Assembly (NCBI GenBank): GCA_017656165.1
Contig: JACDOL010000015.1
Span: forward strand, 1 to 36,797
Direction: 5' to 3'
Origin: Desulfotomaculum sp.
GTDB lineage: Bacteria; Bacillota; Desulfotomaculia; Desulfotomaculales; Desulfohalotomaculaceae
Length of the DNA stretch: 36,797 nucleotides
Shown: positions 1-36,797 of the stretch, in pieces
Position numbering within the stretch: position 1 is the stretch's first letter
How the letters are laid out: each line of letters opens with the position of its first letter
Translations under genes and position numbers: made by a program
The notes under the pieces: generated by a model
The model's database searches: none
What the model was told of the DNA's origin: nothing
The model's input: the letters and a program-made list of their open reading frames with translations, nothing else

Positions 1-2158
1 TCAGCCAGCGTGATGGGTCATGTGTCACTTCCTGCGCCAGTATTAAGCCTAAAACATATTTTAGGAAATATGCATAAGGACAAGAAGCTAGGGTTTCAAT
101 TCTGCTGCAGGACATTATAATATCCTTGTTTCGACGGGGGTCCAGTTCCCCATTTACTGCAGGAATGAGGCCATCATACTCGGTAGGTTGGTCACTTTTT
201 CTGGCCGCTGCAGCTTGAAGCCCCCGTTGTATGCCTTTATAGCATTCCGCCACAACTTCCCTTCCATTAATTGCCTGCTGGTTAAGGATTTTATTTATCC
301 ACCATTCTGTTTCATCAAGAGCGGGTTTGCCCTCCTGCGGGCAGTATGATGCCGGGTTGCCCAAGAATTTTATTAAATGTGAATAATCCAAGCTGATGTC
401 ATTATTTATTAACCGGTAAACCTGCAATAAAATATTTGACGGGAAATTATCCCTGTTTTCCGCCACATCAAATGAAGAGCAGCTTAATACCAAGTTACCT
501 CTTCTAGATGCAATGGCTTGAATCATTGTATTCATATTATCTTTAGGTTTATCTGCCCCCAGGGGCAATTTGCCATTTATTTTTAGCTTTTCAGCATCAA
601 GTAAAACAGGAGACTGCACGCCGCTGCCTGGAAAGGCTGCGGCATTTAAACCCACAATAAAAGTGTTACTGCGGGCAGACCACAGCAGGTTATTATATTT
701 TACCAGGTGTAAATGCCCCGGCTTGGAAGCTGAAGGCGCTACACTATAACCAGAAAGCAGTCCTTCTACCCTTTCCAGGGCTTCTTTCAACTCTATTTCA
801 AACGCAGCCCATTTACCGGTTTGATTAAGAAGTTCAACTATTCCTTCCAGCGCTGCTGCATCTTTTTCATCCGCTTTAATATTAACTATTTCCACCATGA
901 CATCAGAAAGGCTGCTGGTCAGCTGCCTGAAGTCAACCCTGTTCATATCATCTGGAACAGGTATAGCCTCCAGCAGTTGCTGCATGAATAGATGTAGATA
1001 TTTTGCATCATTGCTTAATGCCCGGTATTTGCTTCTTTGCCCTTCTGTTTCCGTCTCTTGATTAGCCTTATCTTTATAATCTTGGGCTAATGATTTTAGC
1101 AGATTGTAACGTTCCCTTCCCCATCCTATCCCTGAATTCCGCAGTAAACGTGCAGCCATGTAACCGGGTAATTCTTTTTTTCTGCCTTTACATTTAACTT
1201 TCACGTCTCCACTGATTAACAAGTCCACCAGCACTGCAGCAGAATAATCTTGTTTTATCCATTGCAATATTGCTTTTAACACTCTACCCGGGCTTGTAAA
1301 TGCAACAGGTATGCCTTCAGCAATTGTTAGATTAAATCCCAAACGCTTGGAAAGAGAATACAGGGCAGGTATGTATTCATCATTGGTATATGCAATGGTT
1401 ACATCGTCCAAGGGAGTACCTGCTTGCTGAACACGCCTGATTATTTCTTTTAACTCGTTATTTATTCCATAGGCATGAAACATGGAAACAGAGCAGCATG
1501 GGTGGATTTCCTGCAGTGAGTCGATATTTACTTTTATTAACTTACCTTGTGAAAGCAGTTCAATTAACTGGTGTTCAACAGGGGTTAAGTTTAGAAAAGA
1601 TGGCAAGATAATTATTTTTTCGTTTTTAGAAGTATTTAATTTAGGTGCAGCTTTAACAGCTAAACTAACTAAGCCAGGAGGGTCAATATATTTATATTCG
1701 TTTAGATAGTTTTCAAATTCTCTTAATATAAGTACCAAGTCTTGTCCTTTTTGTATGTCTACAAAGTCATTTTCATTTAAGGCAGCACTGGTTATTCCAC
1801 AGTGCCGCAGTTCTAAAATTGCATCAGCAATTGAATTTACCAAGCCGGCAGTAACTTTTTTGTCCTTAAAATACCGGAGGGAATTATTCTCATTCAATTT
1901 ACGAAATATATTTTCTAGTGCTGCGGCAGTTAATGTACTCGTTAATAAAGTAATGTTTTGCTGTAGCAAGTATTGTTCAGTTATTCGTTGAGCAAGGCCG
2001 GTAGTTGTTTCACTGTAAAGATTTGCCCATCCTCCGTTATACTTTGTTAAAGCTCGGCATAATTCGTGCCCGGCAATATATGAAGGTACAATAACTATCT
2101 TTTCCTGCACAGGATGTTGTTCACATATATCGGCTAGTGAAGAGAGAAGAATGTTCAT
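1..2158 (-). CDS. AddB-like PD-(D/E)XK nuclease/inactivated-helicase protein, partial (3' end off the window)
   Basis: An uninterrupted minus-strand frame runs from an ATG at 2158 (preceded by GGAG with good spacing) to the left edge, giving 719 residues without a stop. The N-terminus lacks a Walker A P-loop and reads as the degenerate helicase half of AddB/RexB-type proteins. A segment SMFHAYGINNELKEIIRR near residues 236-253 is the conserved block that opens the second helicase-like half. Near residues 684-697 the motif SCSRIETLASCPYAYF, with Cys693, matches the start of the C-terminal PD-(D/E)XK nuclease and its Fe-S cysteine. The catalytic part would lie beyond the window. The family processes double-strand DNA ends with an AddA/UvrD-type helicase partner. 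That partner is not visible; it could lie to the left. The gene starts only 45 bp from the last CRISPR repeat, in the same orientation. Confidence 0.85.
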   Translation of the reverse strand, partial: MNILLSSLADICEQHPVQEKIVIVPSYIAGHELCRALTKYNGGWANLYSETTTGLAQRITEQYLLQQNITLLTSTLTAAALENIFRKLNENNSLRYFKDKKVTAGLVNSIADAILELRHCGITSAALNENDFVDIQKGQDLVLILREFENYLNEYKYIDPPGLVSLAVKAAPKLNTSKNEKIIILPSFLNLTPVEHQLIELLSQGKLIKVNIDSLQEIHPCCSVSMFHAYGINNELKEIIRRVQQAGTPLDDVTIAYTNDEYIPALYSLSKRLGFNLTIAEGIPVAFTSPGRVLKAILQWIKQDYSAAVLVDLLISGDVKVKCKGRKKELPGYMAARLLRNSGIGWGRERYNLLKSLAQDYKDKANQETETEGQRSKYRALSNDAKYLHLFMQQLLEAIPVPDDMNRVDFRQLTSSLSDVMVEIVNIKADEKDAAALEGIVELLNQTGKWAAFEIELKEALERVEGLLSGYSVAPSASKPGHLHLVKYNNLLWSARSNTFIVGLNAAAFPGSGVQSPVLLDAEKLKINGKLPLGADKPKDNMNTMIQAIASRRGNLVLSCSSFDVAENRDNFPSNILLQVYRLINNDISLDYSHLIKFLGNPASYCPQEGKPALDETEWWINKILNQQAINGREVVAECYKGIQRGLQAAAARKSDQPTEYDGLIPAVNGELDPRRNKDIIMSCSRIETLASCPYAYFLKYVLGLILAQEVTHDPSRWL

Positions 2159-2175
2159 TTTTTACTCCTACCATT

Positions 2176-2205
2176 AACAAAAATTAAAACCCACGCAGGG
2201 GTTTT
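2176..2205 (-). terminator. Rho-independent terminator at the end of the CRISPR array
   Basis: Read on the minus strand, a 7-bp stem AAAACCC/GGGTTTT (2199-2205 with 2186-2192) encloses a 6-nt loop and is followed by AATTTTTGTT. It lies between the terminal CRISPR repeat and the AddB-like start codon. It directly abuts the degenerate end of the last repeat. It should stop the crRNA precursor, leaving the nuclease gene dependent on read-through or on a promoter I cannot see. Confidence 0.6.
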
Positions 2206-2392
2206 ATGTATTCCCAGGGGGAATTATTTTTGTTTTAAGTTATTAAAAGTTAAAGCTGCTATGAATGACAGGACTATTACGTTTCAATTCCCAGGGGGAA
2301 TTATTTTTGTTTTAAGTTAATTATGATGACGGTAACGGTACAGCAGACATTGATTTGTTTCAATTCCCAGGGGGAATTATTTTTGTTTTAAG
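2204..2392 (-). CRISPR. Mini CRISPR array: three 36-bp repeats, two spacers
   Basis: Two identical 36-bp repeats (2281-2316, 2357-2392) and a third with a diverged end (2204-2239) are separated by unrelated spacers of 41 bp (2240-2280) and 40 bp (2317-2356). On the minus strand the repeat begins CTTAAAAC and ends ATTGAAAC, the usual 3' handle of type I/III repeats. It contains the 7-bp dyad AATTCCC/GGGAATT. The repeat whose 3' handle is lost (2204-2210) is therefore the terminal one, and the leader is at higher coordinates. Orientation, degeneracy and the leader promoter all agree on minus-strand transcription. No cas gene is seen within the window, so the array is an orphan here or is served by cas genes elsewhere. 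Confidence 0.93.
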
Positions 2393-2407
2393 GGCGTGCC
2401 CTAGAAG

Positions 2408-2582
2408 CCTTGTGCCCCAAGGGCTGAAAACCGGATTTTCGAGCATCAGCATTTTTAATCCTACCTTTTACCATTTTACACCAATATTTAAAACTTGTAA
2501 ACCCTGAAACCCTTGATTTTAAAGGGTTTTTAAAATTCGAGCATCCCCGGGGTTTTGTGCACACCAGCGATGCTCGAATTTT
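2408..2582 (-). repeat. CRISPR leader with three nested dyads and a repeated 10-mer
   Basis: The leader holds three inverted repeats. CCTTG/CAAGG spans 2408-2422, next to the first repeat. AAACCCTT/AAGGGTTT (2507-2514 and 2522-2529) sits just upstream of the -35. A perfect 14-bp stem AAAATTCGAGCATC/GATGCTCGAATTTT (2532-2545 and 2569-2582) has a 23-nt loop that itself contains CCCGGG and GTGCAC. The 10-mer TTCGAGCATC also recurs at 2438-2447. Such dyads could be sites for integration factors or other leader-binding proteins; that role is inferred. Confidence 0.6.
2473..2501 (-). promoter_or_regulatory. CRISPR leader promoter
   Basis: On the minus strand TTTACA (2496-2501) and TAAAAT (2473-2478) are separated by exactly 17 bp, a near-consensus housekeeping promoter. 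Transcription would begin near 2466, about 74 nt before the first repeat at 2392. Nothing else nearby on this strand needs a promoter except the array and the AddB-like gene beyond it. Confidence 0.7.
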
Positions 2583-3083
2583 GTTTTAGTGGTACTCTTC
2601 AATATTCATTAATATGCCCTTCGGGCAGCTGTTCTACTATTGAATACGCCTGCTGCATATTTCAACAAAGGGTAAATTATATCCTTTATATTTCTTATTA
2701 TTTATTTAGTTACTTCGCGTATGCCTTAAATACTTCATAGCACAATTTAGCCACAACATATATAGAAGTGGGCGGCAAAAAAATCAGCCCCAAATAATCT
2801 AGTTATGACAAAAACAGCACTGCGTATTTTAGAGAAACCTAATAAAAATGGTGTATCGGGTAGTTAAAAAACAGAATCATTAGTATTATATTGACCGTGT
2901 AAATTAAGCGCGGCCTTTTTTGTGAACAACTATATGCTGCGCTGTTACCATGCTTAAAATATGTCTAAATTGCAATATTAAATGCATAACCCAATATCTT
3001 ACGTGAAAGCTGATTGAGCCAGTCCTGTATAACCAGGTTACGTACCATAGCCAGGAACAACCACAAACAAGATTAAATAATAC
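2583..3083. other. Intergenic stretch, no credible gene
   Basis: No reading frame here has both a ribosome site and recognisable protein sequence. A small foldable element lies at about 2596-2643 on the plus strand: outer arms TTCAATA/TATTGAA around an inner GCCC-TTCG-GGC hairpin. One copy of a 25-bp dispersed repeat lies at 2936-2960. The remainder is AT-rich sequence without visible structure. Confidence 0.5.
2936..2960. repeat. 25-bp direct repeat, copy 1
   Basis: This segment matches 13376-13400 at 24 of 25 positions in the same orientation; the shared core includes GCTGTTACCATGCTTAAAAT. The two copies lie outside the sugar-acid catabolic locus and its regulator, 10.4 kb apart. They may be remnants of an insertion element or of the recombination that brought in the locus. 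Confidence 0.6.
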
Positions 3084-3112
3084 GGCGCCTGTGGAGTATT
3101 GCCACAGGCGCC
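3084..3112 (-). terminator. Strong hairpin downstream of the sugar-acid operon
   Basis: A perfect 11-bp stem GGCGCCTGTGG/CCACAGGCGCC with a 7-nt loop lies about 150 bp after the stop codon of the last gene of the operon. On the minus strand it is followed by the AT-rich GTATTATTTAATC rather than a clean T-run. It may act as a terminator or as an mRNA 3'-end stabiliser. Confidence 0.5.
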
Positions 3113-3259
3113 CTGCATAAGGTTTTTTATTTCCGTTTCTACTTTTTCTTGACCCTGTACAGGCTTTTTCATTAATTAAGTGTCAGTACATTGTTAATCG
3201 CTTTGATAAAATTGCAGCTATTGAATGAGCTTACTGTTTAGCTATAGAACAATTATGTT

Positions 3260-4153
3260 CTATAAATTCATTAGTTTTTTCAGGGCTGATAACACAGAAT
3301 CCGTTGCCTTACCGGCAGGTTGACGGACATAAGTGCTTACGGGAACACCTCGTAGTTTTAGTCCTTCTTTAATAACCCCTATGGCCGGCAAATCTAAACT
3401 ATATATTCTTGATAAGTGAATTAACATTTTATTTAATTTTAGTGCTTCATCATATTGACCTGCTATGAAGTTTTTGTAAACACCTACACTAATTTCAGGA
3501 GCAAAATTAGAAGTTCCCGGGATAGCGCCATCACCACCCATAGCCAAGGTATTTAACAGGTGATCATCAAAGCCGGCTAAAACGCTAAAGTCAGGATTGA
3601 CTTCTTTAACGGTAAGTACTAATTCCCGGATGTGAGCAATGCTATCAATGGTGTCTTTAATACCAACAATGTTAGGTATCTCTTTAGCCATCTTTGCCAC
3701 CAGATTTGCTGACAATTGTTGCCCGGTTAAATTGGGGAAGTGGTAAATAATAATTGGTAAATCCATAGAAGCAGCAACAGTTTTATAATGGTTAAAAAGG
3801 TTTTTCTCTGATAGCCTCCAGTAATATGGAGTAACAACTACAATTCCATCTGCTCCTATACTTTGAGCATGTTGTGATAATTCCACTACCTCCCGGGTAT
3901 TACTGTGCCCGGTTCCCACCAGAACCGGTACCCGCCCATTAATGTAGTTAACAGCAAATTCAGCAAATTCCTTTCTTTCTGAGGTGCTTAGATGAGCAAA
4001 TTCACCAGAACTACCCAGCACAAAAATGCCATTAACACCACCGTCAATCAGATAATCAATCAATGCTTTATTGCCTTCCCAATCAATAGAACCATCTTCA
4101 TTAAAAATTGTCACCATGGGCGGAATTATACCTTTAAATTTTACACTACCCAT
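3260..4153 (-). CDS. DapA/NAL-family lyase (probable 2-keto-3-deoxy sugar-acid aldolase)
   Basis: The 297 residues form a complete class I (Schiff-base) TIM-barrel lyase of the dihydrodipicolinate synthase/N-acetylneuraminate lyase family. Visible signatures are GSSGE at 47-51 (pyruvate carboxylate binding), Tyr137 in IIYHFP, and the Schiff-base Lys166 in VGIKD. Family members include DapA, sialic-acid lyase, KDG aldolase and 5-dehydro-4-deoxyglucarate dehydratase, and sequence alone does not separate them. Its place in an operon with KDG kinase and KDPG aldolase favours a 2-keto-3-deoxy acid substrate over lysine synthesis. The ATG directly follows the TAA of the preceding gene (TAAATG), and its GGAGG site lies inside that gene's last codons, so the two are translationally coupled. 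Confidence 0.85.
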   Translation of the reverse strand: MGSVKFKGIIPPMVTIFNEDGSIDWEGNKALIDYLIDGGVNGIFVLGSSGEFAHLSTSERKEFAEFAVNYINGRVPVLVGTGHSNTREVVELSQHAQSIGADGIVVVTPYYWRLSEKNLFNHYKTVAASMDLPIIIYHFPNLTGQQLSANLVAKMAKEIPNIVGIKDTIDSIAHIRELVLTVKEVNPDFSVLAGFDDHLLNTLAMGGDGAIPGTSNFAPEISVGVYKNFIAGQYDEALKLNKMLIHLSRIYSLDLPAIGVIKEGLKLRGVPVSTYVRQPAGKATDSVLSALKKLMNL

Positions 4154-5161
4154 TTACAACACCTCCATTATTGATTTTTTTAGAGATAACTTTTCCATTA
4201 CGTCCTTGTTAACTAAATACCTTGGAAAGTATCCCTTTAAAACTTCAGCTACTCCCCTGGCTGTCTTGGTTCTTAATTCCACTTCAGCTTGCTCGGAATA
4301 CCAAGCTGCATGGGGACTAATTACTACATTGTCCATTTTTAACAGGGGATTGTCTGGCGCAGCAGGTTCCACTTCCAATACATCAAGACCGGCTCCAGCA
4401 ATCCACTTTTGCTGTAATGCTTTAATTAAAGCCTTTTCGTCAATTACAGGTCCCCGCCCGGTATTTATAATAAAAGCGGAATCCTTCATCATTTGCAGTT
4501 CCTTTTCACTGATCAGGTGCTCAGTTTCAGCAGTAAGTGGAGCATGAACAGATATATAGTCGGAGTTCTTAAGCAGTTCTTCCAAACTCACTAGTTTTGC
4601 ATCGTATTGTTTGGCTACTGATTCAGGTACATAGGGATCGAAAACCAGCAGGTTTAACCCAAAAGCCTGCGCCTTTTTAGCCAGGTTTTGGGCAATTCTA
4701 CCAAAACTAATCAAACCTAGGTTTTGTCCCCGTAAACGGTTAATGGGTACCGATACCTTAAAGTCCCAGTTCCCTTTTTTAACCTCATTGTTCATTAATA
4801 CTACCTTCCGCGCACAGGCCAATAGTAAGGCCATGGCATGATCAGAAACTTCATCCATGCAGTAATCAGGAACATTGGCAACACAAATGCCTAATTCAGT
4901 GGCAGCAGGTATGTCAATGGTGTTAACACCAACACCATAACGGGCAACTACCTTTAAATTGGGCAGAGATTCCATTACCTTACGGGTTATGGGGGAATAT
5001 TGATTTATTAAGCCAACAGCATCCTTACACTGCTCAATAATTTCATCCTCGGTTTTACATTGCACTCCAACCAACTCAGCGCCAACTTCGTTTATAACTT
5101 CTTCTTCATACTTTAAGTTTGCAAACTCATAGTCAGTCACATAAACTTTAGGTTTACTCAT
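4154..5161 (-). CDS. D-2-hydroxyacid dehydrogenase (PGDH/CtBP-like)
   Basis: This 335-residue NAD-dependent dehydrogenase carries the catalytic triad in the usual order: Arg236 in NTGRGP, Glu265 in LEVEP and His284 in SPHAAW. The cofactor Rossmann motif is unusual. The expected GxGxxG reads S152-F-G154-R-I-A157, with the first and third glycines replaced; Asp175 (VFDPY) is kept and suggests NAD over NADP. The substrate is not predictable; glyoxylate, hydroxypyruvate and 2-keto-gluconate reductases all fall in this fold. The operon setting suggests reduction or oxidation of a keto/hydroxy sugar acid. The start is supported by AGAGGTGAT five bases upstream of the ATG. Confidence 0.85.
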   Translation of the reverse strand: MSKPKVYVTDYEFANLKYEEEVINEVGAELVGVQCKTEDEIIEQCKDAVGLINQYSPITRKVMESLPNLKVVARYGVGVNTIDIPAATELGICVANVPDYCMDEVSDHAMALLLACARKVVLMNNEVKKGNWDFKVSVPINRLRGQNLGLISFGRIAQNLAKKAQAFGLNLLVFDPYVPESVAKQYDAKLVSLEELLKNSDYISVHAPLTAETEHLISEKELQMMKDSAFIINTGRGPVIDEKALIKALQQKWIAGAGLDVLEVEPAAPDNPLLKMDNVVISPHAAWYSEQAEVELRTKTARGVAEVLKGYFPRYLVNKDVMEKLSLKKSIMEVL

Positions 5162-5184
5162 TAAATATCACCTCTTTTTAGAAT

Positions 5185-5850
5185 TTATTTTTCATTGCGA
5201 GCTTGGCAAACTACTTGGACAAATTGTTTGGCTTTTAGGGTTAAAGCTTCATAGTTGCCTTCTTTAATAGCCTGCTTATTTAATAAAGATCCACCAACAC
5301 CCAGGGCAACACAGCCTGCTTTAATAAATTCTGCCGCATTTTCTAAATTAACTCCTCCTGAAGGCATTAACGGTATATGTTTAAAAGGCCCTCTTATTTC
5401 TTTAAAATATTTAGCTCCAAGTACACTGGCCGGAAATACTTTTAACAAGTCCGCCCCCATTTCATAAGCTTTAATAATTTCGGTTGGCGTCATTACCCCG
5501 GGAATTACTACTTTACCATACCGGTTACCGGTACGAATTACATCCTCATGTAAACTGGGGCAGAAGATAAACTCGGCCCCGGCCAGTATGGCAGCGCGGG
5601 CAGTTTCTGCGTCTAATACGGTACCAGCACCAATCACCGCCTTATCGCCTATTTCTGACACCACCTGTTTAATCATATCTACAGCTCCAGGGGTATCCAT
5701 GGTTAATTCAACCGCTGTTATACCGCCAGCATGCAACGCTTTGGCAATTTCTACCACTTTAGCTGCTTCGACACCACGTACCACAGCAACTATACCGCTT
5801 TCTAAGAGGCTTTCGGTCAGCCGGGATTTGGGTAAAATTAAATTCTGCAC
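5185..5850 (-). CDS. eda: 2-keto-3-deoxy-6-phosphogluconate aldolase (KHG/KDPG aldolase)
   Basis: The 221 residues match Eda in length and motifs: Arg25 in VVRG, Glu48 in VELTMDTP, GAGTV at 74-78, and the Schiff-base Lys137 in LLKVFPA. The enzyme splits KDPG into pyruvate and glyceraldehyde 3-phosphate, the last step of Entner-Doudoroff and uronate routes. The start is a GTG two bases after the TAA of the kinase gene, with a G-rich site inside the kinase's last codons, so translation is probably coupled. Having the kinase product as its substrate strongly supports the pathway assignment. Confidence 0.93.
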   Translation of the reverse strand: MQNLILPKSRLTESLLESGIVAVVRGVEAAKVVEIAKALHAGGITAVELTMDTPGAVDMIKQVVSEIGDKAVIGAGTVLDAETARAAILAGAEFIFCPSLHEDVIRTGNRYGKVVIPGVMTPTEIIKAYEMGADLLKVFPASVLGAKYFKEIRGPFKHIPLMPSGGVNLENAAEFIKAGCVALGVGGSLLNKQAIKEGNYEALTLKAKQFVQVVCQARNEK

Positions 5851-5852
5851 AA

Positions 5853-6803
5853 TTAACGTTCAACCCCCTTCTTCCGCCCTAGGAAAACTTCAATATCTTC
5901 CATAGTAGGTAAGCCTTCAACATCTCCTATCACCTGAGTAACCCGGCTTCCCACCGCATTGGCTAACCTTACTGATTCTGTAATATCCCAACCTTTAAGT
6001 AATCCACTTATAAATCCAGCTGCAAAACCGTCACCGGCACCAATGGGATCCACCACCTTTGATACTGAGTATCCCGGTACGAATTCTGCTTTATCCTCAG
6101 TAGCATAATAAGCACCTTTTTCCCCAAGTTTTATTACTACAATTTTGGCACCCGCTCGCAACATTTTATTAGCGATTTTCACCGGATCGTCAGTCCCTAC
6201 CAGCAATCGACCTTCTTCTTGTCCCGGAAGAACTATGTCTGACTGGGATAACATCTCCATTATTACTTCTCGGGCACGCTGTTCTGACCATAGTTTCAGG
6301 CGAATATTGGGGTCTAAACTAATTTTTACTCCTTTAGATTTAGCTATCTTAATAGCCTCTAAAACAGTTTGGTGACAGGATTCACTTAACGCCGGTGTTA
6401 TTCCGGAAACGTGCAGGAATTTTGCACTAGCAATATAATCTTGGTTCAAGTCTTGTGGAGTCATTCTGCTTGCTGCAGAACCCTTACGGTAATAGTAAAC
6501 TTTACTTTCCCCATTTTCATAGCGTTCTTTAAAATACACCCCGGTAGGTGCTTCTTTGTCCAGCTTAACCTGGCTGGTATCAACCCCTTCGCCTCGAATA
6601 AACGAAACTATATATTTGCCAAATTCGTCCTGGCCTACCCGGCTAATCCAGCCGGCTGAATGTCCCAGCCTGCTGACTCCTATAGCAAAGTTAGATTCAG
6701 CGCCTCCAATTTGTTTAACAAAATGGGAGACGTATTTTAATGGTCCAGTATTAATAGGATTTAACAGAACCATTGTTTCACCAAGTGTAACTACCTCTGG
6801 CAT
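5853..6803 (-). CDS. kdgK: 2-keto-3-deoxygluconate kinase (PfkB family)
   Basis: This is a PfkB/ribokinase-fold sugar kinase with GGAESNFA near the N-terminus (substrate side) and the ATP/anion-hole signature DPIGAGDGFAAGF near the C-terminus. The catalytic base Asp is the D of GAGDG. The frame is open from an ATG at 6812, but that codon almost touches the AAAGGA site at 6813-6818; the ATG at 6803, three codons later, has ideal 9-nt spacing and is chosen. It would phosphorylate KDG to KDPG, which the next gene's aldolase cleaves. About 80 bp separate it from dctM, and that gap carries its own regulator site, so it probably starts a second transcript. Confidence 0.92.
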   Translation of the reverse strand: MPEVVTLGETMVLLNPINTGPLKYVSHFVKQIGGAESNFAIGVSRLGHSAGWISRVGQDEFGKYIVSFIRGEGVDTSQVKLDKEAPTGVYFKERYENGESKVYYYRKGSAASRMTPQDLNQDYIASAKFLHVSGITPALSESCHQTVLEAIKIAKSKGVKISLDPNIRLKLWSEQRAREVIMEMLSQSDIVLPGQEEGRLLVGTDDPVKIANKMLRAGAKIVVIKLGEKGAYYATEDKAEFVPGYSVSKVVDPIGAGDGFAAGFISGLLKGWDITESVRLANAVGSRVTQVIGDVEGLPTMEDIEVFLGRKKGVER

Positions 6804-6826
6804 TAAACGCATTCCTTTCTAAAAAT

Positions 6827-6852
6827 GTTTCATAATATGAAACAATGTTTTA
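6827..6852 (-). promoter_or_regulatory. IclR/KdgR-type operator 1, before kdgK
   Basis: The plus strand reads GTTTC-ATAATAT-GAAAC-AAT-GTTTTA. The first 17 bp are a perfect palindrome around a central base. The second and third half-sites form another dyad (TGAAACAATGTTTTATT) that closely fits the enterobacterial KdgR box as I remember it. The same three-half-site layout recurs at 11913-11938 and 12905-12930. The site lies 24 bp before the kdgK start, where binding would block transcription of kdgK-eda and the two genes after it. Confidence 0.75.
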
Positions 6853-6891
6853 TTAAATTTCGATATGTTGGCTGCTTTAAAAAAATAACCC

Positions 6892-8169
6892 TTATTTAAC
6901 AAATTGAATTATCCCCATAGAAATGTCAGGTATATAGGTAATTATAAATAGTGTCAGTAAAAGAACAAGGAAAAATGGTATTACAGCTTTGGATAATTTT
7001 TCTAGGGGAACCCCAGATATTCCATTGGCAACAAACAGGTTTACACCAAGCGGCGGAGTAACAAAGCCAATAGCCAGGTTGACTACCATAATAATCCCAA
7101 AGTGAATGGGATTCAGCCCAACTTTAGTAGCAATCGGTAATAGAATAGGTGCTAAAATAATAATTGCTGCCAAAGTATCCATAAATAGTCCCACAATTAA
7201 CAAAAGAATGTTTATTAATAACAACACAACAACGGAACTGTCAGAAAATGATGTTATAGCATTGGCAAGCATGGTTGGAACTTGCTCCAAGGCTAACAAC
7301 CTGCCGAATGTAGTAGCAGTACCAACAATAATCAATACCGTTGCAGTTGTAAGAGCTGAAGATGCCACTACAGAAGGAACATCTGGCAGCTTTAGTTCCC
7401 GGTATATAAATACCCCGGCAATAAATCCATACACAACAGCTACAACTGCCGCTTCAGTAGGTGTAAAGATACCACCGTAAATTCCGCCTAAAATAATTAC
7501 CGGAACCAGTAAAGCCCATTTAGCATAGTTGCAAACTTTTAATAAACCTTTTATAGTAAATCGAGTATCCGAACCCCTTAAACCTTTTCTTTTTGCGTAA
7601 ATGTAACACCAAATCATTAAAGACAAACCTACCAGTATTCCAGGTAAAACTCCGGCAATAAACATATCACCTATTGATGCACCAGTGGAAACACCGTATA
7701 TAACCATGGGAATACTGGGAGGAATCATAACGCCAATGGTGCCAGAAGCAGCCACAGCTGCAGCCGCAAATTTTTTATCATATCCGGCTTTAACCATTTC
7801 CGGAATCATCATTGTCCCCATAGCAGCCACTGTTGCCGGTGCCGATCCAGAAATAGCTCCAAAAAACATTGAAGCTGCTACCGTTACCATCGCCAACCCA
7901 CCGGGAAAACGTCCTACCAGCACATCTGCCACAGCTAGTAACCGTTTAGATATCCCACCTTTACCCATCAGGTCTCCTGCTAAAATAAAGAAGGGAACTG
8001 CCATTAGCGGAAAGGAGTCAACTGCAGTAATCATCCCCTGGGCCAACATGTCTAAGGGAACACCGGCAATAATTATAGCTAAAACAGATGCCAAGCCCAA
8101 AGCTATCCCAATCGGAACGTTTAATATAAGTAAGGCAAAAAAACTGCCAAACAATGCCTGAGCTACCAT
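6892..8169 (-). CDS. dctM: TRAP transporter large permease (DctM)
   Basis: The 425 residues are almost entirely hydrophobic, consistent with about 12 membrane spans, the usual size of DctM/SiaM. Conserved blocks include PLMAVPFFILAGDLMGKGG near residue 55 and PPLGVNLFVANGISG near the C-terminus. It is the ion-coupled translocation subunit. With DctQ and the DctP binding protein just upstream it forms a complete tripartite transporter, importing an organic or sugar acid with a Na+ gradient. AAAGGG lies at good distance before the ATG. Confidence 0.95.
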   Translation of the reverse strand: MVAQALFGSFFALLILNVPIGIALGLASVLAIIIAGVPLDMLAQGMITAVDSFPLMAVPFFILAGDLMGKGGISKRLLAVADVLVGRFPGGLAMVTVAASMFFGAISGSAPATVAAMGTMMIPEMVKAGYDKKFAAAAVAASGTIGVMIPPSIPMVIYGVSTGASIGDMFIAGVLPGILVGLSLMIWCYIYAKRKGLRGSDTRFTIKGLLKVCNYAKWALLVPVIILGGIYGGIFTPTEAAVVAVVYGFIAGVFIYRELKLPDVPSVVASSALTTATVLIIVGTATTFGRLLALEQVPTMLANAITSFSDSSVVVLLLINILLLIVGLFMDTLAAIIILAPILLPIATKVGLNPIHFGIIMVVNLAIGFVTPPLGVNLFVANGISGVPLEKLSKAVIPFFLVLLLTLFIITYIPDISMGIIQFVK

Positions 8170-8228
8170 TTAATCAACCCTTTCTAAAAAATCTGTTGCC
8201 ACCAAAGGGCTCTTATTAATTAATCATT

Positions 8229-8759
8229 TTATGAGGCATCTGATTGCAAAGACCTAACTAAATTAGATTCATCATCTTCATTTGCATTTTTCAATGATCG
8301 GGCCGTTTCAACTATATTTTGTAACAACCTTATAATGGCTAGAGAAAGACCTGCGGGAGACGCCAAGTATACATAAGCCATCGGAATAGAAAGAGCAGGT
8401 GAGGTCTGGCCAAAATTAGCTAGGTTCATCACTACCGATATCCCCTGTTTAATAATGAAAATACAGAAAACAATAGATAAGACATCTGCAATAATACGAA
8501 TAACTTTTTGTACTTTTTTCGGCATAAATAACAGCGCTGCATCAACTCTAATATGGCGTTTTTCTTTTACTCCGTAACTAATACCTATATAAGCCATCCA
8601 TATAAACAGGAAACGGGCTAGCTCTTCTGTCCAAGAAAGCGAAGCATCCATTACATAACGCATAAACACCTGCAGGGCAATTAATATAACTGTTGAAGAT
8701 AACAACACAACCAACAGATATTTCTCCAGGTTTTCATCAAGCTTTTTTACCAGGTTCAT
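8229..8759 (-). CDS. dctQ: TRAP transporter small permease (DctQ)
   Basis: About 176 residues with four predicted membrane spans and the family hallmark LSWTEELARFLFIWMAYIG, followed by the VKEKRHIRVD loop. The frame extends to an ATG at 8777, but GGGGTGAGG stands directly before the ATG at 8759, which is taken as the start. DctQ pairs with DctM to form the membrane complex. A strong hairpin separates it from dctP upstream. Confidence 0.92.
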   Translation of the reverse strand: MNLVKKLDENLEKYLLVVLLSSTVILIALQVFMRYVMDASLSWTEELARFLFIWMAYIGISYGVKEKRHIRVDAALLFMPKKVQKVIRIIADVLSIVFCIFIIKQGISVVMNLANFGQTSPALSIPMAYVYLASPAGLSLAIIRLLQNIVETARSLKNANEDDESNLVRSLQSDAS

Positions 8760-8789
8760 TTCCTCACCCCTTGACATTAGCGATATTGG

Positions 8790-8816
8790 GCTGTACGGGT
8801 AAAGTACCCGTACAGC
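8790..8816 (-). other. Intercistronic hairpin between dctP and dctQ
   Basis: A perfect 12-bp inverted repeat GCTGTACGGGTA/TACCCGTACAGC with a 3-nt loop lies between the two stop/start signals. It has no T-run, so it is more likely to protect the 3' end of a processed dctP message, or to slow the polymerase, than to terminate fully. Such an element would give more binding protein than membrane subunits. Confidence 0.65.
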
Positions 8817-8823
8817 TCAATCT

Positions 8824-9861
8824 TTACTTACTGTACTTTTCAACCTCAGCCATCAGTTGATCAATCAATTTGCGATCACCAATTATTTTGGCACCCTCAT
8901 CATATACTGGTTCTAAAGCTTTTATCATTCTGTCTTTTTCATCCTTAGAAAGTTCATAAACTTCTACACCAGCATCTTTAATAACCTGCAAACTATCATC
9001 TTCTTGTTCTTTCATCAGGTTACGCTGGTATTCACCAGCTTCTTTAACTGCATCCAAAACAACCTGTTGTAGATCTTGGGGGAGGCTGTTAAAGAAATCA
9101 TTGTTCATCATAATAACAAAGGGAGTGTAAACGTGACCGGATAAAGTTAGGTAATCCTGTACTTCATAAAACTTGTTAGAGTCAATTAGGGCTAATGGGT
9201 TTTCCTGTCCATCAACTGTACGTTGTTGTAACGCAGTAAAAAGTTCGCCAAAGGCCATGGGGGTTGGATTAGCACCCAGTTGTTTCCATGCAGCTATGTG
9301 TAATTTATTTTCCATAGTTCTAAGTTTAAGGCCCTGCAGGTCTTCAAGTTTTTTAATCGGGTGCTTACTATTGGTTATGTGACGAAAACCGTTTTCCCAA
9401 TAACCTAGACCCTTAATACCTTGGCTTGATAAGTTATCTAGCAATTTTTGACCTAGTGGACCATCTAGTACCTGATAAGCTGTTTCACGATCTGGGAATA
9501 GAAACGGCAAGTCAAACAAGTAGAAAGACTTCTCAAAGTTAGCAACGGGTGAAGTTGAGGACAATGTCATCGTAACAGTACCCAATTGCACTGCTTCGGT
9601 TAGTTCACGGTCTCCACCCAGTACACCGTTAGGGAAAATCTCTACTTTAATTTTTCCGTTACTCTCTTTTTCTACCAACTCTTTAAACTTAAGGAATCCT
9701 TTATGGCCAGGATGACTTTCTACTAAGGGGGAGCCAATCTTAATGTTGTAAGTGCCATCTGTATTAGCCTGTTTTCCTGATTCGCCACCCCCACCACATC
9801 CAACCAGCAGCAATCCTACCATCATTAAAGCAATACCAATGACAATTATTTTTTTATTCAT
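8824..9861 (-). CDS. dctP: TRAP transporter solute-binding lipoprotein (DctP)
   Basis: The 345-residue protein starts with a lipoprotein signal (MNKK, hydrophobic core, lipobox LVGC, Cys22 followed by glycines), so the mature protein is anchored outside the membrane. The rest is a DctP-family binding protein, with GQENPLALI in the central region and LKLRTMENK near the conserved substrate-carboxylate arginine (the R of KLRT). The ATG follows AAGGAGG closely. Ligand identity cannot be read directly; the operon suggests a hexonate, uronate or deoxy-keto sugar acid. Confidence 0.95.
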   Translation of the reverse strand: MNKKIIVIGIALMMVGLLLVGCGGGGESGKQANTDGTYNIKIGSPLVESHPGHKGFLKFKELVEKESNGKIKVEIFPNGVLGGDRELTEAVQLGTVTMTLSSTSPVANFEKSFYLFDLPFLFPDRETAYQVLDGPLGQKLLDNLSSQGIKGLGYWENGFRHITNSKHPIKKLEDLQGLKLRTMENKLHIAAWKQLGANPTPMAFGELFTALQQRTVDGQENPLALIDSNKFYEVQDYLTLSGHVYTPFVIMMNNDFFNSLPQDLQQVVLDAVKEAGEYQRNLMKEQEDDSLQVIKDAGVEVYELSKDEKDRMIKALEPVYDEGAKIIGDRKLIDQLMAEVEKYSK

Positions 9862-9892
9862 AAACTTTCCTCCTTAAATATTTACTACCTCT

Positions 9893-10915
9893 TTAAGGAT
9901 ACAATAGAATTTTCATAGAATCTTCAGACTTAAGCATAAGGTCAAATCCTTTCTGGACCTGTTCTAACGGCAACCGGTGGGATATGACCCGGCTTATACT
10001 CTTATCCTTCACCAGCATGTTAACAGCAACTTGGTAATCTTGAGGTGTATAAACCCTTGTTCCAATTAATGAAAGTTCCCGGAAATTAACAACCTGCAGG
10101 TCCACTAGAGCAGGCCTTTTAAACACACCTACAACAACCACTTGTCCAGTAATTTTTACTATTTGGGTAGCCAATGCAGCAGTATCTGGTACACCAGCAG
10201 CTTCGAAAACTACATCAGCACCATTTCCATTTGTAAGGTTTAATATCTCTTCCTCCGGCTTGTCATTAGCATCTACTACCGTAAAGCCCAGGCTACTGGC
10301 AAGTGCCTTCCTACTCTGACTCACTTCACAAATAACTACTTGAGAAGCCCCAGCATATCTTGCTGTAATTGCAGTGAGTAAACCAATGGGCCCACCTCCC
10401 AGGATTACCACCGTATCTCCTGTCTTATAGGCGGATTTTCGTACTGCATGAACACTTACTGCTAATGGCTCAACCAGGCAAGCAGTATCCAGCGGTAGGT
10501 GTTCAGGAATTTTTACTACTTTGTCGGCATCTACTGCCACGAATTCAGCAAATCCACCGTCAGTATCAATGCCTACCAATCCAAGATTCCTGCAGACATG
10601 AGCATTACCGGTTTGACATGGTAGGCATTGACCACAAGAAATTAATGGATTGACAGTTACACGATCACCAACTTTAATTTTTGCCCCTTCGGGTAAACTA
10701 GTTTCTACAATCTCACCAGTTATTTCGTGCCCCATAATAAGAGGCGCCTTTGCCCTGGGATGTTTACCGAAATAGATCCCCATATCGGAACCACAAATTC
10801 CAGCATAACTAACTTTGATTAAAACTTTCCCAGGATGCAGTTGGGGTTTGTCAACCACTTTTATATCTATTTGCTGTACACCCTGGTATACGGCAGCTAT
10901 CATTTTTTCCGCCAT
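9893..10915 (-). CDS. Zinc-dependent medium-chain dehydrogenase (sugar-acid/polyol type)
   Basis: A 340-residue MDR-superfamily enzyme. Catalytic zinc ligands are Cys41 (GICGSD), His63-Glu64 (GHE) and Glu149 (VEP); structural zinc is held by Cys94, 97, 100 and 108; GGGPIGL at 173-179 binds NAD(P). The frame is open to 10975, but that would run into the SDR gene; GAGGAGGG seven bases before the ATG at 10915 fixes the start and removes the overlap. Relatives include L-idonate, sorbitol and threonine dehydrogenases. With the SDR it could interconvert hydroxy- and keto-sugar acids before the KDG kinase step. Confidence 0.9.
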   Translation of the reverse strand: MAEKMIAAVYQGVQQIDIKVVDKPQLHPGKVLIKVSYAGICGSDMGIYFGKHPRAKAPLIMGHEITGEIVETSLPEGAKIKVGDRVTVNPLISCGQCLPCQTGNAHVCRNLGLVGIDTDGGFAEFVAVDADKVVKIPEHLPLDTACLVEPLAVSVHAVRKSAYKTGDTVVILGGGPIGLLTAITARYAGASQVVICEVSQSRKALASSLGFTVVDANDKPEEEILNLTNGNGADVVFEAAGVPDTAALATQIVKITGQVVVVGVFKRPALVDLQVVNFRELSLIGTRVYTPQDYQVAVNMLVKDKSISRVISHRLPLEQVQKGFDLMLKSEDSMKILLYP

Positions 10916-10943
10916 AGTGCAGCCCTCCTCATGCTCCCATAGC

Positions 10944-11714
10944 TTAAATAGCCAGGGAGAGAAAGCCTCCTTCAACTGCTACGGTACTTCCTGTTATAAA
11001 ATCAGATGCATTCGAGGCCAAGAATATAGTTGCACCAATTAAATCTTCAGGTAGTCCAAGTCGCTGCATAGGAGTACGGTTAACAATTTTCTCATACGTT
11101 TCTTTTTCTGAAAGCATCTTCTCAGTAAGTGGTGTTTTAAAATATCCTGGGGAGATACAGTTAACGTTTATACCATAAGGAGCCCATTCTGCCGATAATA
11201 CTTTAGTTAGTTGTAATACTGCTCCTTTACTGGCACAATAAGCAGCAGAACGAGTTATACCCAAGTGCGAGCCCAATGACGCAAAATTAATTATTTTGCC
11301 GCTCTTCTGAGAAATCATTTTTTCTCCAACTAGTTTACAGCAAAGAAAAGTACCTTTTAGGTTAACCGCCATCACATCATCCCATTCCTCGACAGTTAAC
11401 TCTAAGGCCGGTTTTTTATAATTTTTTCCTGCTGCGTTAATTAGGACATCAATACGTCCAAACCTCTCAATAACCTCATTAACTAGGCGATTTACATCAG
11501 CTTCATTGGTTACATCCACAGATGTTAATAGAGATTTAGAACCTAATTCTTCAATTTCCTTAACAAGCTCTTTATTACGATCCTTACTTCGGCTGACTGG
11601 AATTACATTGGCACCTGCCCTGGCCAAACCTAAACTAATAGCACGACCAAGGCCACCCCCACCACCTACAAAAAGAACCACTTTCCCTGTTAGATCAAAA
11701 AGTTGCAAACTCAT
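10944..11714 (-). CDS. SDR-family oxidoreductase (KduD/gluconate 5-dehydrogenase-like)
   Basis: A 256-residue classical short-chain dehydrogenase: glycine-rich VGGGGGLGR at 16-24, NAAG at 93-96, catalytic Ser146, Tyr159 and Lys163 (YCASK), and SPGYFKTPL after the active site. The ATG is preceded by AAGGAGG. It is the first structural gene of the long minus-strand operon. KduD (2-keto-3-deoxygluconate 5-dehydrogenase) and gluconate 5-dehydrogenase are the nearest functional ideas, because either product feeds the KDG kinase/KDPG aldolase pair downstream. The exact reaction is inference. Confidence 0.87.
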   Translation of the reverse strand: MSLQLFDLTGKVVLFVGGGGGLGRAISLGLARAGANVIPVSRSKDRNKELVKEIEELGSKSLLTSVDVTNEADVNRLVNEVIERFGRIDVLINAAGKNYKKPALELTVEEWDDVMAVNLKGTFLCCKLVGEKMISQKSGKIINFASLGSHLGITRSAAYCASKGAVLQLTKVLSAEWAPYGINVNCISPGYFKTPLTEKMLSEKETYEKIVNRTPMQRLGLPEDLIGATIFLASNASDFITGSTVAVEGGFLSLAI

Positions 11715-11726
11715 CCCAACGCCTCC

Positions 11727-11756
11727 TTAATTTAAGACAATTTTTAAAACCTCCAT
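11727..11756 (-). CDS. Possible 9-codon leader peptide before the SDR gene
   Basis: A short frame ATG-GAG-GTT-TTA-AAA-ATT-GTC-TTA-AAT-TAA follows AGAGGTGAT. Its stop codon abuts the GGAGG ribosome site of the SDR gene. Termination there could re-initiate or couple translation. No conserved attenuator stem is evident, and it could be chance. Confidence 0.25.
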   Translation of the reverse strand: MEVLKIVLN

Positions 11757-11912
11757 ATCACCTCTCTTTCAGGCCGTGTGTTCCACAATACAAAACAGCG
11801 TTCAAATTTTAAGATAATAAAAATTATTGTTTATTATAGATAATTGAATATTATACCTATATCATCATACATTAAGCCTCATATGAAATAATTTAATAAA
11901 TCCCTCTTTATA

Positions 11913-11968
11913 GTTTCATAATACGAAACACAGTTTTAATATCTTAATGATAAAGTATGAAGTATCAA
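11913..11968 (-). promoter_or_regulatory. Promoter and operator 2 of the SDR-ADH-TRAP operon
   Basis: On the minus strand TTGATA (11963-11968) and TAAGAT (11941-11946) with a 16-bp spacer form a reasonable promoter. Immediately downstream, at about +1, is the plus-strand sequence GTTTC-ATAATAC-GAAAC-ACA-GTTTTA (11913-11938), the same triple half-site as before kdgK and iclR. Binding there would block initiation. The transcript would carry a roughly 220-nt leader. Apart from the possible 9-codon ORF, the rest of 11715-12109 holds no gene and no clear terminator for iclR. Confidence 0.65.
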
Positions 11969-12109
11969 GTGCTTTTTGAAAAGATTCGACAAACTGTTTT
12001 AAATTCCTTTTAAATTATAAATATTAAGATATTTTTTTGTATTAAAACAATCGAATTCTGAAATGCTGTGAAAGCTTCAATATCATATTCTGTTATTTAA
12101 GATAAAACC

Positions 12110-12886
12110 TCACGGATTATACCCTAACTGCTTAGATATATTAAGTGCACATTTTTTTACTTTAGCAGCAAGTAACTTTACTTGATCTTCCGCTATTCTT
12201 GTGGTTGGACCGGAAACACTTATTGAAGCAACAACATTTCCAGTGTAATCTTGTACTGGAGCGGCTACGCATCTAATTCCCGGGTCATGTTCTTCGTTGT
12301 CTACTGCATAACCTTTTTGTCTTACTTCCTCCAAATGCTTCAACAATTGATTAAGTTCGGTAATAGTGTTATCCGTTTTACGAGACAACCCTTTTTCTTT
12401 TACATATTTTTTAATTTCTTCTTCTGGCCAAAAAGCCAATATTGCTTTCCCTACACCAGTACAATATAAAGGTGCCCGGCGACCTATACGAGAGTACATT
12501 CTTACTGTATTAGAGCTTTCCACTTTATCAATGTATACAACTTCCCTATTATCTAAAACACATAAATGTACCGTTTCATTAGTTTCTTCCATTAATTTTA
12601 CAAGGTAATGCCGGGCTTCAGATCGAATTTCTGTGCTTTCTAAACGTTTTTGACCTAATTCAATGATTTTTAAACCCAGTCGATATTTTTCTGTACTAAC
12701 AATTTTCTCCACATAACCCCTAATCATGAGCGTATGCAGAAGGCGGTAAACCGTACTTTTATGTAATCCGAGAACGGAACTTATATCTGTAACACCTAAA
12801 CCAGAATCATGCCGGGATAGCTCTTCAAGAATAGACAGCGCCCGGTCTAATGATTGCACTATGTTACCCCGTTGACCCACACCCAT
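12110..12886 (-). CDS. IclR-family transcriptional regulator (KdgR-like)
   Basis: The 258 residues have the IclR layout. An N-terminal winged helix (about 8-75) has the recognition segment GLHKSTVYRLLHTL. It is followed by an effector domain with YCTGVGKAILAF and the family signature DPGIRCVAAPV. GAGAGG lies six bases before the ATG. The gene stands immediately upstream of, and is co-oriented with, the sugar-acid operon. A copy of the triple half-site lies in its own 5' region, implying autoregulation. By analogy with KdgR, the effector is probably KDG or a related keto-deoxy acid; that is inference. Confidence 0.92.
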   Translation of the reverse strand: MGVGQRGNIVQSLDRALSILEELSRHDSGLGVTDISSVLGLHKSTVYRLLHTLMIRGYVEKIVSTEKYRLGLKIIELGQKRLESTEIRSEARHYLVKLMEETNETVHLCVLDNREVVYIDKVESSNTVRMYSRIGRRAPLYCTGVGKAILAFWPEEEIKKYVKEKGLSRKTDNTITELNQLLKHLEEVRQKGYAVDNEEHDPGIRCVAAPVQDYTGNVVASISVSGPTTRIAEDQVKLLAAKVKKCALNISKQLGYNP

Positions 12887-12904
12887 GTTTTTCTACCTCT
12901 CTTT

Positions 12905-12953
12905 GTTTCTCATCGTGAAACAATGTTTTAAATCTAACTTAATTATTCAACAA
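12905..12953 (-). promoter_or_regulatory. Promoter and operator 3 of the iclR gene
   Basis: GTTTC-TCATCGT-GAAAC-AAT-GTTTTA on the plus strand (12905-12930) keeps all three half-sites while the N7 spacer has changed, which is good evidence that the half-sites are the selected part. On the minus strand TTGTTG (12948-12953), 17 bp, then TAAAAC (12925-12930) may be the promoter. The -10 would then lie within the third half-site. Confidence 0.65.
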
Positions 12954-13286
12954 AAATTTATATTTTCCTTCTTGTTTTTGAAAATTTTAATTATTAACTC
13001 AACTTTCGCGCCGGTAAAGTTGACTTAAACCCTTAATAAATAAAGTATTATTTTAGTTTAGGACAAAGATGATTCTTGCTTGAGCATCCTTACCATTATC
13101 ATCTTCACCAATGGGCATTCTCCGCCCGCAGCGTAAAAAAAACAGTTCATCCTAAAAGAATTGCCAAAAACCGTAAAGTAAGCCTCCAACCAGTTGTAGA
13201 AGGTAGATCTGAAATACGGCTTTATTGCCGGCGAGCAAAGATTCTTCAGAACGCATGCAAAGAATTAGAAATTGAGCATGAGATAA

Positions 13287-13395
13287 TACCTGTCCTACTC
13301 TGAAGCATACAAAACTGTAAGTAAGTTTATCCGGTTTTATAACGCAATATACTATTTATTTTTATGGATAAAACAGCTGTGCTGTTACCATGCTT
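13287..13395 (+). pseudogene. Possible IS3-family transposase C-terminal fragment
   Basis: One plus-strand frame reads YSEAYKTVSKFIRFYN at 13296-13343. This resembles the conserved stretch near the end of IS3 OrfB (EA-x5-FI-x-FYN) just past the last catalytic acid. A stop codon (13284-13286) precedes it and the expected catalytic DDE region is absent, so it would be a remnant only. The similarity covers about 16 residues, hence the low confidence. Confidence 0.3.
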
Positions 13396-13400
13396 AAAAT
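13376..13400. repeat. 25-bp direct repeat, copy 2
   Basis: Partner of 2936-2960 with one mismatch (T for C at the fifth base). It lies at the end of the decayed transposase-like segment, which suggests it is part of, or a target of, a mobile element. Confidence 0.6.
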
Positions 13401-13544
13401 TGCTATTCTTTCCTGACAAATTCTAGCCGGCTGGCTATCTGTATAAATATAAATAATATAGGCTATCCCTTTAATTTAAAAAATTTTGACAGGCAATCAA
13501 TTATAAGTTGCAGGTTGATGCGGTTGTCAGACCGCCGGACCATC

Positions 13545-13578
13545 ATAAAACAAACATGCCCTGCGCTGTGCAGGGCAT
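13545..13578 (-). terminator. Terminator of the cotJ operon
   Basis: Stem ATGCCCTGC/GCAGGGCAT with a 5-nt loop (13556-13578) lies directly after the cotJC stop. On the minus strand it is followed by GTTTGTTTTATG. Confidence 0.75.
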
Positions 13579-13582
13579 AATT

Positions 13583-14155
13583 TTAATAGTATTTTTTGCT
13601 GTCTAAAAATCCCTGTACGTCATTGAGGGCTTCACCAAAGCGCTGGAAGTGCACCACTTCCCGCTCCCTTAAAAACCGGATGCTGTCTTTCAACAGCGGG
13701 TCGTCGGTAAGCTGAAGCAGCTGCTCGTAAGCCTGCCGGGCCTTTTGTTCTGCCGCCATATCTTCTGTAAGGTCAGAAACCGGGTCTCCCTGGGCCTGAA
13801 TATAGCTGGCAGTCCAGGGTACACCGTTGGGGTCTGCATAAAACAGGGCGCTGTTGTGAACAGCATAGTGAGCGCCCAACCCCTCCCTTTCCAACACCTC
13901 CAGGGGAACATCTTTCAACAGTTTGTAAATCATAGCAGCGATCATTTCTAAATGAGCTAATTCTTCAGTTCCAATATCTGTCAGCAGACCTTTTGCTTTC
14001 TTTGTTGGCATGCTGTAGCGCTGGTTTAAATAGCGCAGGGCGGCAGACAGTTCCCCGTCAGGTCCTCCGTATTGGGTAAGCAGATACTTGGCCATTTTTA
14101 CATCGCATTTGCTTACCCGGACAGGATACTGCAGTTTTTTCTCATATATCCACAT
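13583..14155 (-). CDS. cotJC: Spore coat protein CotJC (manganese-catalase family)
   Basis: The 190 residues match CotJC. The ferritin-like four-helix fold carries candidate metal ligands Glu35 (GELSAALRYL), Glu65 and His68 (TEELAHLE), Glu136 (AAEQKAR), and Glu166/His169 (REVVHFQRF). CotJC is made in the mother cell and placed in the inner coat; homologues in clostridia show Mn-catalase activity. It is the last gene of a cotJA-cotJB-cotJC cluster and is followed by a terminator. Confidence 0.95.
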   Translation of the reverse strand: MWIYEKKLQYPVRVSKCDVKMAKYLLTQYGGPDGELSAALRYLNQRYSMPTKKAKGLLTDIGTEELAHLEMIAAMIYKLLKDVPLEVLEREGLGAHYAVHNSALFYADPNGVPWTASYIQAQGDPVSDLTEDMAAEQKARQAYEQLLQLTDDPLLKDSIRFLREREVVHFQRFGEALNDVQGFLDSKKYY

Positions 14156-14169
14156 AGGGTGCTTCCCTC

Positions 14170-14427
14170 CTAATAATCAATTTCCCACGGCCAGGGTGTT
14201 TCAATCCATCCCCAGGGGTACTGAGGCGGCGCAAAACCACAGGGTGTTAAAGCCCCACAGTATGCTTCATATTGTCTTTTTAATTGATTAACTTTATCAC
14301 AAGCATTAACATAGTCCTGGTATGCAGTTCTATCTTCCGGGTGAGTATCAAGGTACAGCAGCAGTTCATACTGAACAAAACTCCACTGCATAAGTTCACT
14401 CATTATTTTTCTACATGATGACTGCAT
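14170..14427 (-). CDS. cotJB: Spore coat protein CotJB
   Basis: The 85-residue protein has the CotJB hallmarks QYELLLYLDTHPEDRTA and a C-terminal PWPWE. GAGGAGGG precedes the ATG. It lies between CotJA and CotJC in the usual order. Function is known only as a coat component needed for CotJC placement. Confidence 0.93.
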   Translation of the reverse strand: MQSSCRKIMSELMQWSFVQYELLLYLDTHPEDRTAYQDYVNACDKVNQLKRQYEAYCGALTPCGFAPPQYPWGWIETPWPWEIDY

Positions 14428-14445
14428 AAGTTTCCCTCCTCTGGC

Positions 14446-15045
14446 TTAACGTTTCTTTTTACGGAGCATGGGCTGCCGCCTGTTTAAGTATGGAATAGGA
14501 ACTACCGGCGGTTTTCTATCTGGAAAATACGGGCTGTAAAGTTCAGGGAACAGCGTTCCTTTATCATGAGCCTCGGCAGGAGGATACTTCCGCCAGTACC
14601 TCTGCCATGGAATATAAGCATAACCTAGGCACTGCAGGGGATAATAGTATCCTGGGTAAGGATAAGGGCCGCACTTGTATTTGGAATCATCGCACGGGTC
14701 TTCCGGGTAACCGGGATGCTCCGGGTATTCAGGATAATCCGGGCAGCTGGGATATTCCGGGTACTCCGGGCATCCCGGGCAGTAGTCAGGATAATCAGGA
14801 TAACTGGGATGTTCACCAGGATAATCTGGATATCCGGGATACTGGCTGTTTACCATCTGCTGTTCTTCTTTTTCAACCTGCTTCTCAACAGGTTTTTCCT
14901 CAGTCATTGCAGATTTCTCAGTATTTTCTTTTTCCAGCTGTTCACCCTGTAAAGGCTCCTTATGAGGGAAGTCTGGATGCTCTTTTGGTTTTTTAAAATT
15001 TTTTTCTTTATCCCCATTTTGACCGGGTTTAAAAATTATTTTCAT
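14446..15045 (-). CDS. cotJA: CotJA-type spore coat protein with a long Pro/Tyr repeat extension
   Basis: The C-terminal third (about 139-174: CLGYAYIPWQRY ... AHDKGTLFPELYSPY) is the CotJA domain. CotJA is normally about 80 residues; here 199. The added N-terminus has a charged Lys/Glu-rich part (1-62) and then a low-complexity tract (69-117) of YPxYP and PEYP-like units interrupted by Cys residues. Tyr- and Cys-rich repeats suit cross-linking in the coat. The first gene of the operon; AAGGGGG lies upstream of the ATG. The repeat DNA is unrelated to neighbouring genes and could vary in copy number between strains. Confidence 0.85.
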   Translation of the reverse strand: MKIIFKPGQNGDKEKNFKKPKEHPDFPHKEPLQGEQLEKENTEKSAMTEEKPVEKQVEKEEQQMVNSQYPGYPDYPGEHPSYPDYPDYCPGCPEYPEYPSCPDYPEYPEHPGYPEDPCDDSKYKCGPYPYPGYYYPLQCLGYAYIPWQRYWRKYPPAEAHDKGTLFPELYSPYFPDRKPPVVPIPYLNRRQPMLRKKKR

Positions 15046-15071
15046 AAGTCAACCCCCTTCATCTTTTCCAT

Positions 15072-15099
15072 ATATTATGTTCCAATACCATGAATTGAC
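15072..15099 (-). promoter_or_regulatory. Possible mother-cell sigma promoter of cotJ
   Basis: Minus-strand GTCAATT (15093-15099), 13 bp, then CATAATAT (15072-15079) loosely resembles a sigma-E/sigma-K promoter about 27 bp before cotJA. The -10 fits better than the -35. Offered because cotJ is sigma-E controlled in Bacillus. Confidence 0.3.
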
Positions 15100-15236
15100 A
15101 CTTATGACATATAATTAATTCACAGTTAAAAGTTATTGCACCTTGTTTCATACTTTTTGTAAAAGGAAATTAAAAAACAAAAGCTAATATTGAAAAGTAA
15201 AGTGCTTAAAAAAATTAGTATTAGGAGTGACCACTG

Positions 15237-16481
15237 ATGTCAGCAGTTAAATATGCCAAAAGACTTACCGTTTACCGGCAGATATTAGAAGATAAGGTTG
15301 TTAAAGCAGCAATGGCATTTCTGCAGCAAGAAAGAGAAGATGAAAAAATAGATAGTTACGGAGAGCTGTTTTACAGGCTGGCAGAAGCAAATGAAAAAAA
15401 TGTTCAGTTTACCAGTAATGGATGGCAGAATCATTTGTTAAATCTTTTGTTATACGATGATAACCCCTTCAGCCGCCAGGCTGCCGTTTGGGGGCCAAAT
15501 ATAAATTTTTCCCTCCGCAGTGCTGCAGAACATGATCTAATGTGCCTGCAGAAGTTATTTACGGCTGATATTTCTATGCAGCCGGTGAATGTAGATGAAA
15601 TGACTTCATGGGGACAGAAACCTGTGAAGAATAAGCAGGCAGTCAGCCTGGTGGAAAATTTAACGGCAGCAGCTCGCTGGCAGGGATGTATAGATTTATT
15701 AATAGATTATTATCACACAGCAGGAGTTGGTATTTACGGCCGTTATCACATCCTGCGGTGGGATGGGGAAAAGCGGCGTATAGTGGGAGTAGATAAGGCA
15801 GATCCTGTAAAACTGACTGACTTAATTGGATACCACTCTGAGCGGCAGAAAATAATAGATAACACGGAGGCATTTTTAAACGGCAAGCCGGCTAATAATG
15901 TTCTTTTGTACGGTGACCGCGGAACCGGTAAATCGTCCACTGTTAAAGCCCTGGCAAATACATACGGGCTTAAAGGACTGCGGCTGGTAGAAATCCCAAA
16001 ACAATATCTCGGTCACTTCTCCATTATTGTCAACCAGCTAGCTGATTACCCCCAGCATTTTATTTTATTTATTGATGATTTATCCTTTGAGGATTATGAA
16101 ATTGAATATAAAGCTTTAAAGGCAGTACTGGAAGGCGGCGTGGAAATCAAACCCCAAAATGTATTGATATATGCAACTTCAAACCGGCGCCACCTAATTA
16201 GAGAAAGCTTCAGTGAACGCCAGCAGGATGAAGTTCACGCCGCTGACAGCATCCAAGAAAAACTATCTTTATCAGATCGTTTTGGTTTGACAGTCACTTT
16301 TACAGCACCAGATCAAAAACAGTACCTGGAAATTGTCGAAGGCTTAGCCAGCCAGTATGGATTAAATGTAAGAAAGGAAGAACTGCATCACAAGGCGCTG
16401 CAGTGGGTGCTGAATCACAGCGGCCGCTCAGGCAGGGCAGCAAGGCAGTTTATTGAGTATATGGTGAGCAAAATAAAATAA
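15237..16481 (+). CDS. DUF815-family AAA+ ATPase
   Basis: A 414-residue P-loop ATPase: Walker A GDRGTGKS at 226-233, Walker B FILFIDD at 275-281, and a later ATSNRRHLIRE sensor-1 segment. A helical N-terminal region (1-195) is typical of the DUF815 family found in many Gram-positive and other bacteria. Biochemical role unknown. AGGAG lies nine bases before the ATG. It is transcribed away from cotJ and towards the next minus-strand gene. Confidence 0.88.
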   Translation: MSAVKYAKRLTVYRQILEDKVVKAAMAFLQQEREDEKIDSYGELFYRLAEANEKNVQFTSNGWQNHLLNLLLYDDNPFSRQAAVWGPNINFSLRSAAEHDLMCLQKLFTADISMQPVNVDEMTSWGQKPVKNKQAVSLVENLTAAARWQGCIDLLIDYYHTAGVGIYGRYHILRWDGEKRRIVGVDKADPVKLTDLIGYHSERQKIIDNTEAFLNGKPANNVLLYGDRGTGKSSTVKALANTYGLKGLRLVEIPKQYLGHFSIIVNQLADYPQHFILFIDDLSFEDYEIEYKALKAVLEGGVEIKPQNVLIYATSNRRHLIRESFSERQQDEVHAADSIQEKLSLSDRFGLTVTFTAPDQKQYLEIVEGLASQYGLNVRKEELHHKALQWVLNHSGRSGRAARQFIEYMVSKIK

Positions 16482-16488
16482 TAAATAT

Positions 16489-16537
16489 CCCCTCCATGCA
16501 GACAATAACTGTTTCATTTACTGTCTGCATGGAGGGG
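16489..16537. terminator. Bidirectional terminator-like perfect 16-bp inverted repeat
   Basis: CCCCTCCATGCAGACA (16489-16504) and its exact complement TGTCTGCATGGAGGGG (16522-16537) flank a 17-nt loop between two convergent genes. On the minus strand the stem is followed by ATATTTATTATTTTATTTT, so termination of the minus-strand gene is best supported. The stem is longer than typical terminators. Confidence 0.7.
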
Positions 16538-16541
16538 ACAG

Positions 16542-17105
16542 CTAGTCGCTGCTCGGCAGTTTCCCTTCCCAGGCAGCTGCCGCCTGAATTTCTTTCCTCT
16601 CCCTTTCTTCGGAGTCCATTTTTACTAGTTCATAAATCCGGCTGTCCTTTAATAGTTCCTTCCAGCATTGAGCTGTTGCTTCAATAAAATCTTTTCTCAG
16701 CGGAACTGTACCTGCTATTAATGGGCAGGTATAAGGCAGTGGTAAAGTATCATAAATTAATAAAAGTGTATCATCTTTCATTAAATGCGGTGCCAGGGGA
16801 AAGAACCGGCAGCTGAGAGGTCTTCTTTCCCTGGGACACGTCCTGGTACACCGTATAAAATAAACAGGGTATTCCCAGGAAGAGGGAAAATCATCTTCTT
16901 TAGGGTCCCTTTTCTCCCACACCAGCCAATCTTCATCACCTGTAAACATCACTTCTTCACCCGGAAATAAATACATCCCCAGGGTATCTTTATCATCAGG
17001 CTGGCAGCATACACTGCCGCAGAGTTCCCCACAATCTTCTGCCAGTGGGGTAACATCACGGGTTATTTTATACAGCTTTTTGTAGTCTATATTATATTTT
17101 TTCAT
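16542..17105 (-). CDS. YkgJ-like cysteine-cluster protein, function unknown
   Basis: 187 residues with a cysteine set resembling the YkgJ/UPF0153 putative metal-chelating group: Cys25, Cys29, Cys33, Cys34 (CGELCGSVCC), then Cys86, Cys90 and Cys99 in CTRTCPRERRPLSCRFFPLAP, and Cys127. Family members are thought to bind Zn or an Fe-S cluster. The frame opens at a GTG (17114) lying inside the ribosome site; AGGAGT at 17113-17118 with 7-nt spacing fixes the ATG at 17105. That site is the end of the pseudouridine synthase gene, so the two are coupled. Confidence 0.75.
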   Translation of the reverse strand: MKKYNIDYKKLYKITRDVTPLAEDCGELCGSVCCQPDDKDTLGMYLFPGEEVMFTGDEDWLVWEKRDPKEDDFPSSWEYPVYFIRCTRTCPRERRPLSCRFFPLAPHLMKDDTLLLIYDTLPLPYTCPLIAGTVPLRKDFIEATAQCWKELLKDSRIYELVKMDSEERERKEIQAAAAWEGKLPSSD

Positions 17106-17110
17106 AATAG

Positions 17111-17998
17111 TCACTCCTGGTATAAGCTGAGTAAATTCTGCATGTCCCGGGGAAGAGAACTCTCTTTTGATATTTGTTCCCCGGTTATAGGGTGCACAAG
17201 TTTTACCCGGCAGCAGTGCAGTGCCTGCCTGCTTATTTTATCCCTGCTTCCTCCATAAAGTTCATCACCCACCAGCGGGTGGCCGATATGGCTCATATGA
17301 ACCCTTATTTGATGTGTACGGCCGGTCTCCAACCGCAGTCTTACCAGCGCGGCATCATTCATTGTCTTTATAACCTGGTAATGGGTAACAGCCTTTCGTC
17401 CACCCGGGTCAACCCGGTGTTTAACACTGCTGCCTGGACAGCGGGCAATGGGCAGGGCTATAACAGCCTTTAAGTGCTTAATTTCTCCATGTACCACCGC
17501 CAGGTACTCCCTTTGAAAATTTCTGGTATGCAGCTGTTTAGAGAGTAAATAACCAGAATGAGGATGTTTAGCTACTACCACCAGCCCAGATGTATCCCGG
17601 TCCAGCCTTGAAACCGGGTGAAAAGCAGCTTCAATATTTTGCTGCTGATAATAGTACACCACTGCATTGGCCAGGGTATTTTCCGGTTCGTGTTTTAATG
17701 GATGCACCAACATGCCCGCAGGTTTGTTCACTATCAGCAGGTGCTGGTCTTCAAAAACAATATCAACAGGAAGGGGTTGGGGTTTTATACTGGATTTATC
17801 TTTTGTAATTATGTTTATGGTTATTAAGTCTCCCTCTTTTAACCGGTGGTTTAAATATACCGGCTTTTCATTAACCAAAACGCCGGCATTTTTCTTTAAC
17901 CTGCGTATCATAGTGCTGGAAAAGCACATATTTTTGTACAATAAACTCTTTACTGTTCTTCCTGCTTCAGTACCTGTTACGCGGTGGTTGATCTGCAC
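17111..17998 (-). CDS. RluD/RluA-family pseudouridine synthase
   Basis: About 295 residues: an S4-like N-terminal part, then VNKPAGMLVHP at 90-100, catalytic Asp133 in SRLDRDTSG, and ETGRTHQIRVHMSHIGHPLVGDELYG towards the end. All are RluA/RluD hallmarks; the target uridine (rRNA or tRNA) is not predictable. The open frame continues upstream to 18157, but that part is translated tRNA-Gly sequence and the tRNA terminator, so it cannot be real. A GTG at 17998 preceded by AGAGGTG is the likely start. Confidence 0.88.
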   Translation of the reverse strand: MQINHRVTGTEAGRTVKSLLYKNMCFSSTMIRRLKKNAGVLVNEKPVYLNHRLKEGDLITINIITKDKSSIKPQPLPVDIVFEDQHLLIVNKPAGMLVHPLKHEPENTLANAVVYYYQQQNIEAAFHPVSRLDRDTSGLVVVAKHPHSGYLLSKQLHTRNFQREYLAVVHGEIKHLKAVIALPIARCPGSSVKHRVDPGGRKAVTHYQVIKTMNDAALVRLRLETGRTHQIRVHMSHIGHPLVGDELYGGSRDKISRQALHCCRVKLVHPITGEQISKESSLPRDMQNLLSLYQE

Positions 17999-18062
17999 AC
18001 AGCTCACCTCTATTTTGCGGCAGGTCTTAGCACCGCCAGTATTTACGCTCCTTCTCACATAG

Positions 18063-18088
18063 AAAAAAAGACCAGGTTTAACCTGGTC
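18063..18088 (-). terminator. Terminator of the tRNA operon
   Basis: Stem GACCAGGTT/AACCTGGTC followed on the minus strand by seven T residues (18063-18069), nine bases after the last tRNA. A textbook Rho-independent terminator separating the tRNAs from the pseudouridine synthase gene. Confidence 0.9.
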
Positions 18089-18096
18089 CTTGTTAC

Positions 18097-18171
18097 TGGA
18101 GCGGAAGACGGGATTCGAACCCGCGGCCCTCGCCTTGGCAAGGCGATGCTCTACCACTGAGCTACTTCCGC
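18097..18171 (-). tRNA. tRNA-Gly (GCC), copy 1
   Basis: A cloverleaf is readable on the minus strand: acceptor GCGGAAG/CTTCCGC, anticodon stem TCGCC/GGCGA with loop TTGCCAA (anticodon GCC), T-arm GGGTTCGAATCCC and an encoded CCA at 18097-18099. Confidence 0.97.
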
Positions 18172-18175
18172 ATTG

Positions 18176-18251
18176 TGGCGGAGCTGACGGGAATTGAACC
18201 CGCGATCTCCGGCTTGACAGGCCGGCATGTTAACCCCTACACCACAGCTCC
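18176..18251 (-). tRNA. tRNA-Asp (GTC), copy 1
   Basis: Acceptor GGAGCTG/CAGCTCC with discriminator G and encoded CCA. The anticodon loop CTGTCAA sits in a CCGGC/GCCGG stem (anticodon GTC), and the T-arm reads GGGTTCAATTCCC. Four bases separate it from tRNA-Gly. Confidence 0.97.
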
Positions 18252-18325
18252 GCACTTTATGTATTACTTACCCGCCAAATATCACTATATAACATTTTTA
18301 TTAAAATGTCAACTGTAAATTATAG

Positions 18326-18400
18326 TGGAGCGGAAGACGGGATTCGAACCCGCGGCCCTCGCCTTGGCAAGGCGATGCTCTACCACTGAGCTACTTCCGC
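18326..18400 (-). tRNA. tRNA-Gly (GCC), copy 2
   Basis: Identical to copy 1 over its whole length, offset by 229 bp, including the encoded CCA. Confidence 0.97.
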
Positions 18401-18404
18401 ATTG

Positions 18405-18480
18405 TGGCGGAGCTGACGGGAATTGAACCCGCGATCTCCGGCTTGACAGGCCGGCATGTTAACCCCTACACCACAGCTCC
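18405..18480 (-). tRNA. tRNA-Asp (GTC), copy 2
   Basis: Identical to copy 1, offset by 229 bp. It is the promoter-proximal tRNA of the four-gene cluster. Confidence 0.97.
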
Positions 18481-18509
18481 GCTTTGCTTTTATTCCAGCG
18501 ACGAATAAT

Positions 18510-18538
18510 AATTTACGATAAATTAATCTAGAAGTCAA
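18510..18538 (-). promoter_or_regulatory. Promoter of the tRNA operon
   Basis: Minus-strand TTGACT (18533-18538), 17 bp, TAAATT (18510-18515), about 30 bp before the first tRNA-Asp. Confidence 0.7.
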
Positions 18539-18568
18539 TAGGTTTATTGCAAAAAATACGATATTTTT

Positions 18569-18603
18569 TTGACAGAAAATAGAGGTGCGGCGAATGCACC
18601 TCT
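18569..18603 (-). terminator. Terminator of hslO
   Basis: Stem AGAGGTGC/GCACCTCT with a 7-nt loop (18581-18603) overlaps the hslO stop codon. On the minus strand it is followed by ATTTTCTGTC. Confidence 0.65.
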
Positions 18604-19477
18604 AATTCTCTGCTTCTTCCAGGATTTTTTGCAGTTCCTGCTTATTAAAGTGATATTTCTGGGCACAGAAATGGCACTGCAGTTCTGCTTCTCCCTGCTC
18701 TTCAATTAAGTCAGCAAGTTCGTCCTTACCCATGCTGATTAAAACCTGTTCTAATCTTTCCCGACTGCAGCTGCAGGAAAAACTAACAGGCATTTTATCT
18801 AAAATTTTAACCGGCAAATCTTCAGTAAGCAGTTTAACCATGTCCTCGGGTTTAGCACCCTGGTTAACGAGACTGCTGACCGGGGGCATTGAAGCTAAAC
18901 CCTGTTCTAATTTTTCCAGGATGTCTTCCCGGGCACCGGGCATCAGCTGTAAAATTAAACCACCTGCCGCCTTAACACTGTTATCTGTTTCCACCAGCAC
19001 ACCCAGTGACACCGCTGACGGTGTTTGTTCAGATTTTAAAAGATAGGCGGCGAGGTCTTCACCAATTTCCCCTGATACCAGTTCCACTGTACCGGTAAAT
19101 GGTTCTTTTAACCCTAAATCTTTACTTACCGACAGTGTTCCCCTGCCAACGGCAGCTCCCACGGACAGTTTCCCATCTTTACTGGGCAGGTGCACCTGGG
19201 GATTCTGCACATACCCTCTAACGCTGCCGTGGGCATCAGCAGTAACTACAATGGCTCCCAATGGTCCGTTTCCCAGCACCCTGATAGTCAGCAGGTCGTC
19301 ACCCTTTAAATTGGCACCCATCAACAGTGCAGCGGTCATTGTACGCCCCAGGGCAGAAGTGGCAATGGGCCAGGTATTGTGACGTCTGCGAGCTTCTTCA
19401 ACCACATTGGTAGTAACGCAGGCATATACTCTAAATTGTTCTTCTTCACCTATTGCTTTTATAAGGTAGTCTTCCAT
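18602..19477 (-). CDS. hslO: Redox-regulated chaperone Hsp33
   Basis: The 291-residue protein has the Hsp33 layout: an N-terminal DYLIKA start and RTMTAALLMGANLKG core, and a C-terminal zinc redox switch Cys235-x-Cys237 (SCSCS) with Cys268-x2-Cys271 (CHFC). In the cytoplasm it becomes an active holdase when oxidation releases the zinc. The frame opens at 19534, but AAAGGGTG seven bases before the ATG at 19477 fixes the start. It probably has its own promoter, since a terminator precedes it. Confidence 0.95.
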   Translation of the reverse strand: MEDYLIKAIGEEEQFRVYACVTTNVVEEARRRHNTWPIATSALGRTMTAALLMGANLKGDDLLTIRVLGNGPLGAIVVTADAHGSVRGYVQNPQVHLPSKDGKLSVGAAVGRGTLSVSKDLGLKEPFTGTVELVSGEIGEDLAAYLLKSEQTPSAVSLGVLVETDNSVKAAGGLILQLMPGAREDILEKLEQGLASMPPVSSLVNQGAKPEDMVKLLTEDLPVKILDKMPVSFSCSCSRERLEQVLISMGKDELADLIEEQGEAELQCHFCAQKYHFNKQELQKILEEAEN

Positions 19478-19514
19478 TGCATCACACCCTTTCTGAAACA
19501 TTATACCATTAATA

Positions 19515-19563
19515 AGAAAAACTAAAAGAGCCAAGGTGATAATATAACCACCTTGACTCTTTT
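19515..19563 (-). terminator. Terminator of the tnaA-NSS-small protein operon
   Basis: A 15-bp stem joins 19524-19538 with 19549-19563. As minus-strand RNA the only non-Watson-Crick pair is U-G; as plus-strand RNA the same position is a C-A mismatch. It therefore works on the minus strand, where it is followed by a U-rich run. Confidence 0.8.
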
Positions 19564-19567
19564 AACT

Positions 19568-19702
19568 CTAGGGTACAGTACCGTCTGACATGGCCGGTGA
19601 AGTATACTTCATATTCTTTGGTTTTTGATTATGCCTTTCTTTCACTGCATCAACTGTTTTTTCCGGCTCTGGAGTCTTAAAGTTACCAGCTTTTTTAACC
19701 AT
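19568..19702 (-). CDS. Small 44-residue protein, unrecognised
   Basis: A complete frame from ATG (19702) to TAG, with a near-perfect AAGGAGGG site seven bases upstream. It lies 24 bp after the NSS transporter gene and before a strong terminator. The protein is hydrophilic and basic (MVKKAGNFKTPEPEKT at the start, MSDGTVP at the end), with no membrane segment, signal or cysteine. NSS transporters of the MetP type have a small partner (MetS), but that one is hydrophobic, so this is not an obvious equivalent. The gene is very likely real from its translation signals; function unknown. Confidence 0.7.
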   Translation of the reverse strand: MVKKAGNFKTPEPEKTVDAVKERHNQKPKNMKYTSPAMSDGTVP

Positions 19703-19726
19703 ATTAATCCCTCCTTTTTGATGTTA

Positions 19727-21040
19727 CTATATTCCTCCCATAATGATGCCCATTATCAGAACAAAGATAGCTACACCTGTGAATACATATTTTGCCAGAT
19801 ATTCCCACCACGCTCCCAGCGGCTTGGCAGCACCCTTGTTAACCTGCTCCCTGGCCTTGGATGAGCCGTAAATCCAAAAGAAAACCACGGCTGACAGCAC
19901 TGCCCCAAAGGGAACAATGTAAATGGTAACTATATCTGCAAATATACCAAATAGGTTTAGATTTAAATCCAGGGGTATTCCAATGAGAAACCCAATTACG
20001 GTAACCAAAAAAGCACTTTTGGTCCTGCTCCAACCAGTACGGTCCATTATAGCTTCTACTGGAACTTCCATTAAGTTTATGGCCGAGGATATGGCTGCAA
20101 ATACCACTGCTACAAAGAACAGGATACCGAAAATATAGCCCCCTGGCATCATTTTAAATATAAAGGGTACAGTGATAAATAAAAGGGGGGGGCCGGCTTG
20201 AACGTCTAGATTAAATGCAAAGGCTGCCGGGATAGTTACCAGCGCTGCCAGCAGAGATGCAAGTGTGGTATAAAAAGCTGTGTTCAGTGCTGACGATGGT
20301 ATATCTTCATCTGCTTTTAAATAGCTCCCGTACACCAGCATAGCTGCCCCACCCAGTGACACTGTAAAAAAAGCCTGCCCCAGTGCCATTACCCAGGTAA
20401 TTGGCTTTGCCAGATAAGACCAATCTGGAACAAACAAGTAGTTTATTCCTTCCTGGGCTCCAGGAAGAGTTACAGACCTGATCATTAATATGGCCAGTAT
20501 AATGAACAAACCAGGCATCATATACTTGTTAGCAGTCTCAATTCCATCTTTAACACCCATTCTAATTATCACCAGGGTAAGTACCAGGGCAAGAAAGTGC
20601 CATAGAATACTTTCGGTTTGCCCGGCAACCCCCCCGAAGTACGCAGGAATGTCTATTTTATTAAAGGCCCCGGTGATGGAAAGTGTTAGATACTTAAGTA
20701 TCCACCCTACCACTATTAGATAAAAAGTAAATACACCACTGACTCCCAGCACCGGAATAACTCCCAGGGCAGCGCCGCCGCTAATACCTCTTTCTTTAAA
20801 TACTTTTTCATAAGATCCAATGGCACCCCTCTGCTGGCTTCTGCCAAAGGCAAATTCACCCATCAGCCCGGTCACACCCAGCACAAAAGTAAATATAAGA
20901 TAAGGTACCAGAAAGGCAGCGCCACCAAACTGTCCTATCCGCCAGGGAAACATCCAGATACTTCCCAATCCCATGGCGGCACCTATACAAGCCAAAATAA
21001 ACCCCGTTTTGCCCGACCACGTTTCACGTTCAGCGGTCAT
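19727..21040 (-). CDS. NSS-family Na+-coupled transporter (probable tryptophan importer)
   Basis: The 437 residues, with about 11-12 membrane spans, fit the neurotransmitter:sodium symporter family (LeuT fold). The TM1 signature GFILACIGAAMGLGSIWMFPW starts at residue 13; the LeuT Na1-site Asn27 is Ser here, and LeuT Asn21 is Ala. It follows tnaA by 36 bp, the same pairing as the TnaT tryptophan transporter with tryptophanase in Symbiobacterium, so tryptophan uptake is the best guess. GGGGGG lies upstream of the ATG. Confidence 0.88.
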   Translation of the reverse strand: MTAERETWSGKTGFILACIGAAMGLGSIWMFPWRIGQFGGAAFLVPYLIFTFVLGVTGLMGEFAFGRSQQRGAIGSYEKVFKERGISGGAALGVIPVLGVSGVFTFYLIVVGWILKYLTLSITGAFNKIDIPAYFGGVAGQTESILWHFLALVLTLVIIRMGVKDGIETANKYMMPGLFIILAILMIRSVTLPGAQEGINYLFVPDWSYLAKPITWVMALGQAFFTVSLGGAAMLVYGSYLKADEDIPSSALNTAFYTTLASLLAALVTIPAAFAFNLDVQAGPPLLFITVPFIFKMMPGGYIFGILFFVAVVFAAISSAINLMEVPVEAIMDRTGWSRTKSAFLVTVIGFLIGIPLDLNLNLFGIFADIVTIYIVPFGAVLSAVVFFWIYGSSKAREQVNKGAAKPLGAWWEYLAKYVFTGVAIFVLIMGIIMGGI

Positions 21041-21076
21041 GATATCCCCCCTTTATTAAGGAACTTTGCGTATTTG

Positions 21077-22465
21077 TTATTGAACTGGCTTTAACCTGGC
21101 AGTGAAGTGCCTTAAAATTTTAGGTTCATAAGTAAATTCCAAGCCTTTTAAACTGCTGGCTTTGTCTTTAATGTTTATCAACGCATCAGCAACAACATCA
21201 AGGTGAGTATAGGTGTATACCCTGCGCGGGATGGTCAGGCGCAGCAGTTCTAAAGGTGATTCCAGGTTTTCGCCGGTATCGGGATCCCTTCCAAGCAGGA
21301 ATGATCCTATTTCAACCCCCCTGACGCCGGCTTCCAGGTATAGTTCGTTAGCCAGGGCCACAGCGGGAAACTGGTAGAAAGGTATATGAGGTAATATTTT
21401 CTTGGCGTCAACAAAAACTGCATGTCCCCCAGTTGGATACTGAATGGGAATTCCGCCTTCCCTTAACCTTTCTCCCAGGTACCTGACATGGCCGACCCTG
21501 TAATTTAAGTAGTCGTAATCCATTCCCTCATGCAGGCCCCTGGCCAAGGCTTCCATATCTCTTCCCGCCAATCCACCGTAAGTAACAAAGCCTTCTAACG
21601 GTACAACCCGGGAACTGGCCTGGGTATACAGCTCTTCATCATCTTTAATTCCTATAAGGCCCCCAATGTTTACGATGGCATCCTTTTTGGCGCTCATGGT
21701 AAATCCTTCCACATAACTAAACATTTCTTTTACTATATCCTTGATGGATTTATCGGCGTATCCTTCTTCTCTCTCTTTAATGAAATAAGCATTTTCAGCA
21801 AACCTGGCAGCATCCATAAAAATTCTGATGCCGTATTTCTTAGCAATTTCACTTACTTCTTTTATGTTTTTCATAGAAACTGGCTGGCCACCGGCACTGT
21901 TGCAGGTAATGGTTACAATGATAAAGGCAATTTTATCTGATCCCTGTTCTTTTATAAAAGCTTCCAGCCTTCCGGTGTCAAAATCTCCTTTAAAGGGATG
22001 ATATTTTTCAGTATCAAAAGCATCTTCTATTACAATATTTACCGCCCTACCACCGGCAAGCTCCACGTGAGCTTTGGTTGTATCAAAGTGCATATTACTG
22101 ATTACAATTTGCCCTGGTTTCTTTATTAAGATGGGAAATAAGACCTGTTCTGCTCCCCTCCCCTGGTGGGTAGGTATAGCATAGTTGTAATCAAAAATAT
22201 CCTTTACAGCATCCTGGAGGTGAAAATAATTTCGACTTCCGGCATAAGCTTCATCACCCATCATTAATCCAGCCCACTGGTGGTCACTCATAGCCCCTGT
22301 ACCGCTGTCTGTAAGCAGATCAATATAAACCTCATTGCTTTTTAGAAGAAATATATTGTACCCTGCCCTTTCTAAAGCTGTTTGACGTTCTTCCCTTGTG
22401 ATTTTTTTCAACGGCTCTACCATTTTAATTTTGAAAGGTTCTGGGACTGCTCTAACTTCACTCAT
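21077..22465 (-). CDS. tnaA: Tryptophanase (tryptophan indole-lyase)
   Basis: A PLP enzyme of 462 residues. The Schiff-base lysine is the second Lys of [15 protein letters not shown] (266 counted from the upstream ATG). Tryptophanase and tyrosine phenol-lyase are close relatives; three discriminating positions all agree with tryptophanase: Asp in MHFDTT (Thr in TPL), Ile in [11 protein letters not shown] (Arg in TPL), and His in LRHFTARL (Phe in TPL). It would convert tryptophan to indole, pyruvate and ammonia. GGAGGG lies at 22473-22478, so the start is the ATG at 22465, not the one at 22480 that overlaps this site. Followed by the transporter gene. Confidence 0.93.
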
Positions 22466-22596
22466 ATATGTACCCTCCATTGATTAAAATATTTATTTCT
22501 CTTATGATTTCCGATTGTTTGTGTTCAATACACTTTAAATAATAATCTTCATTCCAATGGCAAATATTAAATAATAAATTAATAGGGGGTATTTTG

Positions 22597-22980
22597 ATGA
22601 GCGAAAAAACAATTATTAGCACCAAAGAAGCTCCTGCAGCCATTGGTCCATACTCTCAAGCAGTCAGGGTTGGGCCGTTGCTGTTTGTATCGGGGCAGAT
22701 CCCGGTAAATCCTGCCACCGGGGATATTCCGGGCAATGTTCAGGACCAAACCCACCAGTCTATGAAAAACCTGCAGGCCATAATTCAAGAAGCAGGGGGA
22801 ACTTTAAAGAACGTGGTTAAGACTACAGTCTTTATAAAAAACATGGATCAGTTCGCAGAAGTTAATGAAGTTTACGGCCAGTATTTTCAGGAAGATCCAC
22901 CCGCCCGGGCTTGTGTAGAAGCTGCCCGCCTTCCCAAAGACGTTTTAGTAGAAGTGGAAGCAGTGGTTTATTTACCGTAA
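22597..22980 (+). CDS. ridA: RidA/YjgF-family enamine/imine deaminase
   Basis: 127 residues with APAAIGPYSQAVRVG, FVSGQIPVNPATG, the catalytic Arg in PPARACVEAARLP, and VEVEAVVYLP at the end. RidA hydrolyses reactive enamines such as 2-aminoacrylate released by PLP lyases. It is divergent from tnaA, which forms just such an intermediate, so the pairing is functionally sensible. AGGGGGT six bases before the ATG decides the start over an upstream TTG. Confidence 0.95.
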   Translation: MSEKTIISTKEAPAAIGPYSQAVRVGPLLFVSGQIPVNPATGDIPGNVQDQTHQSMKNLQAIIQEAGGTLKNVVKTTVFIKNMDQFAEVNEVYGQYFQEDPPARACVEAARLPKDVLVEVEAVVYLP

Positions 22981-22985
22981 TAAGT

Positions 22986-23031
22986 AAAACCCCATCCCAT
23001 TTCTCTATAAGTTAAAATGGGATGGGGTTTT
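22986..23031. terminator. Bidirectional terminator between ridA and the HD protein gene
   Basis: A 17-bp stem AAAACCCCATCCCATTT/AAATGGGATGGGGTTTT is followed by T-rich sequence on the ridA strand. The stop codon of the converging gene lies inside the structure. Confidence 0.9.
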
Positions 23032-24253
23032 CATTTGTTTTACAGCTATCTTTTAAGTTATACATCTCGTTATAGTTATCTAACAAAAGACTTACCCATT
23101 TGCCGTCAAGTTCTTTTTCCTTTACTTTTTCCAGCAGTATTTGTTCTACTTTATGGCGGGAAAGTCCAAGACGGTACGGCCTGTCTTCCACAAGGGCTGA
23201 AAAGATATCGCTAACGGCCATAAGCCGGGATTCATCACTTAATTTTTTATACTCCAGGCCAAAGGGATATCCTTTACCGTTTAATTTTTCATGATGGTAG
23301 GAGGCCCAGCATTTTATATCCTCGAATCCATCTACCATCTCCAGTATGCGGTAAGTATAATATGTATGACATTTGATAATATCATATTCTTTCGAGGTCA
23401 GCGGGCCCGGTTTTTCTAATACGGCTTCCGGCACTGCCAGTTTACCCAAATCATGCAAAAGTCCAGCTGCTCCCACAGCCTGGCAGTGTCCTGGTGAAAA
23501 ACCGGCTGCCTTAGACATCTGTAAAGCTACCTTTGAAACCAGTCTTGAATGTATATGGGTAAAGCGGCTTTTGCTGTCTATAACCCTGGCTAACACTTCT
23601 CCAATACTCAGCAGGCCTTGAACGGAAACTTTCTCCCTGCTGTATCTTATCTCTTTAGGCAGCAGTTTTTCATACATCCCACTGGTTAAATCCAACCAAA
23701 AACTCTCCTGGTTGGCTAAATCCAGCAGCACTTCCACCAGGTAGGGGTCAAATACCCTGCCAGACAGGTCTATAATTTTATTTATTATAAATTTACGCTG
23801 ATGAAGTACGTATTCACTGTTGTTAATTAGTACATCTACCCGGTCGGCTAAATGAATTATCCGGCTGGCCAAAGGAATATCATCACCAGACAAGCCTGTC
23901 TTATTTCCGCCATCCCAGCGGTCGTGATGGCTGTGAACAATTTCGGCCAACCCTCTAAGTAAAGGAGAAAATTCCAGCAGCCAGCGGCCCCGTGCACAAT
24001 GAGAGTAGGTATCAGCTGCTTCAAAATCTTCCAGCTTGGCTTTTTCGGTAAAAGTTATTGTTCCAATGTCGTGCAGCAGGGAAGCATGAACCACTCTCTT
24101 AACCGTATCTTGATCCAGCCCTATTTTGTGGGCAATTCTGCTGGCAATTAACGCAACCCTGACGTGATGCTTCATCATACCACTGCCTGTAAGATCCAAG
24201 GCTGTGGATAGTGCCATTAATAGTTTAAAATAATTAATGTTAACTAACTGCAT
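23012..24253 (-). CDS. Tandem HD-domain protein with C-terminal HD-GYP
   Basis: About 413 residues with two HD modules. The C-terminal one is a proper HD-GYP: His267-Asp268 (LLHDLGKLAVP), His320-His321 (YHHEKLNGKGYP), GYP at 328-330, and RPYR. The N-terminal one keeps HxxHD-like metal sites (His61-Asp62 in LLHDIGT; HSHHDRWDG) but its GYP position reads NKTG. HD-GYP proteins degrade cyclic di-GMP; the first module may be regulatory or dimer-forming. No membrane span or receiver domain. The TTG that opens the frame (24271) overlaps GGAGG, so the ATG at 24253 is the start. Confidence 0.85.
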   Translation of the reverse strand: MQLVNINYFKLLMALSTALDLTGSGMMKHHVRVALIASRIAHKIGLDQDTVKRVVHASLLHDIGTITFTEKAKLEDFEAADTYSHCARGRWLLEFSPLLRGLAEIVHSHHDRWDGGNKTGLSGDDIPLASRIIHLADRVDVLINNSEYVLHQRKFIINKIIDLSGRVFDPYLVEVLLDLANQESFWLDLTSGMYEKLLPKEIRYSREKVSVQGLLSIGEVLARVIDSKSRFTHIHSRLVSKVALQMSKAAGFSPGHCQAVGAAGLLHDLGKLAVPEAVLEKPGPLTSKEYDIIKCHTYYTYRILEMVDGFEDIKCWASYHHEKLNGKGYPFGLEYKKLSDESRLMAVSDIFSALVEDRPYRLGLSRHKVEQILLEKVKEKELDGKWVSLLLDNYNEMYNLKDSCKTNENPIPF

Positions 24254-24324
24254 TAGAATATCCTCCGGCAATTTTTTATTACCTTAATATATGCATTCGA
24301 CATAAAATACTTCTTCCCTATCAC

Positions 24325-24354
24325 TTGCCAATTTAAATAAAAATAAATTATTAT
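24325..24354 (+). promoter_or_regulatory. Possible promoter of the YigZ-family gene
   Basis: TTGCCA (24325-24330), 18 bp, TATTAT (24349-24354). The transcript would start almost at the ribosome site, giving a very short leader. Confidence 0.4.
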
Positions 24355-24374
24355 GTACCGAGGAGGTATTGTCA

Positions 24375-24989
24375 ATGAAAAGCTGCTACACAACCCTGCA
24401 AAAAACAGCTCAAGCTGAAATTGTCATCAAAAAGTCTCGTTTTATAACCACTGCCTCCCCGGTTAACAATGAAAAAGAGGCTGACGAATTTATTAAAAAA
24501 GTAAGGGATAAACACCGTGAAGCCACCCATAATGTATTTGCTTATGTTATTAACGAGCAAATCCAGCGCTGCAGCGATGACGGGGAACCAAGCGGAACTG
24601 CAGGCAGGCCTGTTTTAGACGTGCTGAACCGGAAGGGATTATCAAAAACTGCACTGGTGGTTACCAGGTACTTTGGTGGAATTATGCTTGGTGCCGGCGG
24701 CCTCGTTCGTGCTTACTCAGAGGCAGCAGTAAGAGGTATTGAAGCGGCAGGAGTAATAAAAAAAGAACTTCACCTCCAGCTTATTGTTATTATGGATTAC
24801 CATTGGCTAGGAATGGCAAAAAAAGAAGTAGAAAATTTTGGTGCTAAAAAAATTAATATTTTTTACGACCAGAAGGTTAAAATGCAGTTTTTCCTGCAGC
24901 CGGAAAAAGCAGATGCCCTTACCGAAAGGCTGGTAGAGCTCACAGGTGCAAAGATTAAAGTTAAAAAAGGTGAACTATCTTATATTTAA
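24375..24989 (+). CDS. YigZ/IMPACT-family protein
   Basis: 204 residues with the UPF0029/IMPACT signature: CSDDGEPSGTAGRP at 66-79 and TRYFGGIMLGAGGLVRAY at 97-114, then a C-terminal DUF1949-type domain. Family members in bacteria are linked to translation or ribosome quality, without a firm biochemical role. GAGGAGG before the ATG at 24375 decides the start over the TTG two codons earlier. Followed after 50 bp by a small unknown gene. Confidence 0.9.
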   Translation: MKSCYTTLQKTAQAEIVIKKSRFITTASPVNNEKEADEFIKKVRDKHREATHNVFAYVINEQIQRCSDDGEPSGTAGRPVLDVLNRKGLSKTALVVTRYFGGIMLGAGGLVRAYSEAAVRGIEAAGVIKKELHLQLIVIMDYHWLGMAKKEVENFGAKKINIFYDQKVKMQFFLQPEKADALTERLVELTGAKIKVKKGELSYI

Positions 24990-25039
24990 TGATACTGCAG
25001 GGCAGACTAGCTAAAAAGAAAAGGAAGGATGTGTGTAAA

Positions 25040-25279
25040 ATGGAAAAGATAACAATGAACCTGCAGCCTGATGTGGATAAATATGATATTCACCGCCTGC
25101 AGCAGGCCCTGCATGATATGGGACACAGTGATGAACTCACTGTTACCCTTGAATCTGCTGATGCACATCAAGCTGACCCAATTATTAATTTATTAAATGA
25201 AAATGGGTTTGACCATCAAATAAAAGGCAGTCACGACGGTAAAAGTATATATATTCATGCCCGCAGAAAACCCCATTAG
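25040..25279 (+). CDS. Small protein of 79 residues, unknown
   Basis: AAGGAAGGAT stands before the ATG at 25040; the frame extends upstream to 24989 but without a site. Sequence pattern suggests helix, strand (DELTVTLES), helix (ADPIINLLNENG), strand (KSIYIHARR). That order is reminiscent of TusA-like folds but lacks the TusA cysteine motif. It ends just before a strong terminator, so it is the last gene of the yigZ transcript. Function not recognised. Confidence 0.65.
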   Translation: MEKITMNLQPDVDKYDIHRLQQALHDMGHSDELTVTLESADAHQADPIINLLNENGFDHQIKGSHDGKSIYIHARRKPH

Positions 25280-25282
25280 TGA

Positions 25283-25309
25283 AAAGAACCCTTTAGGGTT
25301 CTTTTTTTG
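25283..25309 (+). terminator. Terminator after the 79-residue protein gene
   Basis: Stem AAAGAACCC/GGGTTCTTT with a 4-nt loop runs into seven or more T residues. Confidence 0.92.
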
Positions 25310-25404
25310 CAAATTTTACATAAATCAAAGGATATTTTTGATAATTTGTTGTATTAGTACTTTTATTATCATTTTAATAACTAAATTACAGGAAAGGTGT
25401 GGTG

Positions 25405-25915
25405 ATGTGGAAGATAAAAAAAAAATCTTTTTCTCCATCAGCTGCTTAATCTAATTCGAGGTTTATATAAAGCAATTGATGAAGATTGGAGAAAGTGTGC
25501 TTCAAAATCAGGATTGACAGTATCACAGCAGCACATGCTTTATATTCTTTTTTTTGAAAACGGCAGTACCTTATCAGAAATAAGCAAATACGGTCTTTGG
25601 CATCTTTCCACCGTCGTGGACCTGGTGGAGCGAATGGAACGATCCGGCCTTGTTCGTAAAGAAATAGACAGTAATGATGCCCGCACTAAACGTGTTTACA
25701 TAACTGAAAAAGGAATAGAAAAAGTAAAAGCAACATTTGACAACGCAGGCAGCTTTAAATTTTTAAATGCCCTAGAATTAGATAATATTGAAAAACTGGA
25801 AGAACATGTAGAAATCCTTTACAGGTTAAATCAAGCTTTTAACGGGAATGAATTTGTTCAGTTTGTAAGAAACTCAAAACATAAGTTAAGAGATTATTTA
25901 GATATAGAGCAATAA
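25405..25915 (+). CDS. MarR/ScoC-type regulator, N-terminus displaced by an A10 frameshift
   Basis: The frame ending at 25915 encodes a winged helix (SGLTVSQQHMLYILF, STLSEISKYGLWHLSTVVDLVERM, then DARTKRVYITEKG) like ScoC/Hpr members of the MarR family. Its open part begins at 25514 with a TTG lacking a ribosome site, too late for the N-terminal dimer helix. That helix (HQLLNLIRGLYKAID) is readable in the same frame just upstream. The only good start signals, GGAAAGGTG then ATG (25405) or GTG (25407), lie in other frames; the switch falls at ten A residues (25416-25425). A -1 slip from the GTG frame, or nine or eleven A residues, would give an intact protein of about 169 residues. Confidence 0.7.
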
Positions 25916-25975
25916 ATTTAATATTTTATACTTTCTGGAATATGTTAGAAAAGAACTATTTTTATGGGGTGACAT

Positions 25976-26980
25976 ATGCCAGAAAGTATTTTTTTTATAG
26001 GAATATTAATCTGCACAGCTTTAATTTTTGACTTCATTAACGGGTTTCATGACACAGCAAATGCCGTTGCAACTTCCATAGCCACCGGTGCTCTTGCACC
26101 TTTTCAAGCCGTTATTTTAGCATCTATTCTGAACTTTACAGGGGCGCTGTTATTTACAGGAGTTGCCCATACCATTGCAGAGGGTATAATTTCTCCTTCT
26201 GCATTATCTAACGGTCTGCAGATTGTTTTTTCAGCCTTACTATCAGGGACAACCTGGAATATGCTTACCTGGTACTTTGGTATTCCCAGCAGTTCCTCTC
26301 ATGCTCTTATTGGTTCTCTGGCCGGGGCAACCACTGCCGCAGCTGGGTGGAAAGCAGTAAATGACGAAGGACTGCTATGTATTATCCAGGCCTTAGTAAT
26401 ATCCCCACCACTGGCATTAGCTGCTGGATTTGCTGTTATGATCCTCTGCCGGCTGCTGTTAAAACTGAATTCAAAAAAAATTGACCAACATTTTCGTAAA
26501 ATGCAGGTTATGGCAGCTGCCTTTCAGGCTTTCAGTCACGGCAGCAATGACGCGCAGAAAACCATGGGCGTTATTACCTTTGCCCTGGTAGCGGGTGGGA
26601 TACAGCATGATTTAAATGTTATACCCCTGTGGGTTAAAATTTCAGCTGCCCTGGCTATGGCTGCCGGTACTTCAGTAGGAGGATGGCGCATAATTCAAAC
26701 TGTAAGCAAAAAGATTACCCGCCTCACACCCCCCAGCGGTTTTTCCGCTGACCTGGCTTCAGCCGCTGTAATAACTACTGCTACACTCCTGCACCTGCCT
26801 GTCAGTACCACTCATGTAATTTCCTCCTCTATTACAGGCGTGGGCTGCAGCACAGGTTTGAAGAATGTAAACTGGCAGACTGTGTACAGCATTTTAGCTG
26901 CCTGGCTAACAACCATACCTATCAGCTTCATCCTGGGGGTAATATTCTACCGGCTGTTATCAATCATTAAATACATCTGA
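25976..26980 (+). CDS. pit: Inorganic phosphate transporter, PiT family
   Basis: 334 residues with the duplicated PiT signature: GFHDTANAVATSIATGA from residue 23 and AFSHGSNDAQKTMG near 185-198. About ten membrane spans with a short central loop. Low-affinity phosphate (metal-phosphate) uptake driven by H+ or Na+. GGGGTGAC lies before the ATG. Unlike many bacterial loci there is no PhoU-like DUF47 gene beside it. Its last 21 bp overlap the end of the converging gene. Confidence 0.93.
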   Translation: MPESIFFIGILICTALIFDFINGFHDTANAVATSIATGALAPFQAVILASILNFTGALLFTGVAHTIAEGIISPSALSNGLQIVFSALLSGTTWNMLTWYFGIPSSSSHALIGSLAGATTAAAGWKAVNDEGLLCIIQALVISPPLALAAGFAVMILCRLLLKLNSKKIDQHFRKMQVMAAAFQAFSHGSNDAQKTMGVITFALVAGGIQHDLNVIPLWVKISAALAMAAGTSVGGWRIIQTVSKKITRLTPPSGFSADLASAAVITTATLLHLPVSTTHVISSSITGVGCSTGLKNVNWQTVYSILAAWLTTIPISFILGVIFYRLLSIIKYI

Positions 26981-27229
26981 AGGCACCCCAAAACTCAATG
27001 TTCGCACCTGTATCCCACGTATCTGCCCCAGTTCTTGTTCTATTTCTTGACGTTCCTGCTCAGACGCTTCCATGGTCAGAGTTATTATACCCCTGTCTTT
27101 ACTGGGTGCCGGAATACCGCTCCTAGAGAGTATATGTGATCCATAACGCGTCAGCACTTCCTGTACTTTAGAAGCGTGAGAAGCTCTGTCATCAACCAGC
27201 AGTCCTAAAATAGTAATGTTTCGTTCCAT
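26960..27229 (-). CDS. TM1266-like iron-only hydrogenase system regulator
   Basis: 89 residues of ACT-like fold: TILGLLVDDRASHASKVQEVL, then a GIPAPSKDRGIITLTM strand and GQIRGIQVRTLSF at the end, as in the small putative regulators that accompany [FeFe]-hydrogenase maturation genes. AAGGAG lies before the ATG. No hydE/F/G or hydrogenase gene is in this window. It converges on and overlaps the 3' end of the phosphate transporter gene. Confidence 0.8.
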   Translation of the reverse strand: MERNITILGLLVDDRASHASKVQEVLTRYGSHILSRSGIPAPSKDRGIITLTMEASEQERQEIEQELGQIRGIQVRTLSFGVPSDVFND

Positions 27230-27270
27230 AGTTCACTCTCCTTTGTTATGTTTGTCTACACTTATACATT

Positions 27271-28185
27271 TTAAAAAATACTTAAATCCAGCCATGCAGA
27301 TAAATCTTCTAAAACATGTACACCGGCTATGCTGTTTCCTCTTTCATCCAGGGCCGGGCTGTATACACCTATTCCCATTTTGCCAGGGACCACAGCCATT
27401 ATACCGCCAGATACACCACTTTTAGCTGGTATTCCGGCCTTAATGGCAAATTCCCCGGATGCATTGTACATACCGCAGGTTACCATAAAAGTAGTTACAA
27501 CACGCACTATATCCCCGGGCACTATTTCCCGCCCGTCAATGGTTAAGCCCCTGTTGGCCAGGCAAAGGGCGATGGCAGCAATATCTGAACAGCTTACTTC
27601 AATGGCACACTGCATAAAATATGCATCCAATACCTCTTCCACATCTCCTTCCAAAACACCAGTATCGCGCATAAAATAAGCCATGGCCCGGTTGCGGTCA
27701 GCAGTTTCTTTTTCAGACATATACATTTCTCTATTAATTCCTATATTCTTATTTCCAGCCATCGTCCTAACCAGTTTTAAAAGTCTTTCTATTCTCTCGA
27801 TGCTGTCTTTCCCTTTTATTAGTGATGTAGTTGTAATAGCCCCGGCGTTAATCATGGGATTAAGAGGTTTGCTCGGTTTTAGGGTCTCCAATTTAACAAT
27901 AGAATTAAAGGGATCCCCCGTTGGTTCCATACCCACTTTTCTAAAAACTTCAACTGGTCCGCTGTCCAATAAAGCCTGTATTAAAGCTAACGGTTTTGAA
28001 ATGCTCTGCATGGTAAACTTGACACAGCAGTCGCCCACCGTCACTGCCTGACCTTTTATGTTCATTATACTTATTCCCAAGTGCTTAGGTTCTGCCTTGG
28101 CCAGTGCCGGAATGTAGTTTGCAACTTTCCCATATTTTATCCAGCAGCGGTTTTGAGCCAGTATCTTCTGAAGCATTTCTTTCAT
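27271..28185 (-). CDS. glsA: Glutaminase
   Basis: About 304 residues of the serine-dependent beta-lactamase-fold glutaminase. The nucleophile motif SISKP has Ser61 and Lys64, and VANYIPAL is at 21-28. Conserved segments NPMINAGAI and KSGVSGGIMAVVPGKMGIGVYSPALDERGNS are present. It converts glutamine to glutamate and ammonia. The frame begins at a GTG (28200), but the ATG at 28185 has the nearer AGGT site; both are possible. Confidence 0.94.
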   Translation of the reverse strand: MKEMLQKILAQNRCWIKYGKVANYIPALAKAEPKHLGISIMNIKGQAVTVGDCCVKFTMQSISKPLALIQALLDSGPVEVFRKVGMEPTGDPFNSIVKLETLKPSKPLNPMINAGAITTTSLIKGKDSIERIERLLKLVRTMAGNKNIGINREMYMSEKETADRNRAMAYFMRDTGVLEGDVEEVLDAYFMQCAIEVSCSDIAAIALCLANRGLTIDGREIVPGDIVRVVTTFMVTCGMYNASGEFAIKAGIPAKSGVSGGIMAVVPGKMGIGVYSPALDERGNSIAGVHVLEDLSAWLDLSIF

Positions 28186-28274
28186 TATTACCTGCACCAC
28201 TTTATTTTATAGTTTTCACTAGTTTACCCAAGGTTATATTTTTTTTACACAAAGTTTGAATTTGCCGGCTATCG

Positions 28275-28316
28275 TATAGAAAAATCAAGGCTCTTGCCGC
28301 TTTAAGGGCAAGAGCC
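28275..28316 (-). terminator. Terminator of the small ferredoxin gene
   Basis: A 10-bp stem GGCTCTTGCC/GGCAAGAGCC (28289-28298 with 28307-28316) followed on the minus strand by TTGATTTTTC. Confidence 0.85.
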
Positions 28317-28321
28317 GTTTA

Positions 28322-28510
28322 CTAATCATCTAACATACGTATGGAACTGCTGGGGCAGTTAACCTCGCATTCCATGCAGCCAATACATGCTTCCGGGTGA
28401 ACCACCCGGCATTCATGGTCATCGGCCTCGTACACATTGGGATCTGCCGGACAAACATTGTGGCAGTTGCCACAACCTATACATGTCTCATGGTCTATAA
28501 CCGGCCGCAA
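28322..28510 (-). CDS. 2[4Fe-4S] ferredoxin, 62 residues
   Basis: Two cluster motifs CIGCGNCHNVCP (Cys10, 13, 16, 20) and CIGCMECEVNCP (Cys42, 45, 48, 52). A low-potential electron carrier of the cytoplasm. The frame opens at a GTG (28519) within AGGCGGTGAT; a TTG at 28510 with 8-nt spacing is the better start. Single-gene transcript between its own terminator and the Crp/Fnr gene. Confidence 0.92.
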   Translation of the reverse strand: MRPVIDHETCIGCGNCHNVCPADPNVYEADDHECRVVHPEACIGCMECEVNCPSSSIRMLDD

Positions 28511-28622
28511 CGATATCACCGCCTATTATCATATTTAACTAACGTATTAATACTAATACATTTATTTTAAATAGACAAGCATAAGAAAAACCAGAGAATA
28601 TATAATAATTTACATATTTATT

Positions 28623-29327
28623 TTACATATCAGATATCTTGACCAATGCTTCTGCTTTTAGTATTTTTAACCTGCGGTTCTTTAAACTTAATATTTTTTC
28701 CCTCCGCAGGTCACCAAGCACCCTGGAGGCCGTTTCCTGGGTCAAGCCGCCCATATATGCCAGAGTCTGTACTGTTACAGGCAGCTTTACTTCTACCCCG
28801 TCATATATTTTTTCATTATCTTCTTTGGCTAATCTAAAAATAATAGAGGCCATTCTCTGCCGGGCTCGTTTTAATGATAAATCTCTGATTATTTTTCTCG
28901 TCTTTGTCAGTTGGCCGTCAAGCTCTGAAAGCAGCCGAATGGCCACCTGGGGTTTTGTCTGAATAAGTTCATGATAGTAATCCAGCGGAATGCTGCAGTA
29001 TACTCCGTCTTCATACGCTTCCGCACTGACATCATACCTGCTGTTACGTGATAATGATATATCCCCAAAAACTGCTCCGGGACCAATAATGTCAACAATC
29101 TGCTCCTTCCCGTCAACCCCCTGGTAATACAGCTTAACCCGGCCGTGCATTACTATATACAAAGCTTCGCATTTTTCTCCCTCAGCATATATTAACTGAC
29201 CTGCTTTGGCCTTATGCTTTCTTACATTTCTTTGAAACTCTAACAAGTCTTCACCTTTCAAGTCGCTGACTATAGTGAGCTTTCTCACCGGGCAACCTTC
29301 ACATTCCCAAATGGGAGGCTGTTTCAA
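28623..29327 (-). CDS. Crp/Fnr-family transcriptional regulator
   Basis: 234 residues: cyclic-nucleotide-binding-like beta roll (about 20-130), long dimer helix, then winged helix with TLAYMGGLTQETASRVLGDL as recognition helix. Cys9 and Cys12 (ECEGCPVR), with Cys53 and Cys111, could hold an Fe-S or metal site as in FNR, though spacing differs from E. coli FNR. Start is a TTG with AAGGAGG upstream. It is divergent from a ferredoxin gene, and the shared region holds a CRP-like site. Confidence 0.9.
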   Translation of the reverse strand: MKQPPIWECEGCPVRKLTIVSDLKGEDLLEFQRNVRKHKAKAGQLIYAEGEKCEALYIVMHGRVKLYYQGVDGKEQIVDIIGPGAVFGDISLSRNSRYDVSAEAYEDGVYCSIPLDYYHELIQTKPQVAIRLLSELDGQLTKTRKIIRDLSLKRARQRMASIIFRLAKEDNEKIYDGVEVKLPVTVQTLAYMGGLTQETASRVLGDLRREKILSLKNRRLKILKAEALVKISDM

Positions 29328-29398
29328 AAACTCTCCCCTCCTTACTAGTAAAATACAGTCATATACAGATAATATAACACAATTTATGATCCCCTGAA

Positions 29399-29457
29399 TG
29401 TGATATTTGTCATTTTATTTTAAATGTAAACCTTATAGAATTACATTTGTCTATAAG
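29399..29457. promoter_or_regulatory. Divergent control region with CRP-like site and two interleaved inverted repeats
   Basis: TGTGA-N6-TCATT (29399-29414) resembles the CRP/FNR dyad at 8 of 10 positions. Next to it, AAATGTAA (29422-29429) pairs with TTACATTT (29441-29448), and CTTATAG (29432-29438) with CTATAAG (29451-29457); the two dyads interlock. The position suits autoregulation of the Crp/Fnr gene and control of the ferredoxin gene. Confidence 0.4.
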
Positions 29458-29484
29458 CTAAAAAATGATTAAGGAGTGACTGCT

Positions 29485-29871
29485 ATGAATAAAGTAAGAA
29501 GACAAATTGTAAAAATTGATGAAGAAAAATGCAATGGCTGTGGTAAATGTGTTTCCCCCTGCGCAGAAGGAGCCATTGAAATAGTTAACGGCAAAGCCAA
29601 AGTAATTAAAGAGGAACTCTGTGATGGGGCAGGTTTCTGCATCGGGATATGCCCCACTGGAGCACTTTCTTTAGAAACCAGAGAAGCAGTGCCATTCTCT
29701 GAAGAAGCCGTTAAAAAAGCTCAGGCTGAAAAAAAAGAGGTGCATATTGAAATACAAAAATGCTTCAACTGTAATAATACAGAAATGAATGCTCCCCTTA
29801 TACCGTGCCGAAAAGAGGGAGAAAGTCTTTGGGTATGTACAAGATGCCTGCCCGTACTAATCCACGGGTAA
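29485..29871 (+). CDS. Ferredoxin with a C-terminal zinc-ribbon-like domain
   Basis: 128 residues. Cluster I is complete (Cys16, 19, 22, 26: [11 protein letters not shown]). The second motif reads [12 protein letters not shown], with only Cys46, 52 and 56, so it may hold a modified or 3Fe cluster, or borrow another cysteine. The C-terminal 40 residues carry Cys93, 96, 108, 118 and 121 (CFNC, CTRC), probably a metal ribbon. AAGGAG before the ATG at 29485 decides the start. An electron carrier or redox sensor; partner unknown. Confidence 0.85.
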
Positions 29872-29887
29872 AATAGAAAATACAGTC

Positions 29888-29916
29888 CCCTGCGGCAGTG
29901 CTGCAGGGATTTTTTA
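29888..29916 (+). terminator. Terminator after the ferredoxin gene
   Basis: Stem CCCTGC/GCAGGG with a 9-nt loop followed by ATTTTTTATT. Confidence 0.8.
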
Positions 29917-29986
29917 TTATAATTTTTCAGCTGTATAAAATGCATATAAATATGGCAATATAGAAAAAACTGGGAAGGTGGTTGTT

Positions 29987-30259
29987 GTGGTAAATAAAGT
30001 TCCCGGGTTTGGTGATTTTTTAGAATCTACCACCAATGTTTTAAGTGGTGTGAAAGGGAGAGACGAAAGCATGGTTAATACCAGTGATCAGGCCGAACTG
30101 CAGGCAGCCATTCGTAATGTACAAAACATGATGATGGAAATGGGACAAATCATTGATAACCTGCAGGCACAGCCGCAGAAAGAACAGTTAAAGCAGTTAT
30201 GCGATAAAACCGGAACAGTACTGCAAGAAGCCCAGCAAAGGGCCGAAAGCATGTTTTAA
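29987..30259 (+). CDS. Small coiled-coil protein of 90 residues, unknown
   Basis: GTG start six bases after GGGAAGGTG. The N-terminal third is flexible (NKVPGFGDFLESTTNVLSG); residues 38-90 are helical and Met/Gln-rich (VQNMMMEMGQIIDNLQ), suggesting a coiled coil. One cysteine, no membrane span. It has its own terminator. No family recognised. Confidence 0.6.
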   Translation: MVNKVPGFGDFLESTTNVLSGVKGRDESMVNTSDQAELQAAIRNVQNMMMEMGQIIDNLQAQPQKEQLKQLCDKTGTVLQEAQQRAESMF

Positions 30260-30260
30260 T

Positions 30261-30296
30261 TATATAAAGCCATCCCCATTGGGATGGCCTTATATA
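30261..30296. terminator. Bidirectional terminator before the hdr operon end
   Basis: Core stem GCCATCCC/GGGATGGC with a 4-nt loop, extended by TATATAA/TTATATA arms after one mismatch. It separates two converging genes. Confidence 0.8.
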
Positions 30297-30317
30297 CTAT
30301 TTATATCAGCTGCTGAA

Positions 30318-31433
30318 CTAATGTCTTGGTTCTAACTCGTCTTCTTTGTAAGTTGTCAGCGGCAGAGGTTCTTCAATATCTCTACCCGGAACATATTCAA
30401 ACAGGTCTTGAATCCGCTTGCTCATCACCTGGAAGAGCATACCAACCGGTATATTGCTGGGGCAGGCAGATTCACATTGTCCACAGCCAACACAGGATTC
30501 ACCCATATGATTTGCCCTGGTAAGGTGGAAGAGCACTGTATCGGTAGGCATTTCAATCCGCCCTTTGCGCTCAGCCCATTTCAAGTATTTATCAGCTTCA
30601 TGCTGGAATGTTGGACTTAAAAATACACATTCTCGGCAGAAGCATATAGGACACGCTTGGCGGCAGTTGCTGCACTTTAAACATGCGGCCAACTCTTCCA
30701 TCAGTTTGTCCATGCTGTTAAATCTTTCACTGTACTGGGCAATAGTTTTTTCTTTTTCTGCCGCCCTGGACTGCAGCAGATTATTTATTAGTTCATTACG
30801 TTTTGTTTTATCTCCGCCGGCTGGCAATCCAACTTTTTCAATTTCACCAGCTAACTCATCATCCACTTCAACCAGCAGTTCGCTACTTGCATTCATTCCT
30901 ACCCAGCCAATGTGAATTTGAGCATGCTCTGCAGTTATATGGTCACAAATAAGACAGGACCTCCGGACATTTACCCCATCAACTTCTGTTTGGCCGCCAG
31001 CAGCACTGACAGCCCATTCCTGGGGTTTAAGCTTGCCTGCTTTTACCAACTCACGATACTGGGCAGGATCATAAGTGCCAAGACAATCTACACCGATAAT
31101 AATCAGGTTATCCAGCTTAGCCTGCTGCAGCTTTACCAGTTCTACCAATGCCCGGACCTCACAGGAACGAAGCACCACACCAACTTTTTCTTTCAGCCCT
31201 CGGGAAGTAAGATCAGCCACAATACGAGCAGCATTCTGCAGGCTGATTGGTGCCAACGGGTTAGCATCACCAACAGCTTCCGGGTCCTTGACCAGGGTAT
31301 GAACTTCAACCCCATTTGCAGTCTGCTGAACAAACAAGGCATCTATTACTTTATTCTCCAACAGTCCTTTTAAAAAAACAGCTGTACTTTTTGCCGGATT
31401 ATTGTTTTCTACCTTCAGTGTATAGTTCTTCAT
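30318..31433 (-). CDS. FrhB/FdhB-like iron-sulfur subunit of the Hdr complex
   Basis: 371 residues. The N-terminal half resembles the FrhB/FdhB flavoprotein domain (VVLRSCEVRALVELVKL with Cys91; GVDCLGTYD with Cys117; CLIC at 160-163). The C-terminal half has a ferredoxin-like set CLKCSNCRQACPICFC (Cys251-266) and a second CVGCGQCESACP (Cys314, 317, 320, 324). AGGAGGTGAG before the ATG at 31433 decides the start over one at 31460. Last gene of the hdrCBA-mvhD operon; probably the entry or exit point for electrons of a soluble carrier (formate dehydrogenase, NADH or F420-like), which the sequence does not settle. Confidence 0.78.
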   Translation of the reverse strand: MKNYTLKVENNNPAKSTAVFLKGLLENKVIDALFVQQTANGVEVHTLVKDPEAVGDANPLAPISLQNAARIVADLTSRGLKEKVGVVLRSCEVRALVELVKLQQAKLDNLIIIGVDCLGTYDPAQYRELVKAGKLKPQEWAVSAAGGQTEVDGVNVRRSCLICDHITAEHAQIHIGWVGMNASSELLVEVDDELAGEIEKVGLPAGGDKTKRNELINNLLQSRAAEKEKTIAQYSERFNSMDKLMEELAACLKCSNCRQACPICFCRECVFLSPTFQHEADKYLKWAERKGRIEMPTDTVLFHLTRANHMGESCVGCGQCESACPSNIPVGMLFQVMSKRIQDLFEYVPGRDIEEPLPLTTYKEDELEPRH

Positions 31434-31447
31434 CTTTGGCTCACCTC

Positions 31448-31894
31448 CTATGTCTGCCACTTCTTGGCCAGGGGATTAGGTCCAAGTTCTTTCAGCTTTT
31501 TCACCATATCTGAAACAGTTTCACCTATCTTATTACCTTCTGAAGCACTAATAAACCTGAACCACAAACGATCTTCTTCAATACCAAACTGTTTTAATAC
31601 TTCTTTTACCATGGCTATTTTTCTCCGGGCCTTGTAATTTCCAGTCCCGTAATGGCAGTCACCAGGGTGACATCCACTTACCAGTACCCCGTCAGCACCT
31701 TCCAGCAGCGGACGCACCAGATACATAGGATCCACTGATCCTGTACACATAACCCTTACTATACGGATGTTTGGCGGATATTGAATGCGTGATGTACCTG
31801 CCAGGTCAGCACCTGTATAAGAGCACCAGTTGCAGAATATACCAACAATTTTAGGCTCAAATTCACTGTCCATTTTTTGCTCTGGAACGCTCAC
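31448..31894 (-). CDS. mvhD: MvhD-family hydrogenase/Hdr linker subunit
   Basis: 148 residues with the five MvhD cysteines: FCNWCSY (21, 24), VMCTGSVDP (50), and GCHPGDCHY (75, 80), binding a [2Fe-2S] cluster that passes electrons to HdrA. GTG start after GGAGGG; Met8 is an alternative. Stands between hdrA and the FrhB/FdhB-like gene. No MvhA/MvhG hydrogenase subunits are nearby. Confidence 0.93.
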   Translation of the reverse strand: MSVPEQKMDSEFEPKIVGIFCNWCSYTGADLAGTSRIQYPPNIRIVRVMCTGSVDPMYLVRPLLEGADGVLVSGCHPGDCHYGTGNYKARRKIAMVKEVLKQFGIEEDRLWFRFISASEGNKIGETVSDMVKKLKELGPNPLAKKWQT

Positions 31895-31950
31895 AAATAG
31901 CCCTCCTTTCTCCTCCTAGAGAGGAGTTCTTCATTATGTTAAATTAATAT

Positions 31951-34900
31951 TTAACTAATAGCAGCATCAATCATAGTCAGAATCTGCTGTTTCTCAAAAC
32001 CATTCTGCTGTGAGGCATTGCTGGGACAGGCAGCTACACAAGCTCCACAACCCTGGCAAAGCACTTCACGAACCACAGCTACATTCCTGTTTTCATCTAT
32101 AACCCTGGCACCATATGGACATATGTTTACACATAAGCCGCAGCCCTTACACCACTTCTCATTAACAGTGGCTACAATACCAAGACTTTCCAGGCGGTCT
32201 TTAGCCAGCAGCGTTACTGCCCTGATGGCAGAAGCATTGGCCTGGGCAAGCGACTCGTTAATTAGTTTAGGTGAGTGAGCTAAGCCGCAAAGATACAATC
32301 CATCTGCTGCAAAGTCTACCGGGCGAAGCTTCATATGAGCTTCGTTATAGAAACCGTCGGCATTAAGGGGAAGTTTATACATGCGGGACAGTTTCTCACT
32401 GTCTTTCCTGGGTACAATGCCGGTTGAAAGTACCAGCAAATCTGCATCAAGTACAAGCTGACGGTTTAGTACCGGGTCGTTAACCTTTACTTCCAGCGTA
32501 TCTCCCACTGCATTAACCTCGGGCTTTTCTTCCAGCTCATAACGTATAAAAATAACTCCCCGTTCTCTTGCCTGGCGGTAATATTTTTCCTTCATACCAT
32601 AGGTACGAATATCACGGTACAGTATAAAAACATTGACATCCGGGTTTTTCTTCTTAATAGTTAAAGCATTTTTAATAGCGTGGGTGCAGCATATTCGACT
32701 GCAGTAGGGGCGTCCTTCCTGCCGTGAGCCAACGCATTGAATCATAACCACATTTTTAACGCCATCAAGCATGCCATCTTCCAGGCGTGCTTCTAATTCA
32801 CGCTGGGTAAGCACACCGTCATGCTCACCGTACAGGTACTCATTTGGTTTTGCTTCTTCGGCTCCACTGGCTACAATAACTACACCATGCTCAAGTACTT
32901 TAGTTTCTGATTCAGTTTTTACAGTGGTTTTGTAGTTTCCCAGGTAACCGGATACTTCAATAATTTCTGTCCCGGTTAAAACTTCTACCAGGGGATGTTC
33001 ATTTACCTGACCGCTGAGGTTTTCAACCAACTTTTGCGGGTTAGATCCATCAATTGTATGCTTTAATAACCGGGCATTACCACCCAGTTGTGGTTCTTTT
33101 TCTACCAAGTAAACACTAAAGCCCTGTCCAGCTAAATTAAGCGCAGCTGTCATACCGGAAGGCCCACCACCAATTACCAGTGCTTTACGGTTAATTTCAA
33201 AGGTAGAAGTATGCACCGGTTTGGCCAGTTTAACTTTTTCCACAGCCATCCTAACCAGGTCTTTAGCCTTTTCTGTGGCTGCCTCAGGATTATCTTGGTG
33301 AACCCAGCTGGCATGCTCGCGAATGTTTGCCTGTTCATAAAGGTAAGGATTCAGTCCAGCCTCGCGAATACTGGCCATAAACAGCGGGGCATGAGTTCTA
33401 GGAGTACAAGAAGCCACAACTACCCGGTTCAAATTGTGTTCTTTAATCCTCTGCTTAATACGATCAATATTATCCTGGGAACATGTAAACAAGAACTCCT
33501 CAGCATGAACAACACCTGGTATCTCTTTGGCGTACTCCACAACATCCGGCACATTTACTACTGAACCTATATTTATACCGCAGTTGCAGATAAAAGCACC
33601 CACCCGCGGTTCTTCACCGGATACATCTTTTTCTGGTGGATACTCTTTAACCTGGGCCAGTGTTCCCCTGGCTTCAGCCAGAACACGGGCGGCTTGAGCC
33701 GCAGCACTGCTGGCATCCCCCACTGTTTCAGGAATATCTTTAGGAGCCACAAAAGCACCACCAGCAAATATTCCAGGTTTAGTGGTAGAACAAGGGTTAA
33801 ATTCATCACAGCGGCAGAAACCATCTTCATCCAGTTCAACCCCTACTGCCTCTGCAAGCTTCTTGGCAGTACTGCTGGGTTTTAAGCCTACTGATAGTAC
33901 CAGCAGGTCAAACTCTTCCTCTTTATACTCACCTTCTGGAGTGAGATACCGTATAAGTAAATTCTTGCTCTGCTGCAGCTCTTTAACTGACGATATCATG
34001 CTTCTTACATATCTTACCCCATACTGCTGGCGTGCCCGGTCATAATATTTTTCAAAATCTTTACCATATGCCCGTACATCCATGTAAAAAATTGTTGCTT
34101 CCAGGCCATTAACATGTTCCTTGGCAATAATAGCTTCTTTGGTGGCATACATACAGCATACAGCCGAGCAGTAACTCTTCCCTCTATGTACATCTCTAGA
34201 GCCAACACATTGAATAAAAGCAATTTTTTTAGGCTCTTTATGGTCAGAAGGACGAACTACGTGTCCTTGATAAGGTCCTGAAGCCGCAAGCATTCTTTCA
34301 AATTGAACGCTGGTGATTACATTATCATAAATACCCCACCCGTATTCGCCATATGGAGTAGGATCAATAGGCTCAAAACCTGGGGAAAGAATAATTGAAC
34401 CAACTTCCAGCTCCAGTTCTTCATCTTCCATGTTGTGATTTATGGCATTAGCTTCACAAACTTTTAGACATTTACCACAAGCTTTGGGATTTTTAAACTT
34501 TAAACATTTAGTCTTGTCAATGGCATAAGCATTGGGAGTAGCTTGAGCATACATCTTGTAGATTGCTTTACGCGTACCCAAGCCGCCATCAAATTCACTG
34601 GGCACTTTGACTGGACACTCTTCAGCACACCGCCCGCAGGCTATACACTTGTCTTCATCAACATACCGGGCTCTTTTAAGTACCCGCGCTTTAAAGTTAC
34701 CTGGTTCTCCTTCAACACCCAGTACTTCAGCGTTAGTAATAATATCTACATTGAGGTGTCTGCCGACATCTACCAGTTTAGGTGACATTGTACACATTGC
34801 GCAGTCATTGGTGGGAAAGGTTTTGTCCAGCATGGCCATAGTACCACCAATGGCCGGCTTTTGTTCTACCAGGTATACCTTGTAGCCGGCCTCGGCAAGA

Positions 34901-34977
34901 TCCAGTGCCGACTGCATTCCTGATATACCACCACCAACCACCATAACTGCTCCGGTTAGCACATTTTTTTCACTCAT
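31951..34977 (-). CDS. hdrA: HdrA-like flavoprotein with two FAD modules (1008 residues)
   Basis: Module 1 (1-450): FAD motif VVGGGISGMQSAL at 13-25, CAMCTMSPKLVDVGRHLN at 59-76, and a ferredoxin insert with CIACGRCAEECP (111-122) and CGKCLKVCEANA. Module 2 (about 455-930): the HdrA N-terminal cysteine domain (CNCGINIG at 464; CTPRTHAPLF at 524), then a second FAD motif VIGGGPSGMTAAL at 601-613. The C-terminus has two [4Fe-4S] motifs CKGCGLCVNICP and CQGCGACVAACP. Ordinary HdrA is about 650 residues, so this is a QmoA-like/HdrA fusion, also known from acetogens. HdrA bears the bifurcating flavin in methanogens. One continuous frame; ATG start. Confidence 0.93.
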   Translation of the reverse strand: MSEKNVLTGAVMVVGGGISGMQSALDLAEAGYKVYLVEQKPAIGGTMAMLDKTFPTNDCAMCTMSPKLVDVGRHLNVDIITNAEVLGVEGEPGNFKARVLKRARYVDEDKCIACGRCAEECPVKVPSEFDGGLGTRKAIYKMYAQATPNAYAIDKTKCLKFKNPKACGKCLKVCEANAINHNMEDEELELEVGSIILSPGFEPIDPTPYGEYGWGIYDNVITSVQFERMLAASGPYQGHVVRPSDHKEPKKIAFIQCVGSRDVHRGKSYCSAVCCMYATKEAIIAKEHVNGLEATIFYMDVRAYGKDFEKYYDRARQQYGVRYVRSMISSVKELQQSKNLLIRYLTPEGEYKEEEFDLLVLSVGLKPSSTAKKLAEAVGVELDEDGFCRCDEFNPCSTTKPGIFAGGAFVAPKDIPETVGDASSAAAQAARVLAEARGTLAQVKEYPPEKDVSGEEPRVGAFICNCGINIGSVVNVPDVVEYAKEIPGVVHAEEFLFTCSQDNIDRIKQRIKEHNLNRVVVASCTPRTHAPLFMASIREAGLNPYLYEQANIREHASWVHQDNPEAATEKAKDLVRMAVEKVKLAKPVHTSTFEINRKALVIGGGPSGMTAALNLAGQGFSVYLVEKEPQLGGNARLLKHTIDGSNPQKLVENLSGQVNEHPLVEVLTGTEIIEVSGYLGNYKTTVKTESETKVLEHGVVIVASGAEEAKPNEYLYGEHDGVLTQRELEARLEDGMLDGVKNVVMIQCVGSRQEGRPYCSRICCTHAIKNALTIKKKNPDVNVFILYRDIRTYGMKEKYYRQARERGVIFIRYELEEKPEVNAVGDTLEVKVNDPVLNRQLVLDADLLVLSTGIVPRKDSEKLSRMYKLPLNADGFYNEAHMKLRPVDFAADGLYLCGLAHSPKLINESLAQANASAIRAVTLLAKDRLESLGIVATVNEKWCKGCGLCVNICPYGARVIDENRNVAVVREVLCQGCGACVAACPSNASQQNGFEKQQILTMIDAAIS

Positions 34978-35056
34978 TTGATTACCAGACCTCCAGTCTC
35001 CGATTTTGGTCCGGACGTCCCAATTTGATTTTTTAAATTAATTAACTGTACGTGAT

Positions 35057-35908
35057 TTAGCCTGCTTGATTCAAGGAACGTATTACAGGCATAGGATCCA
35101 CCATATGTTTTTTAAACCAGTTATTAACATCAGACAGCCCAAAAGCTAATCCCATCAACTCGGTAAAGTAGAATACAGGTATATTTACAGAACCTCTGCG
35201 GCGTGTTTCCAGGTTTGTCTGACAAAGCGGGCAAGTTGTAACTATAGCGTGCGCTCCCGCTTCCACTGCCGCATCTAAAATACGACCTGTCATACCATAG
35301 ACCACATCAGATTTTGTAATTGACAGGCTGGCCCCACAGCAGTCAGTTTTATATGACCAGGTAAGAGGTTCTGCTCCCAGGGTTTTCATTAAATCATCCA
35401 TACTTTGAGGATTTTCAGGATCTTCAAAGGCTACTGCTTCCGCAGGCCGAGAAGTTAGACATCCGTAATAACAAACTACTTTTAATCCAGTTAACTTATT
35501 TTCTACTCGCTTAGAAATAGTTTTTAGCCCCACATCCCTGGTGAAGGCTTCCAGGGCTGATTTTGTCTGCACCTCTCCTGTAAAACGGCAGCCCAGCAAA
35601 CCTTCCACCTGCCGTCTTACTTCCTCATTAGTCTTTATGGCATGTTCAGCAATCTTAAGCCTGTTGTAGCATGCTGAACAAGGAACAACTGGGTCAAGCC
35701 TCAATTCTTCTGCTATGGCCAGGTTTTGCGCCGGAAGCGCCAAGGCCAGCTTATGAGAGGTAGCGTGTGCAGATGTGGAACCACAGCATACCCAGTCAGG
35801 CAGTTCCACTAATTCTACATCCAGTGCTTGGCAAACAGCACGAATGGAGTAATCAAATTCTTGGCCTGTGGACTCCAGAGAACATCCCGGGTAATAAGCA
35901 AATTTCAA
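35057..35908 (-). CDS. hdrB: Heterodisulfide-reductase subunit B (CCG domains)
   Basis: 283 residues with two cysteine-rich CCG motifs: Cys9, Cys41-Cys42-Gly, Cys77, Cys80; and Cys146/150, Cys190-Cys191-Gly, Cys226, Cys229. They bind the noncubane [4Fe-4S] clusters that reduce disulfides in methanogen HdrB. TTG start with AAAGGGGG eight bases upstream, five bases after hdrC. The natural disulfide substrate in this organism is unknown. Confidence 0.93.
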   Translation of the reverse strand: MKFAYYPGCSLESTGQEFDYSIRAVCQALDVELVELPDWVCCGSTSAHATSHKLALALPAQNLAIAEELRLDPVVPCSACYNRLKIAEHAIKTNEEVRRQVEGLLGCRFTGEVQTKSALEAFTRDVGLKTISKRVENKLTGLKVVCYYGCLTSRPAEAVAFEDPENPQSMDDLMKTLGAEPLTWSYKTDCCGASLSITKSDVVYGMTGRILDAAVEAGAHAIVTTCPLCQTNLETRRRGSVNIPVFYFTELMGLAFGLSDVNNWFKKHMVDPMPVIRSLNQAG

Positions 35909-35913
35909 GTATG

Positions 35914-36528
35914 CTACCCCCTTTCCTCAATAGAAGCGGAATCATAGCTTCCGCCGCACACTTGGAAGTCAGTTTTTTTCACTCGTTCAAAAATCTTTTT
36001 AACCGCGTCTTTATGCTTGGTTCGGCTGGGGAACAGTGGAAGTTTTCCTTTTTTAAACAAGTCTAAACCCATCTTCATGTCTTCAAACAGGTTGCCGCTT
36101 TTCAGCTTATAGCGAAGGAGCATAGTAGGTTCATGTACTCTCCCACCAGACTTCACCGAATCCAGGAATGCCTTGTGGAACAGCGGAACATTCTTGACGC
36201 TAGCCGGCACTTTTTCCTCCAGTGCCATTTCCCGTAAAGTATCAGTTACCGCTGAAATAGAAATTCCGTTAGGACATCTTGCGCCGCATGTTTCACAGTT
36301 CACACATAGCCATATAGCTGAACTTTTTAATGCTTCATCCTTTAAGCCAAATTGAATCAAACGAATAATTTGATTTGGACGAAAATCCGTGTATGATGCT
36401 ACCTGGCAGCCTGCAGCACATTTTTGGCACTGGTAGCATAAATCAATCGGCTGGCAGCTTCTTTTTTTAACTTCCTGCAGGAAATTAAAATCAAGCTGCT
36501 CTTCTTTATCATTTGTGATTATATTCAC
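35914..36528 (-). CDS. hdrC: Heterodisulfide-reductase subunit C
   Basis: 204 residues with two [4Fe-4S] motifs, CYQCQKCAAGCQ (Cys31, 34, 37, 41) and CVNCETCGARCP (Cys75, 78, 81, 85), passing electrons from HdrA to HdrB. GTG start with GGAGAG just upstream. First gene of the operon hdrC-hdrB-hdrA-mvhD-frhB/fdhB-like. Confidence 0.93.
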   Translation of the reverse strand: MNIITNDKEEQLDFNFLQEVKKRSCQPIDLCYQCQKCAAGCQVASYTDFRPNQIIRLIQFGLKDEALKSSAIWLCVNCETCGARCPNGISISAVTDTLREMALEEKVPASVKNVPLFHKAFLDSVKSGGRVHEPTMLLRYKLKSGNLFEDMKMGLDLFKKGKLPLFPSRTKHKDAVKKIFERVKKTDFQVCGGSYDSASIEERG

Positions 36529-36797
36529 TAGCTCTCCCCTCCTTTGCTGCTAATTTTTATTTATTTAATGATCTTTATGAAAATTTTATCACATCATTCT
36601 TAGTTTTTGTACCCCAAAATTCTGCTTATTTTAAATTTAGCAAAAATTATTTTCACTATAGCAGAAAAAATTTTTCTATAATTATAATTTTATGTATAAA
36701 AAATACATTTATTATCCATATTTTACAGTTAAAACCTATATCTACTTAACAATTACTAGTGTCGTTTTTCACAATTAAATGTCTTATTTTGTCGAAA
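36529..36797 (-). promoter_or_regulatory. Upstream region of the hdr operon
   Basis: No gene is seen in this very AT-rich end of the window. An extended -10 TGATAAAAT (36583-36591 on the minus strand) about 55 bp before hdrC is the best promoter guess; no matching -35. A dyad ATGTAT/ATACAT (36692-36708) lies further upstream and could be a regulator site. Confidence 0.35.

Follow-up and report, generated by a model that had tools for sequence, protein, structure and literature searches.

In the genome of a Desulfotomaculum sp., a minimal CRISPR array lies directly upstream of an AddB-like nuclease gene with no cas genes in view, which raises two questions: whether the array is an orphan, and whether its position ties it to the nuclease. 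The window, that is, the whole stretch of DNA analyzed here, is 36,797 nt long and corresponds to the entire contig C15, which ends inside addB.

Anatomy of the array and its leader

The array consists of three 36-nt repeats at a spacing of 76-77 nt, which enclose two spacers, and it carries a promoter-bearing leader at one end. The features of this region, together with the remainder of the addB-like gene on contig C65, are as follows.

2-2158, minus strand: addB-like gene, N-terminal 719 aa (ADDB_N, 1.9e-11; PDDEXK_1, 8.3e-05)
2185-2206, minus strand: hairpin resembling an intrinsic terminator, following the degenerate last repeat (-8.5 kcal/mol, z -1.98)
2204-2239, minus strand: terminal degenerate CRISPR repeat, 89% identical to the other two repeats
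2240-2280, minus strand: spacer B, 41 nt, no protospacer found
2281-2316, minus strand: CRISPR repeat, CTTAAAACAAAAATAATTCCCCCTGGGAATTGAAAC on the crRNA strand (Rfam CRISPR-DR63, 37.9 bits)
2317-2356, minus strand: spacer A, 40 nt, no convincing protospacer found
2357-2392, minus strand: leader-proximal CRISPR repeat (Rfam CRISPR-DR63)
2393-2582, minus strand: CRISPR leader, ~190 bp, homologous to 10 other leaders, most of which adjoin arrays
2473-2501, minus strand: array promoter TTTACA-17-TAAAAT, sigma-70-type, hexamers conserved among 11 leaders
2438-2447, 2536-2545 and 2569-2578, minus strand: three TCGAGCATC/GATGCTCGA leader motifs (3 seen against 0.02 expected)
C65, L006:10146-10862, minus strand: addB-like gene, C-terminal 238 aa, 57% identical to the AddB of G037

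Both intact repeats matched CRISPR-DR63 on the minus strand with scores above the gathering cut-off, indicating that the crRNA strand is also the addB strand. The addB start (2158) lies 45 bp past the last repeat, and the hairpin, which overlaps the degenerate repeat and is weak, leaves only 27 nt between its stem and this start. In the interval from the array to addB, no sigma-70-like site with at least 9 of 12 matches was detected, while the array promoter hexamers, TTTAC(A/T) and TGTAA(A/T)AT, are kept in 11/11 aligned leaders. These data uphold the first-pass annotation in its description of a two-spacer array that has its own promoter, ends in a degenerate repeat joined to a terminator, and stands 45 bp before the start codon of a same-strand gene with no visible promoter of its own; its naming of that gene as AddB-like agrees with the matches to ADDB_N and the start of PDDEXK_1.

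The TCGAGCATC motifs of the leader, two of which form a large inverted repeat, are conserved in the 11 leaders and are likely bound by a protein. Searches of phage records and viral contigs gave no convincing protospacer for either spacer; a ~22-nt match to spacer A was rejected because the sequence diverges beyond it.

The cas genes beyond the contig end

The array had been called an orphan, no cas genes being visible, and this claim has to be withdrawn. The absence is only apparent, since the contig ends inside addB. The window repeat, with one change, recurs once more, at the end of C65 and beside the same leader, and leader plus repeat of the two contigs are 96% identical over 225 bp. From this leader inward, C65 encodes, all on the minus strand, cas3, cas5, cas7, cas8b, cas6, an addA-like gene and the C-terminal part of an AddB. 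The Cas8b was identified by PADLOC (6.8e-14) and, with a DevR-family Cas7, Cas5, Cas3 and Cas6, makes up a type I-B effector. The two AddB parts align to residues 13-732 and 771-1006 of one AddB from the same genus (G037), both with 57% identity, from which ~38 aa (~112 nt) would be missing at the contig break. We infer that the locus runs on one strand across the join as leader1-array1-addB-addA-cas6-cas8b-cas7-cas5-cas3-leader2-array2; the basis of the join is the complementary gene halves, the contigs having nine bases in common and no overlapping assembly. An orphan array would have cognate cas genes neither nearby nor elsewhere in the genome, whereas here C65 carries, after addBA, a complete type I-B interference operon. 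The locus is thus a clear case of an apparent orphan array that fronts a full interference operon hidden by a contig break.

Cas1, Cas2 and Cas4 are missing from this locus: neither a Cas4/Cas1 fusion nor Cas2 was found on C65, where the leader comes directly after cas3. Interference-only type I-B loci exist, and we therefore limit the type I-B assignment to the effector part. The only cas1 of the genome (99.9% complete) resides in a separate, complete type I-B operon on contig C59. This second operon (L007:193-8835) has the order cas6-8-7-5-3-4-1-2; the array repeat was not found on C59, and no RAMP (type III) genes were found in the host genome. As the C65 locus is devoid of adaptation genes, the two-spacer array has probably stopped growing, except if proteins from C59 act on it.

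The C65 operon resembles the type I-B loci of Desulfofundulus thermobenzoicus, Desulfotomaculum copahuensis and related Bacillota MAGs (L090-L097), whose Cas8 proteins are 35-52% identical and which share the order of Cas8, Cas7, Cas5 and Cas6, followed by cas3 where the contig reaches; the repeats of the Desulfofundulus locus are also similar to those of the window array. Different from C65, these loci have no addBA, and in most of them, where the contig reaches, cas3 is followed by a Cas4/Cas1 fusion (matching the Cas4g/Cas1g model) or by cas4 and cas1 as separate genes, with cas2 and an array behind.

The AddBA pair and its relation to the array

The C-terminal half of AddB contains the nuclease motif GKIDRI...DYKT and the Cys motif CNTCDYPGVC, so that together with the ADDB_N match of the N-terminal part the AddB fold, nuclease motif and Fe-S cysteines are all represented, and AddA has a Walker A motif, a DYKT nuclease motif and the Pfam domains of an SF1 helicase with a PD-(D/E)XK nuclease. 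The best solved relative of AddA is PDB 3u44 (7.6e-58), and the pair shares UvrD helicase and PD-(D/E)XK nuclease domains with Bacillus subtilis AddAB (PDB 3u44/3u4q). Unlike Gram-positive AddA and AddB, however, the two proteins score well below the NCBIfam equivalog cut-offs (330.9 vs 707.65 bits for AddA, and 42.9 vs 903.7 bits for AddB, a partial protein), as do the G037 proteins; we therefore regard the pair as a divergent AddAB and call it AddAB-like. Its gene order and overlap are those of the stand-alone addB-addA pairs of the order (e.g. G037, G112, G105), to which it is 57-60% (G037) to ~45-55% identical, but these pairs adjoin neither a CRISPR array nor recognised cas genes. Immediately 3' of addA lies another terminator-like hairpin, ~160 nt upstream of the true cas6 start (judged from relatives and an AGGAGG site), so that addBA is bounded on both sides by such hairpins.

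A link between array and nuclease that is conserved in relatives did not emerge, and by the condition for refutation named in the first-pass annotation, absence of an array at the corresponding place in relatives, the link fails. Neither a CRISPR array nor cas genes recognisable by BLAST, which could miss those very unlike the references, were found beside addB at any of 20 loci inspected across the order and phylum, and addBA was absent from all eight loci with a relative of this Cas8, drawn from ~85,000 species genomes. CRISPR-linked AddAB is therefore not a recurrent neighbourhood in independent genomes by either count. A class-level AddB search covered the same genome set as the order-level one and added nothing, and plasmids gave one distant AddB match only. 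The similarity of the DNA to the G037 locus starts inside the addB start and ends near the end of addA, and no description of addAB inside a cas locus was found in the open-licence literature. Together, these data suggest that the nuclease probably came to adjoin the array by chance, in an arrangement observed in this genome alone. At L082, a CRISPR-like signal beside addBA proved to be a 42-bp tandem repeat and not an array.

Alternatively, AddBA could be a functional partner that degrades the DNA ends left by Cas3 or phage infection and thereby supplies pre-spacers or finishes target destruction, being co-expressed with the crRNA by read-through. The same-strand arrangement, the 45-bp gap that is free of a promoter, the weak hairpin and the intact nuclease, helicase and Cys motifs all fit such a role. 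AddAB and RecBCD are listed among the host factors that act in spacer capture (PMC11127173), and in G035 a pair of AdnAB-like genes stands beside another cassette. Nevertheless, we consider the partnership unlikely: the array-addBA pairing is not conserved, pre-spacers would find no Cas1-Cas2 in the locus to take them up, addA and cas6 have a terminator between them as well, and a second end-processing pair is encoded on contig C94. The stronger proposal, in which an AddAB-type machine was recruited into an adaptation-less CRISPR-Cas locus and read-through from the array promoter past a built-in attenuator raises crRNA output and DNA-end degradation together, seems to us decidedly improbable. 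The terminator is weak at -8.5 kcal/mol, yet degenerate repeat and terminator also occur together on same-family arrays in two other genera. If true, such coupling would tie a CRISPR array genetically to an end-resection nuclease of the kind known as a spacer-capture host factor. In Proteobacteria, the co-occurrence of AddAB with CRISPR subtypes is non-random (PMC6452273).

The C94 pair (L112:505-6532) has helicase and nuclease domains arranged like AdnAB, in a Bacillota genome, and is ~80% identical to one in G038, while G037 has the AddAB type alone; one survey reported AdnAB solely from Actinobacteria (PMC6452273). The AdnAB-like pair of G035 (L117:3742-9811 on G035:C7) consists of tandem UvrD helicase and PD-(D/E)XK nuclease genes encoding 1037 and 989 aa. 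It is located directly upstream of a same-family CRISPR leader, between the WYL and cas4-cas1 modules, a flanking position that could hint at more than chance.

A leader family ahead of varied genes

The leader with its first repeat belongs to a family that has copies on C65 (96% identity to C65:1-225) and C114 (79%) of the same genome and in three other genera, G041, G035 and G034 (70-75%). In the multi-array type III loci of these genera, leaders homologous to that of the window, with the same promoter and GATGCTCGA motifs, head short arrays that lie upstream of, and co-oriented with, gene modules, as in the window. The modules differ, however, being csm/cmr, cas4-cas1, WYL and CCA-transferase-like genes, and G035 has the AdnAB-like pair instead of addBA. 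In G035, 4/4 arrays are directly upstream of and co-oriented with a module (WYL, CCA-transferase-like, cas10 and cas4-cas1). Arrays in G035 and G041 end in a degenerate repeat and a hairpin, one of the G035 hairpins having been read by eye because it falls outside the loop limit of the scan, and several same-family arrays have varied genes starting directly after such a repeat and terminator. The family thus recurs in Desulfotomaculales as short cassettes ahead of varied gene modules, and the array before addB is one example of a cassette found ahead of unrelated genes.

Further details of these cassettes were noted. The four short arrays of G035 (G035:C7:105000-140000; L116, L117) have near-identical leaders on one strand and alternate with WYL, CCA-transferase-like/radical SAM, type III-A csm and cas4-cas1-cas2 modules. 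On C114 (L114:1527-3160), a two-spacer array with a related leader lies beside a PA0069-like radical-SAM gene, a pairing also present in G035, the two radical-SAM genes being 75% identical. At ~3650-3690 of L114, a truncated repeat-leader fragment is followed by apparent transposon sequence.

Since the same leader family stands ahead of varied genes and relatives do not share the AddBA link, the reading that fits the array best is that of one of at least two autonomous leader/short-array/terminator cassettes of an adaptation-less type I-B locus, with AddBA as a neighbour by rearrangement; we put the probability of this reading at about 0.72. The second of the two possibilities first raised, that the array merely landed in the 5' region of the nuclease gene, fits best with the 0/20 related addB loci that have an array. 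According to this proposal, a type I-B locus would have kept its interference genes cas6-cas8b-cas7-cas5-cas3 and lost its adaptation genes, and the accessory AddBA helicase-nuclease pair would have come to lie between array 1 and cas6, most likely by rearrangement of a mosaic locus. The leader promoter would drive a short pre-crRNA, most transcripts ending at the hairpin, and the C65 Cas6 would process it for the C65 effector; with no cognate Cas1 encoded, the two-spacer array would be frozen, and the neighbouring AddBA would serve DNA-end processing in its own right. Because no addB promoter is visible after the terminator, the array promoter may still be needed for addB expression. In G035, too, the WYL and CCA-like genes begin just past array hairpins, suggesting that genes downstream of arrays may generally be fed by array promoters.

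Two further explanations were weighed against the cassette reading. First, C15 and C65 may not be adjacent, the addB halves coming from two copies or strains and the array standing alone beside a broken addB, as the short shared end sequence and the missing ~112 nt would allow; we regard this as very improbable, as this AddB family is represented in the genome by a single N-half and a single matching C-half, equally similar to the same relative, the addB-addA order is as in relatives and the two leaders are nearly identical. Second, the array might make regulatory crRNA-like RNAs with which Cascade would be guided to control the transcription of addBA or the cas genes, in the manner of cas autorepression or of CreTA, which employs one or two ectopic repeats (PMC9458426), and short arrays ahead of operons, the degenerate terminal repeat and the type I-B effector in the locus would agree with this, but it is scarcely plausible given that no spacer-like seed matches a nearby promoter, the first 9-11 nt of each spacer being unmatched in the local leader or operon start, that 9-mer matches elsewhere are at chance level only, and that array ends commonly bear degenerate last repeats.

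As a minor observation on the contig ends inside addB, the 9-mer TCAGCCAGC is shared by positions 1-9 of the window and L006:10855-10863 despite the missing stretch, possibly reflecting a deletion variant in the population.
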